NCBI RefSeq assembly: GCF_000263195.1
Contig: NC_018748.1
Location: forward strand, 2,790,001 to 2,854,000
Source: Emticicia oligotrophica DSM 17448
GTDB taxonomy: Bacteria > Bacteroidota > Bacteroidia > Cytophagales > Spirosomataceae
Reading direction: 5' to 3'
Length of the DNA: 64,000 bases
Shown: one piece after another, positions 1 through 64,000 of the stretch
How the letters are laid out: each line of letters opens with the position of its first letter
Numbering within the stretch: the stretch's first letter is position 1
Program-made: the position numbers and the translations under genes
The notes under the pieces: model-generated
Databases searched by the model: none
Told to the model about the DNA's origin: nothing
What the model saw: only the letters and a program-made list of their open reading frames with translations

Positions 1-42
1 CAAACTTTGATTTTGGTCATACTTTTGTTTTCGTTCATCGCA

Positions 43-50
43 TTCCTTTG
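43..50 (+). promoter_or_regulatory. Probable -7 region of the first susC gene
   Basis: TTCCTTTG resembles the Bacteroidota -7 box TAnnTTTG, with one mismatch. It is followed by CAAAATAT. The same block (TTTCTTTG then CAAAATAT) occurs at the same distance, about 84 bp, before the second susC at 5194. That conservation supports a shared promoter or regulator site. No good -33 TTG lies at 19-21 bp. Confidence 0.45.
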
Positions 51-132
51 CAAAATATCTATTTTTATCAATACTTTTATTCCAGTATAAATAAATACAT
101 AACTTAATTTTTACAAACTAACAACAAACTGT

Positions 133-3100
133 ATGAGGAAACTTCTACTCGCCAGCATTATGCTGGTGTGGGCTGGCTTTGCATTCGCCCAAGACAAGAC
201 CGTTTCAGGGAAGATTACTTCCGCTGAAGATGGCTCTCCACTTCCGGGTGTGAGTGTAATAATCAAAGGAACTACTAAAGGTGCAACAACTGACGGTAAC
301 GGGGTTTACAAAATTTCTGCTCCCGCTAACGCGACACTAAGCTTTAGCTTTATTGGTTTTGAGACGATATCTGAAAATATCGGAAACAGAACAATTATTG
401 ATGTACAGATGAAGTCGGATGTGGGACAACTCAATGAAGTTGTAGTAACGGCATTAGGTATTTCGCGTGACAAAAGGTCTTTGAATTATACGGTTCAAGA
501 ACTAAAAGCTGACAAGCTTACAGTAGCTCGTGATGCCAATGTTGGTAATGCCCTTGCGGGTAAGATTGCAGGAGTTCAGGTATTAGGACAGTCAGGGGCT
601 AAATTTGGTTCACCAAATATTAGAATTCGCGGTATCAACTCATTGACTGGGGGAGACCCACTTTATGTAGTTGATGGTACGCCAGTGGCAAGTATCGGTG
701 ATGTAAATATGGATGATGTTGAAAATCTATCAGTATTGAAAGGGCCTTCAGCAACTGCACTTTATGGTAATCGTGCTTCGGGTGGTGTAATTGTAATTAC
801 AACCAAAAGAGCAAAAGCAGGTGAAACAACTTTCAACGTAAATCACAGTACTACGCTTGATATGGTAGGCTTATTGCCAAAATATCAGAATGAATATGGT
901 GGTGGTTATTCGCAAGATTGGGAAACTTTCAAATACAATCCTGCGATTGACCCAGCTGATTGGAAGGCTTTTGATGGACAAAAAATCTTGGATTATTCTG
1001 CCGATGAAAGCTGGGGGCCTAAATTAGATGGAACATTACACCGTTCGGCATTCTCTTGGCAACAAGGCCCTGAATTTGGACAGTTGACACCATTTTCTCC
1101 AAACCCGAATAACGTAAGAGATTTCTTCGAGAAGCCTGTAAGCAATAACACAAACTTTGCTTTTGCCAAAGGTGGAGATAACTTCCAATCACGTATTTCT
1201 TTTACTCATATTGATACTAAAGGTATCGTTCCTAATAGTAGCCAAAAACGTGACTTCGTTAGTTCAAAAAATACGTACAACTTTACAAGTAAGTTTTCAG
1301 CTACTCTAGATGTAACTTATTCAGCGACACGTGCAAGAAACGTTCCAGCAGATAACTATGGTTCATCGGGTGGTACTGCCGCAAGTGGTTTTACGGGCGT
1401 AGCTCCAGGTGCTACTGTAACTGGTTATAACCAAACGATTGGTTCATTCAACCAATGGTTCCAACGCCAGTTGAGCATTGATGATTTAAGAAACTATAAA
1501 AATCCAGATGGTACTTACCGTAGCTGGAATATCGGTGGCCCACGTGATGCTAAACCAAAGTACTGGGATAGCCCTTATACACAAATGTATGAGAGTACAA
1601 ACCTTAATAACAATGACCGTATTTATGGTAGCTTAGGCTTGGCTTATAAAATTACTGATTACTTGACAGCTTCAGTAACTTCGCGTAGAGATTGGAGAAA
1701 TTATTACGGAGAAGGACGTATCGCTTACGGTACATTGAATGCTGGTGGTTTAGGTGCTTATGCAAACTATGCAACAACTGGCTACGAAAATAACCACGAG
1801 GCTTTATTAGCATTTAACAAAAACTTCAATAAGTTATCGGTTGTGGCTAATGCAGGTGGAAATATTCGTTATTCAAAAACGGGGGTATATTCACAATCTA
1901 CGGTGGGTGGTTTAACAACACCAGGTTTCTATAATATTGCAGCCTCAAAAGACCGTCCATCAGTTCAAACACTTACTTACGAAAGACGTGTAAATAGTAT
2001 TTACGGAAACGTAAGTTTAGGCTATAATAACATTGCTTTTATCGAAGGAACAATTCGTAACGACTGGTCTTCTACTTTGCCAAAGGCTAATAATTCATAT
2101 TTATATCCTTCTCTTGGTGGTAGCTTTGTTTTATCAGAGATTCTTCCTAAGAACAATGTATTGACTTATGCTAAATTAAGAGGTAGTTACGCTCAAGTGG
2201 GTACTGATGTGGGGCCTTATGCGATTGGTCTTACTTATTCAACGGGCAACCCATTTGGTTCGAATCCAACGCAATATTTACCAACTCAATTACCAAACCA
2301 AGACCTTAAACCAGGGCTTTCTTCAGCTTATGAAGGTGGTATTGACTTGAAATTCTTTAACAACCGCTTAGGATTAGAATTCACGGCATACCGTAATAAT
2401 AATAAAGACCAAATTATTGGTTTATCAGTACCATCTACTAGTGGTTTCTCGTCAGCCCTTATTAATGCTGGTTTGATTCAAACACAAGGTTTTGAAATTC
2501 ATATTGGAGCAACTCCAGTAAAAACTGCAGGTGGATTTACATGGGATGTTGATGTAAACTTTGACCGTAGCCGTTCTAAGGTTGTTGAATTGGCAGAAGG
2601 CTTAACAAATTACCAATTAGGTGGCCCAACTTGGAGAACATTGACGGTGAATGCACGTGTTGGTGAGCAATGGGGACTTTTAGTAGGTAGAGGCTATAAA
2701 TTAAACGATAAAGGAGAAAGACTTATCGGTACAGATGGCCACTACATTCCACAAGATAATAAAGTATTAGGTTCGGTACTTCCTAAGTTTAAAGGTGGTT
2801 TATTAAATACGCTCACCTATAAAAACTTCTCATTCCGTGCTAATATCGACTTTATTGTTGGGGGTAAATTCTTCTCTACAACAAAAATGTTTAATGCTTA
2901 TGCAGGTTTAGCGGCAGAAACGGCAGGCTTAAACGAATTAGGCAATCCTAAGCGTGACCCAGTTTCTCAAGGTGGTGGTATTTTATTACCGGGTGTAACG
3001 GAAGATGGTAAACCAAACACCGTTCGTGTTGAAACACAAGAATACTACGAAGACAAAATGTTTGCTTTCAATGAAAGATGGATTTATGACCAAACTTATG

Positions 3101-3324
3101 TGAAGTTAAGAGAGGTTTCGCTTGGCTATAACTTACCTAAGAGCATCATAGGTAGTAAAGTTTTCAAATCAGCGAAAGTGGCTTTCATCGTTCGTAACCC
3201 AGTGTTGATTTACAGTGCAGCTGGTGGTGGTATTGATATTTCTGAAGCAGAAGTTTTCTGGACAGAGGGTGGTCAGTTACCTCCAGTTCGTTCGTTTGGT
3301 GTTAATCTAAACTTAGGCTTCTAA
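133..3324 (+). CDS. SusC/RagA-family TonB-linked outer membrane transporter (first copy)
   Basis: This is a TonB-dependent outer-membrane channel that would import a glycan, peptide or other oligomer together with its SusD partner. The 1063-residue protein has a signal peptide (residues 1-19, ending AFA-QD), a carboxypeptidase-regulatory-like domain (about 23-95), a TonB-box-like stretch (LNEVVVTALG, about 100-109), a plug domain with LYVVDG and ALYGNRASGGVIVITTK, and a long beta-barrel ending in an aromatic residue (LNLGF), as expected for barrel insertion. The susD gene follows after 36 bp. The first 60 codons and the 5' leader closely match the gene at 5194, whereas the plug and barrel differ. 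Family assignment is firm; the substrate cannot be read from the sequence, and no glycosidase is adjacent. Confidence 0.95.
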   Translation: MRKLLLASIMLVWAGFAFAQDKTVSGKITSAEDGSPLPGVSVIIKGTTKGATTDGNGVYKISAPANATLSFSFIGFETISENIGNRTIIDVQMKSDVGQLNEVVVTALGISRDKRSLNYTVQELKADKLTVARDANVGNALAGKIAGVQVLGQSGAKFGSPNIRIRGINSLTGGDPLYVVDGTPVASIGDVNMDDVENLSVLKGPSATALYGNRASGGVIVITTKRAKAGETTFNVNHSTTLDMVGLLPKYQNEYGGGYSQDWETFKYNPAIDPADWKAFDGQKILDYSADESWGPKLDGTLHRSAFSWQQGPEFGQLTPFSPNPNNVRDFFEKPVSNNTNFAFAKGGDNFQSRISFTHIDTKGIVPNSSQKRDFVSSKNTYNFTSKFSATLDVTYSATRARNVPADNYGSSGGTAASGFTGVAPGATVTGYNQTIGSFNQWFQRQLSIDDLRNYKNPDGTYRSWNIGGPRDAKPKYWDSPYTQMYESTNLNNNDRIYGSLGLAYKITDYLTASVTSRRDWRNYYGEGRIAYGTLNAGGLGAYANYATTGYENNHEALLAFNKNFNKLSVVANAGGNIRYSKTGVYSQSTVGGLTTPGFYNIAASKDRPSVQTLTYERRVNSIYGNVSLGYNNIAFIEGTIRNDWSSTLPKANNSYLYPSLGGSFVLSEILPKNNVLTYAKLRGSYAQVGTDVGPYAIGLTYSTGNPFGSNPTQYLPTQLPNQDLKPGLSSAYEGGIDLKFFNNRLGLEFTAYRNNNKDQIIGLSVPSTSGFSSALINAGLIQTQGFEIHIGATPVKTAGGFTWDVDVNFDRSRSKVVELAEGLTNYQLGGPTWRTLTVNARVGEQWGLLVGRGYKLNDKGERLIGTDGHYIPQDNKVLGSVLPKFKGGLLNTLTYKNFSFRANIDFIVGGKFFSTTKMFNAYAGLAAETAGLNELGNPKRDPVSQGGGILLPGVTEDGKPNTVRVETQEYYEDKMFAFNERWIYDQTYVKLREVSLGYNLPKSIIGSKVFKSAKVAFIVRNPVLIYSAAGGGIDISEAEVFWTEGGQLPPVRSFGVNLNLGF

Positions 3325-3360
3325 TTTATCTCACTGCTTTTATTTAAACAGACATTTAGT

Positions 3361-4806
3361 ATGAAAAAATTATCAATATATAAAACTTTAGCTATTGCAG
3401 CTGTATTGGGTGTTACCAACACAGCTTGTGACCCAGGCGATTTTGGTGACATGAATGTCAGCCCAAATAGTCCTTCTTCACCAAATACAGCGGGGCTTCT
3501 TACGGGGGCATTACGTAATGTAGGCTCTATGACAACTGATATGGTTCCAGCACTTTATACGCAACAATTCGGAGACGTAACTTACATCGAAGAATCTCGT
3601 TATAAAACTATCAACTTTAGTTATAATGGTTTTTATACGGGGCCTTTAAATGCATACCAGACAATTATTAATTTGAATACAAATGCTGAAACAAAGACAA
3701 CTGCTGCAGCCAATGGTTCAAACAATAACCAAATTGCTTTGGCTCGTATTGCGAAGGCTTACACATACCTTTGGATTACTGACCGTTGGGGAGATATTCC
3801 TTATTCGGAAGCCTTGAAAGGCAAGGCTGATTTTAGTCCAGCTTTTGATTCTCAGCAAGCCGTTTACAATGATTTATTTAAAGAATTGAAAGAAGCCCAA
3901 GCTCAATTTGACGGAGGTAAGTCGGTAGTTGGCGATATTCTTTTGGGCGGAAATGCTGCTCGTTGGAAGAAATTTGCTAACTCTCTAAGATTAATCATGG
4001 CTCTTCGTTTATCGAAAATTGACCCTGCAAAGGGTAAAGCAGAGTTTACTGCTGCTTTGGCTGATGGTGTCTTAACATCAAATGCGGACAACGTAAAGTA
4101 TACTTACTTGTCAGAAGCAAATAATGAACACCCATTATATAACAATTATATTACTACAAACCGTAAAGATTATGCAGTAAGTGATGTTTTTGTGAATTAT
4201 TTGTTGAAAACAAATGACCCACGTATTGTGGCTATGGCAGATAAAAATATCAATCAGCAATATGCTGGTGTACCTTATGGGGTTTTTCCTGCTGCATCAA
4301 AAGCTCAAGATGTGTCGTTGGCAGCTGCTTCGATGCGTCAGCAAAATTCGGCGGCTAACGTGCTAACTTATGCACAAGTATTATTTTCACAGGCTGAGGC
4401 GGCTAAATTAGGTTGGATTCAAGGCGATGCAAAGGCTCTTTATGAAGCGGCTATCACTGCTTCAATGCAACAATGGTTAGGAGCTGCAGCAACTAGCACG
4501 GCTGTAGCTGATTTCTTGAAACAAGATGGAATTGCTTACAAAGAAGCAACGGCATTAGAGCAAATTGCTACTCAGAAATGGGTTGCTTTGTTTTACCAAG
4601 GAAATGAAGCATGGGCCGAATGGCGTCGTACTGGTTTCCCTGCATTGAAACCAGCTTCAAAACCATTGAATGCCAGTGGACAAATACCTCGTCGTATGGC
4701 TTATGTAGCTACAGAAGGAACTTTGAATAAAATAAACTACGATAAAGTAGTTGCTGCTCAAGGCCCAGATACACAAGATACTCGTGTATGGTGGGATAAG
4801 AAGTAG
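3361..4806 (+). CDS. SusD/RagB-family surface lipoprotein, partner of the first SusC
   Basis: This is the substrate-binding lid of the SusC/D complex on the outer leaflet of the outer membrane. The 481-residue protein has a lipoprotein signal with the acylated Cys at residue 23 (TNTAC). Helical TPR-like segments carry WITDRWGDIPYSEALKG, typical of the SusD-like_2 group, and there is a C-terminal EAWAEWRRTGFP motif. It lies 36 bp after susC and ends just before a strong terminator, so the pair forms a two-gene operon. The SusD-like_2 subgroup (shared with the protein at 8405) differs from the classical RagB form at 13330. The ligand is unknown. Confidence 0.93.
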   Translation: MKKLSIYKTLAIAAVLGVTNTACDPGDFGDMNVSPNSPSSPNTAGLLTGALRNVGSMTTDMVPALYTQQFGDVTYIEESRYKTINFSYNGFYTGPLNAYQTIINLNTNAETKTTAAANGSNNNQIALARIAKAYTYLWITDRWGDIPYSEALKGKADFSPAFDSQQAVYNDLFKELKEAQAQFDGGKSVVGDILLGGNAARWKKFANSLRLIMALRLSKIDPAKGKAEFTAALADGVLTSNADNVKYTYLSEANNEHPLYNNYITTNRKDYAVSDVFVNYLLKTNDPRIVAMADKNINQQYAGVPYGVFPAASKAQDVSLAAASMRQQNSAANVLTYAQVLFSQAEAAKLGWIQGDAKALYEAAITASMQQWLGAAATSTAVADFLKQDGIAYKEATALEQIATQKWVALFYQGNEAWAEWRRTGFPALKPASKPLNASGQIPRRMAYVATEGTLNKINYDKVVAAQGPDTQDTRVWWDKK

Positions 4807-4831
4807 TACTCTGATTAGTAGATATTTGCAG

Positions 4832-4869
4832 GCGAGAGAGGTATGTTAAAAATCCTCTCTCGCTTTTTT
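4832..4869 (+). terminator. Intrinsic terminator after the first SusC/D operon
   Basis: Perfect 10-bp stem GCGAGAGAGG / CCTCTCTCGC with a 12-nt loop, followed directly by seven T residues. Confidence 0.9.
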
Positions 4870-5101
4870 TAATATTCTAACTTTTATTTAATACATGGTG
4901 TATACGTAAATGGAATTCAAAAAAAAATCATAAAATGTTATGCAAACCCACTATTTGCAGAGAAGTATTTATTATTTTATTTTAATAATACTTATTTGTA
5001 TGTAAAGTGTTTATAATCAATGAGTTTTCTTTTTGTTTATTGCATTTTACACACGTATTTATACTTAATATTTTATAATAGGTTATAAAAACTTCGCTAA
5101 T

Positions 5102-5117
5102 TTTCTTTGCAAAATAT
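5102..5117 (+). promoter_or_regulatory. Probable -7 region of the second susC gene
   Basis: TTTCTTTG followed by CAAAATAT repeats the block at 43-58 before the first susC, at nearly the same distance from the start codon. The core TTTGCAAA is a palindrome, so this could also be a protein-binding site. Confidence 0.45.
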
Positions 5118-5193
5118 TGTTTTTGTCCATAACTTTATTGTCAAATTGGCAGAAATGCCAAATATTCTAAACTAAAAACTAACAACAAACTGT

Positions 5194-8100
5194 ATGAGGA
5201 AACTTCTACTTGCCAGCATCATGCTGGTTTGGGCTGGCTTTGCTTTTGCCCAAGACAAAACAGTTTCGGGGAAGGTAACTTCTTCTGAAGATGGCTCTCC
5301 ACTCCCAGGTGTAAGTGTAATTGTCAAAGGTACTTCGAAAGGTGTAACCACTGACGTAAATGGCGTTTACAAAATCAACACTTCTGGTAAATCAACCCTT
5401 ACATTTAGCTTTATTGGTTTTGCAACTCAAACTGTAGAGTTAAACAATCGTACGGTAGTTGATGTGCAATTGAAAACAGATGCATCTCAATTACAAGAAA
5501 TCGTAGTGACTGCACAAGGTATCCGTAAAAATTTAAGAGAAATTCCTTACGCATACTCTAAAGTAAGTACTGATGATATTACTGTTGGTCGTTCGCCACA
5601 ATTAGCACAGGCACTTTCAGGTAAAGTAACGGGTTTGGCAGTGTATAACGTAAACAATAGCGTTGACCCATCGGTAAAAATCGTATTACGTGGTTTCCGT
5701 TCATTAACTGGTAATAACGAAGCTTTAGTAGTATTGAACGGTATGCAAACAACCTCTACGGTTTTAGCTTTAATTAACCCTAACGATATCGAAAGTGTTT
5801 CGATTTTGAAAGGTGGTCAGGCTGCTACACTGTATGGTTCGGCTGGTATTAACGGAGCTTTAGTAATTACTACAAAGAAAGGTTCAAAAGGAAAAATGAG
5901 AGTTAATTACTCGAATAGCACCAACTTCGAGCAAATTAACTTCTTGCCAGATTTTCAAGATAAATTTGGTTCGGGTTCTCACTACTATCAATCTTTTGGA
6001 ACAGCGGGTTACAGCACTGACCCACTTGTGAGAATGAAAGAAAACTGGAGAGCTTACGAAAACCAACAATTTGGTGACCCATTTGATGGCACAATGAGAA
6101 TTCAAGGACGTGTAGCTGAAGATGGTAGTAAATTATTAATTCCTTATTCGGCTATTCCGAATGCAAGAAGAAAAGCATTTGATATTGGAGTTTCTACTAA
6201 TAATCAGATGAGTTTCCAAGGTGGAGATGATAATGGTTCTTACTTCTTATCAGTTGAAAATCAAAAAATCAATGGTATTGTTCCTCATGATAAAAGTGAA
6301 AGAACAGGTGTGAGAGCTTCTGCGACTAGAAGATTCAACAAGTTAGAGTCGAACTTCGATGCAAGTTATACACAAGCCGCATATGATAGAACTTCTTCAG
6401 ATTTCTATAATGATGTTATCAACCAGCCAGCAAACTTGCCATTGAGCGATTTGAGAGATTGGCAAACAAATCCTCAAGCGAATCCGAATGGATATTATAA
6501 CGACTATTATAATAACCCATATTTCAATGCAGATAATAACCGCCAAAAATATAAAGATGCTAATATTAGCGGTAACTTCACATTGATTCATAAGACTACG
6601 AACTGGTTACAATTTACAAACCGTTTGGGTGTTATGAATAATTCAAGAACTGGTAAAAATACAACTGGTAAGTTCTTGTACTCTGACTGGGCGAAATCAA
6701 AAGCTAATATTCCTTCACCTTGGTATTTTGATGGTGATGGCGAAGGTATCTATCGTGCAATTTCTGATATTCAAGGTAGTGTTTCTGATTATTCAACTAC
6801 AGAAAACGTTATCAACAACGAATTCCAAGCTCAATTAACGAAAGATTTCGGTGCATTTGCCAATAAATTGATTTTAGGTAGCTCGATTTATCAACGTTAT
6901 ACAAAATCAATTTCTGTTGGTTCAAGCTCAATTGTAGTACCTGAAGTTTATAACGTAGCAAACCGTCAGGGAGAATTAACGGGTGGTGAATCAAATACAA
7001 TGGAACGTAGATTTGGTTATTATGCCGATTTAACAACTAATTATAAGAACTGGTTGATTTTGAATGGTACTTTCCGTTATGATAATACTTCTCGTTTCTA
7101 TAAGCCTACACGTCCGAAAAGCTATTATGCTTATCCTTATTATGGTGCAGGTGTTTCGTTTATTGCAACAGATGCCATTCCGGCAATCAAGAGTAATATC
7201 TTGAATTATGCTAAACTTCGTTTGAACTACAATAAAAACGCCAATGATAATATTCCATTGTATGGTCTTGACCTAGTGTATAACAATGGTGCTAACTTCC
7301 CTTACGGAAATACTGTTGGTTTGACTGTTGGTAATACGCTTCCTGATGCGTTCTTGAAGCCAGAAACTGTTTATTCTTCTGAAGTGGGTGGTGAATTCCA
7401 ATTATTCAATAACCGAGTAACTTTAGATGTTTCAGCTTATTCTCAAACTTCAAAAGGACAGGTAATCACAGTTAAGATTCCAAATACAACTGGTTTCAGT
7501 AACTTGTTGATTAACGTTGGTGAAACAAAGAACTGGGGTTATGAAGCAGATTTGAAATACCTTCTTTTGAAGCGTGGAAAATTGGATTGGGATTTTGGCG
7601 TAAGATACTCGTTTAACGATAATAAAGTAATCGACTTGTATCCAGGTGTAAATGAATTCCAATATGGTGGATATTCTTATGCAAATACAAACGTAATCAA
7701 AGGTATGAGATTCCCAATGTTGAAGACAGATGGTTATCAATATGCTCCAGATGGCTCGGGTTATGTATTAGTTAATGGAACTACTGGTTATCCATTGAGA
7801 AACACTACGCTTACTTCACGTGGTGGTACACTTCCGCGTCATATTATTGGTTTAGGTTCTAAATTAGCTTATGGTAGCTTTGCATTCAACTTCAACTTCG
7901 AATATCGTGGTGGAAACGTAATGTTTAGTGACTTAGGTCGTCAGATGACATTTACAGGTTCAGGTGGATGGACTTCAGACCGTCTTCCACATATCTACCC
8001 TAACTCTGCAATCTTAAATGCAGATGGTAAGACTGTTACACCTAATACTACAGTAAATGTACGTGAAGCAGAATATGCTCTTTGGGTAGATAACTATCGT

Positions 8101-8379
8101 TTAATTTCTGAAAACTTCGTAAGTCCAGGTTGGTTCATCAAATTACGTGATATCAACTTCTCATACAGCATTCCAGAAAAATTACTCGCTAAAACTAAAG
8201 TTTTCTCAACAGCAAGTATTGCAATTTATGGTCGTAACTTGCTTACAATAGTTGATAAAAAGAACTACTATACTGACCCAGAATTTAGTTATACAACTGG
8301 TAATGGTTTGGGTATCAACAATACAACCCAAACACCTCCTGTTCGTCAGTATGGTGTGAACTTAAATTTATCATTCTAA
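5194..8379 (+). CDS. SusC/RagA-family TonB-linked outer membrane transporter (second copy)
   Basis: Outer-membrane importer, 1061 residues. It has a signal peptide 1-19, a carboxypeptidase-regulatory-like domain 23-95, a TonB-box-like LQEIVVTAQG, a plug domain with LKGGQAATLYGSAGINGAL and a barrel ending LNLSF. Residues 1-17 are identical to those of the gene at 133, the next 50 or so are very close, and the 20 bases before the start are shared. Past the TonB box the two diverge strongly (for example the plug reads ALVVLNGMQ instead of PLYVVDGTP), so they probably handle different substrates. The susD gene follows after 25 bp. The substrate is unknown. Confidence 0.95.
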   Translation: MRKLLLASIMLVWAGFAFAQDKTVSGKVTSSEDGSPLPGVSVIVKGTSKGVTTDVNGVYKINTSGKSTLTFSFIGFATQTVELNNRTVVDVQLKTDASQLQEIVVTAQGIRKNLREIPYAYSKVSTDDITVGRSPQLAQALSGKVTGLAVYNVNNSVDPSVKIVLRGFRSLTGNNEALVVLNGMQTTSTVLALINPNDIESVSILKGGQAATLYGSAGINGALVITTKKGSKGKMRVNYSNSTNFEQINFLPDFQDKFGSGSHYYQSFGTAGYSTDPLVRMKENWRAYENQQFGDPFDGTMRIQGRVAEDGSKLLIPYSAIPNARRKAFDIGVSTNNQMSFQGGDDNGSYFLSVENQKINGIVPHDKSERTGVRASATRRFNKLESNFDASYTQAAYDRTSSDFYNDVINQPANLPLSDLRDWQTNPQANPNGYYNDYYNNPYFNADNNRQKYKDANISGNFTLIHKTTNWLQFTNRLGVMNNSRTGKNTTGKFLYSDWAKSKANIPSPWYFDGDGEGIYRAISDIQGSVSDYSTTENVINNEFQAQLTKDFGAFANKLILGSSIYQRYTKSISVGSSSIVVPEVYNVANRQGELTGGESNTMERRFGYYADLTTNYKNWLILNGTFRYDNTSRFYKPTRPKSYYAYPYYGAGVSFIATDAIPAIKSNILNYAKLRLNYNKNANDNIPLYGLDLVYNNGANFPYGNTVGLTVGNTLPDAFLKPETVYSSEVGGEFQLFNNRVTLDVSAYSQTSKGQVITVKIPNTTGFSNLLINVGETKNWGYEADLKYLLLKRGKLDWDFGVRYSFNDNKVIDLYPGVNEFQYGGYSYANTNVIKGMRFPMLKTDGYQYAPDGSGYVLVNGTTGYPLRNTTLTSRGGTLPRHIIGLGSKLAYGSFAFNFNFEYRGGNVMFSDLGRQMTFTGSGGWTSDRLPHIYPNSAILNADGKTVTPNTTVNVREAEYALWVDNYRLISENFVSPGWFIKLRDINFSYSIPEKLLAKTKVFSTASIAIYGRNLLTIVDKKNYYTDPEFSYTTGNGLGINNTTQTPPVRQYGVNLNLSF

Positions 8380-8404
8380 TTGCAAACTAAAACTAAACTC
8401 TCAA

Positions 8405-9928
8405 ATGAAAATTAAATCAATATTAGCATTAGCATTTGTGACGTTGTTAGGGAGTGCTTGTAACGAGAAATTCTTAGACATCAACACAAATCCAAATACA
8501 TTGCCAACAGCTTCGCCAAACTACGTGTTTACGAATGCGTTGAATACATCGGCAGCTAACATGGTCTCGCCAAGTGAAACGGGTTCTTACTGGTCAGGAC
8601 AATGGACACAGTCAAATGGTTATATCATTTCGACAACTACCTTTGCGTATAACTTTACCAATGGTGATTTTAACTACTGGGATGGTTATTATGATAATTT
8701 GAATGATTATCAGTTTGTAATTAATAATGCAGATTCTTACAACCAAAAATTCTTGAAAGGGCCTGCGAAAATTATGAAAGCATTGTTATTCCAACAATTA
8801 GTTGATTTGTACGGAAACGTTCCATACTCTGATGCTTTGAAAGGGGTAAGTTCATTAGCACCAAAGTTTGATGACCAAAAAGCTGTATATGAAGAGCTTA
8901 TCAAAACTTTAGATGAAGCAATTGTAGATATTAAAGCGAATGCTTTTGCAAGTGCATATACAGGTTCTGATATAGTATTTAAAGGAAATAATACTAAATG
9001 GATTAAGTTTGCAAATTCTTTGAAGATGAGAATTTTGATGCGTCAAGCAAGAGTTTCAGGTAGAGATTCGTATATCAAAACTGAAATTAATAAAATCGTT
9101 TCAGAGGGCTCTGGCTTTATAACTGGTGAAGATGTTGGCGTGGGTGGAACAAGCTTCTTCTTAGCAACTGCCGGTAAATTAAACCCAGTATATGATCGTT
9201 GGGGATATGATGCAACTGGTGCAAGAAGAGCATTGAATAACTTCCCACGTATTACGAAATTCTTGATTGATGAAATGAAAGCCAATAAAGATACACTTCG
9301 TATGAAAAGAATTGCTTACGCAGTTGGTAATGAAGGTGCAACTCCGGGTGTAAGTGCCAAAGCAGAAATTGCTTCAAACTATACAGGAACTCCTTTTGGT
9401 GCAAGTTCTGGTTATTTACCTGCCAATACATCGGCTGTTGGTCCAAGTCTTTTGGTAAAAGGTGAGTTTAATCGTTCTTATGTTGTCTTAACTGCTGCCG
9501 AAGTACAATTAAATTTGGCTGAAGCTAAGGAAAGATATCCAGATGTAACACTTCCAGGAACAGCTCAATCTTATTTTGAAGAAGGAATAGCTCAGTCATA
9601 CCGTGCTTTGGGAGCTAAAGCAGCTGATGCCGCAGCATTTAAAGGAAGTGGTATCAATAACTATGATTACGTTGCATCAACTAATAAGCTAAATGCAATT
9701 GCCTACCAAAAATGGATTGCACATTCGAACTTAAATGGGTTTGAAGCTTGGGCTGAATACCGTAAAACAGGTATTCCGAGCATTCCACAAAGTATTCAAG
9801 TAGTTGATAACAAGCGTCCTGTTAGGGTATTGTATCCAAATACTGAATCTGGTTCAAATTCTGCAAACGTATCTGCTCAAGGAACAATTGATTACTTTAC
9901 TACTAGATTATTCTGGGATGTGGACTAA
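8405..9928 (+). CDS. SusD/RagB-family surface lipoprotein, partner of the second SusC
   Basis: Surface-exposed binding subunit of the second SusC/D complex, 507 residues. Lipoprotein signal with Cys at residue 19 (GSAC). After the Cys the NEKFLDINTNPN segment is typical of SusD-like_2 proteins, as are LVDLYGNVPYSDALKG and the C-terminal FEAWAEYRKTG. It lies 25 bp after susC and before a strong terminator. It is a paralogue of the protein at 3361, recognisable at the motif level. No ligand can be assigned. Confidence 0.93.
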   Translation: MKIKSILALAFVTLLGSACNEKFLDINTNPNTLPTASPNYVFTNALNTSAANMVSPSETGSYWSGQWTQSNGYIISTTTFAYNFTNGDFNYWDGYYDNLNDYQFVINNADSYNQKFLKGPAKIMKALLFQQLVDLYGNVPYSDALKGVSSLAPKFDDQKAVYEELIKTLDEAIVDIKANAFASAYTGSDIVFKGNNTKWIKFANSLKMRILMRQARVSGRDSYIKTEINKIVSEGSGFITGEDVGVGGTSFFLATAGKLNPVYDRWGYDATGARRALNNFPRITKFLIDEMKANKDTLRMKRIAYAVGNEGATPGVSAKAEIASNYTGTPFGASSGYLPANTSAVGPSLLVKGEFNRSYVVLTAAEVQLNLAEAKERYPDVTLPGTAQSYFEEGIAQSYRALGAKAADAAAFKGSGINNYDYVASTNKLNAIAYQKWIAHSNLNGFEAWAEYRKTGIPSIPQSIQVVDNKRPVRVLYPNTESGSNSANVSAQGTIDYFTTRLFWDVD

Positions 9929-9950
9929 TTAAGAAAAATTTTTCTTGAAC

Positions 9951-9980
9951 AAAAAAGGCAGCCTAAAGGCTGCCTTTTTT
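9951..9980 (+). terminator. Intrinsic terminator after the second SusC/D operon
   Basis: Perfect 13-bp stem AAAAAAGGCAGCC / GGCTGCCTTTTTT with a TAAA tetraloop. The A and T tracts make it functional in either direction. Confidence 0.92.
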
Positions 9981-10129
9981 GTTTTACCTAGGCGATAGTA
10001 TCCGAATTTATATTCGTTTACTACGTGAATTGTTGTTTTTGGGAGTTTTTGAGGTTTTACCAAATATAGTTTTGAAAATATTAAAACTATATTAAAACAA
10101 AAACCCTCTTTAGATTGTTTTTAAAAATG

Positions 10130-10160
10130 TTGTATTGTGTGTGTAACAACATTAATTTTG
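10130..10160 (+). promoter_or_regulatory. Promoter of the third susC (TTG-N20-TAATTTTG)
   Basis: A -33 TTG at 10130-10132, a 20-bp spacer and a -7 box TAATTTTG at 10153-10160 fit the Bacteroidota consensus. The box ends 67 bp before the start codon. It differs from the block before the first two susC genes, so regulation may differ. Confidence 0.65.
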
Positions 10161-10227
10161 CACCCTAATTATTGTAAATTTAATTATTGCAAGTTTAACT
10201 ATTAACAAACTAACTAAAACAAAACAA

Positions 10228-13200
10228 ATGATGAGGAAAAATCTACTATGCCTCCTTATTGCAGTTTTTATGGGTTTGCAAGCATTTGCACAAGATAAAA
10301 CTGTTTCGGGTAAGGTTACATCTTCAGATGATGGTGCTCCACTTCCGGGAGTAAGTGTTTCAGTAAAAGGAACTAGCCGAGGAACAACAACTGATGCCTC
10401 TGGTGTGTACAAAATAACAGTTCCAGGCAATGCCACTCTTATTTTTAGTTTCATTGGTTTTACTTCACAGCAAGTTGGAGTGAACAACCGTACAATTGTT
10501 GATTTACAATTAGTACCAGATGCAACTGAACTTTCAGAAGCAGTTGTTGTAGGCTATGGTACGCAGTCTCGTAGAACATTGACAGGCTCACAGGCGTCAG
10601 TAAAGGGTTCTGAAATTGCAACTATGCCAACTAACTCTTTTGACAAAGCACTCCAAGGACGTGCGGCAGGGGTTCAGATTTTAGGTGCAAACGGTACGCC
10701 TGGTGGTGCTGCACAAGTACGTGTACGTGGTGTTGGTACTATCAAGGGTGGTACAGACCCACTATATGTGGTTGATGGGGTACAAATCAACTCTAACAGT
10801 GGTTCGGCTGCCTTTACAAGTACTAATCCTTTAAACTATCTTAATCCAAATGACATCGAATCAATCGAAGTATTGAAAGATGCAGCTTCTGCGGCTATTT
10901 ATGGTGCTGCTGCTGCCAATGGTGTTGTTTTGATTACCACTAAAAAAGGAAAATCTGGTGCAACAAAAGTAAATGTTGATTATTACAGTGGATTTGTACA
11001 ACCAACAAAGTATTTAGATGTATTGAATACGCAAGATTGGATTAAAGTGCGTACAGAAGCGTTGGTTAATCAAGGTACAGAGCCAACTACCGCTTTAAGA
11101 AACGCTCTAAGTGGTGTTCGTCTTGACCCAAATTTAACGGCTGACCAAATCGCAGCTTTACCAACTTATGATTGGCAAAAAGAAGCATATGTATCAGGAA
11201 GAACAAATAACTATAGCGTAAGTTTAAGCGGAGGTAGCGATAAATCTACTTTCTATCTTTCTGGAACATATAATACTAACGACGCAAACGTTCGTAATGT
11301 TGATTATAAAGGTGGAAATATCAACGCTAAAATCAGCAACAAAATTACTTCTCGCTTATCGATTGATAACTCAATTAATTTGAGCTCGTTCGTACAACGT
11401 GGTCAATTTGGTGGTCCTGGTGGTGGTAGCTTCTTAGGCTCGCCAACGTTCTCTTCACCGTTGATTCTGCCGCATAATCCAATCTATAAAGATGATGGAA
11501 CTTATAACGGTACACCAGCTGAAGGTGGTATTGCAGGTATCCTAAACCAAAACGTATTAATGGTTAGTGATTTGAACAAAATTCAATCACGTACTAATCA
11601 GGCAATCGCTTCGACTACACTTACTTACAAAATCATGCAAGGGCTTTCATTCCGCCCATCTGCAAGTATTGACTACCGTTATATTAAAGGTTATAATTTC
11701 CAAGACCCACGTACGGCCGATGCGTTTAACGTGAAAGGTAGAATTCAAAACCAAAATACTGAGAACATTAACATTTTGTTGAATGCAGTATTGAACTACG
11801 ACAAACAGTTCAACACAGTTCATAATTTGAATGCACTCGTAGGTGGTGAATATAGAAGCGACCAATCTGAAAACGTACAGCAATCAGCAGAAGGTGTACC
11901 TACGCCACAGTTTACTGTAGCAGGTGCTGCCGCTAACCCAATCACGACTTTTGCTTCTTGGTCTGGTTACAAAAAAGCAGGTGTTTTTGGTAGAGTGAGC
12001 TACGATTATGCTGGTAAATACTTATTTGGTTTAACAGCTCGTTATGATGGTTCATCACGTTTCGGTGCAAACAACCTTTGGGGTTTCTTCCCAGGAGTTT
12101 CGGCTGGTTGGGATTTATCGCAAGAAGCATTCTTGAAAAACAATGCTTACGTAAATCAGTTAAAACTTCGTGTTAGTTACGGTGCATTAGGTAGTGACCA
12201 AATCGGTAATTTTGATTCAAGAGGTTTGTATGGTGGTGGTTTCAACTACAATGGTGTGAGTGGTATTGCTCCAACTCAGCTTAGCAACCCTAACTTGAAG
12301 TGGGAGAAAAATATTACTACAAACTTTGCAGTAGATTATGGTTTATTCAATAATAAAGTACAAGGTTCGGTAGAATACTTTATTCGTACGAGTAAGGATT
12401 TGATTCTAGACCGTCCTGTAACTTGGTTGAGTGGTTATAGCACTATCTCTGAAAACGTAGGTTCATTAGAAAATAGAGGTTTAGAGTTTGATATCAAGAC
12501 TATTAATATTGATAAATCAGCTAATAATAGAGGATTTAAGTGGACTACTTCTTTCAATTTCACCCAAATTGATAATAAAGTTACAAAACTTTATGATACA
12601 CTTACTGTACTACCAGGTCGTGCGGCTGATGCATGGATTAAGATTGGATACCCTGTTAACTCAATCTATACAGCTGAGTATGCAGGTGTGAACCCAGCAA
12701 CTGGTCGTGCGATGTGGTATGATAATAATGGTAATATCATTTATCGTTTAGCTGGTAACCCTGATTCTTACTCGAAAATTATTGGTAGTCAGATTCCAAA
12801 ATATTATGGTGGTTTAACAAACACTTTCTCATTCAAAGGATTTGATTTAGAAGTATTCTTCAACTACGAATTTGGAAGAACAGTATTTAATAACCAATCA
12901 GCATTTATGGCTGAAAATGGTGGTAGAACTTTCAATACTTTACAATCAATGTACGATAATCGTTGGACTACCCCAGGCCAAATTACAACTGTACCACGCC
13001 CATTCAATGGTAATGCAGAAGTATTAGGCTCAGGTATCACAGCAGGTTCTCGTTTCTATGAAGATGCTTCATTCATTCGTTTGAAAACTGCTACGTTTGG
13101 TTATACTTTCCCAACTGCTCTATTGAAGCGTGTGAAAATTGACAGAGCAAGATTATATGTTCAAGGATATAACCTATATACTTGGAGCAAATGGACTGGT

Positions 13201-13293
13201 TTCGACTCTGAGTTTATCAACTTAGGAAGTGGAAACAACGGAACTATTCCTCAGCCTAAAACTTTAACATTTGGTTTACAACTTGGTCTATAA
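10228..13293 (+). CDS. SusC/RagA-family TonB-linked outer membrane transporter (third copy)
   Basis: Outer-membrane importer of 1021 residues. It has a signal peptide (cleavage near AFA-QD, about residue 21), a carboxypeptidase-regulatory-like domain, the classical SusC signature AVVVGYGTQSRRTLTGS, then a plug with PLYVVDGVQI, NPNDIESIEVLKDAASAAIYG and VVLITTKKG, and a barrel ending in LQLGL. The start codon could be the second ATG (10231), which aligns with MRK of the other two. Only the regulatory domain resembles the first two copies; the plug is closer to the general SusC consensus. The susD gene follows after 36 bp. Substrate unknown. Confidence 0.95.
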   Translation: MMRKNLLCLLIAVFMGLQAFAQDKTVSGKVTSSDDGAPLPGVSVSVKGTSRGTTTDASGVYKITVPGNATLIFSFIGFTSQQVGVNNRTIVDLQLVPDATELSEAVVVGYGTQSRRTLTGSQASVKGSEIATMPTNSFDKALQGRAAGVQILGANGTPGGAAQVRVRGVGTIKGGTDPLYVVDGVQINSNSGSAAFTSTNPLNYLNPNDIESIEVLKDAASAAIYGAAAANGVVLITTKKGKSGATKVNVDYYSGFVQPTKYLDVLNTQDWIKVRTEALVNQGTEPTTALRNALSGVRLDPNLTADQIAALPTYDWQKEAYVSGRTNNYSVSLSGGSDKSTFYLSGTYNTNDANVRNVDYKGGNINAKISNKITSRLSIDNSINLSSFVQRGQFGGPGGGSFLGSPTFSSPLILPHNPIYKDDGTYNGTPAEGGIAGILNQNVLMVSDLNKIQSRTNQAIASTTLTYKIMQGLSFRPSASIDYRYIKGYNFQDPRTADAFNVKGRIQNQNTENINILLNAVLNYDKQFNTVHNLNALVGGEYRSDQSENVQQSAEGVPTPQFTVAGAAANPITTFASWSGYKKAGVFGRVSYDYAGKYLFGLTARYDGSSRFGANNLWGFFPGVSAGWDLSQEAFLKNNAYVNQLKLRVSYGALGSDQIGNFDSRGLYGGGFNYNGVSGIAPTQLSNPNLKWEKNITTNFAVDYGLFNNKVQGSVEYFIRTSKDLILDRPVTWLSGYSTISENVGSLENRGLEFDIKTINIDKSANNRGFKWTTSFNFTQIDNKVTKLYDTLTVLPGRAADAWIKIGYPVNSIYTAEYAGVNPATGRAMWYDNNGNIIYRLAGNPDSYSKIIGSQIPKYYGGLTNTFSFKGFDLEVFFNYEFGRTVFNNQSAFMAENGGRTFNTLQSMYDNRWTTPGQITTVPRPFNGNAEVLGSGITAGSRFYEDASFIRLKTATFGYTFPTALLKRVKIDRARLYVQGYNLYTWSKWTGFDSEFINLGSGNNGTIPQPKTLTFGLQLGL

Positions 13294-13329
13294 TTTCAAA
13301 CATCAAGAAAGAATTAATTTGATACAAAC

Positions 13330-14793
13330 ATGAAAGGAAAATATTCATTGAAAATAGCAGTCTTAAGCTTAGTGCTGACGTTTGCATCTTGTACTGATCT
13401 ACTTGATGTGCAGCCACGTGCTTCGATTGATTCTGTGACTGCCCTTACCACTGAAGATGCTATCAATGCAGCAGTAAATGGTATCTACGATAGATTACAA
13501 TCAACCAACCTTTATGGTAGAGATTTAGTAGCTATTCCTGAGGCTTTGGCCGATAACGGAAGAGCAACCAATAAATCTGGTCGTTTGAACGCTGAATATC
13601 AAAATCAGGTAAATGCTCATTTTATTCACTGGCAAACTTCATATTTTGCTATCAACCAAGCAAACCTTGTATTAGATGCGTTGCCAAAGGTTGAAAAAAT
13701 GACTCAAGCAAACAAAGATTTTGTTGAAGCACAGGCTTTGTTCATCAGAGGTTTGCTTTACTTTGAATTGATGCGTGCTTATGCTTATGAGCCATCAGTT
13801 GAGCTTAAAGAAGTAAGTAAAGGTGGTGTGCCTTTATTGAAATCTGGAGTTGTTGATGCGACTCAAATCAAGTTAGAAGGTCGTGCGTCAATCAATGATG
13901 TATATGAGTCAATCTATGCTGACTTGAATAACTCAATCGCTAAGTTTACAAGTGCAAATAAGGCGGCATCTGCTGCTTTTGCTAATAAAACTGCTGCTCA
14001 AGCAATGTTATCACGTGTAGCTTTATACCGTGGTGATTATGCAAATGCTGCGAAATACGCAACTGATGCTTTGGCTGCTGGTAGTGTTGGTCGTTTCCAA
14101 GCAAGGGATAATTATGTTTCTGCTTGGCGTTCGGCAAATCACCCAGAGTCTATCTTTGAAATTCAGTATCAGACAAATGAGAATATTGGTGTAAATACTT
14201 CTCTACAAACTACTTATACTACTTTGATTGCTTCAGGAAACCGTACAACTACAGGTGGTTTTGGAGATTTAGTACCAACCAAAGCACTTTTAGATGCTTA
14301 TGAGTCGGAGAGAGATTCTACAGGTAAAGTTATTGTTGATGTACGTCGTTCAATGTATGAGTTAGGTACTGCAGGTCGTGGAACTGCTGAAATTGAATGT
14401 ACGAAATTCTTAGGAAGAAGTGGCCAAGTAAACCTTGATAACATTCCTGTAATCAGAGTTTCGGAAATGTACTTAAATCGTGCTGAAGCTCTTGCTAGAA
14501 CTGGTAATGTAACAGGTGCATTAGCTGATTTAAACGTGATTCGTACACGTGCAGGTTTACCAGCAGCAAAAGATCTTGCAGGAGCAGCTTTAATCAACGA
14601 GATATTGAAGCAACGTCGCTTAGAGTTAGCATTTGAAGGACATCGTTTCTTTGATTTGAAACGCTTGGGATTAGATATTTCTAAAGCGGCTCCAGTACAA
14701 AGTATAGGATTCACAGATTTCCGTATGTTGGCACCACTTCCAGTACGTGAAATTCAGGCGAACCCTAATTTGAAACAAAATGCTGGATATTAA
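13330..14793 (+). CDS. SusD/RagB-family surface lipoprotein, partner of the third SusC
   Basis: Binding subunit of the third SusC/D complex, 487 residues, of the classical RagB/SusD type rather than SusD-like_2. Lipobox FASC with Cys at residue 21, then DLLDVQPRASI, the usual start of a mature SusD. The C-terminal half contains the family hallmarks YLNRAEALAR, LNVIRTRAGLP and RRLELAFEGHRFFDLKRLG, and ends in PLPVREIQANPNLKQN. It sits between susC and a small lipoprotein gene, forming a three-gene operon. Ligand unknown. Confidence 0.95.
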   Translation: MKGKYSLKIAVLSLVLTFASCTDLLDVQPRASIDSVTALTTEDAINAAVNGIYDRLQSTNLYGRDLVAIPEALADNGRATNKSGRLNAEYQNQVNAHFIHWQTSYFAINQANLVLDALPKVEKMTQANKDFVEAQALFIRGLLYFELMRAYAYEPSVELKEVSKGGVPLLKSGVVDATQIKLEGRASINDVYESIYADLNNSIAKFTSANKAASAAFANKTAAQAMLSRVALYRGDYANAAKYATDALAAGSVGRFQARDNYVSAWRSANHPESIFEIQYQTNENIGVNTSLQTTYTTLIASGNRTTTGGFGDLVPTKALLDAYESERDSTGKVIVDVRRSMYELGTAGRGTAEIECTKFLGRSGQVNLDNIPVIRVSEMYLNRAEALARTGNVTGALADLNVIRTRAGLPAAKDLAGAALINEILKQRRLELAFEGHRFFDLKRLGLDISKAAPVQSIGFTDFRMLAPLPVREIQANPNLKQNAGY

Positions 14794-14850
14794 TTCCTCA
14801 AGAATTCCATTATTTTGAATGCTTAAATTTTAAAAAACGTAAATCATAAT

Positions 14851-15324
14851 ATGAAAAAAATATTAGGTATAGCATTAGTAATGATGAGTACAATCATCAT
14901 GTCATCATGCTTTAAAGACAACCAACCTGTATTCGATTCGATGTATTTGGTAGAGTTTCAAGATGCCGTTGTAACTGCCCCTGCATTGAATAAAACATTT
15001 CCAATCATCGCAGTTGCTAATGGTGCGGGTGTACAAACTCGTCGTATTAATTTAGTAGGTCGTCAGCGTGAAAATGAGGAATCAATCAAGTTTTCGGTTG
15101 ACCCAAATGAAACAACAGCTAAAGAAGGTGTACATTATACACTTGAAGGTGGCTCAGTGAAAATTCCTGCAAAATCTAGCTTTGGCGATTGCAAAATTAA
15201 TATCTTAAAAGCTCCAGCTGCTGCCGGAACAAGCGTAGTGTTGGTGTTGGTATTAGAAGGAAACGGAAGTGATATTAAACCTAATGAAAATTATAAAAAG
15301 TTAGGATTTAGAATCAACTTATAA
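14851..15324 (+). CDS. Small lipoprotein of the third SusC/D locus (Calx-beta/DUF4843-like)
   Basis: A 157-residue predicted surface lipoprotein with the acylated Cys at residue 20 (MSSC). The mature part looks like one all-beta sandwich: the segment ETTAKEGVHYTLEGG with following strands resembles Calx-beta, DUF4843 and DUF1735 type domains, which are common accessory lipoproteins encoded after susD. It lies 57 bp after susD and before a terminator, so it most likely belongs to the third SusC/D complex as an extra surface binding or scaffold subunit. The exact family is uncertain; the lipoprotein nature and operon membership are clear. Confidence 0.75.
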   Translation: MKKILGIALVMMSTIIMSSCFKDNQPVFDSMYLVEFQDAVVTAPALNKTFPIIAVANGAGVQTRRINLVGRQRENEESIKFSVDPNETTAKEGVHYTLEGGSVKIPAKSSFGDCKINILKAPAAAGTSVVLVLVLEGNGSDIKPNENYKKLGFRINL

Positions 15325-15342
15325 TATGTAAGTGTATACTGA

Positions 15343-15380
15343 AATAGGGGAGTTTCTACCAAGAAGCTTCCCTATTTTTA
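15343..15380 (+). terminator. Terminator after the third SusC/D locus
   Basis: A 15-bp stem (15343-15357 with 15362-15376, two G-T pairs) and a 4-nt loop, followed by TTTA. A long hairpin with a short T tract. Confidence 0.8.
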
Positions 15381-15393
15381 TTGGGGAGGGCAT

Positions 15394-15428
15394 AAAAAAC
15401 GACTCCTTAGAAAGCCTAAAGAGTCGTT
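15394..15428 (-). terminator. Terminator of the RRM protein gene
   Basis: On the minus strand AACGACTC / GAGTCGTT arms close an imperfect stem, followed by a run of six T residues (15394-15399 read in reverse). It lies about 20 bp past the stop codon of the RRM gene. Confidence 0.8.
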
Positions 15429-15445
15429 CGTCTATTTTTCTCGAA

Positions 15446-15775
15446 TTAATATCTGTTTCGGTTATTATCACGGTTATAGCCACCTCTGTCGCCTCCACGA
15501 TTGTAACCGCCACCACCGCCACCGCGGTTATCTCTTTTTTCTTCAGCTTGGTTTACTACTGCTGAGCGTCCACCAATATCTGAGCCGTTTAACGCATTAA
15601 TTGCTTTTTGTGCTGCTGCATCGTCTGGCATTTCTACGAATGCAAAACCTTTGCTTCTTCCAGTGAATTTGTCAGTGATAATTTTGACTGATGATACTTC
15701 GCCATACTCTTCAAAATACTGCTTTAATTCGCTTTCTTGGATTTTAAAAGGCAGACTTCCAACAAAAATGTTCAT
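15446..15775 (-). CDS. RRM-domain RNA-binding protein with Gly/Arg-rich tail
   Basis: A small single-strand RNA-binding protein of 109 residues. One RNA recognition motif fills residues 1-80, with RNP-2 (IFVGSLPF) and RNP-1 (KGFAFVEM) both intact. The tail after residue 85 is a low-complexity stretch of Gly, Arg, Asn and Tyr with RGG-like repeats, as in cyanobacterial Rbp proteins and the similar proteins common in Bacteroidota, which lack Hfq in many lineages. A role in RNA folding or post-transcriptional control is inferred from the family. It is a single gene with its own terminator, and it lies downstream of recQ on the same strand. Confidence 0.93.
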   Translation of the reverse strand: MNIFVGSLPFKIQESELKQYFEEYGEVSSVKIITDKFTGRSKGFAFVEMPDDAAAQKAINALNGSDIGGRSAVVNQAEEKRDNRGGGGGGYNRGGDRGGYNRDNNRNRY

Positions 15776-15887
15776 GATATGTAAATAATTAGAATGGTAA
15801 ATTTTTACAAATGTTGGTTTTATTTTCCAAAAAAGCTATTAATGTTCGATTTATTTAGCAAATAGTTTGAATTTTTTATATGAAAAA

Positions 15888-15930
15888 GGCATAAAACAGA
15901 GCTTTATCTACTAAAACTCTATTTTATGCC
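15888..15930 (-). terminator. Terminator of recQ
   Basis: The arms GGCATAAAACAGAG and CTCTATTTTATGCC pair with one mismatch around a 15-nt loop. On the minus strand a T tract follows (A run at 15883-15887). Confidence 0.85.
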
Positions 15931-15955
15931 TCTTTTCTAGGGTCAATAATTCCCC

Positions 15956-18334
15956 TTAATTGGCCATTTCTGATAAGAATTTAATACGCATCAATCGAAG
16001 TTCTTCTTCTGTAATATCATCGCTTTCAAATTCTTTCAAAGCTACTGCGATATTATCTGTTTCTGCCGACATGAAGTAATCGTAGATTTCATCTTGGCGT
16101 TCTGGGTCAATGACTTGATTAATGTAGTAGTCGAGATTCAGACGTGTGCCCGAATAACAAATATGTTCGATTTCCTCAATTAATTCAGCCATCGTAAGGT
16201 CTTTTGCCTCAACAATTTCATCGAGGTTAATCTTACGGTCGATTTGTTGAATAATATAAATCTTAATCTTCGATTTATTTACAGCTGATTTTACCACTAA
16301 ATCTTGAGTAGTTTCAATCTCGTTGTCATCAACATACTTCGTAATTAAGTCGAGGAAAGGTTTGCCAAATTTCTGTACTTTACCCATACCTACGCCATTT
16401 ATTTGGGCTAACTCTTGTTGAGTTGTAGGGTAGGTAGTAGCCATTTCTTCAAGCGAAGGGTCTTGGAATACTACATAAGGTGGTACGTTTTTCTCTTTGG
16501 CAATTTTTTTACGAAGAGCTTTTAATAATTCAAATAATGCCGCATCGAAAGCACCTCCGCCCGAAGAACTATTATTGGTTGTAATATCGTCATCATCACT
16601 ACTTTCAGTATTTTCGTAGTTATGGTCTTCTGCAATAGTGATTGGATAAGAATCTTCGATGAATTTATGACCCTTTTCTGAAACTCTTACTACACCGTAG
16701 CTATTCTCAATATCTTTTTCAATATAGCCCAGCACCATCATTTGGCGAAGGATTGATACCCAATAATCATTAGCAGTACGCTTATTATCGGATTTCTTAG
16801 TAGGCTTCTCGGCTTTTTTGCTAGGTTTAGAAGATTTTGCAGCAACAGGTTTTGTTTCTTCATCCTCCTCATCTTCTTCTGACAATTCTAATTCTACCTC
16901 TTCTTCTTCTTCCTCATCGTCTTCGTCATCTTCATCATGGGCAACAAACATGCCTTTTCCTTTACCATAAACTTCTAGTTTATCGTGTTCGTAGCTGCGA
17001 ATATATGGGTTTGATGTATTCGCTGTTAAGATATCGGCAATGTGTTGAACATCAAATCTTTCGCCCGACTGGATGATTGCTTTCAAGCCGAGTACGGCTT
17101 CATCTTCGATTTTTATTTTTTTGGTTGGCTTGATACAGTTATCGCAGAAACCGCAGTCTTTATCTGTATATTCACCAAAATAGCTGAGTAACTGACGACG
17201 ACGGCAAACACCTAAGTTTGAATAAGCCACCATCTCCATAAGCAATGCACGAGCATTATCTCTTTCAGTAACTGTTTTATCTTTATTGAATTTTTCTAAC
17301 TTCAGAATGTCATCATAAGCATAGAACATCAAGCAGTTGCCCTCTAGGCCATCACGACCCGCTCGGCCAGTTTCCTGATAATAACCTTCGAGCGATTTCG
17401 GTGCATCATAGTGAATTACGAAGCGAACATCGGGTTTATCAATACCCATTCCAAAAGCAATCGTAGCAACAATTATATCACATTCTTCATTTAAGAATGC
17501 ATCTTGGTTTTTCATGCGAGTATCGGCATCTAAACCTGCATGATAAGGCAAGGCCTTAATACCATTGACATTTAATAACCCAGCAATTTCCTCAACTTTC
17601 TTACGGCTCAAGCAATAAATAATACCTGATTTACCTTTGTTGTTGGCAATATACTTGATAAGTTGCTTCTTAGAGTCAATCTTCGGTCGGATTTCGTAAT
17701 AGAGATTCTTACGATTAAATGAAGACTTGAAGATATGCGATTGCTCCATACTAAGGTTTTTCTGAATATCCTGCTGGACTTTCGGGGTGGCCGTAGCTGT
17801 AAGGGCAATAATTGGAAGATTTGGGTCGATATCATCAATAATACCTCTGATTCTACGGTATTCAGGTCTGAAATCGTGGCCCCATTCTGAAATACAGTGA
17901 GCTTCATCTACCGCAATAAACGAAAGCTTGGCTTTTTTCAAGAATGTAAGATTATCTTCTTTGGTTAATGATTCGGGTGCAATGTATAATAATTTACAAT
18001 CGCCGCTCATTACATCATTCTTCACACGGGTCATTTCCGACTTATTGAGAGTCGAGTTTAAAAACTGAGCATTGATTCCAAAAGCTGACATTTGGTCAAC
18101 TTGGTTTTTCATGAGAGCAATCAGTGGCGAAATAACAATAGCAGTCCCATCCAAAACCATTGCTGGTAGCTGGTAACAAAGTGATTTTCCTGCCCCAGTT
18201 GGCATAATCACAAATGTGTTTTTACCGCTCACAATGTTATGGATAATGGGCTCTTGTTCGCCTCTGAAGGCGTCAAAGCCAAAGATTTCTTTTAGTTTTT
18301 CTTTTAAGGTCTGTTGTATCGCTGCGTCTACCAT
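15956..18334 (-). CDS. recQ: ATP-dependent DNA helicase RecQ, with an acidic insert
   Basis: A 3'-5' DNA helicase for repair and recombination, 792 residues (E. coli RecQ is about 610). The helicase core has Walker A (PTGAGKS, about 45-51), DEAH (143-146), TATATP (about 180-185) and motif VI (QETGRAGRDG, 320-329). A zinc-binding site follows (Cys 377, 394, 397, 400). The winged-helix RQC part is split: between GKGKG (about 457-461) and YWVSILRQ (about 524) lies an insert of Asp/Glu residues (467-493) and then a Lys/Ser-rich stretch (494-518). An HRDC domain follows (about 598-670, containing INGVGMGKVQKFG) and a C-terminal helical region resembling the HTH_40 domain. The extra length comes mostly from the insert and this C-terminal region. 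Confidence 0.95.
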   Translation of the reverse strand: MVDAAIQQTLKEKLKEIFGFDAFRGEQEPIIHNIVSGKNTFVIMPTGAGKSLCYQLPAMVLDGTAIVISPLIALMKNQVDQMSAFGINAQFLNSTLNKSEMTRVKNDVMSGDCKLLYIAPESLTKEDNLTFLKKAKLSFIAVDEAHCISEWGHDFRPEYRRIRGIIDDIDPNLPIIALTATATPKVQQDIQKNLSMEQSHIFKSSFNRKNLYYEIRPKIDSKKQLIKYIANNKGKSGIIYCLSRKKVEEIAGLLNVNGIKALPYHAGLDADTRMKNQDAFLNEECDIIVATIAFGMGIDKPDVRFVIHYDAPKSLEGYYQETGRAGRDGLEGNCLMFYAYDDILKLEKFNKDKTVTERDNARALLMEMVAYSNLGVCRRRQLLSYFGEYTDKDCGFCDNCIKPTKKIKIEDEAVLGLKAIIQSGERFDVQHIADILTANTSNPYIRSYEHDKLEVYGKGKGMFVAHDEDDEDDEEEEEEVELELSEEDEEDEETKPVAAKSSKPSKKAEKPTKKSDNKRTANDYWVSILRQMMVLGYIEKDIENSYGVVRVSEKGHKFIEDSYPITIAEDHNYENTESSDDDDITTNNSSSGGGAFDAALFELLKALRKKIAKEKNVPPYVVFQDPSLEEMATTYPTTQQELAQINGVGMGKVQKFGKPFLDLITKYVDDNEIETTQDLVVKSAVNKSKIKIYIIQQIDRKINLDEIVEAKDLTMAELIEEIEHICYSGTRLNLDYYINQVIDPERQDEIYDYFMSAETDNIAVALKEFESDDITEEELRLMRIKFLSEMAN

Positions 18335-18512
18335 AAATGCAATATTGCTGTACGGAATAATTATAATAGGTGAGTAATTACGCTAAGTTAGTATTTATTT
18401 TTCAATTAACGATTGAATTATTTTTGTGAGTTAGGCGTAATTAAACTTAGAATTCTATACTAAATCAACCAAGTTTTATTTTTCAGACAAATATCTTTTG
18501 CTTAGCTTTATC

Positions 18513-18543
18513 TTGTTAGCTGAGCAAACATCAAGTACTTTTG
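18513..18543 (+). promoter_or_regulatory. Promoter of the KpsF/KdsD gene (TTG-N20-TACTTTTG)
   Basis: A -33 TTG at 18513-18515 and -7 box TACTTTTG at 18536-18543 with a 20-bp spacer. It lies inside the upstream extension of the open frame that begins with TTG at 18498, so translation must begin downstream, at the GTG at 18567. Confidence 0.65.
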
Positions 18544-18566
18544 TTATTAAAACAAGGATTAATAAA

Positions 18567-19541
18567 GTGAATACGAAGTTAGAAAAAAAAATACAAAGCG
18601 TTGCTAAAAAAGTTTTGCAAGATGAAGCGGAGGCAATTCTTTCTTTGAAAAGTTATATTAACGATGAATTTGAGGCTTGTGTAGAAGCAATTCTTGGTGT
18701 AAAGGGTAGATTAATTGTAACAGGAATTGGGAAAAGTGCAATTATTGGTCAAAAAATTGTAGCAACCATGAACTCTACGGGCACCCCTGCTATTTTTATG
18801 CATGCAGCAGATGCTATTCATGGAGATTTAGGAATGATTCAAAATGATGATATTGTGCTTTGTATTTCGAAAAGTGGAGATACCCCTGAAATAAAAGTAT
18901 TGGTGCCCCTTTTGAAAAGATTCGGAAATCAATTGATTGCGATGGTGAGTAATGTAAACTCATATTTGGCCAAAAATTCTGATTTTATCCTAAATGCTCA
19001 CATAGTCCGTGAAGCCTGCCCACTTAATTTAGCTCCAACAACTTCTACAACAGTAGCCTTGGCATTAGGTGATGCTTTGGCCATGTGTTTGCTTGAAGCA
19101 CGTGACTTTACGAGTAGAGACTTCGCTAAATATCATCCGGGAGGAAGTTTGGGTAAGAAACTTTACTTAAAAGTAAGAGATATTTTCCCACATAATGCTG
19201 TTCCTAAAGTGCATGAATTGGCAGATGTGCAGGCGGTAATTCTTGAAATGACTTCAAAACTTTTGGGAGCAACAGCGGTAGTAAATGACAATAACGAGCT
19301 ACAAGGCATCATTACTGATGGAGATTTGAGAAGAATGTTAAATAAACAGCAGGATTTTTCAAACCTAAGAGCAAAAGATATCATGAATGCTACTCCGAAA
19401 GCAGTTTCACCAGATGAATATGCTGCTAGTGCATTGGCAATAATGCAAGAAAAAAGTATTACGCAATTAGTAGTCGTTGAAGGCAGGCAATTAATTGGTT
19501 TTGTTCATCTTCATGATTTGTTGAAAGAAGGTTTAGCCTGA
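18567..19541 (+). CDS. kdsD: KpsF/GutQ-family arabinose-5-phosphate isomerase (KdsD type)
   Basis: Cytoplasmic enzyme converting ribulose-5-phosphate to arabinose-5-phosphate, the first step towards Kdo of lipopolysaccharide. An SIS sugar-isomerase domain comes first (GIGKSAIIGQKIVATMNSTG; FMHAADAIHGDLGM; CISKSGDTPEI), followed by two CBS domains (from about residue 200 to the end; GIITDGDLRRML is typical). The GTG start was chosen because a promoter lies just before it, an AAGGA ribosome-binding sequence lies 8 bp upstream, and the resulting 324 residues match the usual length of about 328. The open frame could be extended to a TTG at 18498, but that lies upstream of the promoter. It is a single gene closed by a terminator; no other Kdo gene is nearby. 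Confidence 0.92.
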   Translation: MNTKLEKKIQSVAKKVLQDEAEAILSLKSYINDEFEACVEAILGVKGRLIVTGIGKSAIIGQKIVATMNSTGTPAIFMHAADAIHGDLGMIQNDDIVLCISKSGDTPEIKVLVPLLKRFGNQLIAMVSNVNSYLAKNSDFILNAHIVREACPLNLAPTTSTTVALALGDALAMCLLEARDFTSRDFAKYHPGGSLGKKLYLKVRDIFPHNAVPKVHELADVQAVILEMTSKLLGATAVVNDNNELQGIITDGDLRRMLNKQQDFSNLRAKDIMNATPKAVSPDEYAASALAIMQEKSITQLVVVEGRQLIGFVHLHDLLKEGLA

Positions 19542-19552
19542 ATGTTTAAAAT

Positions 19553-19587
19553 AAAAAAGGTTGTGAGCAAAGCCCACAACCTTTTTT
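19553..19587 (+). terminator. Terminator of the KdsD-type gene
   Basis: The arms AAAAAAGGTTGTG and CACAACCTTTTTT form a perfect 13-bp stem with a 9-nt loop and end in a T tract. Confidence 0.92.
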
Positions 19588-19707
19588 ATTTTAAACTACA
19601 TTCAATAAATAATACGCGTGTATTTCTCAATAATAGCCAAAGTATATGTATATTTCCCCACAAAATATGTTACGCTTACCATTATTCACATCAATTATTC
19701 AACTTCA

Positions 19708-20967
19708 ATGACTGAACATTTACCTGAAGACAATTCTTTAGAAACTACTGATGATAACTTAAAAAGCTTACAAACTTCTTCTGAAAATGAGAATAAAGCA
19801 ACGGAAGGAACACAAGATTTACCTGTTGAAGAAACCCCACCTCAGGTAGAACCCCCAGTTCAAGCGGAGCCAAAACAACCAATCTTTCATGCTCCGTGGT
19901 TTTTATCGTTTCATGGTGAAGGAACACAGTACTTTGTTATTAGGCTAATAAATGCCATTTTACAAGTGGTTACTTTCAACTTTTATTATCCTTGGGCGAA
20001 GGCAGCCAAGCTAAATTACCTATATGAGCAAACAGAATTTGCTGGAAGTCGTTTCAAGTTTCACGGTACAGGCCGAGAAATGTTTATAGGATACTTAAAA
20101 CTTCTTCTAATTTTGATTGTAATATATGGCGGTTTTTGGTGGGCAAGAGGTGATAATCGCTTCATTTTGGGCTTTTTACTGTTATATGGCGGTTTGATTT
20201 TGGTTTATCCTTTAGCCATTCATGGTACAGCTAAATACCGTTTGTCTCGAACCACATGGCGTGGGATATTCTTTGGATATCGTGGTCAATTAGGTGAACT
20301 TTTCGCTAAATTTTTTATAGGTGTATTGCTTACTCTTTTCACATTTGGAATTTATTTATCTTGGCTGGAAATTGATTTACGCAAGTATGTTACCCAAAAT
20401 GTTCGTTTTGGTAGTGCTGAATTTGATTTTGTGGGCAAAGGGGGAGATTTATTCCTTATCAAGCTCAAATATTTCGCATTTATGTTTGCTGCATTTTTTG
20501 TAGTTATGATGATGTTTGGAATTTTTGGCGTTAGTATGTCAAGCTTCATCAGTCCAGATAGTTTAGAAAAAATGAGTACTCCTTCATTTGGATTTATTAT
20601 ATGGTTAATTCTTACTTATTTCTTTGTTATTGCCATTATAGGTGCATTGGCTTTGATGCGTCAGCGAGAAATTTTTCAATATTACGCCGATAATACCTAC
20701 TTGTATCAAAACAAGCAATGGCACGGGGTAAAATTGAATATGACTTTTAGCGATTTATTTGTTTTAAGTATCACTAATATGCTCCTAATTGTGTTTACTT
20801 TGGGTATTGCTACGCCTTTTGTTGAAATCCGTACATTGCATTTTATTATGCCGCGTTTAGCAATTGATGGCTCGTTTGACCCTGACGCTTTAACTCAAAC
20901 AGAAAGCAATTATCGAGATGCCACTGGCGAAGACCTCGGCGATTGGTTAGATATTGATTTGGCCTAA
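19708..20967 (+). CDS. DUF898 (YjgN-like) polytopic membrane protein
   Basis: An inner-membrane protein of 419 residues and unknown biochemical role. The N-terminal 60 residues are acidic and Pro-rich, hence cytosolic and probably disordered. About six membrane helices follow in a repeated pattern; repeat marks are FYYPWAKAAKLNYLYEQTEFAGSRF, YLSWLEIDLRKYVTQNVRFGSAEFDF and FVEIRTLHF, with the G-R-F and aromatic spacing typical of DUF898. ATG 19708 (MTEHLP) is preferred to the upstream GTG at 19618, whose extra 30 residues do not look like a family N-terminus. The M48 protease gene begins 26 bp downstream, an arrangement also known in proteobacteria, so the two probably work together. Confidence 0.88.
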   Translation: MTEHLPEDNSLETTDDNLKSLQTSSENENKATEGTQDLPVEETPPQVEPPVQAEPKQPIFHAPWFLSFHGEGTQYFVIRLINAILQVVTFNFYYPWAKAAKLNYLYEQTEFAGSRFKFHGTGREMFIGYLKLLLILIVIYGGFWWARGDNRFILGFLLLYGGLILVYPLAIHGTAKYRLSRTTWRGIFFGYRGQLGELFAKFFIGVLLTLFTFGIYLSWLEIDLRKYVTQNVRFGSAEFDFVGKGGDLFLIKLKYFAFMFAAFFVVMMMFGIFGVSMSSFISPDSLEKMSTPSFGFIIWLILTYFFVIAIIGALALMRQREIFQYYADNTYLYQNKQWHGVKLNMTFSDLFVLSITNMLLIVFTLGIATPFVEIRTLHFIMPRLAIDGSFDPDALTQTESNYRDATGEDLGDWLDIDLA

Positions 20968-20993
20968 TACACCATATCTAAAATACTATAATC

Positions 20994-22067
20994 ATGGAAT
21001 ACGTAGCAATATATTACGATGGTAAAACCAGCCAACCCTACGAAGCTCAAGTGAATTTCGTAGGAGATAGGTTGATTATTAAGTACGGGAATGGAGAGGT
21101 AGAATGGCAGATACCTAAAATTGAATATAGTTCATTTACGGGAAAAGGGAAAACGATGCTACAATACGGAGACTTTCCGCATCAATACCTTGAATTTTTG
21201 TTAGATTCTCCTTTAAACAAAGCACTAGAAAACTATTTGCCTAAACGCCGAGAGGGATTTTGGGCATTTGCTAATGAATTGGCAGGAGCGGGTTTTAGGG
21301 GTTTATTAATTACGATAGCAATTTTTGTAGCTATTACTGTGGGTTTTTACTTCTTGTTGTTACCTAAAATTGCTGAATATGTTGCTGCTCAGATTCCAGT
21401 TGAGACCGAAGTTGAGTTAGGAAAACAGTTTTATGATAGTTTTGTTGGCGGAAAAGAAATTGACCAAGAACGAACCAAACAACTACAAATATTTGCTAAG
21501 AAAATAGATTTCCAGACTAAATATCCGCTCAAATTTACGGTAGTAAAGGATAAACAAATAAATGCTTTTGCTTTACCTGGCGGCAATGTAGTAGTATTTG
21601 ATGCCATTCTTGAGAAAATTAAAACGCCTGAAGAATTAGCCGCTTTGCTATCGCACGAAGTAACTCACGTGAAAGAACGCCATTCTTTAAAAGGGCTTTC
21701 GAGAAGTTTGGCTGGTTCGATGGTGGTTTCGGTGATTGTTGGTGATATGAATTCAATCGGGAATATCATGGTGAGCCAAGCCAATAATATTTATGAATTG
21801 GGTTTTACTCGCGAGATGGAAAAAGAAGCAGATTTAGAAGGACTCGAAATCATGTTTCATAATAAACTTGACCCCAAAGGCATGACTAGACTTATGGAAC
21901 GCCTGCATGAAGAAGAAAAAAAATATGGCGTTGATAAAATGCCCGCATATCTAAATTCGCACCCAATGACCAAAGAACGCATTGATTATATCAATAAAGA
22001 ATCAAAAGGGCATAAGGGAGAAAAAAATAAGGAGTTAGAAGAAATTTGGAGGAAAATTGAAAAATAA
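20994..22067 (+). CDS. Membrane-anchored M48-family zinc metalloprotease
   Basis: A 357-residue peptidase. The N-terminal 85 residues form a small beta-rich domain, one membrane helix spans about 103-125, and the M48 catalytic domain follows. It contains the zinc motif HEVTH (221-225) and the downstream glutamate region REMEKEADLEG (273-283). The sequence AFALPGGNVVVFDAIL is typical of BepA/LoiP-like M48 proteases, which act on envelope proteins. The tail is very Lys/Glu rich. It is cotranscribed with the DUF898 gene (26-bp gap) and followed by a terminator. Its substrate is unknown; the DUF898 protein is the obvious candidate partner. Confidence 0.92.
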   Translation: MEYVAIYYDGKTSQPYEAQVNFVGDRLIIKYGNGEVEWQIPKIEYSSFTGKGKTMLQYGDFPHQYLEFLLDSPLNKALENYLPKRREGFWAFANELAGAGFRGLLITIAIFVAITVGFYFLLLPKIAEYVAAQIPVETEVELGKQFYDSFVGGKEIDQERTKQLQIFAKKIDFQTKYPLKFTVVKDKQINAFALPGGNVVVFDAILEKIKTPEELAALLSHEVTHVKERHSLKGLSRSLAGSMVVSVIVGDMNSIGNIMVSQANNIYELGFTREMEKEADLEGLEIMFHNKLDPKGMTRLMERLHEEEKKYGVDKMPAYLNSHPMTKERIDYINKESKGHKGEKNKELEEIWRKIEK

Positions 22068-22074
22068 TGTAGAC

Positions 22075-22117
22075 GACACACCTGCAAAATCTTATCGAAT
22101 ACAGGTGTGTCATACTT
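22075..22117 (+). terminator. Terminator of the DUF898-M48 operon
   Basis: The arms GACACACCTG and CAGGTGTGTC form a perfect 10-bp stem with a 17-nt loop, followed by ATACTTTTT. Confidence 0.85.
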
Positions 22118-22130
22118 TTTGATAAAAATA

Positions 22131-22523
22131 TTAAACCGCTTCTTTTTTTTCCTGAAAAACGGGTAGTAATTGTACCATATTAGCTTCACGGTGTTGCAAG
22201 CCCCAAGTAATCATCGCTTCTAAAACACTGCTTAATTGCTTCCCAGATTCAGTCAATTCGTATTCTACCGTTACAGGTGTGGTATTGTAAACACTTCTAC
22301 TAATAATTCCGTTGGCTTCTAAATCTTTTAGTTCTTGTGAGAGCATTCGGGGGGTAATTTTTGTAATTTCTCGCTCAATTTCCTTGAAACGTTTCTTCCC
22401 AAATAATAAAGTGCCAATAATTGGCATTTTCCATTTCCCTTGAAAAGCGTTGAGTGTATCTTGAATAGCCAATACGTAAGAAACTGGACATTTCTTTACA
22501 TTTTCTAATTTTAGTATCTGCAT
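22131..22523 (-). CDS. HxlR-family transcriptional regulator (QorR-like)
   Basis: A winged-helix dimeric regulator of 130 residues. The core runs CPVSYVLAIQDTLNAFQGKW, then ITPRMLSQELKDLEANGII (recognition region) and VEYELTESGKQL. The single N-terminal Cys (residue 12, in KKCPVSY) is the conserved redox-sensing position of the HxlR/DUF24 family. The ATG at 22523 was chosen over an upstream one at 22568 because that extension covers the promoter and operator repeats. It is divergent from a qorB-type gene, matching the known ytfG/ytfH (qorB/HxlR) pairing and the QorR system of Corynebacterium, so it most likely senses quinones or oxidants and represses its neighbour and itself. The regulation is inference from context. 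Confidence 0.9.
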   Translation of the reverse strand: MQILKLENVKKCPVSYVLAIQDTLNAFQGKWKMPIIGTLLFGKKRFKEIEREITKITPRMLSQELKDLEANGIISRSVYNTTPVTVEYELTESGKQLSSVLEAMITWGLQHREANMVQLLPVFQEKKEAV

Positions 22524-22540
22524 CTTGTTGATTATTAGAG

Positions 22541-22614
22541 TACTATACTTTTTGATACTACTATACAAAAGTATACTGATATATTTTATATAGCTAAGTT
22601 AATATACTTTTGTG
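22541..22614. promoter_or_regulatory. Divergent promoter/operator region between hxlR and qorB
   Basis: Three copies of a TATACTTTTG-like motif occur: CTATACTTTTTG at about 22543-22554, its inverse CAAAAGTATA at 22566-22575, and TATACTTTTG at 22603-22612. The second contains a minus-strand -7 box (TACTTTTG) for hxlR; the third a plus-strand -7 box (22605-22612) for qorB. The first two form an imperfect inverted repeat around a short centre, a plausible HxlR-dimer operator that overlaps the regulator's own promoter. Confidence 0.6.
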
Positions 22615-22651
22615 CCATCGAAAACAAATTATTAACAAAAATTTTAAAGAT

Positions 22652-23515
22652 ATGATATTGGTAACAGGTGGAACCGGACAACTAGGTGGTTTAGTAGTAG
22701 AAAATCTATTGAAAAAAATGCCAGCAAGTGAATTAGCGGTATTGGTAAGAGATGCCAGTAAAGCGACAGATTTAAAAGTAAAAGGTGTAGATGTAAGAGT
22801 AGGAACATATTTTGATAAGGAATCATTAACAAAAGCTTTTGAAGGTGTTGAAAAAGTACTGTTGGTTTCCTCTAATGATTTTAATGAACGTTTAGGACAG
22901 CATAAAAATGTAGTTGATGCTGCAAAAGCTGCTGGAGTTCAACATATTTTTTATACAGGTGTAACACTAAAAAATATTGAAACTTCACCTTTGAAACCAC
23001 TTTTAGGAGACCATTACCAAACTGAAGATTATATCAAGGTGAGCGGACTTACTTACACTTTCTTACAAAATAGTCTTTATCAGGAGGTAATCCCAATGTT
23101 TGCTGGGCCAACTGCTCTCGAAACTGGTATCTTCTTTGCAGGTGGTGAAGGAAAAGTTGCTTTTGCTTCACGAATAGATTTAGCCGAAGCAACTGCCAAT
23201 ATTCTTGCTTCAACAGGCCACGAAAATAAAACTTACAATCTGACAGGGGCCGAAGCTCATTCGTTTGCTGATATTGCTGCTGAGTTATCGAATCTTTCGG
23301 GAAAAACGGTAGGGTATGTAAGTCCAGAATCAGAAGCTTTTGAAGCTTCACTCAAACAATTTGGTTTGCCAGAAGGAATTGTTATTATGTCGGTTTTATT
23401 TGCAGCTGGGATTAAAAATGGAGATTTTGATGTTACTTATTCTGCTTTAGAAGAATTTTTGGGTCGTAAGCCAACAGATTTAAAAACTTTTTTGAAGGTG
23501 GCTTATGGAGTTTAA
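22652..23515 (+). CDS. qorB: NAD(P)H:quinone oxidoreductase, QorB/YtfG-like (NmrA family)
   Basis: A 287-residue atypical short-chain dehydrogenase. The Rossmann nucleotide-binding motif is at the very start (VTGGTGQLGG, residues 4-13). From memory of E. coli YtfG the similarity runs the full length: PASELAVLVRD, GVEKVLLVSS, QHKNVVDAAKAAGVQHIFYTG, and the closing SLKQFGLPEGI segment. It reduces quinones using NADPH and is probably a detoxifying enzyme. The ATG at 22652 was chosen because the Rossmann fold begins directly there; the longer frame from 22610 begins inside the -7 region. It is divergent from the HxlR regulator, which supports redox-responsive control. Confidence 0.9.
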   Translation: MILVTGGTGQLGGLVVENLLKKMPASELAVLVRDASKATDLKVKGVDVRVGTYFDKESLTKAFEGVEKVLLVSSNDFNERLGQHKNVVDAAKAAGVQHIFYTGVTLKNIETSPLKPLLGDHYQTEDYIKVSGLTYTFLQNSLYQEVIPMFAGPTALETGIFFAGGEGKVAFASRIDLAEATANILASTGHENKTYNLTGAEAHSFADIAAELSNLSGKTVGYVSPESEAFEASLKQFGLPEGIVIMSVLFAAGIKNGDFDVTYSALEEFLGRKPTDLKTFLKVAYGV

Positions 23516-23566
23516 AATACTTCTCGAAGTTTTATTAACTTTGAATACCTGAAAATTTAGAAAATC

Positions 23567-24460
23567 ATGGAACGGAAAGAGTTTCTGCAATCAATTTTAT
23601 CACTCTCGGCAATGGGAACACTCAGTAGCTTCAAGCAATTTACCGATACCTTACCAACACAAAGCAAACGAATGCCAGTGTTGTTTACCTCACATGGAAA
23701 TCCAATGGATATTCCTTTATCAAAAGAAGATCGTCCATTTTGGAATGCACTATTTCATTTGGGTAATGAATTACAAAAAAAATATGAGGTAAAAGCAGCT
23801 TTGGTGGTATCGGCACACTGGTGTTCGCGTGGAACCTTTGTGAATATCTCGCCTGAGCAGCAACAAATTTATGATTACTATGGTTTTCCCAAACATTATT
23901 ACGACCCGAAGTATCACGCTAAAGGTGCACCAGAAATTGCAAAAGAAGTAACAAAAATTATCCCGTCAGTACATGAAACTACCGAATGGGGGCTCGATCA
24001 TGGTGCTTGGCCAATGTTGATGCACTTATTTCCGAAGGCTAATATTCCTGTTTTTCAGATGAGTATTAGTTATTACGAATCGCCTCAATATCATTATGAA
24101 TTAGGTAAACAATTAAAATCTCTTCGTGAAAAGGGGGTTTTAATCATCGGAAGTGGCTCTTTGATTCATAATCTGCAAATTTTAGGTGAAAAGTTTCGTA
24201 CTGGTGATATGACTCCTTTTGGATGGGAGCCCGAATATGATGCTTGGATAAAAAAACAAATTGATGAGCGTAGTTTTATGAATGTGGTTAATTATGAAAC
24301 AAGCCACAAATTAGGCAAACTAGCAGCTCCAACTCCTGACCACTTTGTGCCTGTACTTTATAGTTTAGGCCTAATAGACCCTAAAGATGAGTTGAAGTAT
24401 TTTTATGAAGGAAAGCCAAATTTACCAGCTTTTAGTGAACGCAGTTTTATTTTGGCTTAA
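23567..24460 (+). CDS. ygiD: Extradiol ring-cleavage dioxygenase, DODA/YgiD type (LigB family)
   Basis: A 297-residue dioxygenase of the class III LigB superfamily, similar to E. coli YgiD (4,5-DOPA dioxygenase). Metal-binding and catalytic His residues are seen in FTSHGNPMD (about 41-49), VVSAHWCSRG (about 83-92) and WGLDHGAWPML (about 142-152). An extra 30 N-terminal residues, absent from YgiD, carry a weak hydrophobic stretch (LQSILSLSAMGTLSS) that could be an export signal or anchor, though no Tat twin arginine is present. It lies 51 bp after qorB and may be cotranscribed; a terminator follows. The physiological substrate is unknown, but a catechol-type ring fits the quinone reductase next to it. 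Confidence 0.88.
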   Translation: MERKEFLQSILSLSAMGTLSSFKQFTDTLPTQSKRMPVLFTSHGNPMDIPLSKEDRPFWNALFHLGNELQKKYEVKAALVVSAHWCSRGTFVNISPEQQQIYDYYGFPKHYYDPKYHAKGAPEIAKEVTKIIPSVHETTEWGLDHGAWPMLMHLFPKANIPVFQMSISYYESPQYHYELGKQLKSLREKGVLIIGSGSLIHNLQILGEKFRTGDMTPFGWEPEYDAWIKKQIDERSFMNVVNYETSHKLGKLAAPTPDHFVPVLYSLGLIDPKDELKYFYEGKPNLPAFSERSFILA

Positions 24461-24476
24461 GAATATATCTTTAAAT

Positions 24477-24508
24477 AAAAAAGTCGAGGGCATGGCTCTC
24501 GACTTTTC
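24477..24508. terminator. Bidirectional terminator between the ygiD-like gene and the efflux operon
   Basis: Stem AAAAGTCGAG / CTCGACTTTT with a 9-nt loop and A/T tracts on both sides. It can serve both convergent units. Confidence 0.88.
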
Positions 24509-24530
24509 TGTTTATATCAATCTTAAATGC

Positions 24531-27500
24531 TTACTCGTGTACAAGTTCGGCGGTTTTCTTAGCCTTCTTTTTGTTTGATAGTTTTAGTATTCGATTCTTC
24601 AATGATTCGATAATCATATACATAGAAGGTACTAAGAAAAGTGTAAGAAGGAGTGAACTCGTAAGTCCACCGATAATTACCCACGCCATTCCATTTTTTA
24701 CTTCTGCACCTGAGCCGGAAGCCAATGCAATTGGTAACATACCTGCAATCATGGCTATGGTTGTCATGAGAATTGGACGCAAACGCTCTTTACCAGCCTC
24801 AATAAGAGCTTCTTTGACCGAAAGTCCTTCAGCTTTTAAGTGATTGGTAAAATCTACAATTAGAATACCGTTTTTAGCTACTAAGCCCAAGAGCATGATT
24901 AGACCAACGATGGCAAAAATAGTAAGTGATTCCATAGTTAGTGCAAGTGCCAATAAAGCACCAATCAAAGCCACTGGAATAGAGAATAATACCACAAATG
25001 GATAAACCACACTTTCGTAGAGGGCCACCATGATGAGATAAACCAATAGAATACCTAGTCCGAATGCTAATCCTAAACTACCAAAGGCATCTTTTTGGCG
25101 TTGGGCTTCTCCTTGAAATTCAATTGTAATGCCATCGGGAATTTTAAGTTTGGCAATTTCCTTTTCAATATCAGCTACAATTGTACCCGTTGGACGACCT
25201 ACGGATGAAGCCGTAACTTTGATTGAATTCATTCGGTCAGAACGCTCAAGTACTGCTTGACCAACAACCTCTGAAATATCGGCTATCTCGTTAAGTTTTA
25301 CGATGCTTCCACGATTTGTTCTTAAAGTAAGTGCTCGGATGTTTTCAATCGAGCGTCTATCTGACTTTTCCAACGAAATATTGATAGGATATTCTTCTCC
25401 TTCTTGTTTGAATTTCGATAGGTCGTTTCCTCTGAATGCCAACTGAATAGCTCCACCAACTTCAGGAACACTTAAACCAGCTTGAGCGATTTTCTCACGA
25501 TTTAATTGAATGGCAATTTCGGTTTTAGGACTTTTCGTACTAAATTCTACGTAATCGGTTCCGGGAGTTTTACGGACAATATTCTTAACCGATTGAGCAA
25601 ACTCTCGGATTTGCTTCATATCAACACCCTTCACGGCAATCTGAATAGGTGCTTCACTATTACCAGTGATATTAGCGGGACGAATGACTACTTTTACCCC
25701 CGGAATCTGTGAGATTTCGTTACGAACCATGTCACCAAATTTATCTGATGAAATGCTGCGTTTTTCTTTGTCAACAAGTGTTACCGCAATTTCAGAAATA
25801 TTTGAGTTTGAATTTCCTGAACCCATTGCACCAGTTTGAGTACCTACATTGGCAAAAACTTTAGTAACTTCTGGTTTTTGAAGTAATAACTGCTCTACTT
25901 GGCGAGTCATGAGGTTGGTTTGGTTCAATGGCGTTTGAGGCGACATTTCGAGCTGAATGGTCAATTCTCCACGGTCACCAGCACCTGTAAAAGCAGTACC
26001 AATAAAGCCAGCAGGTAATAGAGCAATTGAACCACAGAATAGGGCAAAAATTACTAATAATACCCAACGTTTATGGTTTAATGCCCAAGATAACATTCGG
26101 CCATATTCATCTCTTAAATTATTGAGGAAATTCTCAAAAGCAAGGTTGATTTTACCCCAAAGACTTGATTTACTCAAAATCTCAACCTTGCCCCATCTTG
26201 ATGCCAAAAGTGGAGTAAGTGTAAAAGAAACCAATAAACTCATGAGGGTTGAGAATACTACAACTAAAGAAAATTCACGTAGGATATTGCCAATCAAGCC
26301 GCCACTCATAGATAAAGGTAGGAAAACCACCACATCGACAAGCGTAATGGCAAGGGCAGTAAAACCAATTTCGTTTCTACCATCAAGAGCCGCTTGCACC
26401 TTATTCTTACCCATTTCGAGGTAGCGATAGATATTCTCTAAAACCACAATACTATCATCAACCAAGATACCTACTACCAATGAAAGTCCCATGAGGGTCA
26501 TTAGGTTGAGCGAGAAGCCAAAAACATACATCAGAATGAATGTTGGTATCATGGCCGAAGGAATGGCAACCAATACGAACATTGAGCTTCGGAAACTGTG
26601 TAAAAAGAACAACATTACGCCTGCTACAATTACAATAGCCAAGAACAAATCATGTACTACGGCGTCGGCTGAGGCAAGTGTATAAATCGATTGGTCGGCC
26701 GCAATTTCGTAGTTGAAGTTTTTAGAGGCATAAGATTGCTTAATTTTCTGTAATGTTTCTTTGACTGATTTACTCACATTTACAGCATTCGCATCTGCTT
26801 GCTTTACAATTTCAATACCAATACCAGCCTTTCCATTATTTCGATTAATGGTTTTAGATTCCGTTTGACCATCTGTAATATTAGCAATGTCTTTTAATAA
26901 AACTCTGCTTCCATCATTATTTTGTCGAATAATAAGGTTACGAAGTTCATCTACCTTTATAAGTTTCGCATCTAATCTGATTGACGTACGATTATCATTG
27001 CTTAATACGCTACCTGCTGGAAACGAACTATTGCTATTGGCAATGGTTTGATTTACTTGGGCAGATGAAATATTGTAGGCTTGTAATTTAGTATTATCAA
27101 GATTTACTTGAATTTCACGCTCATTTCCACCGATTAATCTAACTGTACCTACACCTGCTACATTTGAGAGAATAGGCTTTATTTTTTGCTCGATTAAATC
27201 ATACAAAGCTGGTTCCGACATATTGGCCGAAGCACTTATTCTAAGTACAGGAATTTCATCAGTATTAAAACGATTGACTACGGGGTCATCGGCATCATCA
27301 GGTAATGTCGATTTTATTTGATTTATTTTACGTTCGGCATCTCGCTGTGCATCAAGTGTGTTGATACCTGCTTTAAGCTGAACAGTTACGATAGAAATCC
27401 CTTCTGATGAAGTAGAAGCAATCTTATCTACACCCTCGATGGCCGAAATGGCTTCTTCGATGGGTTTGGTGAGGGTATTCTGGATTTCATCAGAAGAAGC

Positions 27501-27659
27501 ACCACGATATACGGTTTGAACCATGATTACGTTGGCTTCGAACTTTGGCAAAAGATTGTAATTCAATTGCTTATAGCTAATCGCACCAAACAAAATCAGC
27601 GTTACGAAAAATACCGTAATCAGCAATGGGCGTTTGATTGATATTTCGGTTATTGACAT
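24531..27659 (-). CDS. RND-family efflux transporter, AcrB/HAE1-like
   Basis: A proton-driven inner-membrane pump of 1042 residues, last gene of a four-gene efflux locus. The topology is that of the RND family: one N-terminal helix (ISIKRPLLITVFF), a large periplasmic porter domain, a helix cluster containing GILVDDSIVVLENIYR (the proton-relay aspartates, about 400-410), then a second helix and porter set with GLVAKNGILIVDF and RLRPILMTTIAMIAGMLP. These signatures place it in the hydrophobe/amphiphile (HAE1) group rather than the heavy-metal group. Nothing is missing. The drug or compound exported is not predictable. Confidence 0.95.
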   Translation of the reverse strand: MSITEISIKRPLLITVFFVTLILFGAISYKQLNYNLLPKFEANVIMVQTVYRGASSDEIQNTLTKPIEEAISAIEGVDKIASTSSEGISIVTVQLKAGINTLDAQRDAERKINQIKSTLPDDADDPVVNRFNTDEIPVLRISASANMSEPALYDLIEQKIKPILSNVAGVGTVRLIGGNEREIQVNLDNTKLQAYNISSAQVNQTIANSNSSFPAGSVLSNDNRTSIRLDAKLIKVDELRNLIIRQNNDGSRVLLKDIANITDGQTESKTINRNNGKAGIGIEIVKQADANAVNVSKSVKETLQKIKQSYASKNFNYEIAADQSIYTLASADAVVHDLFLAIVIVAGVMLFFLHSFRSSMFVLVAIPSAMIPTFILMYVFGFSLNLMTLMGLSLVVGILVDDSIVVLENIYRYLEMGKNKVQAALDGRNEIGFTALAITLVDVVVFLPLSMSGGLIGNILREFSLVVVFSTLMSLLVSFTLTPLLASRWGKVEILSKSSLWGKINLAFENFLNNLRDEYGRMLSWALNHKRWVLLVIFALFCGSIALLPAGFIGTAFTGAGDRGELTIQLEMSPQTPLNQTNLMTRQVEQLLLQKPEVTKVFANVGTQTGAMGSGNSNSNISEIAVTLVDKEKRSISSDKFGDMVRNEISQIPGVKVVIRPANITGNSEAPIQIAVKGVDMKQIREFAQSVKNIVRKTPGTDYVEFSTKSPKTEIAIQLNREKIAQAGLSVPEVGGAIQLAFRGNDLSKFKQEGEEYPINISLEKSDRRSIENIRALTLRTNRGSIVKLNEIADISEVVGQAVLERSDRMNSIKVTASSVGRPTGTIVADIEKEIAKLKIPDGITIEFQGEAQRQKDAFGSLGLAFGLGILLVYLIMVALYESVVYPFVVLFSIPVALIGALLALALTMESLTIFAIVGLIMLLGLVAKNGILIVDFTNHLKAEGLSVKEALIEAGKERLRPILMTTIAMIAGMLPIALASGSGAEVKNGMAWVIIGGLTSSLLLTLFLVPSMYMIIESLKNRILKLSNKKKAKKTAELVHE

Positions 27660-27670
27660 TTTTTTAATAG

Positions 27671-27836
27671 TTATTTGTTGATTAGTTACTGGTCTACTGA
27701 GAAACTGCTTATTTGTTTATTTCTTAAAAGTTACTGGTTGAGTGCATGATTTTTAAAATTTATATTAAATCACAAATTCCCTCATAATTAATTTACCAGT
27801 AACAAATCCACTATTAACCAGTAGACCAATAACCAA
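27671..27836. repeat. Nested inverted repeats between the adaptor and pump genes
   Basis: The 177-bp space between two operon genes carries nested inverted repeats. The outer arms are TTACTGGTCTACTG (27687-27700) and CAGTAGACCAATAA (27819-27832), 13 of 14 matching. The inner arms are GTTACTGGT (27730-27738) and ACCAGTAAC (27795-27803), a perfect 9-bp match. The transcript could fold into a long structure; RNA processing or translational tuning is possible. Confidence 0.6.
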
Positions 27837-28892
27837 TTACTTATTTGATGTTTTTACAATACTACTGCCATCTGTTAGGTTTATTTGGCCACTGATTACT
27901 ACCTCTTCACCTGCTACTAAACCACCCACAACTTCAATGTTTTCTCCGATTTCTCGACCGACAGTAATTTTTCTAATTTTTGCTACATTATTCTCAGCAA
28001 CATATACATAAGGATTTTTTATGCCTTCAACCAAAGCTAATTTTGGTATTTGTAATACACGAGCTTTACCGCCTAAATCAAATGCTACCATTACGTAAGT
28101 GCCAGCTTTAAGTTCGTTGGTATTGAGTTGTAGTTCTACGCGATAATTATGATTTTCATCACCTTTCGGAGAGATAAACTTCACATTTCCTGTAAAGTTT
28201 TTTGTTGGAAACACATCAGTAGTTATACTTGCTTTCTGCCCTAAACGTAATTGATAAACATCTTTTTCGTTGACGAATACCACTGCTTTTAAGTGTGCAT
28301 CATCTACAACCGTTGCGATTACCGTTCCAGGACTTACAAATTCACCAGCCATTAATTTACGAGAAGTAACAATCCCACTGATTGGAGAAATAATGTTACC
28401 ATCGGTAATTTGTTGTTTTACTTGCTCAATCTGGATACGTGTATTTTCAATATCGTATTTTCCGTTTACTACACTCAATTCTGTACCCGCATTACCTTTA
28501 AAAAGGTCTTCGTTTCTTTGTAAATCTCTTTCTAATTTGGCAAGTGTTAGCTCATTTGCTTTCAAATTCAACTGTTTGAGTCGAGAATCTAATGTTCCGA
28601 TAACTTGTCCTTTGGCCACTCTTGAACCAACTTCAATGGCAAGTTTTTCTATTTTTCCTTGAATACCTACTGCAATAGTGGCTTCACTATTAAGTTCTAA
28701 GTTGGCAGGTAAAACTACTTTTCCGTCAAAATCTTGGTAAGCAACTGGCGTTGTAGCCACCGAAACTGGAATTTTCGTGCGGTCAACAACTACTTTATTG
28801 GCGTCTATTTTTTTCTTGTTTCTGGCAAGAGTAAAGCCGATAGCTCCCAATACCGCAACAACTGATATGATAATGATGATTGACTTTTTCAT
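27837..28892 (-). CDS. RND efflux periplasmic adaptor (membrane fusion protein)
   Basis: A 351-residue HlyD/AcrA-type adaptor that links pump and outer-membrane channel. One N-terminal membrane anchor (IIIIISVVAVLGAIGFTLA, about 4-22), then the split lipoyl/barrel-sandwich domain (IEKLAIEVGSRVAKGQVIGTLD and GIVTSRKLMAGEFVSPG), a helical hairpin between them and a beta-barrel domain (LRLGQKASITTDVFPTK). It lies 14 bp after the tolC-like gene, so translation is probably coupled. The 177-bp repeat-bearing gap to the pump gene is unusual for this operon. Confidence 0.94.
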   Translation of the reverse strand: MKKSIIIIISVVAVLGAIGFTLARNKKKIDANKVVVDRTKIPVSVATTPVAYQDFDGKVVLPANLELNSEATIAVGIQGKIEKLAIEVGSRVAKGQVIGTLDSRLKQLNLKANELTLAKLERDLQRNEDLFKGNAGTELSVVNGKYDIENTRIQIEQVKQQITDGNIISPISGIVTSRKLMAGEFVSPGTVIATVVDDAHLKAVVFVNEKDVYQLRLGQKASITTDVFPTKNFTGNVKFISPKGDENHNYRVELQLNTNELKAGTYVMVAFDLGGKARVLQIPKLALVEGIKNPYVYVAENNVAKIRKITVGREIGENIEVVGGLVAGEEVVISGQINLTDGSSIVKTSNK

Positions 28893-28905
28893 TGAAATAT
28901 TTTTA

Positions 28906-30246
28906 TTAAAACTGATTGATGTAATTTTTTAGATTTCCTTTCGATTTTTCGTATTCGAGGCGTGTGCTTAAAAAGTTGATAAGCGAATTCATATAATTAC
29001 TCTGTGCTTCTTTGTAAGAATAATCGGCATTGAGTAAGTCAGAAAGTGTTGAAATCCCTTTTTGGTATTCAAATGTGCTGCTTTCAAATACTTCTTTAGC
29101 GAAGTTTAAATTCTCTTTATTAATTTTTAAGTCGGATTGTGATTTTAGCAGGAGAGAGGCTGAATTTTGAAATGCTAACTGCATACTTTCGGTGCTTAGC
29201 TTCAAATTTGTGCGTGCATTTAATAGGCTAATTTCGCTTTGTTTAAGCTGGCTATTTTTACGATAACCACTAAAAATTGGCACGTTTACTTTCAAGCCGA
29301 CCGAAGAATAATCGAACCAATTAGTAAACGATTTACCGAAGTCATTGCCAAAACTCTGTGCTCCGTAGCGTCCGTATGCCGAAACGGTTGGTAAAAAAGC
29401 AGCTTGCTTACGCTTTACGTCAATTTCCTGAAGTGCGATGCTATTACTTTGTACTCGGTAGTCAATTATGTTATTTACATCCAGCGAGTTCTCTCTGATT
29501 AACTGTGTGAAACTTTCATAATTAATACTTTCATTAATACTTATTTCTTCGCTCAATGGCATACCTATTACATTTTTCAAGCGATTCAATGAAACTTCTT
29601 TATTGGCCTGAATGATTGATTTTTGAGCAAGAATATTATTAAGTGTTGATTGCGTGCGGTCTAAATCAGTTTTCTTGATGACCCCTTTTTCTAATCTTAA
29701 TTTTAAGATATTAACCAATTCACGATACTTCTTCTCATTTTCGAGGGTAAGTTTCTCTTGCTCTAAATAAACAAGTACTTGAAAGTAAGCATTCGCCGTA
29801 TTATAAATAAGATTTTCTTGTGTTTGCTCTTTTTTGAGGGCCGCTAACTGATTGTTCGGTTCTGCTGCTTTCAAACCTAATAGCATAGATTTATCATAAA
29901 TCACTTGGTCAACTTGGGCAGCAGCATTGGTATTATACTGATTACCAAACTGGATACGAATTTCAGTTGGACTAAACGCACCCGCAGGAATAACCGAAAC
30001 CTGACGTTTTAAATTATCATCAAAGCCTATATTGGCATTTACTTGTGGTAAATAGCCCGATAATGCTTCTCTCTCTTTTTCTTTCGCTGCCAAAATTTCA
30101 TTGTTGGCAATCGTATTACTTAAATGATTCTTGAGTGCATAATCAACACATCCTTTGAGCGAAAGCTGTGTAGCATTGCCTTGAGCATTGGCTGTAAGGG
30201 TACTGATTTGCCAAATCATGTAAATAAACAGACTCGTTTTTTTCAT
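28906..30246 (-). CDS. TolC-family outer membrane efflux channel
   Basis: A 446-residue TolC-like channel, first structural gene of the efflux operon. Signal peptide 1-21 (cleavage near ANA-QG). Two outer-membrane efflux protein repeats form the long alpha-barrel: the first begins LKGCVDYALKNHLS and includes the coiled helix LEKGVIKKTDLDRTQSTL; the second begins near FLPTVSAYGRYG and includes FEYQKGISTLSDLLNADYSY, the typical closing motif. It lies after marR, separated by 77 bp that hold a palindrome likely to bind MarR. Confidence 0.94.
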   Translation of the reverse strand: MKKTSLFIYMIWQISTLTANAQGNATQLSLKGCVDYALKNHLSNTIANNEILAAKEKEREALSGYLPQVNANIGFDDNLKRQVSVIPAGAFSPTEIRIQFGNQYNTNAAAQVDQVIYDKSMLLGLKAAEPNNQLAALKKEQTQENLIYNTANAYFQVLVYLEQEKLTLENEKKYRELVNILKLRLEKGVIKKTDLDRTQSTLNNILAQKSIIQANKEVSLNRLKNVIGMPLSEEISINESINYESFTQLIRENSLDVNNIIDYRVQSNSIALQEIDVKRKQAAFLPTVSAYGRYGAQSFGNDFGKSFTNWFDYSSVGLKVNVPIFSGYRKNSQLKQSEISLLNARTNLKLSTESMQLAFQNSASLLLKSQSDLKINKENLNFAKEVFESSTFEYQKGISTLSDLLNADYSYKEAQSNYMNSLINFLSTRLEYEKSKGNLKNYINQF

Positions 30247-30289
30247 TGGTATCTAAATTGAATTTTTCTTTGAAAAAGTTGATTTTAAT

Positions 30290-30309
30290 ATAGTTGATTT
30301 ATCAACTAT
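30290..30309. promoter_or_regulatory. Palindromic MarR-type operator before the efflux genes
   Basis: ATAGTTGAT-N2-ATCAACTAT is a perfect 9-bp inverted repeat. Its core GTTGAT-N2-ATCAAC recurs before marR at 30775-30788. A further half-site AGTTGAT lies at about 30278-30284. Confidence 0.72.
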
Positions 30310-30323
30310 CTGGGTAAAAAATT

Positions 30324-30755
30324 TTACCCGCCAGCGTTTTCTTTGAGTTTTGTTAATACTTGTTTAAATATTAGTAGCTCGGCATCCGAAACACCTTTTA
30401 ATATTGTATTGGCCATTTTGTCTAATGCTATTTTGCAATTATCTAATTTTTGAATGCCCGATTCGGTAAGTACAATGTATTTTTTTCTGCGGTCTTGGGC
30501 ATCATTTACACGTTGTACGAAACCTCTTGCCTCCATTTGGTCAATGTGTCGCATAATTCCCGATTTATCTAGTTGCATAATTTCGGCTAATTCTGCTTGA
30601 ATTGAATCTTCTTTTGAGGCGATAATTTTAAGTAAATGATATTGTTCTGGAGAAATCTCCAAACCGCTTTTGTCAAATTCTAAGGCAGTTGCTTTGTGTA
30701 AAGCTCGAATAGTACTACCAAAAACGAATTGAAGTGAATCTTTATCTAATTCCAT
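30324..30755 (-). CDS. MarR-family transcriptional regulator of the efflux operon
   Basis: A 143-residue winged-helix regulator. Recognition region AELAEIMQLDKSGIMRHIDQMEARGFVQR, wing VNDAQDRRKKYIVLTESG, and flanking dimerisation helices fit the MarR family; the length is typical. Placed first in the locus, with matching palindromes both in front of it and between it and the tolC-like gene, it very likely represses itself and the efflux genes and is released by a small-molecule ligand. A GGGTAAAA palindrome overlaps its stop codon (30312-30329). Confidence 0.92.
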   Translation of the reverse strand: MELDKDSLQFVFGSTIRALHKATALEFDKSGLEISPEQYHLLKIIASKEDSIQAELAEIMQLDKSGIMRHIDQMEARGFVQRVNDAQDRRKKYIVLTESGIQKLDNCKIALDKMANTILKGVSDAELLIFKQVLTKLKENAGG

Positions 30756-30774
30756 GAAAGTTGACTTTGATATT

Positions 30775-30788
30775 GTTGATTAATCAAC
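30775..30788. promoter_or_regulatory. Palindromic MarR-type operator before marR
   Basis: GTTGAT-N2-ATCAAC, the same core as at 30293-30306, located 20 bp upstream of the marR start. Position and sharing point to autoregulation. Confidence 0.7.
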
Positions 30789-30935
30789 TAATTGGTCATT
30801 AAAAAAGTTTCTATGATTCCTGAAAAAATAGATAAAATAAAAACAATTATGTTTAAACTTTGAAAAGTACAGAAATGAATAAGTATGGACTTCTGTTGAA
30901 TCCCTGAAAAACAATCAAACCATCTATCTTAATGA

Positions 30936-32393
30936 CTATTCAATCAAATCTGCAACTATCTTTGCAGAAGACAAAGCCAACGGGATTCCTCCTCCGGGAT
31001 GAACACTTCCACCGACAAAATATAGATTTTTAATTTCAGAAGAGAAATTGGCATGTCTTAAAAATGCGGCAAACTTATTATTCGAACTATTGCCATATAA
31101 TGCTCCTTGTGCCGAAGAAGTGCGTAATTCGATGGTTCTTGGGTCTAGAATTGATTCGTTTTCAATTAATTCACCAATATTCACACCTAAATTTTTGCTC
31201 AATTTATTAATAATATTTTGGCGAGTTGAAGCAATTATTTTTTCCCAATCTTGCCCCTCATTGGCAGGAGCGTTGATTAGCAAAAACCAATTTTCACAAC
31301 CTTCAGGAGCATCATCAGCTTTGCATTTAGAGGTAATATTAAGATAAATCGTAGGGTCGTGATAAATTGTCTTTTTTTGAAATTGGTGTTCAAATTCGGC
31401 TTTGTAGTTATTCGAAAAGAATATATTGTGTAAGCCTAATTGAGCAAATTGTTGTTTAATTCCCCAATAGAAAATCAAGCCAGAACCACTTTTTGCCTGA
31501 TTTAAAATCTTGTCAGGATGCTTTACTTTAGGAAGTAACTTACGGTAGGTAGGCGTTACATCCATATTCGAGACGACTTTATCGAAGGCAAGTTCGTGGT
31601 TGTTTACCCTTATTTTTTTTGCCGAACTATTTTCAATAATAATTTCTTCAACTTTTACCCCAAAATTGAATTTCACACCCAAATCTTTAGCTAAATCGAC
31701 CAAACTTTGGGTGATACCATACATGCCATTTTTAGGAAAAAAAGCTCCAACATTATATTCCAAATGTGGAATAATATTAAGCGTCGCTGGAGTTTGATAA
31801 GGGTCAGAACCATTGTAAGTTGCATAACGGTTAAATAATTGAACGGCCTTTTCAGTTTTAAAAAACCGTTCATTGGCTCTATTCATAGTGCCAAAAATGC
31901 CCATTTTAGGCAAATTCCAGTAACCTCTGAATGCTTTTTTTGAGGTCCAAGTCGATACTTTATGAAGAGAATCTTCTAAAAAAAGGCCACTCAAAACTTC
32001 ATATTTAAAAGCGGCATCTTTTAAAAATTTGATTATATTTTGTGCTGGTTCGCCAAGTTTGTATTCTGCTTCCTGAGCAAAAGCTTCAATATCGGCCGAA
32101 ACGCTAAGTCTAGTTCCATCATCCCAAAAATATTTACAAACTTCGGGTAATTTGAAATATTGGAAATAGTTTTCAGGATTTTTGCCTGAAAGTTCAAATA
32201 GTTCAGTCACAAACTGCGGCATCGTAAACAGCGAAGGCCCAGCATCAAAGCGGTATTCTCCTTGCTGAAATTCGCTTAATTTTCCCCCGGCATAGTCGTT
32301 GGCCTCAAATACTTCCACCGAGTATCCTTTATTAGCCAATCTGATGGCTGTTGCGATGCCTCCGATACCCGCTCCTATAATTGCTGCTTTCAT
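30936..32393 (-). CDS. crtD: Carotenoid desaturase of the CrtI/CrtD family
   Basis: An FAD-dependent desaturase of 485 residues. The N-terminal dinucleotide motif GAGIGGIATAIRLANKGY (7-24) is followed by FEANDYAGGK, and the C-terminus has YFVGGSVHPGGGIPLALSSA, the FAD-closing motif of CrtI-type enzymes. The segment RYATYNGSDPYQTPATL with IPHLEYNVGAFFPKNGMYGI fits the CrtD type (1-hydroxycarotenoid 3,4-desaturase), an enzyme of the monocyclic saproxanthin/myxol pathway in Bacteroidota. That subtype is inferred from motif similarity; phytoene desaturase is the alternative. No other crt gene lies in the window, so the rest of the pathway must be elsewhere. Confidence 0.85.
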   Translation of the reverse strand: MKAAIIGAGIGGIATAIRLANKGYSVEVFEANDYAGGKLSEFQQGEYRFDAGPSLFTMPQFVTELFELSGKNPENYFQYFKLPEVCKYFWDDGTRLSVSADIEAFAQEAEYKLGEPAQNIIKFLKDAAFKYEVLSGLFLEDSLHKVSTWTSKKAFRGYWNLPKMGIFGTMNRANERFFKTEKAVQLFNRYATYNGSDPYQTPATLNIIPHLEYNVGAFFPKNGMYGITQSLVDLAKDLGVKFNFGVKVEEIIIENSSAKKIRVNNHELAFDKVVSNMDVTPTYRKLLPKVKHPDKILNQAKSGSGLIFYWGIKQQFAQLGLHNIFFSNNYKAEFEHQFQKKTIYHDPTIYLNITSKCKADDAPEGCENWFLLINAPANEGQDWEKIIASTRQNIINKLSKNLGVNIGELIENESILDPRTIELRTSSAQGALYGNSSNNKFAAFLRHANFSSEIKNLYFVGGSVHPGGGIPLALSSAKIVADLIE

Positions 32394-32596
32394 TGCAAAT
32401 ACGATTTCTTAGTTTTATCATAACAACACGCGTCAGCGGTTTAGTGTTAAGAAAATTCCTAAAAATATATACCTAGAGCTTTTTTAAATATTAAAAATAT
32501 CAGTGATGTTGAGATTTTTTCATTATTTTGCGTCACAATTAAAATTTCCCCTTAAATCATAAAATCAATTAAGCTCACTAAGAGTAAAACCAAGCA

Positions 32597-33760
32597 ATGG
32601 CAAAATTATTGATTGTTGATGACGAAAAAAGTATTCGAGATGCCCTTCGTGACATTCTAGAATATGAAGAGTACGAAGTAGATGAAGCAAAAGATGGAGA
32701 AGAGGGCCTCGAAATGGTGCTAAAAACACAATATGATGTTGCTCTTTGTGATATCAAGATGCCCAAATTAGATGGTCTAGAAATGCTGTTGAAAGCCAAA
32801 GAAGAAGGGGTAATGACCCAATTTGTTATGATTTCGGCTTTTGGCAATGTTGAAAATGCAGTAGAAGCCACTAAACGTGGTGCCTTTGACTTCATTACGA
32901 AACCACCTGATTTGAATCGTTTGCTGGTTACTGTACGCAACGCCATCGAAAAGAGCAAAGACGTTGAAGTAATCAAAGTACTCAAACGCAGAATTTATAA
33001 AATTAACGAAATCGTTGGAGAATCAGACCTTATTAGAAAGGTTAAAGAAACCATTGATAGAGTAGCACCAACAGAAGCTCGTGTGCTTATCACTGGACCA
33101 AATGGTTCGGGTAAGGAAATGGTTGCTAAGCAAATTCATGAGAAAAGTAATAGATGTAATCAGCCTTCGATTGAGGTAAACTGTGCGGCTATACCTTCTG
33201 AATTAATTGAAAGTGAACTCTTTGGCCACGAAAAAGGGGCATTTACTTCGGCGATAAAACAACGTATCGGTAAATTTGAACAAGCCGATGGCGGTACACT
33301 TTTCTTAGATGAAATTGGCGATATGAGCCTTTCTGCCCAAGCAAAAGTGCTTCGTGCTTTACAAGAAAGTAAGATTACACGTGTGGGTGGTGATAAGGAA
33401 ATAAAGATAAATGTGCGTGTGATTGCGGCTACAAATAAAGATTTGCGTAAAGAAATTGCCGAAGGTAACTTCCGTGAAGACTTATTCCACCGCTTGAATG
33501 TCATTCCGATTCATGTTCCTGCTTTGACTGACCGTAAAGATGATATTCCGTTATTAGCAGAGAAGTTTTTGTGCGATGTGGCTGATGAGTATGGCGATAA
33601 TCCGAAAGAATTTGCTCCCGAAGCAATGGAATATATGAAAAGCCTCCCTTGGACAGGAAACGTGCGTGAATTACGCAACGTAGTTGAGCGATTGGTCATT
33701 ATGTGTGGACCAACTATTACACTCGATGATGTGAAAATGTATGCAGGTGGCGGTTTCTGA
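32597..33760 (+). CDS. NtrC-type response regulator with AAA+ domain but no DNA-binding domain
   Basis: 387 residues. Receiver domain 1-120 with DDE at 8-10, phosphoacceptor Asp52 (CDIKMP), Ser80 and Lys102. Sigma-54-activator AAA+ domain follows: Walker A GPNGSGKE (167-174), loop GAFTSA (214-219), Walker B TLFLDEIGD (234-242), arginine-finger region FREDLFHRL (292-300) and WTGNVRELRNVVERL (352-366). The protein ends at residue 387 (YAGGGF), where NtrC-type proteins would begin their Fis helix-turn-helix, and no DNA-binding domain is present. The sigma-54 contact loop, normally GAFTGA, has Ser for the second Gly. It is a single gene without a neighbouring sensor kinase. Confidence 0.93.
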   Translation: MAKLLIVDDEKSIRDALRDILEYEEYEVDEAKDGEEGLEMVLKTQYDVALCDIKMPKLDGLEMLLKAKEEGVMTQFVMISAFGNVENAVEATKRGAFDFITKPPDLNRLLVTVRNAIEKSKDVEVIKVLKRRIYKINEIVGESDLIRKVKETIDRVAPTEARVLITGPNGSGKEMVAKQIHEKSNRCNQPSIEVNCAAIPSELIESELFGHEKGAFTSAIKQRIGKFEQADGGTLFLDEIGDMSLSAQAKVLRALQESKITRVGGDKEIKINVRVIAATNKDLRKEIAEGNFREDLFHRLNVIPIHVPALTDRKDDIPLLAEKFLCDVADEYGDNPKEFAPEAMEYMKSLPWTGNVRELRNVVERLVIMCGPTITLDDVKMYAGGGF

Positions 33761-33785
33761 TTTTATTTAAAGTAATTAGTAATAT

Positions 33786-33822
33786 AACGTCGGCAAGGCT
33801 CAAAACTTTGCCGACGTTTTTT
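33786..33822. terminator. Terminator after the NtrC-type gene
   Basis: AACGTCGGCAA pairs with TTGCCGACGTT (11 bp or more), followed by a T tract. It also lies just past the end of the convergent Rieske gene. Confidence 0.92.
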
Positions 33823-33829
33823 GTGCTTC

Positions 33830-34246
33830 TTAAGCAATACTCAAAGTAGTACCCGACAAGGTAACTGTATAGGCTGTAATGCTTCCATTGCCAACCCCCG
33901 TACCATTAGTTTTAAAATACCAATCATGTGCGGTGCACTGAAATTGACCTTTTGCGGAATTATAAACTATTTGGTCTTTCTTTTCATGTGGGCAAGTACG
34001 AGCAATGGCAACAAACGCTGAACTTGTATTGCCTGAGGCGATTCGAGCTAAAACTACGCCATTTGTTTTGATGTACCCACCAACATTATTAAGGGCGGTA
34101 GTGGTAGATAAATCTACTGTAAAAGCAGAAATTGGGGTGACAGTATCCGTACCTCCGCATGAGGTAAGTGCAGCCATTAATGCAGCACCACTAAAACCAA
34201 TTTGCATCAAAAAATCTTTGCGTGAGATAGCCTCTGAATTCTTCAT
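33830..34246 (-). CDS. Small Rieske [2Fe-2S] lipoprotein
   Basis: An exported iron-sulfur protein of 138 residues. The Rieske ligands are present: Cys85-Pro-His87 and Cys104-Thr-Ala-His107. Lipobox LTSC puts the acylated Cys at residue 30, after a hydrophobic stretch (IGFSGAALMAAL); an Arg-Lys pair (SRKDF) rather than a full Tat motif precedes it. The spacing between ligand pairs (about 16 residues) is that of the soluble ferredoxin-like Rieske group. No cytochrome bc or oxidase gene is adjacent, so its electron-transfer partner is unknown. Confidence 0.9.
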   Translation of the reverse strand: MKNSEAISRKDFLMQIGFSGAALMAALTSCGGTDTVTPISAFTVDLSTTTALNNVGGYIKTNGVVLARIASGNTSSAFVAIARTCPHEKKDQIVYNSAKGQFQCTAHDWYFKTNGTGVGNGSITAYTVTLSGTTLSIA

Positions 34247-34345
34247 AAATAGAATCTTTTAAAGTGAATAATAGAAAATTTGTAAAGAATCTATCTATAA
34301 GAAAATGCGGTTTAATAAATAAATAGGTTTTGTAATTCTAAGGAC

Positions 34346-34378
34346 GAAAAAAAAGGAAGTGCAAGTTGCACTTCCTTT
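34346..34378 (-). terminator. Terminator of purM
   Basis: Perfect 13-bp stem AAAGGAAGTGCAA / TTGCACTTCCTTT with a one-base centre (a wider loop will form in RNA), and an A tract at 34347-34354 that becomes a T tract on the minus strand. Confidence 0.88.
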
Positions 34379-34423
34379 GCTATATTCAAATAAATTTAGA
34401 AAAATTCTTAATGAAGGTCTTGA

Positions 34424-35581
34424 TTAGTAGGTAAATTCACCAAATTCGCTATTGATGCTTACCTTCTTACTTTGTGCAGCTTCAACTCGACCAATTATTT
34501 GAGCTTCGATGCCAAAAGAATTAGCTATTTCGATAACTCTTTGAGCATATGCTTCTTCGAGATAAACCTCAAGTCTGTGGCCCATGTTAAATACTTTATA
34601 CATCTCTTGCCATGAAGTTCCACTTTGTTCGTGAATAAGTTTAAACAAGGGTGGAATTGGAAAGAGATTATCCTTAATTACGTGTAAGTTTTCGATAAAA
34701 TGTAAGACTTTTGTTTGAGCCCCACCACTGCAATGAACCATGCCATGAATATGCTGACGAAGTTCGGCCAAAAATGCTTTCGCAACTGGAGCGTACGTAC
34801 GCGTAGGTGAGAGGATAAGTTTTCCTACATTAACACCTGCAATTTCTTCTGTTAGAAGTTTAGCTCCACTATAAACTAAATCTTTATTGATTTCCCCATC
34901 AAAACTTTCTGGATATTTTTCTGCGTAAATTTTACCTAAAACATCATGGCGAGCTGAAGTCAGACCATTACTCCCCATACCTCCGTTGTAGGCAGTTTCG
35001 TAGTTTGATTGTCCATAAGATGCTAAGCCAACAATCACATCCCCAGCCTTGATATTGTCGTTTGAGATAACATCTGAGCGTTTCATGCGGGCAATAATGG
35101 TGCTGTTTACGGCAATTGTACGAACTAAATCTCCTACATCAGCTGTTTCCCCACCAGTACTGTAAATTTCCACACCATGACTACGAAGCATTTCTAAACA
35201 TTCTTCGGTACCGTTGATAATTTCAGCAATGACTTCTCCCGGAATTTTATTTTTATTACGGTCGATACTTGATGAAATAAGCATCGGGCCAACGGCTCCT
35301 ACGCAAATTAAATCATCGGTATTCATCACAATCGAGTCTTGTGCAATGCCACGCCAAACCGAAATATCACCCGTTTCTTTCCAATATAAATATGCCAATG
35401 AAGTTTTTGTTCCAGCACCATCGGCATGCATGATATTACAATATTCGGCATCTCCACCTAATGTATCGGGTGAAATTTTGCAAAATGCTTTTGGAAAAAG
35501 ACCTTTGTCGAGTTTTTCGATGGCTTTATGCACATCTTCTTTTGCAGCCGAAACTCCACGCTGCATATAACGGTCAGTCAT
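34424..35581 (-). CDS. purM: Phosphoribosylformylglycinamidine cyclo-ligase (AIR synthetase)
   Basis: A cytosolic enzyme of purine synthesis that closes FGAM to AIR using ATP. 385 residues, slightly longer than the E. coli protein (345). PurM signatures: the N-terminal substrate loop (HADGAGTKTSLAYLYW), the Mg/ATP region MNTDDLICVGA, the active-site run GVEIYSTGGETADVGD, and VGLASYGQSNYETAYNGGMGSNGL. The C-terminal half has VHCSGGAQTKVLHF and KVFNMGHRLEVY, as in Bacteroidota versions. It is monocistronic, with a -7 box (TACCTTTG on the minus strand, 35604-35611) only about 25 bp before the start codon. Confidence 0.94.
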   Translation of the reverse strand: MTDRYMQRGVSAAKEDVHKAIEKLDKGLFPKAFCKISPDTLGGDAEYCNIMHADGAGTKTSLAYLYWKETGDISVWRGIAQDSIVMNTDDLICVGAVGPMLISSSIDRNKNKIPGEVIAEIINGTEECLEMLRSHGVEIYSTGGETADVGDLVRTIAVNSTIIARMKRSDVISNDNIKAGDVIVGLASYGQSNYETAYNGGMGSNGLTSARHDVLGKIYAEKYPESFDGEINKDLVYSGAKLLTEEIAGVNVGKLILSPTRTYAPVAKAFLAELRQHIHGMVHCSGGAQTKVLHFIENLHVIKDNLFPIPPLFKLIHEQSGTSWQEMYKVFNMGHRLEVYLEEAYAQRVIEIANSFGIEAQIIGRVEAAQSKKVSINSEFGEFTY

Positions 35582-35603
35582 TTTTTATCTAATAATTGAG
35601 CTA

Positions 35604-35611
35604 CAAAGGTA
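35604..35611 (-). promoter_or_regulatory. -7 box of purM
   Basis: TACCTTTG on the minus strand matches TAnnTTTG exactly. The expected -33 position falls within the AATTAAG tandem repeat and has no TTG. Confidence 0.6.
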
Positions 35612-35617
35612 AGGCTT

Positions 35618-35645
35618 AATTAAGAATTAAGAATTAAGAATTAAG
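35618..35645. repeat. Tandem repeat AATTAAG x4 in the purM promoter
   Basis: Four perfect copies of the 7-bp unit AATTAAG, covering the place where the -33 element should be. It begins 6 bp upstream of the -7 box. Confidence 0.9.
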
Positions 35646-35703
35646 AAATTTCTCGAAAAAGAATGAAAATTAGTGATAATTTGTGCGTTTTTGCTTAAAA
35701 ACA

Positions 35704-36504
35704 CTACCTCTTCTTTCGTTTTTTCAAATTGTATTTTTCTCCTTTTTCGAGTATAATAAACTTCATTTCTTTGGCTTGTTTGGTTGTTTCAAAAATCATC
35801 ACTTGACTTTCGCCCAATACTTCTGCATTTCGATTATCTTGTACCCAAAGGGCTGTATTTTCATCAATACCAATACCTAATAAAGTAGGATTTTGAAAAA
35901 TTAAACCAATAAGTCTATTTTGTCTTTGGCGTTTAATAAAATGTTGGTCAACGATGATTTCATTCATTAAGCCGAGCCCTTTTTTAGTTTCTACTTTTGT
36001 TCCATCAATTACTTTAAAATCACCTTCGCCTGTAATCATAATTTCCGACATAATGGCAGTTCCAGCACTTGTTCCAGCAAAAACCACTTGATTATTATAG
36101 CGTTCGTGCATCGCTTTAAAAAGTTCTTCATCTTTCAACACATCCATGATTCGATTTTGGTCTCCTCCACAAAAGAAAACCCCCTTAGCGGCTTTGAGTT
36201 GATTTAAAAGTAAAGCTTTACTTTCAGTGGTAAGAGGTGCCAAAGGAGCTTTTTCAACCACAATTTTTGAAAGAACTCCAATCTCATTTTTAATATTGGA
36301 ATAAGCAGCTTCTTGCTCGCCACTCGCCCACGGAATCACCAATATATTTCCTTTTTCATTGCCGCTTAGTTCGATAAATTTTGTGAGAATATCAGGCGTG
36401 CGTTTGCCGCCCCCAATCATTATAAGTTGTTTTTGGGCGAATAATAAATTTGAACAAATAAGGGTAAGTAGAAATATTTGAAATGACTTTTGGATATTTT
36501 TCAT
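35704..36504 (-). CDS. Exported cyanophycinase-like peptidase (S51 family)
   Basis: A serine peptidase of 266 residues related to cyanophycinase, which splits Arg-Asp dipeptides from cyanophycin. Signal peptide 1-23 (ending LFA-QK), so it acts outside the cytoplasm, as in CphE-type enzymes. Motifs: IMIGGGKRTPDIL (28-40), FFCGGDQNRIMDVL (110-123), the nucleophile elbow AGTSAGT (Ser146), and VDQHFIKRQRQNRL with a His at 188, all typical. The ATG at 36504 was chosen since it starts a signal peptide; the longer frame up to 36753 runs back across the divergent promoter and into the GH130 gene. No cyanophycin synthetase is seen, consistent with scavenging. Confidence 0.88.
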   Translation of the reverse strand: MKNIQKSFQIFLLTLICSNLLFAQKQLIMIGGGKRTPDILTKFIELSGNEKGNILVIPWASGEQEAAYSNIKNEIGVLSKIVVEKAPLAPLTTESKALLLNQLKAAKGVFFCGGDQNRIMDVLKDEELFKAMHERYNNQVVFAGTSAGTAIMSEIMITGEGDFKVIDGTKVETKKGLGLMNEIIVDQHFIKRQRQNRLIGLIFQNPTLLGIGIDENTALWVQDNRNAEVLGESQVMIFETTKQAKEMKFIILEKGEKYNLKKRKKR

Positions 36505-36530
36505 AAGCGTAGTTTTTGATAATTTATCTA

Positions 36531-36538
36531 TATCTTTG
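36531..36538 (+). promoter_or_regulatory. -7 box of the GH130 gene
   Basis: TATCTTTG matches TAnnTTTG and ends 36 bp before the ATG. No -33 TTG at the usual distance was found. Confidence 0.5.
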
Positions 36539-36574
36539 GGCTGAAAATTCAACCAAAAATATTCATACAAACCT

Positions 36575-37648
36575 ATGAAAAAATACTTTGTTCTACTCGC
36601 TGTTTTAGCAATTTCGTGTAAAAATAAAACCGAGCAAAGCTGGCAGCTTACGCCATTCATAAAGGCTGATGTAGAAAACCCAATTTTATTACCTAATGAT
36701 ACAACCACATTTAATGACCCTATTTTACAGAAAAGCATAAACTGGGAAGCCAAAGATGTGTATAATCCTTCAGCCGTTGTACGCGATGGTAAAGTGTATA
36801 TGCTTTATCGTGCAGAAGATACCCTTAAAGTTGTAGATGGTACCTCTCGTCTGGGTTTGGCAGTAAGCGAAGATGGGGTTCATTTCAAGCGTCAAACAAA
36901 GCCAGTTTTCTATCCTGATAATGATTTCATGAAAAAATATGAGTATCCGGGTGGCTGCGAAGACCCTCGTTTGGTAGAAACCGAAGATGGGAAGTATATC
37001 TTAACTTATACCGCGTATGATGGAAAAACGGCACGTTTATGTGTGGCTTCGTCGACTGATTTACAAACATGGAAAAAAGAAGGCTTAGCTTTTAAGGAGC
37101 CTAAAAATGAAATGCTTTGGTCGAAATCAGGAGCTATCATTTGTAAGCAAATAGGAGATAAGTTTGTGGCCACAAAAATCAAAGGGAAATATTGGATGTA
37201 TTGGGGAGACACCAATTTATTTTTAGCAAGTTCGGATAACTTAATTGATTGGAAGATTCTTGAAGATGAAACGGGTAAGCCTAAACCAATTGTAAAACCC
37301 CGTGATGATAACTTTGATAGTTGGTTAGTTGAGTCGGGTCCAGCAGCTTTTATCAAAGATGAAGGTATATTTTTGATTTATAATAGTGCCAATAAAGGTT
37401 TTCAGAACAAAAGTACTGATACCAAAAATGCTTATCGTGCAGGGCAAGTGTTGTTTGATAAAAATGACCCAACTAAAATCCTTGACCGTTCGAAAACATT
37501 TTTCTTTGAACCCGATAAACCGTACGAATTAACAGGGCAAGTAAACAATGTGGTTTTTGTAGAAGGATTAGTTCATTTCAAGAAGCAGTGGTACTTATAC
37601 TACGGTACGGCCGATTCTAAAATTGCATTAGCAGTATGTTATAAGTGA
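36575..37648 (+). CDS. GH130-family glycosidase/phosphorylase lipoprotein
   Basis: A 357-residue protein with a five-bladed beta-propeller of glycoside hydrolase family 130, whose members are beta-mannoside phosphorylases or beta-1,2-mannosidases. Supporting motifs are YNPSAVVRDGKVYMLYRAED (propeller entry), GGCEDPRLVE (catalytic-pocket signature), YWMYWGDTN and FVEGLVHFKKQWYLYYGTADSKIALA at the end. The lipobox ISC puts an acylated Cys at residue 15, so it is exported and membrane-anchored; from family knowledge, exported members are more often hydrolases than phosphorylases. It is divergent from the cyanophycinase gene. The exact substrate is inference. Confidence 0.87.
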   Translation: MKKYFVLLAVLAISCKNKTEQSWQLTPFIKADVENPILLPNDTTTFNDPILQKSINWEAKDVYNPSAVVRDGKVYMLYRAEDTLKVVDGTSRLGLAVSEDGVHFKRQTKPVFYPDNDFMKKYEYPGGCEDPRLVETEDGKYILTYTAYDGKTARLCVASSTDLQTWKKEGLAFKEPKNEMLWSKSGAIICKQIGDKFVATKIKGKYWMYWGDTNLFLASSDNLIDWKILEDETGKPKPIVKPRDDNFDSWLVESGPAAFIKDEGIFLIYNSANKGFQNKSTDTKNAYRAGQVLFDKNDPTKILDRSKTFFFEPDKPYELTGQVNNVVFVEGLVHFKKQWYLYYGTADSKIALAVCYK

Positions 37649-37707
37649 AGTCATAAAGTTCGAAAGAATGAATTGGATAGTTTATAATTATCAATAGAAA
37701 TTAATTT

Positions 37708-37853
37708 ATTGCCATTAGTTCTAACTGATAGGTACTTTTCAACTAACAAACTTGACTTTAGTCAAACAATTTATTTAGATTAAAGTCAAGTTTGTGTTGA
37801 TTTTACTAGATTCCATCAGTTAAAACTGACGGCAAGGTAAAACTGATGGCAAT
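37708..37853. repeat. MITE-like element with terminal inverted repeats
   Basis: A 146-bp non-coding segment. The ends are ATTGCCATTAGTTCTA (37708-37723) and TAAAACTGATGGCAAT (37838-37853), inverted copies with 14 of 16 matching. The right end repeats the unit in tandem (37821-37835, TAAAACTGACGGCAA). Inside is a perfect 15-bp inverted repeat, 37746-37760 with 37781-37795. No clear target duplication was found. Another copy of the terminal unit lies at 39823-39838. Confidence 0.6.
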
Positions 37854-37893
37854 GTAGGGCAATGAGTTTCTTTCGGAAAGACTCCTGTTTTAA

Positions 37894-39249
37894 TTATTTC
37901 CAGTTTACTAATTTATCTAAAGCTTCATCAACTTTTTCAAAACCAAAACCAGATAATGTTTCTTTCATTAATCTGCTAATTTCATCATTGCAAAGATTAC
38001 CAATACTACCTTCAAGAGTATGGTTCAAATCACGCGATGCTACGTAAGTTCCTCCAAATACTTCATCTTTTACTTGTAAGTAGGCATCACGGAAAGGTAA
38101 ACCTTGCATTACTAATTCGTTTACTCGTTCAACCGAGAAAATTGGGTCGTATTTTTCATCGGCTAATAAGTTTGGTTTTACCTGAATATTAGAAACCATA
38201 AAATGGGCAATATCCAAACACTCAAAAACTTGGTCGAAGGCAGGCATTAAGATTTCCTTCAAAATTTGCATATCTCTATGATACCCACTTGGTAAGTTGC
38301 TTGTCACGAATGCCAATTCAGTAGGCAAACCTTTTAGTCGATTGGTTTTAGCTCTGAGTAATTCTGCCACATCCGGATTTTTCTTGTGCGGCATAATACT
38401 GCTGCCCGTCGTAAGTTCGTCGGGTAAAGTCAAGAAATTGAAGTTCTGAGAATTATATAAACACACATCCATTGCCATTCTTGAAAGGGTATTGGCTAAT
38501 GAAGTAAGTGCCGAAAGAACAACATACTCACTTTTACCACGAGTCATCTGAGCATAAACAACATTGTAATTAAGTTCATCGAAGCCTAAAAGTTTTGTTG
38601 TGAGTGTTCTATTTAATGGAAATGAGCTACCATACCCCGCACCCGAACCTAGCGGGTTTTTATTGACAACTTTATAGGCCGATTGCATGACGATGGTATC
38701 GTCTATTAAACTTTCAGCATAAGCTCCAAACCACAAACCAAATGAAGAAGGCATGGCAATTTGGAGATGTGTATAGCCTGGTAATAAATCATGTTTGTGT
38801 TTATTGCTCAGTTCGACCAATTTCGTAAACAATGTATTTATTTTTTCAACGACAACGCGTACCTGATGACGCATAAAAAGCTTTAGGTCAACTAAAACTT
38901 GGTCATTACGAGAGCGGCCACTATGTATTTTTTTTCCAGCATCTCCCAGTGTTTGTGTCAATAGCCATTCAACTTGTGAGTGAACATCCTCTATACCATC
39001 TTCGATTAGAAATTTACCCTCTAATATATCATTGTATATTTTTCGACATTCCTTCAATATACGCTCTAATTCATTGTTTTTGAGTAATCCAATACTTTCT
39101 AGCATGATGGCATGTGCCATTGAGCCGAGTATATCAAATTCTGCTAGATACAAGTCCATTTCGCGGTCTTGTCCAACAGTAAATTTTTCAATCCGAAGAG
39201 CAGCCTCTTTCCCAGATTTATTTATGCTTTCCTTTTGCCAGAGCTTCAC
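37894..39249 (-). CDS. argH: Argininosuccinate lyase
   Basis: The last step of arginine synthesis: argininosuccinate to arginine and fumarate. 451 residues, a full-length member of the fumarase/aspartase superfamily. Motifs: HSGRSRNDQ (109-117), LLPGYTHLQ (155-163) and the signature loop GSSIMPHKKNPD (282-293) with the catalytic Ser. The last 30 residues are those typical of argH (MKETLSGFGF). It is a single gene; no other arg gene lies alongside. A MITE-like repeat lies just past its 3' end. Confidence 0.95.
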   Translation of the reverse strand: MKLWQKESINKSGKEAALRIEKFTVGQDREMDLYLAEFDILGSMAHAIMLESIGLLKNNELERILKECRKIYNDILEGKFLIEDGIEDVHSQVEWLLTQTLGDAGKKIHSGRSRNDQVLVDLKLFMRHQVRVVVEKINTLFTKLVELSNKHKHDLLPGYTHLQIAMPSSFGLWFGAYAESLIDDTIVMQSAYKVVNKNPLGSGAGYGSSFPLNRTLTTKLLGFDELNYNVVYAQMTRGKSEYVVLSALTSLANTLSRMAMDVCLYNSQNFNFLTLPDELTTGSSIMPHKKNPDVAELLRAKTNRLKGLPTELAFVTSNLPSGYHRDMQILKEILMPAFDQVFECLDIAHFMVSNIQVKPNLLADEKYDPIFSVERVNELVMQGLPFRDAYLQVKDEVFGGTYVASRDLNHTLEGSIGNLCNDEISRLMKETLSGFGFEKVDEALDKLVNWK

Positions 39250-40189
39250 TTATGTATTTGTTTTATTGTGCTACAAAATAACGGCGATTTTCCATGAAAA
39301 TAAAGATGTTGCCATGTATTTTATAAATATATATCCGCTTACTAATTTTTTAGCATGATTTTTGTTTAATTTATTACTGATGATTGAGTGTCAATGAAGA
39401 TATTTTAGCAAAGACGAGAAAGGTTTGAGTAGTCACCTTCTTGAAGTATTAAAAAGCTTCATCCAATAAAACTAGCATAGATTTAAAATAGTGCAACGGG
39501 TATTGGCAAAAAATAAGCCACTTAACATTAGTGTTTAAAAGTTCTATGGAATGTGAAAGACAGATAATATTTAATTATTTATTAAATAAGTATTGCTAGA
39601 GCAGCGTTTTATAAAGTTTTAAACTGAAACAATTACTATTGAGTGTACTTTACAAAAGCAGTAAACTTTATGTTTATTGCTTTGTCATTTGGGCTTTATG
39701 CCCAAATGACATCTTTTACTTATATACAAATTTTTGTATTTAAGTTAAAATCTTAATTATCTTTTGCCCAATTTTGAGCGATTTTGAATAGAAATTTTGA
39801 AATTATAAAGAGACCCTCGCTGTAAAAACTGATGGCATTCAGATGACACTCAAATAATAAAAAGATTAGTTTTGCAGAAAATGTAAAATAATATCAGCAA
39901 AATTAGCATTGATAAATTTTTTGATATCTAGAGTTTAAAAATTTGTGGTAACATCTTTACAATTTCGCAAATTTTTAAACTTTTTCCTAAGCCATTAAAA
40001 ATTCTAGCCTGACTAATTATAAATAACCAACTTCAATTCTGCTTAAAATAGGTATTTCAATAACCCTCTGCATTTGAATTGATCGGTTGGTTATCAATTC
40101 AATAAATAAATATTAAAATTATTATAATAGTTAAAGGCATGGTTTTTGACAAAGGCTTATGTCTAATTTAAAACAGTAATCTTCAAGTA
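39250..40189. other. 940-bp gene-free region between argH and the PorE-like gene
   Basis: Very AT-rich, with no credible reading frame on either strand. It contains the argH promoter side, an 11-bp perfect hairpin at 39684-39710, a TAAAAACTGATGGCAT unit at 39823-39838 shared with the MITE-like element, and a -7-like box TAGTTTTG at 39867-39874, 316 bp before the next ATG. It may hold a small RNA or a long leader, or be the remnant of a lost gene. Confidence 0.6.
39684..39710. repeat. Strong hairpin in the gene-free region
   Basis: GTCATTTGGGC and GCCCAAATGAC pair perfectly over 11 bp around a 5-nt loop. The T tract after it (ATCTTTTACTT) is poor, so it may be a weak terminator or a small-RNA element. 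No gene ends near it. Confidence 0.6.
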
Positions 40190-42748
40190 ATGCCAAAAAG
40201 GATAATCATAAGTTTGATATATCTCATAACATTTACTTTTGCTTCTGTGGCCCAAAGTTCTTCAAAGGTTTTTCAAAAAGCGAATACCCAATTCGAAACT
40301 TTAGGCTATGCGAAAGCAATTGAATTGTATGAAATAGCATTGAGAAAGCCAAAGGGTGCTACTGATGAGGAAATTCTAAAGGCAAAATTAAATTTAGCAT
40401 TAAGTTATAAGTTAGTAAAGGATTATCAAAATGCCGAACGGGTATATCGAGAAACTTTAAGTGCAAATCCAGTACTCAAGGGGGAAGATATTAAAGCCTA
40501 CCGACATTTTGCTCAAGTACTTACCAGTAATAGTAAGTTTTTGGAGGCAAATCAAAACTGGCAAAAGTTTAATGAATTGCAGGAACAAGATAAAAGAGGA
40601 ATCGAATTTATCAAACTCAACAGCAACCGCGAAGCATTAGAACGTAATGTTGGTAGTTATAAAATCGAATACGTAGGTATCAATTCAAGTAGTGCTGATT
40701 TTAGCCCTGTTTATTATAAAAAAGGCTTAGTATTTGTTTCAGGTCGAACCGAAAACTCACAAATACGACGTGTTTTTAATTGGGATGCTTCTTCTTTCCT
40801 TGATTTATTTTATCTCGAAGACCTTAAAGCACTTGGAACAGAATCGGGGGCTTCTGCTATTGGTTCAAGTAGCCAAATGGTTACTCAAAAAAATGCCCAG
40901 CCTTCAAAAAAACTTGGAACCGACTATTACACGCCACCTACAGCCAACGATGCTAAAACTGTGGGTCGTAAGGGAACCGAATATATTACAGGAAGTAAGT
41001 ACCTAGATTACGAAGAAGAGCCTTCAATTCAAACCGAAAAATTTAGCAAGAATCTCAATTCGAAATATCATGAAGGTCCGTGTGCTTTTTTCCATGATGG
41101 AATGAAAATTGTTTTTACCAGAAATACACTAATTGGGAGTGGAGGCGTTTTGGGTCCGAAGAAGAACGGAGCAATCAGTCGGTTGAAGCTTTATACAGCT
41201 GACTATGAAAATAATGATTGGCGTAAGATAAAAGAAATTCCATTCAATAGTAATGATTATTCTTGTGCCCACCCAACCCTCACTATCGATGATAAAACCA
41301 TGTATTTTGTTTCGGATATGCCGGGGGGATATGGTGGTACTGATATTTGGATGACTCGATATGAGAACGACGAATGGTCAAAGCCACAGAATTTAGGGGG
41401 TAGTATCAACACACGAGGAAATGAAATGTTTCCATTTGTTGATGAAAGAGGAAATCTCTATTTTTCATCTGATGGCCACCCAGGTTTGGGCGATTTAGAT
41501 ATTTTCTTTGTTCCGATGAGTACGGCGGCTGGTATGCCAAGTGGAAAGGTTAGAAATTTAGGAGCTCCACTCAATTCGAGTAGAGATGATTTTGGAATTA
41601 TTACTGATAGTGAACGCCGAACAGGATTTATTAGTAGTAATCGAAAACGTGGCGGAATAGATGATGATATCTATAAATTTACCCGCCTTGGCACCCTCTA
41701 TGGTTGTAGGGAAGTGGTTGTAAATATTTTCGATAATGATACCAAAAAGCCATTTGATAAAATAAGGTTTGAATATGAAATTAAAGACAATGTAACTACC
41801 AGAGAAAGTGCTATAACAAATGATATTGGTACGATAAAACTTTGCTTAGAAGCTGATAACGACTTTATTTTTTTAATAAAACAAAATGGTTATCAAGCGG
41901 AAAGTATTAGTTTCTCTAACAAAGATGCCTCAGATTATGAGGTTTCAAAGTTGGATATTTATTTGAAAAAAGAAATAATTATAGAGAGAAGTAAACTAGA
42001 TAAGAAAGTAGAAAAAGTTGATTCTGTGAGTGAAACCTTGGTTTCTCGCAGAAACGATAATATAAGTTCAAGCATTTTTAGAGGTGTCGTTACCGCAGGG
42101 AAAGATAGTACGCCAATTGCTGGTGTTCGTGTAAGATTTATCAATCAATGCACTGGTATTGCTCAAGAAATGACTACAGGTGCCGATGGTTCCTATGAGT
42201 TCAAACGTGAACTTAATTGTGATTATGTTTTAGAGTCTTTCAAAGAAAACTTCGGAAAATCTTCAGAAACGATTCCCAAAATTGAAGAAAAACGTAGTAT
42301 CATAACAAGTATTTTCAAGAAAAAGAAACCAGTAGTACCTGCCACGGGTTCGTTTTTTGATACGAAACTGTATAAAGTTGGCGATATAGTAAAACTGGAT
42401 AATATCTATTATGATTCTGATAGTTATAAGATTCGAAGTGATGCTGCACGTGAATTAGAGAAATTAGTACGAACTATGCAGAGAAATCCGAATATGATTA
42501 TTGAAATTCGTTCACATACCGATACCCGCGGGAATGCTCTTGATAATCTCATGCTTTCACAACGAAGAGTCAATGAGGTAGTCGATTATTTAGCAGATAA
42601 AGGTATTGCTCGTGCACGCATGCGTGGGGTAGGAAAAGGAGAATCCGAACCCGTAAATTCATGTGGTGATGGTGTACAATGTACAGAAGCAGAGCATCAA
42701 AGAAACCGCCGAACTGAGTTTAAAATTATTTCGATTGAAAGAAAGTAG
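40190..42748 (+). CDS. PorE-like OmpA-family protein (TPR, beta-propeller, regulatory domain, OmpA)
   Basis: An 852-residue envelope protein with a signal peptide (1-22). In order: TPR repeats (about 25-150), a WD40-like (PD40) propeller with DDKTMYFVSDMPGGYGGTDIWM and NLYFSSDGHPGLGDLDIF (about 160-500), two small beta regions including a carboxypeptidase-regulatory-like domain (about 625-690), and an OmpA C-terminal peptidoglycan-binding domain (about 735-852; IRSHTDTRG, LSQRRVNEVVDYL, NRRTEFKI). This domain order matches PorE of Porphyromonas gingivalis, a peptidoglycan-linked type IX secretion component. Unlike many relatives, it has no porP/sprF gene beside it. PorE function is inferred from architecture; a general gliding/OmpA protein is the alternative. 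Confidence 0.87.
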   Translation: MPKRIIISLIYLITFTFASVAQSSSKVFQKANTQFETLGYAKAIELYEIALRKPKGATDEEILKAKLNLALSYKLVKDYQNAERVYRETLSANPVLKGEDIKAYRHFAQVLTSNSKFLEANQNWQKFNELQEQDKRGIEFIKLNSNREALERNVGSYKIEYVGINSSSADFSPVYYKKGLVFVSGRTENSQIRRVFNWDASSFLDLFYLEDLKALGTESGASAIGSSSQMVTQKNAQPSKKLGTDYYTPPTANDAKTVGRKGTEYITGSKYLDYEEEPSIQTEKFSKNLNSKYHEGPCAFFHDGMKIVFTRNTLIGSGGVLGPKKNGAISRLKLYTADYENNDWRKIKEIPFNSNDYSCAHPTLTIDDKTMYFVSDMPGGYGGTDIWMTRYENDEWSKPQNLGGSINTRGNEMFPFVDERGNLYFSSDGHPGLGDLDIFFVPMSTAAGMPSGKVRNLGAPLNSSRDDFGIITDSERRTGFISSNRKRGGIDDDIYKFTRLGTLYGCREVVVNIFDNDTKKPFDKIRFEYEIKDNVTTRESAITNDIGTIKLCLEADNDFIFLIKQNGYQAESISFSNKDASDYEVSKLDIYLKKEIIIERSKLDKKVEKVDSVSETLVSRRNDNISSSIFRGVVTAGKDSTPIAGVRVRFINQCTGIAQEMTTGADGSYEFKRELNCDYVLESFKENFGKSSETIPKIEEKRSIITSIFKKKKPVVPATGSFFDTKLYKVGDIVKLDNIYYDSDSYKIRSDAARELEKLVRTMQRNPNMIIEIRSHTDTRGNALDNLMLSQRRVNEVVDYLADKGIARARMRGVGKGESEPVNSCGDGVQCTEAEHQRNRRTEFKIISIERK

Positions 42749-42769
42749 AAAAAGTAAAATAGTGAAAAT

Positions 42770-42804
42770 TTAAAAGGCATCAATTATCTATTGATGCCTT
42801 TTAA
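42770..42804. terminator. Bidirectional terminator between PorE-like and subtilisin-like genes
   Basis: Perfect 15-bp stem TTAAAAGGCATCAAT / ATTGATGCCTTTTAA with a 5-nt loop, shared by the two convergent genes. Confidence 0.92.
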
Positions 42805-42825
42805 ATTTTATAATTTCAAAATAAT

Positions 42826-44223
42826 TTAGAAAGAACCTACATTTAATCTTCCACCCGTTACGCATTTACCAGAAAGTGATGCCGTAGGCGTTACTGAAGA
42901 CAAAATGGCGTTTTTGATAGTTGCTGCCGATGCCCCTGCATTAACAGAAGCATATAGAGCAGCTGCTCCTGTTACGTGAGGAGTAGCCATTGAGGTTCCA
43001 TTATAGCTAGCATAACTCGAAATTATTTTTCCTTTCGAACTTGCAGGCACTGTTGAGAAAATTCCTGAACCTGGAGCTCCTAAATCAACTTGAGTAGCAC
43101 CGTAATTAGAGAAACTTGATAATCCACCAGTGTTTGTAATAGAAGCAACAGCAATAACATTTGGTACGTTATAATTAGAAGGGTAGTTAGCCGTAGCATC
43201 ATTATTACTACTATTATTACCTGCAGCTGCAATAAATAAGATCCCTGCATTATTAGCACGTGTAATGGCATCTTGTAATGCTTGCGAGAAGCCACCTCCA
43301 CCCCAAGAGTTATTAGTAGCTACAATATTTAAGCCGCTTCTAATCTTTAAATCAGTAAAGTAATCAACAGCTTTGATAGCATTTGCAGTTGTACCGCCAC
43401 GACTTCCTAGAAATTTAGCACTTAAAAGTTTAACGTTCCAGCATACACCAGCAACACCAATTCCATTGCCACCAACACCGCCTATGGTTCCTGCCACGTG
43501 TGTACCGTGGTCATCGCCAGTGCCATCAAAAACTGTATTATTATTTCCATCAAAATCCCAGCCGTAGACATCATCTACCAAACCGTTACCATCATCATCT
43601 CGACCATTACCGCTAATTTCTCCAGGATTTACTCCAGCATTGGCAGCTAAGTCTTCGTGTGTGTACATATAACCTTCGTCAATGATACCTATATAGACAG
43701 TATTAGTCCCCGTTTTGCCATTTGCCCAAGCAACAGCAGCATTTGAGCCAAATTGGTTGGCAGGAGAGGTAGTTGAGCCATACATCCCCCACAATGAACC
43801 ATTAGTAAAATATGGGTCGTTTGAAACAGCATCGTGTGTGTAAATATAGTTTGGTTCGATATACTCAATTTCACCAAGGTCTTTTACACGTGCAATTGCT
43901 TCTAAAGCATTCATTGGTATTTGTACGAGTTGAATTCCATCATTATCTCCAAACCTTTCCATGAGTTTGGTTAAGATTTTCTCTTTCAGTTTTCCACCAA
44001 TTTTGTCTAAAATTTCTGATTTTTTTGACTCTGAAACGCCAGTTTTAAATTTTACTAATACTTCATTTGGTTCGAAGTTTTGGGCAGTTGTTCTGGCGGC
44101 ACTTCTTTGATTTGTAGTTGATGAAGATTTAGAATCTGAAACTTCAATAATCTCAGATGTACAAGAAGTCATAAACACACCCAAAGATAAAATGGATGCT
44201 AAGGTTCTGATTAGTTTTCTCAT
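42826..44223 (-). CDS. Subtilisin-like (S8) serine protease lipoprotein
   Basis: A 465-residue exported protease. Lipobox MTSC (Cys21), then an I9-like propeptide (NEVLVKFKTGVSESKK, residues 53-68, to about 130), then the S8 domain. Catalytic triad: Asp182 in GIIDEGY, His239 in DDHGTHVAGT and Ser410 in NGTSMATPHV; oxyanion Asn335 in AAGNNS. An Asp/Asn-rich loop at about 207-229 looks calcium-binding. The Asp motif reads DEG rather than the usual DTG or DSG. The protein ends shortly after the catalytic domain and has no type IX secretion CTD, so it is expected to be lipid-anchored. Maturation and target are unknown. Confidence 0.92.
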   Translation of the reverse strand: MRKLIRTLASILSLGVFMTSCTSEIIEVSDSKSSSTTNQRSAARTTAQNFEPNEVLVKFKTGVSESKKSEILDKIGGKLKEKILTKLMERFGDNDGIQLVQIPMNALEAIARVKDLGEIEYIEPNYIYTHDAVSNDPYFTNGSLWGMYGSTTSPANQFGSNAAVAWANGKTGTNTVYIGIIDEGYMYTHEDLAANAGVNPGEISGNGRDDDGNGLVDDVYGWDFDGNNNTVFDGTGDDHGTHVAGTIGGVGGNGIGVAGVCWNVKLLSAKFLGSRGGTTANAIKAVDYFTDLKIRSGLNIVATNNSWGGGGFSQALQDAITRANNAGILFIAAAGNNSSNNDATANYPSNYNVPNVIAVASITNTGGLSSFSNYGATQVDLGAPGSGIFSTVPASSKGKIISSYASYNGTSMATPHVTGAAALYASVNAGASAATIKNAILSSVTPTASLSGKCVTGGRLNVGSF

Positions 44224-44297
44224 GTTATTAGCTATAGTTAATTAGTTAGTACACTTTTTATAAAGTGCCCCTAAAATTATATAAAAATTAGAAAGTG

Positions 44298-44328
44298 CAA
44301 AAATATTAGCTAAAAAATTGCAAAGGTA
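44298..44328 (-). promoter_or_regulatory. Candidate -7 boxes of the subtilisin-like gene
   Basis: Two TAnnTTTG matches on the minus strand: TATTTTTG (44298-44305) and TACCTTTG (44321-44328), 75-105 bp before the start. Neither has a clear -33 partner. Confidence 0.4.
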
Positions 44329-44504
44329 TCGTTATTCTTTATTGAATGTTACTCTTGACAATTGCGAAGATATATTCGAAGGGGCTTTCAGTAATTATAC
44401 AAAACAAATCAGTTTTCAATGGTATATCTCAGAAGGATGTGCCATTTTTGTTGTTGAATAATTATTCAAATCAAATCCATGATTAATTATCGGTTTAATC
44501 AAAT

Positions 44505-45713
44505 ATGAAAATACTTCATACTGCCGACTGGCATTTAGGAAAAAAACTCCATAAATATGACCTTTCACAAGACCACCAGTTGTTTCTTGATTGGTTGATT
44601 ATGATAATCAAAGAACAAAAAATTGACCTTTTGTTGATTTCAGGTGACATCTTCGATTTGGCTAATCCACCACTCGAAGCTCGTGCCATGTACTATTGGT
44701 TTTTGAGGCAAATGATTCAGCTTCGTTGTAGAATTATTATAACAGGTGGCAACCACGATTCGGCACAAATGCTCGATGCACCTAAAGAAATTTTGAACTT
44801 GCTCGATATAACGGTGGTAGGAGGAGCCACAACTCCAATTACTAACGAAATAGTTGTACACGAAAATGTAGTGATATGTGCGGTTCCATACCTACGAGAT
44901 TCGCATATTCGACAAGCTATTGAGGGAGAAACGGGTGCTTCAAGAATTGAGAATGTTCGTTTGGGTATCAAAAAACATTACAACGAACTGGCAGAATTTT
45001 GTCAGGAAAAGTATGCCGATAAAGTAAAGATAGCCATGGGGCATTTGTATGCACAGGGGGCAAGTTCATCAGAATCCGAGCGAGAAATTCAAATTGGAAA
45101 TTTGGCTGCAGTAGAGGGAAATGATTTTTCAGAGATTTTCAATTATGTAGCATTAGGGCATATTCATCGACCACAACGTATTGGTGGTACCGATAGGGTT
45201 CGCTATTCTGGCTCTCCAATTCCATTAAGTTTTAGCGAAAAGGATGACAAAAAAATAGTTTTAATTTTAGATATCACTGAAAATACCATCAGTCAAATTT
45301 CAGAATTTCAAGTACCTAAATTCAGAGAATTAAAACGAATCTCAGGTACATTTGAGTCTGTTAAAGCAAAATTGGCTTCCTATCAAAACGAATTTCCCCT
45401 AAAAGCATTTATTGAGGTTGAGGTAATCGAAGAATCATTCGATCCATTAATAATTAAATTGTTAAATGATTCTATTGCATTATTTGATGATGAAAATGCA
45501 GTTGTATTAAAGCATCGTCTAACATTCAAAAATGAAGTAAAAAGCAGTGAAGAATTGTTTTTAGAAGGGCAAAGTATAGACGAAATTACAGAAAAAGATA
45601 TGCTCCAAAAAAGGCTCGAAAGAGAAAATACCTTGTCGGAGGAGCATAGAAAATTGATGATGGAAGCATTCACAGAACTTTTACTTTTAGTAGAGCAAGA
45701 AGATGAAAATTAA
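44505..45713 (+). CDS. sbcD: Exonuclease subunit SbcD (Mre11 homologue)
   Basis: The nuclease subunit of SbcCD, which cuts DNA hairpins and blocked ends. 402 residues. Metallophosphoesterase motifs: ADWHLGK (7-13), SGDIFD (46-51), GGNHDS (86-91), and MGHLYAQG and LGHIHRPQ further on, giving the two-metal site. The SbcD C-terminal cap domain follows (about 270-400). Its stop codon overlaps the start of sbcC by 11 bp, so the two are translationally coupled. Confidence 0.96.
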   Translation: MKILHTADWHLGKKLHKYDLSQDHQLFLDWLIMIIKEQKIDLLLISGDIFDLANPPLEARAMYYWFLRQMIQLRCRIIITGGNHDSAQMLDAPKEILNLLDITVVGGATTPITNEIVVHENVVICAVPYLRDSHIRQAIEGETGASRIENVRLGIKKHYNELAEFCQEKYADKVKIAMGHLYAQGASSSESEREIQIGNLAAVEGNDFSEIFNYVALGHIHRPQRIGGTDRVRYSGSPIPLSFSEKDDKKIVLILDITENTISQISEFQVPKFRELKRISGTFESVKAKLASYQNEFPLKAFIEVEVIEESFDPLIIKLLNDSIALFDDENAVVLKHRLTFKNEVKSSEELFLEGQSIDEITEKDMLQKRLERENTLSEEHRKLMMEAFTELLLLVEQEDEN

Positions 45714-48700
45714 TAAAATATACCTCCGAAATATTAATTCTTTCAAAGGTGAACATTCTATAGATTTTACTGCGAATCCATTGGGTTCTGCTGGGCTTTT
45801 TGCCATAGTCGGGCCGACAGGTGCAGGTAAATCAACCTTACTTGATGCCATTACTTTAGCACTTTTTAATCGAATTCCGAGATTCGACAAAAAGATTTCA
45901 AAAGATTTCATCGCATCTGCGGGTTCAATCCTTACTAAAGGAGAACGAGAATGTGCCGTAGAAGTTGAGTTTTCGTGCAAATCTGGCGTATTTACTTCAA
46001 AATGGTGGATAGAACTGAACAAAAACAATAATTTCAATGACTATGGCATGGAGATTATTGACTTAAGAACACAGGCAATTTTACCTCTGAAAAAGAGTGA
46101 GGTACCCGATAAAAATCAAGAATTGATTGGTTTATCTTATGACCAATTTATTAAGTCGATTTTGCTTTCGCAAGGTGAGTTTGCGAGATTTTTGAAGTCG
46201 GGTAGAGATGAAAGAGGTAAATTATTAGAAGATATTACGGGTACACAAATTTATCGTAAACTTGGTAAAAAAGCATTTGAAGTTGCCAAAGAAAAAGGGC
46301 TTGAATTACGCGATGTTCGTGCATTAATTGATGCAGAAAAAAGAAAATTAGCAAGTCCAGAGCAAGAGCAGGATTGGTTGAACAAGAAAATTGAGATTGC
46401 TCAAGAATTAGAGAAAATTGCTTCAGAAATTACGCTTTTAGAACAAAAAATTGCTCAAAAAAATAAGATTTTTGAACTCGAAAAACTCATTAAAGAAAAA
46501 CAACAACGCCTCGAACAAGCCCAAGTGGCTTTACTTGAATTTGAAAAAAATGAGGCGGTTCAATTACAAAACCACGAAAAAGCCGAACCTTTTCAAGCAT
46601 TGATTTTAGGCTTACAGAATCAAGAAAATGAGCTAAAAAACTTAAATCAAAGATTACAGGAAGAAGAAAAGCGTTTTGCTGATAATTCTAAAGTTTTGAA
46701 TCAAATTCAATTGAGAATTGCTGGACTAACAAAAGAGCCTAATCTTACGCTCGAAAATGCTTTAATAAGTCTTCAGCAGCTTAGAGAAAATCTTAGTCAA
46801 TTATATAATAAAAAAGCGGCTCAGGAGGCAGAAAAGAAGGCATTCGAAGCTCAAATTACGGAGTTACTCACAAAAATTGCCGATAGAAATTTACAGTTTT
46901 CTGTTAGCCAAATCTCAGATGAAAATATTCAGCAGATAAAAAATGTAGGTATTTCTCATAAAAATATTTTAGACGAAACACTCAAACAAGCTAATATTAC
47001 GGATGCCTCTGAAGCTGCTGTTAAGCGTGAAGTTTTAGCTTTTGAATTTAGAAATTATGCTCAACTCAAAAACTGTGTTGTGCAGTTTGTGAATGTCAAT
47101 CGGGCAATTGAGAAGGAACGAACCCAAGAAAAAACACAAACTGAATTGATTGTTCAACAACGTCCAATTCTCGAAAAAACGCAAAAAAGACTGGTTGAAT
47201 TAGAACAAATTATCAAACAGTTTGAAACAGAGAAAGAGCGTTTGGGTAAATCATATAATTTTGAAAGAGACCGCCAAAATCTATTGAAAAAAGATGAGCC
47301 TTGTCCGCTTTGCGGTTCGCTCGAACACCCTTTTTTAAGCCATTATGCCAATAATTACGTTGAGGTTGACCAAAAATTGACCGAGGCTAAAAAAGAAGAG
47401 AAAGAACTCAATGAACAATTTAAGTTACTCAACGGACAAATTGTTTCGGCGGAAGCATTGAGCAAAAGTGCAGTTCAAAACCTCAAAGAGTTTGAGGTTC
47501 AGAAAAAAGCAGTTTTGACAGAAATTGATTCGATTAAAACTGCCCTTAAAATTGACAAAGTCGGAAATAGTGATAGTATTGATGGACAATTAAAAAATAT
47601 AGAAAGTCAACAGTCGGCTTTACAAAGTGTTGAAAGTAAAGTTGAAAAATACAAAGATTTGCAATTGCTTTATAAAAGATGTAGTGAGGCGAAAGGTTTG
47701 CAATTGGCGTATAATCAATTAATTGGACAAATAAAAGAATTATACGCTGGGCAAGATTTTGAAAAAGAATTTAATGATATTCAAACCAATTACTTGCAAA
47801 CACAAACGGCTATCCAAACTTCGGTTAAAGTAATAAATGATTTAAAAAATGAGATTGCACCTAAAAATAAAGCATACGAAAACGAATTTTCATCGCTCGA
47901 ATCAAAGATAAAATTGGCAGGTTTTGAAAATACATTGGCTTGTCAGGCGGCTATTTTAAGTGCAGAAATGCAAAGAGTTTTACGCGAGAAAAAACAAAAT
48001 TTATTGGTGGCAAGTCAAACACTTATGGGTCAACTCAAAGAACATGAGCTTGAAATTGAGAATCTAAGAAAATCAGATGATGCTACCACAAGTTTGGCGT
48101 TCATGCTTGAAACACAATTAGAAATTAAGAAAAGACAAACAACATTGCTTGAAGAACAAACTCGCCATGAAGTTACGTTGACTTTATTACAAAATACCAA
48201 GCAGGAAATTCAGCGTTTAGAAATTCAATTAGCAACTTTAGAAAAGGATAATTTAAAATGGGAGCTATTGGATAAATATATTGGCGATGCTACTGGTAAA
48301 AAGTTTGGAACTTTCGCTCAAGGACTTACGCTCGCTCGATTAATTGCTTTAGCCAATCGACGTTTGAAGGATTTATCGGATAGATATTTACTCGATAAAC
48401 CGAGTGAGCAAGACGAGGACGAATTGATGATTGTTGACCAATACATGGGTAACGAACGCCGCTCCGTAAAAACCCTTTCGGGTGGTGAAACTTTTATGAT
48501 AAGTCTTTCGTTGGCATTGGCTTTATCTGATTTGGCATCAAAGAATATCAAACTTGATAGCTTATTTATTGATGAAGGCTTCGGAACGCTCGACCCCGAA
48601 TCTTTAGATTTAGCATTAAATACTTTAGAAAAATTACAACAGGAATCACAGAAAAATATCGGAATTATTTCGCACGTAGAGTCAATAAAAGAGCGAATTT

Positions 48701-48759
48701 CTACACAAATTCGACTCGAAAGAAACAATAGAGGTTTTAGCAGAGTGATTATTCAATAA
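45703..48759 (+). CDS. sbcC: Exonuclease subunit SbcC (Rad50 homologue)
   Basis: An SMC-like ATPase of 1018 residues that partners SbcD. Walker A GPTGAGKST (about 38-46), Q-loop (LLSQGEFARFL, about 155-165), a long antiparallel coiled coil, a zinc hook CPLCG at about 533-537 in mid-coil, then the signature motif TLSGGETFMISLSLALALSDL (about 926) and Walker B LFIDEGFGTLDPESLD (about 955). The 11-bp overlap with sbcD supports a tightly coupled pair. Ends just before a shared terminator. Confidence 0.96.
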   Translation: MKINKIYLRNINSFKGEHSIDFTANPLGSAGLFAIVGPTGAGKSTLLDAITLALFNRIPRFDKKISKDFIASAGSILTKGERECAVEVEFSCKSGVFTSKWWIELNKNNNFNDYGMEIIDLRTQAILPLKKSEVPDKNQELIGLSYDQFIKSILLSQGEFARFLKSGRDERGKLLEDITGTQIYRKLGKKAFEVAKEKGLELRDVRALIDAEKRKLASPEQEQDWLNKKIEIAQELEKIASEITLLEQKIAQKNKIFELEKLIKEKQQRLEQAQVALLEFEKNEAVQLQNHEKAEPFQALILGLQNQENELKNLNQRLQEEEKRFADNSKVLNQIQLRIAGLTKEPNLTLENALISLQQLRENLSQLYNKKAAQEAEKKAFEAQITELLTKIADRNLQFSVSQISDENIQQIKNVGISHKNILDETLKQANITDASEAAVKREVLAFEFRNYAQLKNCVVQFVNVNRAIEKERTQEKTQTELIVQQRPILEKTQKRLVELEQIIKQFETEKERLGKSYNFERDRQNLLKKDEPCPLCGSLEHPFLSHYANNYVEVDQKLTEAKKEEKELNEQFKLLNGQIVSAEALSKSAVQNLKEFEVQKKAVLTEIDSIKTALKIDKVGNSDSIDGQLKNIESQQSALQSVESKVEKYKDLQLLYKRCSEAKGLQLAYNQLIGQIKELYAGQDFEKEFNDIQTNYLQTQTAIQTSVKVINDLKNEIAPKNKAYENEFSSLESKIKLAGFENTLACQAAILSAEMQRVLREKKQNLLVASQTLMGQLKEHELEIENLRKSDDATTSLAFMLETQLEIKKRQTTLLEEQTRHEVTLTLLQNTKQEIQRLEIQLATLEKDNLKWELLDKYIGDATGKKFGTFAQGLTLARLIALANRRLKDLSDRYLLDKPSEQDEDELMIVDQYMGNERRSVKTLSGGETFMISLSLALALSDLASKNIKLDSLFIDEGFGTLDPESLDLALNTLEKLQQESQKNIGIISHVESIKERISTQIRLERNNRGFSRVIIQ

Positions 48760-48764
48760 ATAAA

Positions 48765-48793
48765 AAAAGGACGAGGTTTATGCTCGTCCTTTT
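48765..48793. terminator. Bidirectional terminator after sbcC
   Basis: Perfect 11-bp stem AAAAGGACGAG / CTCGTCCTTTT with a 7-nt loop. It also ends the convergent thioredoxin gene. Confidence 0.92.
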
Positions 48794-48797
48794 CTCG

Positions 48798-49100
48798 TTA
48801 ATATAATGCTTTATCAATGGCTTTTACCACTTCAGGTACCGAAATAAGGCCAGTGTGTCGCCAAAGTTGTTTATTATTCTGAAACAAAATGAGGGTTGGA
48901 ACTGCCTCAATTTTATATTTTTTACGTAGAGCAGGATTTTTATCTACATCAATTTTCATCACCAAAACCTCTTCATCAATTTCCTCAACTAATTGATTGA
49001 GCATTGAGTCTATTTTTCTACAAGGTTTGCACCATTCGGCCGTGAAATCTATTAAAACGGGTTCATCCGAACTTACTAATTCTTCAAAATTGCCTGTCAT
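48798..49100 (-). CDS. Thioredoxin
   Basis: A 100-residue thioredoxin-fold protein without a signal peptide, thus cytoplasmic. Redox motif WCKPC at about 23-27 (Lys in place of the Gly of classical thioredoxin), cis-Pro motif EAVPT at about 65-69, and VLVMKIDVDKNPALRKKYKI between them. Classical trxA is WCGPC, so this is an additional, non-standard thioredoxin. Its partners are unknown. Confidence 0.93.
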   Translation of the reverse strand: MTGNFEELVSSDEPVLIDFTAEWCKPCRKIDSMLNQLVEEIDEEVLVMKIDVDKNPALRKKYKIEAVPTLILFQNNKQLWRHTGLISVPEVVKAIDKALY

Positions 49101-49468
49101 AGCAGTAATACATATTGTTTGCTGAACTTATACTACATTTTTTTTATGGTTTTGGTTCTTTTCAGGCATAACTTTCTTAAAGCATTACTAAAAGCAATGT
49201 AAGTTCGGGATTAAGTATATGTTTTTATAAATTTTCAAACCGCAGATAACACATATTTATCAACGCAAATTTTCACAAATGTTTATTATATTTTCATCGA
49301 AAATCAGCATTATATGTGGGTCTGCATCTTAATTACGAAGGTAATTCTTATTGAGGAATTGCCTAATCATTGGCGAAAAACCTTAGAAAATCTAAAAAAT
49401 TTACTCATTTCATTAATTTCAAACTACCTTTGAATATAGAAACAAATATTGGAAGCTGATAAATTAAA
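49101..49468. other. Intergenic region between thioredoxin and the pseudouridine synthase
   Basis: 368 bp, AT-rich, no reading frame. It carries the promoter side of both divergent genes; a -7 box TACCTTTG (49425-49432) sits 37 bp before the pseudouridine synthase ATG. The stretch around 49240-49280 (CCGCAGATAACACATA) looks like a decayed dispersed repeat. Confidence 0.6.
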
Positions 49469-50380
49469 ATGCTCAAACAAGATAAAAGACAAAATAATAA
49501 ACCTAGCAAGTCTGATTCTACTCAATTTAAAGTTGAGGTTGAAAGTGAATTGTTGGTGTTTTTACTCGAAAAGATAAAAAATCGTAGTAGAAATGATATA
49601 AAAGTTTTATTGAGAGAAAAACAGATTTTTGTAGATGGTCAGGCGATTTCTCAATTCAATCATCCGCTTAAACCACAACAAAAGGTAGAAGTAAAGTGGA
49701 GAAAAATGCCTGAAGAACAGCGTTATAGAGCTTTGAATATTGTTTTTGAAGATGAGTACCTAATTGTTATTGAAAAGCAGGCTGGCATTTTATCGATTGC
49801 TACCGAAAAACAAAAAGATAATACGGCATATAGTATTTTGAGTAGCCATGTAAAAAAACAAGACCCCCGAAATCGAATTTTTGTGGTGCATCGCCTCGAC
49901 CGCGAGACTTCGGGTTTGATGATGTTTGCTAAGAGCGAAAAAATTCAGAAACTTTTACAGGAATCTTGGAATGATTCCATAGAAGAACGCACTTACTTAG
50001 CTGTAGTTGAGGGAAAAGTTGAAAAACAAGAAGATACCATCGTATCATATTTAGTTGAAAGCAAAGCTTTGATTATGTATTCAACCAAAAACACGGAGGT
50101 AGGGCAGAAAGCAATTACGCACTACGAAGTATTAAAAAGCAATAAAAACTACTCGCTTTTGAAGGTAAATCTTGAAACTGGTCGAAAAAATCAGATTCGT
50201 GTGCATGCCAAAGATATTGGGCACCCAGTGGTTGGTGATGAAAAATATGGGGCAAAATCAAACCCTCTCAGACGTTTGGGTTTGCATGCTTGGGTATTGG
50301 CATTTAAGCATCCCATTACAAAAAAAGATGTAAGATTTGAAACTGAAATGCCAACAAAATTCACAGGTTTATTCAATTAA
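49469..50380 (+). CDS. RluA-family RNA pseudouridine synthase
   Basis: An enzyme that isomerises uridine to pseudouridine in rRNA or tRNA; the target site is not predictable. 303 residues. An S4-like RNA-binding region at about 20-77 (DIKVLLREKQIFVDGQ) precedes the catalytic domain. The signature HRLDRETSGLMMFAKS carries the catalytic Asp144. The closing motif ETGRKNQIRVHAKDIGHPVVGD is typical of RluA-type enzymes. It has its own -7 box 37 bp upstream. Confidence 0.95.
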   Translation: MLKQDKRQNNKPSKSDSTQFKVEVESELLVFLLEKIKNRSRNDIKVLLREKQIFVDGQAISQFNHPLKPQQKVEVKWRKMPEEQRYRALNIVFEDEYLIVIEKQAGILSIATEKQKDNTAYSILSSHVKKQDPRNRIFVVHRLDRETSGLMMFAKSEKIQKLLQESWNDSIEERTYLAVVEGKVEKQEDTIVSYLVESKALIMYSTKNTEVGQKAITHYEVLKSNKNYSLLKVNLETGRKNQIRVHAKDIGHPVVGDEKYGAKSNPLRRLGLHAWVLAFKHPITKKDVRFETEMPTKFTGLFN

Positions 50381-50468
50381 AATGCCCTTTCGACGAATTT
50401 TCTGAAACTTTGGTCTTTATAAAACACAAACTCGACGTTTTCTATTACAGCTCAAGCATTTAGCAAAT

Positions 50469-50476
50469 TATATTTG
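50469..50476 (+). promoter_or_regulatory. -7 box of the TonB-type receptor gene
   Basis: TATATTTG matches TAnnTTTG and ends 43 bp before the start codon. Confidence 0.5.
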
Positions 50477-50519
50477 TATTATCTAATACGAAAAAACTAA
50501 AAACGCTCTTTTCCCAAAG

Positions 50520-53303
50520 ATGAAAAAAACATTGATGCTTTTGTTTATGTTGTTTTCGTCTTTGGTTTTTGCTCAACCTAAATCAGTAGTTAGAGGAATT
50601 GCCATTGACGAAAATAATCAAGTGCTTCCTTTTGCAACTATTAGTGTGCTTGTTACCAAAGATTCTTCTAATATTAGTAGCCAACTCACGAAAGAAAATG
50701 GCTCTTTCGAATTCATTCTAAGTAATTCCAAATCATATTTATTAAAAATATCCGTAGTTGGGTATCAAACGACCGTTTTCCCATTTACAATTCAGGGTGA
50801 TTTTACTGATTTGGGAAATGTATTAGTTAAAAGTGCCGATAATGTGCTGAATGAGGTAATAGTAAAAGGTAACAAAGAACCAGTAGCTGTAAAAAAAGAT
50901 ACCCTTGAGTTTGATGCAGGCGTATTAAAACCCCAGCAAAATGATAACCTTGAAGATTTATTAAGGAAAGTACCGGCTTTGGAAATAGATGAAAACGGAG
51001 GAATAAAAGCTCAAAATAAGGTTATTAAAAAATTGTATATTGATGGGAAAGAGTTTTTCGGAAATGACCCGCAACTCGCTTTGAAAAACTTACCAGCCGA
51101 ATCGATTGAGAAAATACAAGTCGTTGAGAAAAAGACCGAACAGGCAGAGTTTTCGGGAGTAGACGATGGCGAACGTGAAATGGTCATTAATGTTACGCTG
51201 AAAGATTCTCACAAAAAAGGAACATTTGGTTTTGGTTCGGTAGCGGGTTTTCCGAAGTTTGATAATTCTCCTGCTTTCTACAATGCCAAAACTTCAGTCA
51301 ATAGATTTAGTCCGAGTGAGCAGTTTTCAGTAATTGGGCTATTAAATAACCTCAATCAGCAAGGATTTACGCCACAAGATGCTGCCAATTTTTCAAGCTT
51401 AAATTCACAATCAAATCGTGGAGGTGGTGGCGGAAATGCCGCAAATGTAAACTTACCGATTGTCGTTGGTAAACGGCCTGGCATTGTTTCGACCGAAGGT
51501 GCAGGGTTGAATTATAATAATCAATATGCCAAGAAGTCTTCATTTCAAAGTAGTTATTTCTTTAATGCAGGGCATACTGACTTGTTGAGAAACTTGTTTC
51601 GACAGAGTTTTTTACCCTCTAAAACTATCAATACTGACCAGAATACACAACAAAATCGTGATAACAATAACCACCGACTGAATGCCATACTTACACACCA
51701 TTTCGATGAAAAAAACTTACTGAAACTCACCACTTCCGTGAACACTGTTGCTGGTGATGCCCTCACGAATACACTTTCTAAGATAAGCACTTTTTCTTTA
51801 GGAGACACGGTGGTAAATACTTCAAACAGAACGGTACGGAATCACTCTAATGGACAAAGTTATAATAATAGTCTTTTACTTCGACACAGATTTGCATTGC
51901 CACGCCGAACAATAAGCTTGAATGCTGTTTTTAATTTGAATAAAGATACCAACAGCGACTCAACCAATACACTAAATCGAAATCAAGTTAATGGAGCAAT
52001 TGTAGAAAGAACAATCAATCAGGAAAACCTTCGAAAAACCAAACAGCAAAACCAACGCATTCAAATAGCCTATACAGAGCCGTTGGCTAAAAATATGACA
52101 TTAGAAGGCAATTATGCCTATCAACAAAATATCAATAGTTCGAATTTCGATGTTTGGGATATTGTCAATGCCACTTTTGTGCAAAATAATGTTTTGAGTA
52201 ATGCTTATAGTAGTCGATTTGATTTTCAACAAGCAGGTTTTAAGTTAAATAATGAAACCAAAGAGAAAACTTTGATGGTAGGCGTTTTTTATCAGAAATC
52301 TATTTTGCAAAGTATTGTGAAGCGAGCATCTGATAATGTCTTAGAACGCAGATTTCAGAATATTTTGCCGTCAATGCGATATTCATTCCGTAGAAGTGCC
52401 GATAATAAAAACCTTAGAAAAGTAAATAATAATGTCACTTTTGAATATAATACAGCTGTAAGTGAGCCATCGGTAAGAGATTTACAACCAATTACGGTTA
52501 ATAATAATCCACAGAATATATTTCTTGGAAATCCAGACCTGAAGCCTGAGTATGTACATAGATTATTTTTGAATGATAATATCTTCAACCCCAAAACTTT
52601 TACGAATATTGGTATCAGTGGGAATCTAAATTATACACAAAATGCCATTGCCTACGCCCAAACGGTTAGCGAAACCCTTGTGCGTACAACACAACCCGTA
52701 AATATGCCATATCGTTGGAATGCCAACTTAGGAATGAATTATACTTTTTCGATTGGAAAAGTAAAGAATCGCATGAGGATAACGATAAGTCCGAGATATT
52801 TGGTTTCGCAAGGAAACAGCTTAGTAAATGGTGTGAATAATTTGAACACGCAAAATCAATATCGAGGAGATTTTAAGTTTACTTATTTGACAGATAAGAT
52901 TAACTTTATTGTTGCGGCAAATTATCAGAAATCGTTTGTTACTTATTCGGTCAATCAAGAATTTAATCAAACGTTTTCAATATTAAAAAACACCACAGAT
53001 TTACGTTGGAGGATAACCAAGGAATTTACACTAGCAACTGATTTTGATTATACTTATTATCAGAGTTCTCGCTTAAATAATGCTCTCAAGCCGATTCCGA
53101 TTTTAAATGTAGCCGTAAAACATTTATTTTTGAAAAATAATAGGGGAGAACTCATGTTTTCTGTGCAAGATGTATTCAAGCGGAATATTTATCTTTCGCC
53201 GCGTTCGGATGAGAACTTCTTTGAAATAGACCGCTCGAATACTCTTAGTAGGTATTTCTTATTGACTTTTACTTATACCGTCAGAAATCAAGGTAAGCGT
53301 TAA
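50520..53303 (+). CDS. Outer-membrane beta-barrel protein with carboxypeptidase-regulatory and plug domains
   Basis: A TonB-receptor-like protein of 927 residues of the OMP_b-brl_3 group. Signal peptide 1-18 (VFA-QP), a carboxypeptidase-regulatory-like domain (about 25-105), a short plug with LEDLLRKVPALEIDENGGI and KKLYIDGKEFFGNDPQLALKNLPAESIEKIQV, and a long barrel. A glycine-rich loop (RGGGGGNAAN) sits at about 300. There is no SusD gene beside it, unlike the 5' cluster, so it is not a SusC/D complex. Its stop codon overlaps the stop codon of the convergent dipeptidase gene by two bases. Cargo unknown. Confidence 0.9.
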   Translation: MKKTLMLLFMLFSSLVFAQPKSVVRGIAIDENNQVLPFATISVLVTKDSSNISSQLTKENGSFEFILSNSKSYLLKISVVGYQTTVFPFTIQGDFTDLGNVLVKSADNVLNEVIVKGNKEPVAVKKDTLEFDAGVLKPQQNDNLEDLLRKVPALEIDENGGIKAQNKVIKKLYIDGKEFFGNDPQLALKNLPAESIEKIQVVEKKTEQAEFSGVDDGEREMVINVTLKDSHKKGTFGFGSVAGFPKFDNSPAFYNAKTSVNRFSPSEQFSVIGLLNNLNQQGFTPQDAANFSSLNSQSNRGGGGGNAANVNLPIVVGKRPGIVSTEGAGLNYNNQYAKKSSFQSSYFFNAGHTDLLRNLFRQSFLPSKTINTDQNTQQNRDNNNHRLNAILTHHFDEKNLLKLTTSVNTVAGDALTNTLSKISTFSLGDTVVNTSNRTVRNHSNGQSYNNSLLLRHRFALPRRTISLNAVFNLNKDTNSDSTNTLNRNQVNGAIVERTINQENLRKTKQQNQRIQIAYTEPLAKNMTLEGNYAYQQNINSSNFDVWDIVNATFVQNNVLSNAYSSRFDFQQAGFKLNNETKEKTLMVGVFYQKSILQSIVKRASDNVLERRFQNILPSMRYSFRRSADNKNLRKVNNNVTFEYNTAVSEPSVRDLQPITVNNNPQNIFLGNPDLKPEYVHRLFLNDNIFNPKTFTNIGISGNLNYTQNAIAYAQTVSETLVRTTQPVNMPYRWNANLGMNYTFSIGKVKNRMRITISPRYLVSQGNSLVNGVNNLNTQNQYRGDFKFTYLTDKINFIVAANYQKSFVTYSVNQEFNQTFSILKNTTDLRWRITKEFTLATDFDYTYYQSSRLNNALKPIPILNVAVKHLFLKNNRGELMFSVQDVFKRNIYLSPRSDENFFEIDRSNTLSRYFLLTFTYTVRNQGKR

Positions 53304-54454
53304 TTGGGTAAGTTTCTGAGGAAAAAATCTCTGATATTTCCGCCCATAATTTTAGTAATATCTTCTTGATTGAATCCTTCTTTTTCGAGTGCTTTTACGA
53401 TAAGTGGCAAACCAGTTACATCAAAATGAGTTCCAATTGCACCATCGAAATCTGAACCTAAACCTACTTTGTCAACGCCAATTTTATCGGCTACATATTT
53501 GATACTTTTGGCAGTTGCGGCGGCATCAGTTCCGCAAACGGCTGTTTCCCATAGACCAATGCCAATGATTCCATTGTGTTTACCGATTTCGATGATTTGT
53601 TCATCAGTTAAATTTCGATTATTATCGCAAACACCTTTAATACCCGTATGTGAGACAACTACTGGCCCGCTATGCAATTTCAATACATCGCTTATGGTTG
53701 CTTGAGAAGAGTGAGCCAAGTCAATAACCATATTCTTTTCAGCCATTTTCTTGATTAAATCTTTACCTTTTTCAGTTAGTCCACCCTTTTTTACACCGTG
53801 AGCAGAACCCGCCCATTCGTTATCAAAAAAATGTGCTAAACCAATATATCTAACCCCTGCATCATACAAAACATCAAGATTGTTTATATCATTTTCTAAG
53901 CAGTGAGCTCCCTCAACCCCCAACATTCCAGCAGTAATGAAACGATTTTGTTTTCGGTCCGCTATATATTTTTCTAAGTCTCTTTTGGAAGTAATTACTC
54001 TAAATTTTCCACCCGATTCTTTGGCAAAGCTATGAAGGTCATGGCATTGGTCTAAAGCACGCGTTTTGATACTAAACCAATCGGCTGGCTTGCGAAGTTG
54101 GGCAAAATTAAGCAAAGCTACTTGGTCGGTGTGGTCATCGTTGTGCTCGATATTAATTCCGCGGGGTGTTTTACTTACAATCGTAAAAACTTGTAAGGCC
54201 ATATTTGCTTCAAGCATTCTTGGTAAATCAACGTGGCCATAATTATGTTTTTCGAAGAAATCTCTGTCCCAAAGAAGAGCGTCGCAGTGCAAATCAGCAA
54301 TGAAAGGAATGGCTTCATAAACACTATCTTTCGGGAATGGGGGTTGGCTAGTTACTTTATTCATTGATTTATCAATCATGCTAGGTAAGAAGCCAAAGAA
54401 AAAAATAGCAACGACGATAATAGTAAAGAAGAAAATCTTTAGGGCTTTTTTCAT
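53300..54454 (-). CDS. Membrane dipeptidase (M19 family)
   Basis: A zinc dipeptidase of 384 residues, homologous to renal dipeptidase. N-terminal membrane helix (FFFTIIVVAIFFFGFLPSM, about 8-26), so it is anchored with the enzyme in the periplasm. Metal ligands: ADLHCDALLWDRD (His-x-Asp), GVEGAHCLEND (bridging Glu), and later DLAHSS and SHTGIKG with two His. The tail has GLGSDFDGAIGTHFDVTGL, a family hallmark. The ATG at 54454 was taken because it starts the membrane helix; the upstream frame to 54790 runs across a terminator into the next gene. Several M19 proteins hydrolyse D-amino-acid dipeptides. Confidence 0.92.
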   Translation of the reverse strand: MKKALKIFFFTIIVVAIFFFGFLPSMIDKSMNKVTSQPPFPKDSVYEAIPFIADLHCDALLWDRDFFEKHNYGHVDLPRMLEANMALQVFTIVSKTPRGINIEHNDDHTDQVALLNFAQLRKPADWFSIKTRALDQCHDLHSFAKESGGKFRVITSKRDLEKYIADRKQNRFITAGMLGVEGAHCLENDINNLDVLYDAGVRYIGLAHFFDNEWAGSAHGVKKGGLTEKGKDLIKKMAEKNMVIDLAHSSQATISDVLKLHSGPVVVSHTGIKGVCDNNRNLTDEQIIEIGKHNGIIGIGLWETAVCGTDAAATAKSIKYVADKIGVDKVGLGSDFDGAIGTHFDVTGLPLIVKALEKEGFNQEDITKIMGGNIRDFFLRNLPN

Positions 54455-54514
54455 GAGTAAGTGAAGTGTAATATTAGTGTAATTAGGTAGGACAATTTTA
54501 GTGATTATATCCCT

Positions 54515-54551
54515 AAAAAACAAAACCTGTCTTTGAAAAAGACAGGTTTTG
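54515..54551 (-). terminator. Terminator of the DUF4286 gene
   Basis: The arms CAAAACCTGTCTTT and AAAGACAGGTTTTG pair perfectly over 14 bp with a 3-nt loop; an A tract precedes it (T tract on the minus strand). It lies between the DUF4286 gene and the dipeptidase gene, so the two are separate units. Confidence 0.9.
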
Positions 54552-54572
54552 TAGATAATTCTGAATATTTCT

Positions 54573-54875
54573 TTAGGCTTCTTGGAGAAGTGAACTGAAT
54601 TCAACGTATTTCCCTCGGAAAAGCATTTGGTATCTATCCGAAATTCTTTCACGATGCTGCATCTCAAATTCCATATAATCCTCCATATTTTTGAAATGAA
54701 ATTGAAAAGCAAAAGTTTTATCAGTATTGGCTTGTTCGTTGAGAAGTCTGAAAACTTTAATGTCTTTAGGCAAATTCGTAGATAATGCAACTGGTATAAA
54801 ATTTGATTTCATCCACTTTAACCATTGTTCGTTTATTTTATCTTCAACATTAAACGTAATATTAAAAATGAGCAT
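54573..54875 (-). CDS. DUF4286-family protein
   Basis: A 100-residue cytoplasmic protein of unknown function. The start MLIFNITFNVEDKINEQWL fits the DUF4286 family, common in Bacteroidota, which has a ferredoxin-like alpha/beta fold; FAFQFHFKNMEDYMEF and HRERISDRYQMLFRGKYVEF are further family-like stretches. The ATG at 54875 was preferred to an upstream ATG (54935) because homologues begin with MLI. It is a single gene with its own terminator. No function can be proposed. Confidence 0.8.
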   Translation of the reverse strand: MLIFNITFNVEDKINEQWLKWMKSNFIPVALSTNLPKDIKVFRLLNEQANTDKTFAFQFHFKNMEDYMEFEMQHRERISDRYQMLFRGKYVEFSSLLQEA

Positions 54876-55061
54876 TGGTGCGTTTGTTTGATTAATATTC
54901 CTGCAAAGTTCGTAAAGATTTTTGGTCTTGTTCATACCTAATTTACTTTTTCTTTGCGTTCTTTGTAAGATATTATAGCAGAATTATACGAATTGTTTTG
55001 ATAATTCGGTAAACATGCTGCCAAATTCAAAAGATAATTAGCTAACATATTTTCCAAATCA

Positions 55062-57530
55062 ATGTTTAAAAAGTATATTCCTCATCTCATCGCGGCGGTT
55101 GGCTTTGTGGTTGTGAGTTTTATGTATGCATCGCCACTCTTGCAAGGCAAACGCCTTGCCATGCACGATACTCAAATGGCTGCGGCCTCGGCTAAAGAAT
55201 TAAATGATTTTTATAAGCAAACAGGCGAGTGGGCTTGGTGGACAAACTCAATGTTTGGTGGAATGCCAGGGTATATGGTGGCAGGCGATTATGAAAATAG
55301 CCTTTCAACAAAGATTGGTTCATTTTACATGAACAATATTCCTTCTCCAGCCAATGTTTTGATACTCTTGATGTTGGGTTTTTATGTGTTAATGCGAGTA
55401 TTAAAAGTAAATAATTGGCTCGGTTTTTTCGGTTCGGTGGCTTATGCATTCAATACCTACAACCTGCTTTTTCTTGAGGCTGGCCACGTTTCAAAAATTG
55501 TAGCCATTGCTTTTGCACCTGCTCTTTTAGCTTCTTTTATAGCTGTTTTTAGGGGAAGATATTTGTTGGGTATTGCGATGACCACCTTCTTCATGGCTAT
55601 GGAGATGTATGCCAATCACCCACAAATTACTTATTATTTATTCTTCTTATTAGGTATATATGTACTTTTTGAAAGTTATTTACATGTAAAGAAGGGTAAC
55701 TTTTCGGGTTTAATTAAGGCTTATGTAGTTGTATTGGTTGGGTCATTGATTGGTTTTGGAACTAATAGTATGCACTTATGGAATAACTTTGTTTACTCGA
55801 AAGAAACCACACGCGGCAAATCAGAGCTTACACTCGGAAACTTGAATCAATCAGCTGATGGTTTAGGAAGAGATTATGCTTTTTCATATAGTCCAGGTAA
55901 AATAGAAACGTTAACGCTCTTGGCTCCAAATTTTGTTGGAGGTGCTTCTGCTGCCAACTTGGGCGAAAAATCAGAGACTTATAAAATGCTTGTAGGGAAA
56001 GGTGTTGATGCTACTACAGCAGCACAGTTTAGCTCAAATCTACCGATGTATTTTGGCCCACAATCTTATGTTTCTGGACCAAATTATTCGGGTATCATCA
56101 TTTTATTCTTATTTATCTTGGGGTTAATCTTGGTAAAAGATGGTTTAAGATATGTGCTGATTCTGACCTCAATTTTATACTTGTTTATCTCTTGGGGGAG
56201 TAGTTTTAGTGGCTTCAACTTCTTTATGTTCGATTATTTCCCTTACTACAATAAATTTAGAGATAGTAAGATGGTTGTTACACTCATGCACTTGTGTTTT
56301 GTATTGGGGGCTATGATGGGTGTGAATAAAATCATTACTGAAAAGCTATCTTTCAATGAACTTAAGAAACCTTTACTTTATAGTATTGGAGGTTTAGTGC
56401 TATTGATTTTACTTGGTTATTTCATGCTTGATTTCCGATCAGAACGTGATGCTGATATGTTTAAGAGTATGGCTCAGGCCAACGGACAGGAGTTTGCCGA
56501 TGCTTTTGCGGCTTCACTTCATGCCGACCGCCAATCGGCAGTAATGGGTGATTTGTTACGTTCGATATTTTTATTAGTAATTTCTGCTGGAGTAATTTGG
56601 GCTTATACTACCGAGAAAATAAAAGCTAATGTATTTGTCATTGTTTTAGGTATTTTGGCTGCTCTTGATTTAGCTTTGGTTGATAAACGCTACTTTAATA
56701 ATGATGATTTTCAAACCAAAACTCGTGTAGCTGAGCGATTCAATCCATCGCCTGCTGATGAGCAAATTTTACAAGATAAAGACCCAGATTTTAGAGTGGT
56801 GGATTTAGCAACAAACCAAGGCTTCTTTGCAGATGCAACTGCTTCCTACTTCCACAAATCTATTGGTGGATATCATGGTGCTAAATTGAAGCGTATTCAA
56901 GAATTATATGATAATGCAATGACCAAAGATGGTAAGTATAATTTACCAATCTTTAATATGTTGAATACGAAGTATTTCATTACACCAGGACAAGATGGAA
57001 ACCCAGTGGCACAAAAAAATCCAGATGCATTAGGTAATGCGTGGTTTGTGAATGAAGTAAAAGTGGTTAAGAATGCCGATGAGGAAATTAAAGCTGTTAG
57101 CAATTTTAATCCGCGTAGCGTAGCTTTTGTTGATGAACGTTATAAACAATATTTTAGTGATAAAAACATTAAACAAGATACAACGGCGACTATCAAACTA
57201 ACTGATTATAAGCCAAATTATTTGACTTATGAGTCAAATTCTCCGACTAGCCAAGTAGCAATTTTCTCTGAAATTTACTACCGTGGAAATGAAGATTGGA
57301 AGTCTTTTGTGGATGGACAAGAAACGCCACATTTTAGAGCAAACTATGTGTTGCGTGCCATGACTATTCCTGCTGGTAAACATAAGATTGAGTTCAAATT
57401 TCAACCAAAATCAGTCATAATTGGGGCAAAAATAGATTTAGTTGCATCTATTCTTATGGTTTTACTACTTATTGGAGCTTTAGTGATGGAGCTTCGCAGT
57501 GAGAAAAAAACTGAACAAACAGAAATATAA
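55062..57530 (+). CDS. YfhO-family polytopic membrane protein
   Basis: An inner-membrane protein of 822 residues, with about 12 helices in the first 560 residues and a long periplasmic C-terminal domain, then a final helix (IIGAKIDLVASILMVLLLIGALVM, about 790-813). YfhO motifs include the start YASPLLQGKRLAMHDTQM, then WWTNSMFGGMPGYM, and the segment KFRDSKMVVTLMHLC. Members resemble GT-C glycosyltransferases and, in Gram-positives, glycosylate lipoteichoic acid; the role in Bacteroidota is unproven. The gene stands alone, followed by a strong terminator. Confidence 0.88.
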   Translation: MFKKYIPHLIAAVGFVVVSFMYASPLLQGKRLAMHDTQMAAASAKELNDFYKQTGEWAWWTNSMFGGMPGYMVAGDYENSLSTKIGSFYMNNIPSPANVLILLMLGFYVLMRVLKVNNWLGFFGSVAYAFNTYNLLFLEAGHVSKIVAIAFAPALLASFIAVFRGRYLLGIAMTTFFMAMEMYANHPQITYYLFFLLGIYVLFESYLHVKKGNFSGLIKAYVVVLVGSLIGFGTNSMHLWNNFVYSKETTRGKSELTLGNLNQSADGLGRDYAFSYSPGKIETLTLLAPNFVGGASAANLGEKSETYKMLVGKGVDATTAAQFSSNLPMYFGPQSYVSGPNYSGIIILFLFILGLILVKDGLRYVLILTSILYLFISWGSSFSGFNFFMFDYFPYYNKFRDSKMVVTLMHLCFVLGAMMGVNKIITEKLSFNELKKPLLYSIGGLVLLILLGYFMLDFRSERDADMFKSMAQANGQEFADAFAASLHADRQSAVMGDLLRSIFLLVISAGVIWAYTTEKIKANVFVIVLGILAALDLALVDKRYFNNDDFQTKTRVAERFNPSPADEQILQDKDPDFRVVDLATNQGFFADATASYFHKSIGGYHGAKLKRIQELYDNAMTKDGKYNLPIFNMLNTKYFITPGQDGNPVAQKNPDALGNAWFVNEVKVVKNADEEIKAVSNFNPRSVAFVDERYKQYFSDKNIKQDTTATIKLTDYKPNYLTYESNSPTSQVAIFSEIYYRGNEDWKSFVDGQETPHFRANYVLRAMTIPAGKHKIEFKFQPKSVIIGAKIDLVASILMVLLLIGALVMELRSEKKTEQTEI

Positions 57531-57540
57531 ATTATGGCAT

Positions 57541-57600
57541 AAATCCCGAATGAAGTAGAAGATTAGCATTCGTTATCTAAGTTTTCATTCGGGATTTTTT
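57541..57600 (+). terminator. Terminator of the YfhO gene
   Basis: The arms AAATCCCGAATGAA and TTCATTCGGGATTT form a perfect 14-bp stem with a 29-nt loop, ending in a T tract. Confidence 0.88.
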
Positions 57601-57620
57601 ATCAACGAATAAAATAAACG

Positions 57621-58502
57621 ATGTTTGATTATTATTTGAAAATCGGAGCCTTGTTTAATCATACGATTCAAACCTTTGTTTCGATTTTGAAAGTATTATT
57701 ATTATCGAAATTTTGGCTACCCAAATTTTCCAATCAAAAAAAGATTGCTTCCATTTTAGGAAATGGTCCTTCGCTTAATCACGCTTTAGCAGAAAACTTA
57801 AATTTCTTGCAAGAAACAGATACCTATTGTGTAAATCTATTTGCATTGTCAGAAGTTTACTCTTCCTTGAAGCCCCAAAATTATGTTTTCTTAGACCCTG
57901 CCTTTTTCATGTACGATGAACAAAATGATGGGCGTCAGGATATTAAGAAAACATACGAAGCTATTTTTGAAAAGACTGATTGGCCAATGAGGTTTTTTGT
58001 TCCGGCCAGTGGGCGTAACTCTTATTTTGTAAAAAGACTAAAAAAAGAGAAGCCTAATGTGCAAGTGTGCCTTTTCAATTATACCATTGTGCGTGGTTTT
58101 CCTGCTTTCAGAAATTGGATTTTTAAGCATAATTTAGGAATGCCTCAATGTCAGAATATTTTGGCGGCATCGCTTTATGTAGCATTAGTTCAAAACTATG
58201 AAAGTGTTTATTTGTTTGGTGCTGACCATTCATGGCATGAAGAAATGAGAATTACCGAGCAGAATGAATTTGAAATGCGTCAGATTCATTTTTATGACAA
58301 TTCGGCCGATATCAAACACGAAAAAGTAGTAGATGTGCGAAATAATTCGCGACCAAGTTTGCAAGCACAATTTCTCTCTTTGCACAAAGTGTTTTTTTCT
58401 TACGAAATATTAAAATCTTTTGCTCAATCAAGAGATATAAAAGTACTCAATGCTAGTAAAAAGACTTACATTGATGCTTTTGAACGAGTAAAGATTTCTT
58501 AA
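57621..58502 (+). CDS. MptE/DUF115-like protein, possible glycan-related enzyme
   Basis: A 293-residue protein, tentatively matched to the MptE-like/DUF115 group by the motif SILGNGPSLNHAL near residue 50, a nucleotide-binding-like loop, and by VYLFGADHSWHEE further on. Such proteins occur in surface-polysaccharide loci and resemble sialyltransferase-like or 6-hydroxymethylpterin diphosphokinase-like folds. The N-terminus (IGALFNHTIQTFVSILKVLLLSKFWL) is moderately hydrophobic and could attach to the membrane. It follows the YfhO gene but has a terminator between, so the link is only by position. Function is a guess. Confidence 0.6.
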   Translation: MFDYYLKIGALFNHTIQTFVSILKVLLLSKFWLPKFSNQKKIASILGNGPSLNHALAENLNFLQETDTYCVNLFALSEVYSSLKPQNYVFLDPAFFMYDEQNDGRQDIKKTYEAIFEKTDWPMRFFVPASGRNSYFVKRLKKEKPNVQVCLFNYTIVRGFPAFRNWIFKHNLGMPQCQNILAASLYVALVQNYESVYLFGADHSWHEEMRITEQNEFEMRQIHFYDNSADIKHEKVVDVRNNSRPSLQAQFLSLHKVFFSYEILKSFAQSRDIKVLNASKKTYIDAFERVKIS

Positions 58503-58542
58503 AAAAAGCGGAGCTATGTTTCGAAACATAACTCCGCTTTTT
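58501..58542. terminator. Bidirectional terminator after the MptE-like gene
   Basis: The stem AAAAAGCGGAG / CTCCGCTTTTT extends into a second helix (TATGTTTCGAAACATA), with T tracts on both strands. It also ends the convergent anti-sigma gene. Confidence 0.9.
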
Positions 58543-58554
58543 GCTTTCTAATTT

Positions 58555-59361
58555 CTATATACCCATTACCATCACATCTGATGTAGGAACTGGGCTTCCA
58601 CCTTTTTTCTCTAATGTAACTGCAAATGCTTTTGCTGTTGATATTTTCTTCACTTGTTGAGTGTTATTTTTTATATCAAACACACCCGCATCAACGGGTT
58701 TATCATCAATAATTGCCCACAGTTGATACTGCATTCCTGCGGGAGGAGCTGGTAAATTACCCCTCACTACATAAACTTGGTTAGTTTTTGTATCCCATGC
58801 GAGCATGACAGTTGAATTTTCTGAACCTTTTTGACCGACTAACTTACTCATTTTCACGCTTGGGTCCATCAGTAATTTAACTTCATTGGCTGACATCATT
58901 TCTTCCTGCGATTTGATATCTTTTTGGAGTTTTATATTTTCATTTACAGCTAAATCAAGATTTGATTTTGTACTTTTCCATTGGGTAGCTAAGTAAATAT
59001 TAGCTAAAATACTACCCAATAATGCTACTGAAGCGGCAATTCTTAGGTAAGTTCCGTAAAACCCCGAGATTCTGGTTGCCCGTTGGGCATTGAAATCTAT
59101 TTCTTGGCCACTCTCAAAGTCAATAACTTTACTATTACCCTCCACAATTTTTGACCAAATTTGGTCTTGCAGATGAGCTGGAGGAGTTTGAGCATTGGCA
59201 AAGGCATAGCTTTCTAAGGCTTCTTCGATTGCTCGAATTTCGGCCTTAATTTCGGGGTATTGCATAGCCAATTGCTCGATTTCGGCCACTTCTTCCGTCG
59301 AAGCCAATCCAAGCACGTAGCTTTCTATAATCCCAGAGGCTATGTATTCTTTAATATTCAT
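58555..59361 (-). CDS. RskA-like anti-sigma factor
   Basis: An inner-membrane anti-sigma protein of 268 residues. The cytoplasmic N-terminal part (YVLGLASTEEVAEIEQLAMQYPEI) is the typical sigma-binding four-helix segment without a zinc motif. One membrane helix follows (LRIAASVALLGSILANIYLA, about 107-126), a short coiled coil (about 130-158), and then the periplasmic RskA domain with YVVRGNLPAPPAGMQYQLWAI, ending SDVMVMGI. It lies 61 bp downstream of the ECF sigma gene on the same strand, so it likely holds that sigma factor at the membrane. The activating signal is unknown. Confidence 0.92.
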   Translation of the reverse strand: MNIKEYIASGIIESYVLGLASTEEVAEIEQLAMQYPEIKAEIRAIEEALESYAFANAQTPPAHLQDQIWSKIVEGNSKVIDFESGQEIDFNAQRATRISGFYGTYLRIAASVALLGSILANIYLATQWKSTKSNLDLAVNENIKLQKDIKSQEEMMSANEVKLLMDPSVKMSKLVGQKGSENSTVMLAWDTKTNQVYVVRGNLPAPPAGMQYQLWAIIDDKPVDAGVFDIKNNTQQVKKISTAKAFAVTLEKKGGSPVPTSDVMVMGI

Positions 59362-59422
59362 TTTACTAAACGAGTGAAAACTTCACTCTAAGTTCTCTTT
59401 AGTTTTATTCAATAATTAAAAC

Positions 59423-60004
59423 TCATAAAAATAGGTATGATAAGACAAGCCATAGCACACCCAATAGATTCCTTAGGTTACCGATAGCCGCTTTTATTCT
59501 TGTTTTTACTGTACCAAGTGGAATGCCGAATTCATCTGACACTTCAGCTTGTGTATAACCCTGAAAATAAACTAAATCAATGAGTTGTTTATATTCAGGT
59601 CTTAGGCCATCGACAATTTTTCTAAGGCCAATCGCATCAATTGATAAGTTGGTTTGATATTCACTATCTACTTGGAAAATTACAGAATCTTCCATTGATA
59701 CATTCTGAGATGAATCTCTGTAATCAGCCGAACGAACTTTATCGATGCTTAGATTACGAGCAATATTCATCATCCATGTAAAGATGCTTCCCTTCGAAGA
59801 GTCATAATTATCAATATTTCGCCAAATTTTTAAGAATGTATCTTGTAACAAATCACTGGCGTCATCATCTGATTGGACGATTTTGTTAATCACACCAAAC
59901 AAAGCTCCTGAATAATTATTATACAGGATATTAAAACCCTTCTGGTCTTTATTTCGCAATAAAGTTACCAAATCTTCTTCTGCTATGCTAATTCGACGTG
60001 CCAA
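59423..60004 (-). CDS. ECF-family RNA polymerase sigma factor (SigK-like)
   Basis: A sigma-70-family extracytoplasmic-function factor of 193 residues. Region 2 carries DDASDLLQDTFLKIWRNI and GSIFTWMMNIARNLSIDKVR; region 4 has LIDLVYFQGYTQAEVSDEF and GIPLGTVKTRIKAAIGNLR, a helix-turn-helix. The last residues (LLGVLWLVLSYLFL) form an unusual hydrophobic tail after the usual end of region 4. It precedes the RskA-like gene, forming a sigma/anti-sigma unit whose regulon is not visible here. Confidence 0.94.
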   Translation of the reverse strand: MARRISIAEEDLVTLLRNKDQKGFNILYNNYSGALFGVINKIVQSDDDASDLLQDTFLKIWRNIDNYDSSKGSIFTWMMNIARNLSIDKVRSADYRDSSQNVSMEDSVIFQVDSEYQTNLSIDAIGLRKIVDGLRPEYKQLIDLVYFQGYTQAEVSDEFGIPLGTVKTRIKAAIGNLRNLLGVLWLVLSYLFL

Positions 60005-60312
60005 GCGTTTTTTTTTAGTTCAAACTAAATAACAATACTTTCAATAAGATGTTTAGTTACTTTCTCAATCAAAATATAGAATTATTTAATCTGATGGTTT
60101 TAACGGTTCTAAGATGATTAATTTATCATGTCTTTTTGATAACATTTACGGTAAATCTTAAACTTTGGATTTCCTCATTTCAGAATTTATAGATTTTCAG
60201 CTTAACTTTGTAGAAAAATCTATAATCAAGAGGTTTGCAGTGGGTAGTTTGCAATATTAATGATAAGATTTCACAAAAGGAAACGGTTTTACTACCCAAT
60301 AATTAAAATAGA
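60005..60312. other. Divergent intergenic region between the ECF sigma and agmatine deiminase genes
   Basis: 308 bp, no gene. A -7 box TAACTTTG lies at 60203-60210 for the rightward gene. An inverted repeat TGGGTAGT (60241-60248) with ACTACCCA (60291-60298) spans the leader; its right arm ends 14 bp before the ATG. No ECF-type promoter was recognised for the sigma gene. Confidence 0.5.
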
Positions 60313-61353
60313 ATGACTCCGAAAGAACAAGGCTTTTTTTTTCCTGCCGAATGGCACCCTCATAGAGCTACTTGGCTTAGTTTTCCGCAAAGTTCAGATT
60401 CGTGGGATTATGGCGAGCGTTTAGAACGAATTTATCCTTCATACATGGCCTTTGTGAAAGCCATTACAGAAAGTGAAAATGTATGTATTAATGCCAAAGA
60501 CGAGGAGCATCAAGCCCTTATTTGGCGATTAATAGAAGAATATGGGATAGATAAAAGTAAAGTAGAAGTTCCGATTCATCCTAATAATGACTCTTGGTGC
60601 CGCGACCACGGCCCGGCGTTTTTGATAAACCCCGAAACTAAACAACGAATGATTGTTGAGTGGGGCTATAACGCTTGGGGAGGTAAATATCCTCCTTATG
60701 ATGATGATGATAGAATTCCAATAAAAATTGCCGAATATTTGAATCTACCTTATGTAGTACCTGGTATTATCATGGAAGGTGGTTCGGTAGAATTCAACGG
60801 AAAAGGTACAGTATTGACCAGTAAATCTTGTTTGCTTAATCCGAACCGAAATCCGCATCTTTCTCAGTCCGAAATTGAAGATTATCTTCGTAATTACTAT
60901 GGAGTGGAGCAAGTTTTATGGGTTACTGAAGGAATTGTGGGCGATGATACCGATGGCCATATTGATGATACTACTCGTTTTGTGAATGAAGATACCGTTC
61001 TAACAGTGGTTGAACCCAATGAAGAAGATGATAATTATCATCCGCTCAAACAAAACTTGGAAGATTTAAAAGCCATGCGTTTGCCTAATGGCCAGCCACT
61101 AAATATTATTGAGCTACCAATGCCTGACCCCGTGTATGATAGTGGCGTAAGGCTACCAGCTTCTTATGCTAATTTCTTGATAACCAATAAATCTATTATC
61201 GTTCCTACTTATGGTTGCGATAAAGATGACCTTGCTTTATCAATTATTCAAGAGTGTTTTCCTAAACATAAAGTTGTTGGTATTAATGCTACCGAAATCA
61301 TTTGGGGTTTGGGTAGTTTTCACTGCTTGTCACAACAAGAACCCATCATTTAA
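60313..61353 (+). CDS. aguA: Agmatine deiminase
   Basis: An enzyme of 346 residues converting agmatine to N-carbamoylputrescine and ammonia, towards putrescine. A guanidino-modifying superfamily member. Motifs: PAEWHPHRATWLSFP near the start, PNNDSWCRDHGPAFLI (about 92-107), EGIVGDDTDGHIDDTTRF (active-site His and Asp), and the C-terminal catalytic Cys338 in GSFHCLSQQEP. The length agrees with the family. The usual partner aguB (N-carbamoylputrescine amidase) is not within the window. Confidence 0.94.
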   Translation: MTPKEQGFFFPAEWHPHRATWLSFPQSSDSWDYGERLERIYPSYMAFVKAITESENVCINAKDEEHQALIWRLIEEYGIDKSKVEVPIHPNNDSWCRDHGPAFLINPETKQRMIVEWGYNAWGGKYPPYDDDDRIPIKIAEYLNLPYVVPGIIMEGGSVEFNGKGTVLTSKSCLLNPNRNPHLSQSEIEDYLRNYYGVEQVLWVTEGIVGDDTDGHIDDTTRFVNEDTVLTVVEPNEEDDNYHPLKQNLEDLKAMRLPNGQPLNIIELPMPDPVYDSGVRLPASYANFLITNKSIIVPTYGCDKDDLALSIIQECFPKHKVVGINATEIIWGLGSFHCLSQQEPII

Positions 61354-61363
61354 TTCATATTAG

Positions 61364-61388
61364 GAGCGAACTTTGGTTCGCTCTTTTT
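61364..61388 (+). terminator. Terminator of aguA
   Basis: Perfect 8-bp stem GAGCGAAC / GTTCGCTC with a 4-nt loop, followed by five T residues. Confidence 0.88.
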
Positions 61389-61417
61389 AATTTTGCTATT
61401 TCCTAAACTTTTGTTTT

Positions 61418-61765
61418 ATGTCAATAAACTATCATGGAAAAACCTTCAAATCTGTAAATAATACACCCAATGGAGAAGTTGGGGCTGAAACTATATTCAA
61501 TTATCAGCAACAGGGAAATGTAGTTTGGGCAGAATATCGTGGAGGCTCAATCTTAAAAGGTTTTTTAATTGCTAAAGTTGTTGAAGAAAATGCTTTAGAT
61601 ATGCGTTATGAACACATCAATCAGTATGGTGAGTTAATGACGGGTATTTGTTTTTCAAAGCCTGAATTATTACCTGATGGCCGTATTCGCTTACATGAAC
61701 AATGGCAATGGACAAGCGGTGATTTATCATCGGGCCAGTCGATAATAGAAGAAATTATTGAATAA
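61418..61765 (+). CDS. Small conserved protein, often labelled n-acetylglutamate synthase
   Basis: A 115-residue all-beta cytoplasmic protein conserved across Bacteroidota and Firmicutes. The core is GVEGAETIF-like, actually GEVGAETIFNYQQQGNVVWAE, then YRGGSILKGFLIA, GELMTGICFSKPELLPDGRI and LHEQWQWTSGD. Databases often name such proteins n-acetylglutamate synthase, but the sequence lacks a GNAT acetyltransferase motif and is far too short for that fold, so the name is doubtful. It has its own start context after the aguA terminator. No function is proposed. Confidence 0.7.
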   Translation: MSINYHGKTFKSVNNTPNGEVGAETIFNYQQQGNVVWAEYRGGSILKGFLIAKVVEENALDMRYEHINQYGELMTGICFSKPELLPDGRIRLHEQWQWTSGDLSSGQSIIEEIIE

Positions 61766-61931
61766 AATTTCGTAAAAAGCAGAAATTTCGCTTAATTTTG
61801 GATTCTTTAATACCTTTTGTTTGATGTTTATCATCTTTAGAGGTGTCTCTTACTCAACAAAATCAGTTTCATCACAATAAATTCTAACCTTTGCAGTTGT
61901 TTATTGAGGATGATTGTTTTATGCTTTTATA

Positions 61932-64000
61932 ATGAAATACAATAAATATATATATATAACATTAGTTTTTATACAATTAGCTTGTCAAGTTGCCAAGAAA
62001 CCCCTACCTAAAACTAATCAGGTAGCTTCTACGAAGTCTAAAGAAGATATTTTTACTATTTCTTCTACAACTCCACCTCTTATAAGCACACCTTCAGTAG
62101 CAGAATCTAAGCCAGAACCTGTTGCGTTGACAGTAGGTAATGTAGCGTTAAAAACTGCCGATTTAAAATTTGCTTTCGAAAATCAGATTTCAGAAGATTC
62201 GCTCTCGCCTAAAGCTTTTTTAGAGCAGGTCATCAACGACCAAAGGATTATCGCCGATGCAAAAAAGAGAGGCTACGATACTACCGCATCATTCAAGCAA
62301 GAAATAGAAGATTATCGAAGTACTTTAGCCGAAGCGTATTTAACCGATAGCACAACGATTAAAGCTCTACTAAAAGAAACTTATGAATGGATGAAAGAAG
62401 AGGTTCGCGTAGCTCATATTATGTATCCTATTTCAGAGTTTGCCGAGCCTACAGATACTTTAGCAATTTATAATAAATTAGTTGATATTCGAAATAGAGC
62501 TCTAACAGGAGAAGATTTCGACACTTTAGCTCAACAGTTTTCACAAGATAAAAAAACAAATAGTGTTGGTGGTGATTTGGGTTGGTTTAGAGCGATACGT
62601 TTTCTGTACCCACTTGAGAAAGCAGCATATACTACTCCGGTTGGACAAATATCTATGCCAGTTCGAACAAAGGGAGGGTATCATATTGTGAAAGTTTTAG
62701 GTCGCCGACCTTACAGTGGAAGTGTGTTAGTACAACATATATTAAAAACAGTTCAGCCCAATGCTATTGAGGCAGAAAGCCTTAAAGCAAAAAATACGCT
62801 GGATTCATTAAGAGAAGTGATTGCCAAAGGAGGAATCTCTTTTGAAGATGCTTGTAAAAAATATTCTGATGATACACGCTACCGAAATTTTGGTGGTTTT
62901 TTGCCAGTATTCGGAATTGGTGGTAGAGAAGAAGTATCATTTGAACAAGCGGCATTTGCTTTGCAAGAAGGAGAAGTATCAAAACCAGTACGTACTACAA
63001 TTGGCTGGCATTTGATAAAGCTTTCTAAAAAAATCCCAATGGAGTCTTTTGATGAAGCTCAGGTAAAGTTGAAAGATAAAATTGTGACAGACTCAAGGGG
63101 CGATGTAGTAAAAGAAAATACGCTCATCAAACTAAAAAAACAAATGAAGTTTGATGAAGACCAAGAGGTTGTTAAAAGAGCCATTACGGCCGCTGATACT
63201 AACATTTTGGTGAAAAAATGGGCTTATGCAGTTAATAATGAATTATTGAATAAACCAATATTCAACATTGGCTCAAAAGCATACAAAACTAAATTGTTTT
63301 TTGATTTTGCTGTTGACCATCAAACTTTCGAACGAATACCAACGGGCTATACTCCTACAATGGTTATGCGTAGTTTCTATAAAAAGTTTGTTGAAAATAC
63401 CGTAAAAGAATATGCCGAATCTCATTTAGAGGAATTGAATCCTGATTTTAAGATTTTGATGAATGAGTATTCCACAAGTCTTTTGAAAATGGAATTACTC
63501 AATGATTTAGTATATGAAAAGTCAACATCTGATACAACCGAACAACGCCTCTTTTACGAAAAAAATATTGTACGCTACCAGATGCCTGAACGAGTACAAG
63601 CTACTATTATTGCCTCGAAAGATGCTAAAGTGGTTTATCAGGTAAAAGAATTACTCGAAAAAGGTAAGCCCTATAACCTCAAAAGACTCTATCGTACGCC
63701 ATTATATTTTACAAAATCATCGAGCAATCTAACCCCTGACCACAAGCAGACTTTAGTTTATATCCTAGAAATTATGCGAAAAAATAAAGGATATGTGGTA
63801 GAAATAGGTGGGCATGCAGACCAACACGAAGAAGATAATATTTCGGCTGAACGTATAGAAAAAGCTAAGGCGTTCTTGGTGGCTAATGGCTTATCAATTG
63901 AAAGAATTATCGAAAACGACTACGTAAAAACCAAACCCTCGGGTGATAAATTTGATTGGTCTAAAAACCAAAGAGTTACTTTTGCTTTTTATAGTAATTC
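61932..64000 (+). CDS. Lipoprotein PPIase with two parvulin domains and OmpA-like C-terminus (cut by window end)
   Basis: An open frame of at least 689 codons that runs off the window; the start is complete. Lipobox LAC gives an acylated Cys at residue 18, followed by a Thr/Pro/Ser-rich linker, a SurA-like helical region (about 65-150), and two PpiC parvulin domains: VRVAHIMYP to GGYHIVKVLG (about 158-257) and VQHILK to GWHLIKLSKK (about 266-362), each with the typical GGDLGWF- or FGGFLPVFG-type segment. A 220-residue helical part follows. From about 590 to the end there is an OmpA-like domain: FTKSSSNLTPDH, then VEIGGHADQHEEDN, SAERIEKAKAFLVANGL and NQRVTFAF. It is probably an envelope folding factor that also touches peptidoglycan. 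The fusion is unusual. Confidence 0.85.
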   Translation, partial: MKYNKYIYITLVFIQLACQVAKKPLPKTNQVASTKSKEDIFTISSTTPPLISTPSVAESKPEPVALTVGNVALKTADLKFAFENQISEDSLSPKAFLEQVINDQRIIADAKKRGYDTTASFKQEIEDYRSTLAEAYLTDSTTIKALLKETYEWMKEEVRVAHIMYPISEFAEPTDTLAIYNKLVDIRNRALTGEDFDTLAQQFSQDKKTNSVGGDLGWFRAIRFLYPLEKAAYTTPVGQISMPVRTKGGYHIVKVLGRRPYSGSVLVQHILKTVQPNAIEAESLKAKNTLDSLREVIAKGGISFEDACKKYSDDTRYRNFGGFLPVFGIGGREEVSFEQAAFALQEGEVSKPVRTTIGWHLIKLSKKIPMESFDEAQVKLKDKIVTDSRGDVVKENTLIKLKKQMKFDEDQEVVKRAITAADTNILVKKWAYAVNNELLNKPIFNIGSKAYKTKLFFDFAVDHQTFERIPTGYTPTMVMRSFYKKFVENTVKEYAESHLEELNPDFKILMNEYSTSLLKMELLNDLVYEKSTSDTTEQRLFYEKNIVRYQMPERVQATIIASKDAKVVYQVKELLEKGKPYNLKRLYRTPLYFTKSSSNLTPDHKQTLVYILEIMRKNKGYVVEIGGHADQHEEDNISAERIEKAKAFLVANGLSIERIIENDYVKTKPSGDKFDWSKNQRVTFAFYSN

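Follow-up and report, generated by a model that had tools for sequence, protein, structure and literature searches.

The stretch of Emticicia oligotrophica DNA that was analysed (64,000 nucleotides, hereafter the window) ends within a gene for a putative lipid-anchored periplasmic foldase of the SurA/PpiC kind. The protein is most likely held at the outer membrane and would contact the cell wall through an OmpA-like domain, which is nested inside a third, degenerate parvulin. This reading, which is based on sequence comparison and a structure model, was assigned a probability of about 0.48. The gene starts with ATG at position 61932 and covers 61932..64000 (plus strand) within the window. The first-pass annotation, which was made from the letters of the window, had described this frame as having no stop inside the window, and it is indeed open to the window's end. 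The true end was found 331 bases beyond the window at C5:2854331 (in window numbering, the last base of the stop codon is 64331), and the full protein has 799 residues. The closest named relatives belong to Emticicia and a Cytophagaceae MAG, with 74-81% identity across the protein. Ten other genomes of the same genus were searched and all ten match the foldase over at least residues 7-688; a plasmid search gave no match. Genomes, contigs, loci and families are designated below by G, C, L and f numbers, and all features lie on the plus strand unless noted.

The signal sequence (61932..61985) ends in the candidate lipid-anchor Cys18, a residue kept in close relatives, and a disordered linker follows (residues 24-57, 62001..62102, pLDDT under 50). 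The N-terminal SurA-like module, a beta hairpin plus helices (residues 62-154, 62115..62393), was assigned from the secondary structure of the model and is collinear with the C-terminal module. Parvulin domain 1 (P1; residues 156-260, 62397..62711) retains His162 and His251, and parvulin domain 2 (P2; residues 262-370, 62715..63041) retains His269 and His360; both were delimited by Pfam, the model and alignment, P2 also by a structural match. A second SurA-N-like hairpin with helices (residues 436-548, 63237..63575) was recognized in the model and by hhalign. Next come the strand and helix with which the third parvulin opens (P3; residues 549-577, 63576..63662); they were assigned from the model and from relatives. 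The OmpA-like domain (residues ~578-690, 63663..63998, with the last residue or two past the window) was assigned by Pfam, the model and structural alignment. The second half of P3 (residues ~691-757) lies beyond the window.

Two PpiC domains in a SurA-like layout had been proposed from the sequence alone. Both were matched by Pfam as Rotamase domains in two stretches (PF00639/PF13616; E 2.5e-42, 144.2 bits against a cut-off of 21.7), but the third, degenerate parvulin is present in addition. Among the 57 insert-bearing members of the order (Cytophagales) which were aligned, His162 is kept in 57, His251 in 56, His269 in 55 and His360 in 56; we take these histidines to have the catalytic roles known from Pin1 and parvulins. 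In P3, the place of His162 (residue 558) holds His in 0/57 insert-bearing and 0/38 insert-free rows, and the place of His251 (residue 740) in 2/57 and 4/38, respectively. For the Emticicia protein, an AlphaFold model was computed with 58 aligned sequences (mean pLDDT 90.9, pTM 0.69). It gives the element order E156-166, H173-191, H196-203, E215-219, H226-234, E244-246, E249-260 for P1 and E554-562, H565-576, insert, H691-701, E706-714, H719-723, E729-735, E738-748 for P3 (E, strand; H, helix). With the insert cut out, the C-terminal half aligns collinearly with its N-terminal counterpart (hhalign, 74.8% probability, E 2.6e-5), whereas the profiles of P1 or P2 score weakly against that of P3 (probability 3-8%). 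Because of the element order in the model and the collinear halves, the foldase reads as two SurA-like modules in tandem. The assignment of the third parvulin depends on this element order and on Pfam in insert-free relatives, in which Rotamase_2 bridges the junction, within residues 496-640, in six of the six scanned.

PF00691 matched residues 592-671 with E 1.6e-8 (35.2 bits, cut-off 27.2). The OmpA-like domain had been placed at the C-terminus by the first-pass annotation; its fold stands in the profile search and in the model, but its place is internal, between helix 1 and helix 2 of P3. A C-terminal position was rejected, since residues ~690-799 are the second half of P3 and are continuous in insert-free relatives. 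When aligned to the family profile, these relatives fall into two main pieces (model positions ~38-557 and ~671-773) which adjoin in the protein, e.g. residues 23-550 and 553-656 of L074; some distant members have a longer gap. In pairwise alignments of L043 with L137 and L111, the junction is flanked by helix 1 and helix 2 of the last domain, while those with L011 and L105 are split differently at this point. Residues 587-687 of the model superimpose on Pal (4g4w) with Z 15.9 and an rmsd of 1.6 Å over 101 residues, and residues 573-690 on the OmpA-peptide complex 3td5 with Z 15.1 and 2.8 Å over 107. A profile of 33 inserts retrieved 65 PDB sequences with E-values of at most 0.001 (the lowest being 1.4e-18), led by chains of the OmpA family and Pal. 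A chance OmpA match was rejected because of the modelled fold and this search. The searches with PF00639 and PF00691 and the structure prediction, which the first-pass annotation had suggested as checks, thus gave PpiC and OmpA matches above the cut-off and supported the fold, and the significant match falls in the region (residues ~590-689) on which that annotation had made its proposal depend. Its remark that a typical Arg is missing (NQRV instead of NRRV) carries little weight, as NRRV occurs in several members, some of them from the window's family. At an E-value of 0.01, PF00691 was found in 43 of the 58 insert-bearing proteins scanned. The insert of L102 (f2) lacks the Asp discussed below and is Pfam-negative, yet it is modelled with an OmpA fold (pLDDT 88.2; Foldseek E 4.7e-5; Z 10.9 to Pal 4g4w).

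In A. baumannii OmpA, diaminopimelate is bound by Asp271 and Arg286, according to the available part of PMC5974059. In alignments, their counterparts are Asp630 (63819..63821) and Arg641 (63852..63854). The Arg is invariant in all inserts aligned (59/59, i.e. 57 from the order and two from f36), and a Glu three residues past the Asp position is found in 54 of these 59. Since the 57 order members are best-scoring loci plus picked representatives and 28 of them come from the window's own family, the Asp counts are no fair species sample: Asp is present in 37 and lost in 20, where it is replaced by Ser (6), Glu (4), Gly (3), Lys (3), Thr (2), Val (1) or Pro (1). It is found in every aligned member of f9, f13, f16, f19 and f21 (1 to 3 each), is absent from every aligned member of f2, f4, f7, f10 and f17 (1 to 3 each) and is mixed within f1, f5, f11 and f14. 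Asp and Arg are 11 residues apart here and in 52 of the 57 inserts, compared to 15 in the aligned chains of OmpA and Pal; hence, the binding loop is four residues shorter. Among the OmpA-family domains of the Emticicia genome (18 matched in all), Asp was seen by eye in 15 of the 17 recovered, the insert included. Elsewhere in the window, 42407-42676 (plus strand) encodes another OmpA-family domain (E 9.9e-16), which is part of an 858-residue frame.

For inserts that have both the Asp and the Arg, contact with the wall through this domain is likely. In the Asp-less lineages it has probably been weakened or replaced while the fold was kept. For the window's protein, the evidence that suggests wall binding is the Asp630/Arg641 pair, and the short loop and the loss of Asp in relatives weaken it; where the Asp is lost, wall binding is doubtful. 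The same observations bear on a different explanation, in which the nested domain gives the foldase structural support or a docking site for proteins such as SurA, BamA or a client, and wall binding is no longer its main job. The loss of Asp in 20 inserts beside a fixed Arg and a nearly constant Glu, the OmpA fold modelled for the Asp-less insert of L102 and the shortened loop in 52/57 all agree with docking, while the pair is intact in the window's protein, in 23 of the 28 aligned members of its family and in every aligned member of the five Asp-retaining families named above. Docking is a tenable explanation, although the odds are against it.

Cys18 follows a hydrophobic stretch and is preceded by Q-L-A. 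Under the canonical lipobox rule, Q at position -3 is non-canonical. By our heuristic, 52 of the 57 insert-bearing order members have a lipoprotein-type Cys and five have none. Counted from the first Cys past residue 12, the spacer up to the first strand measures 12-47 residues in 53 order members listed. None of 53 insert-bearing lipoproteins (52 from the order, one from f36) has two or more acidic residues among the six that follow the Cys. Since such residues are the surface-export mark of Bacteroidota lipoproteins, as described in the accessible part of PMC12578637, the anchor more likely faces the periplasm, which is plausible from the sequences. Using the same heuristic, 14 of 15 insert-free class-level members aligned lack a lipoprotein Cys, and 12 of 13 insert-free members of the same phylum have one. 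The association of insert and anchor on the tree was not significant (5 independent pairs, median p 0.5). Joint gain of the two was considered unsupported, given that most insert-free outgroup members (the 12 of 13 from the phylum) also have a lipoprotein Cys and that the tree pairs are few.

A SurA-like gene of 448 codons (L006:6418-7764) starts 85 bases past the foldase gene and is followed by an ATPase gene at L006:7859-8830, which we take to be of the MoxR type. Inside and outside the order, a surA-like gene was found downstream in 34 of 46 flanked loci and moxR after it in 29. In the remaining stretches covered, 12/46 loci have neither surA nor moxR, so that the linkage to surA is not universal; this makes the main reading slightly less likely and a docking module slightly more so. 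Eleven of the 12 belong to the order (L102, L103, L104, L106, L107, L112, L113, L114, L118, L119 and L120, from f2, f4, f9, f17, f19 and f21). Between the family gene and surA, a gene for a SurA-N-type lipoprotein-like protein of 285 to 320 residues was noted by eye at L137:4610-5467 and L111:6552-7514. Upstream of the foldase gene in the window, the genes at 58555-60004 on the minus strand were named by eye as one for an ECF-type sigma factor followed by one for an anti-sigma-like membrane protein.

In B. thetaiotaomicron, SurA (Bt3848) co-purifies with BamA, according to the part of PMC12578637 that was available. Taken together with the kept parvulin histidines and the linkage to surA, this makes a role in the folding of outer-membrane proteins the most economical reading of the sequences and the model. 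P1, P2 and the helical modules would keep hold of outer-membrane proteins in their unfolded state and act as isomerases on proline bonds, a task shared with the neighbouring SurA homologue. The OmpA-like domain would bind diaminopimelate-type peptidoglycan through Asp630 and Arg641, and with this tether the foldase would work in a fixed layer from the outer membrane to the wall.

The nearest known proteins are the insert-free SurA/PpiC-like foldases of other Bacteroidota (538-761 aa, 38 aligned). They belong to the same family, have flanking pieces collinear with the present protein and are often followed by surA and then moxR, as here; they differ in lacking the OmpA-like domain and, as stated for the class-level members, mostly the lipoprotein Cys. 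E. coli SurA, which is not known to be lipidated, shares the helical N-terminal module and two parvulins (1m5y against residues 156-377, E 4.3e-17). However, it has neither the second module nor an OmpA-like domain, and a separate SurA homologue adjoins the foldase gene here. The SurA equivalog NF008038 scored 80.8 bits against a cut-off of 394 with the 689 aa encoded in the window. The fold and the Asp/Arg pair of the insert are common to the C-terminal domains of Pal and OmpA, from which it differs in being nested in another domain and in its shorter loop. Pal is lipid-anchored, and the Pal equivalog TIGR02802 gave 26.1 bits with a cut-off of 125.35. A Bacteroidota protein with an OmpA-type domain matches the insert structurally at Z 15.1; we assume that it is a lipoprotein and that its architecture differs from that of the foldase. 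BamM, BamJ and BamK are isomerase-type lipoproteins in outer-membrane assembly of Bacteroidota and are described as surface lipoproteins in the available parts of PMC12611786 and PMC12578637, whereas the insert-bearing foldases lack the acidic export signal (0/53). As far as their accessible parts go, these 2025 papers on Bacteroidota BAM structures concern Flavobacterium and Bacteroides.

Gram-positive PrsA is a lipid-anchored parvulin foldase with one parvulin domain and no OmpA domain. An inner-membrane-anchored or soluble periplasmic foldase resembling PrsA or PpiD, whose OmpA-like domain would be a neutral insertion fixed in the lineage, could account for the fact that the best NCBIfam whole-protein matches of the 689 aa within the window are PrsA models. 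Their scores are far below the cut-off, however (NF002827, 105.9 against 343 bits; NF002846, 103.2 against 361 bits), which sets PrsA apart from the Emticicia foldase. We consider this explanation unlikely; the distribution of the insert bears on it as well.

At family level, all 200 genomes searched match the foldase; among the matches listed, the one in G092, whose frame has 569 residues, ends at residue 578, and all others extend to residue 664 or further. The order was covered by 137 genomes, of which 122 have a member among the matches listed. In 107 of these 122 the match runs through the insert, in 14 it ends at the insertion point, and one further member is a contig fragment. This answers the question of the first-pass annotation how widespread the fusion is in Cytophagales: the insert is present across most sampled families of the order. 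The 14 members ending at the insertion point comprise 11/11 sampled members of f18, one of f3, one of f15 and G319 of f11; the latter (L133) carries a diverged insert of similar size. No member was among the matches listed for 15/137 genomes, nine of which are from f20. These nine are all the f20 genomes sampled, with sizes of 0.7-1.8 Mb.

The phylum was represented by 138 genomes, including five of the order. Among the matches listed from outside the order, members end at model positions 412-568, except G377, which reaches 638. Of the out-of-order proteins read, only those of f36, L122 (= G377) and L123 (= G337), contain an OmpA-like domain (E 3.1e-7, over the cut-off, and 0.0076, under it, respectively). 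All 15 class-level relatives aligned from outside the order are without it. A scan of 30 out-of-order loci, some of which are also in set A2, gave no match of a family protein to the insert profile; L169 gave a weak OmpA-profile match away from the insertion site. The profile for the last two out-of-order scans included the window's own insert.

From 115 non-redundant sequences, 97 were taken into A2, and the careful tree was built without 30 of these. Trees were built on the foldase without the insert, and for the clade test L105 and L111 were put in as presumed losses. A single clade of the insert-bearing order members with L105 and L111 was not rejected (AU p 0.298), and the order's sampled members are compatible with one gain of the insert. 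The clade was rejected when the f36 host (L122) was added (AU p 9.5e-66); a shared origin of the f36 and order inserts was rejected on this value, which tests the host protein and not the insert itself. In f36 (L122:2144-4492, L123:1195-3330), the OmpA-like domain is located after helix 2, ~15 residues further on; this point was taken from pairwise alignments that are not unanimous, as some are broken up or place it at another site. The members L105:7578-9569 (f3) and L111:7607-9577 (f15) are insert-free among insert-bearing rows on the tree. By parsimony at least 5 changes are required, with weakly supported places of L111 and L114.

In our reading, an OmpA-like domain was grafted into the same dead P3 on two independent occasions and was later lost in f3 and f15. 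The insert-free members of f3 and f15 (the place of the latter being weakly supported) suggest that the foldase can do without the insert, as a neutral insertion in a PrsA-like protein would allow. In contrast, its presence in 107 of the 122 order members listed and the second entry into the same dead parvulin in f36 argue for use. Tentatively, and at somewhat less than even odds, an OmpA-type domain was grafted at least twice into the same dead P3, and either the foldase was pinned between wall and outer membrane or the pocket was repurposed, with Arg fixed and Asp drifting.

An assembly error or frameshift joining a foldase gene to an OmpA-family gene, the pitfall named in the first-pass annotation, found no supporting point and is practically negligible, because a single open frame spans both domains in the ten further genomes searched from the genus and in most order genomes sampled; a chimera was rejected on the same grounds.

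The individual pieces of the protein are known. The nesting, its spread through the order and the second origin appear to be unreported: a nested foldase-OmpA fusion was not found in the literature searched by titles and abstract openings, in which subscription journals and preprints are thinly covered. Periplasmic chaperones of outer-membrane proteins are usually viewed as freely diffusing. The family offers a clean comparison between relatives with and without the insert and between inserts with and without the binding Asp. If wall contact through the nested domain is true, some Bacteroidota would fold their outer-membrane proteins at a fixed place.
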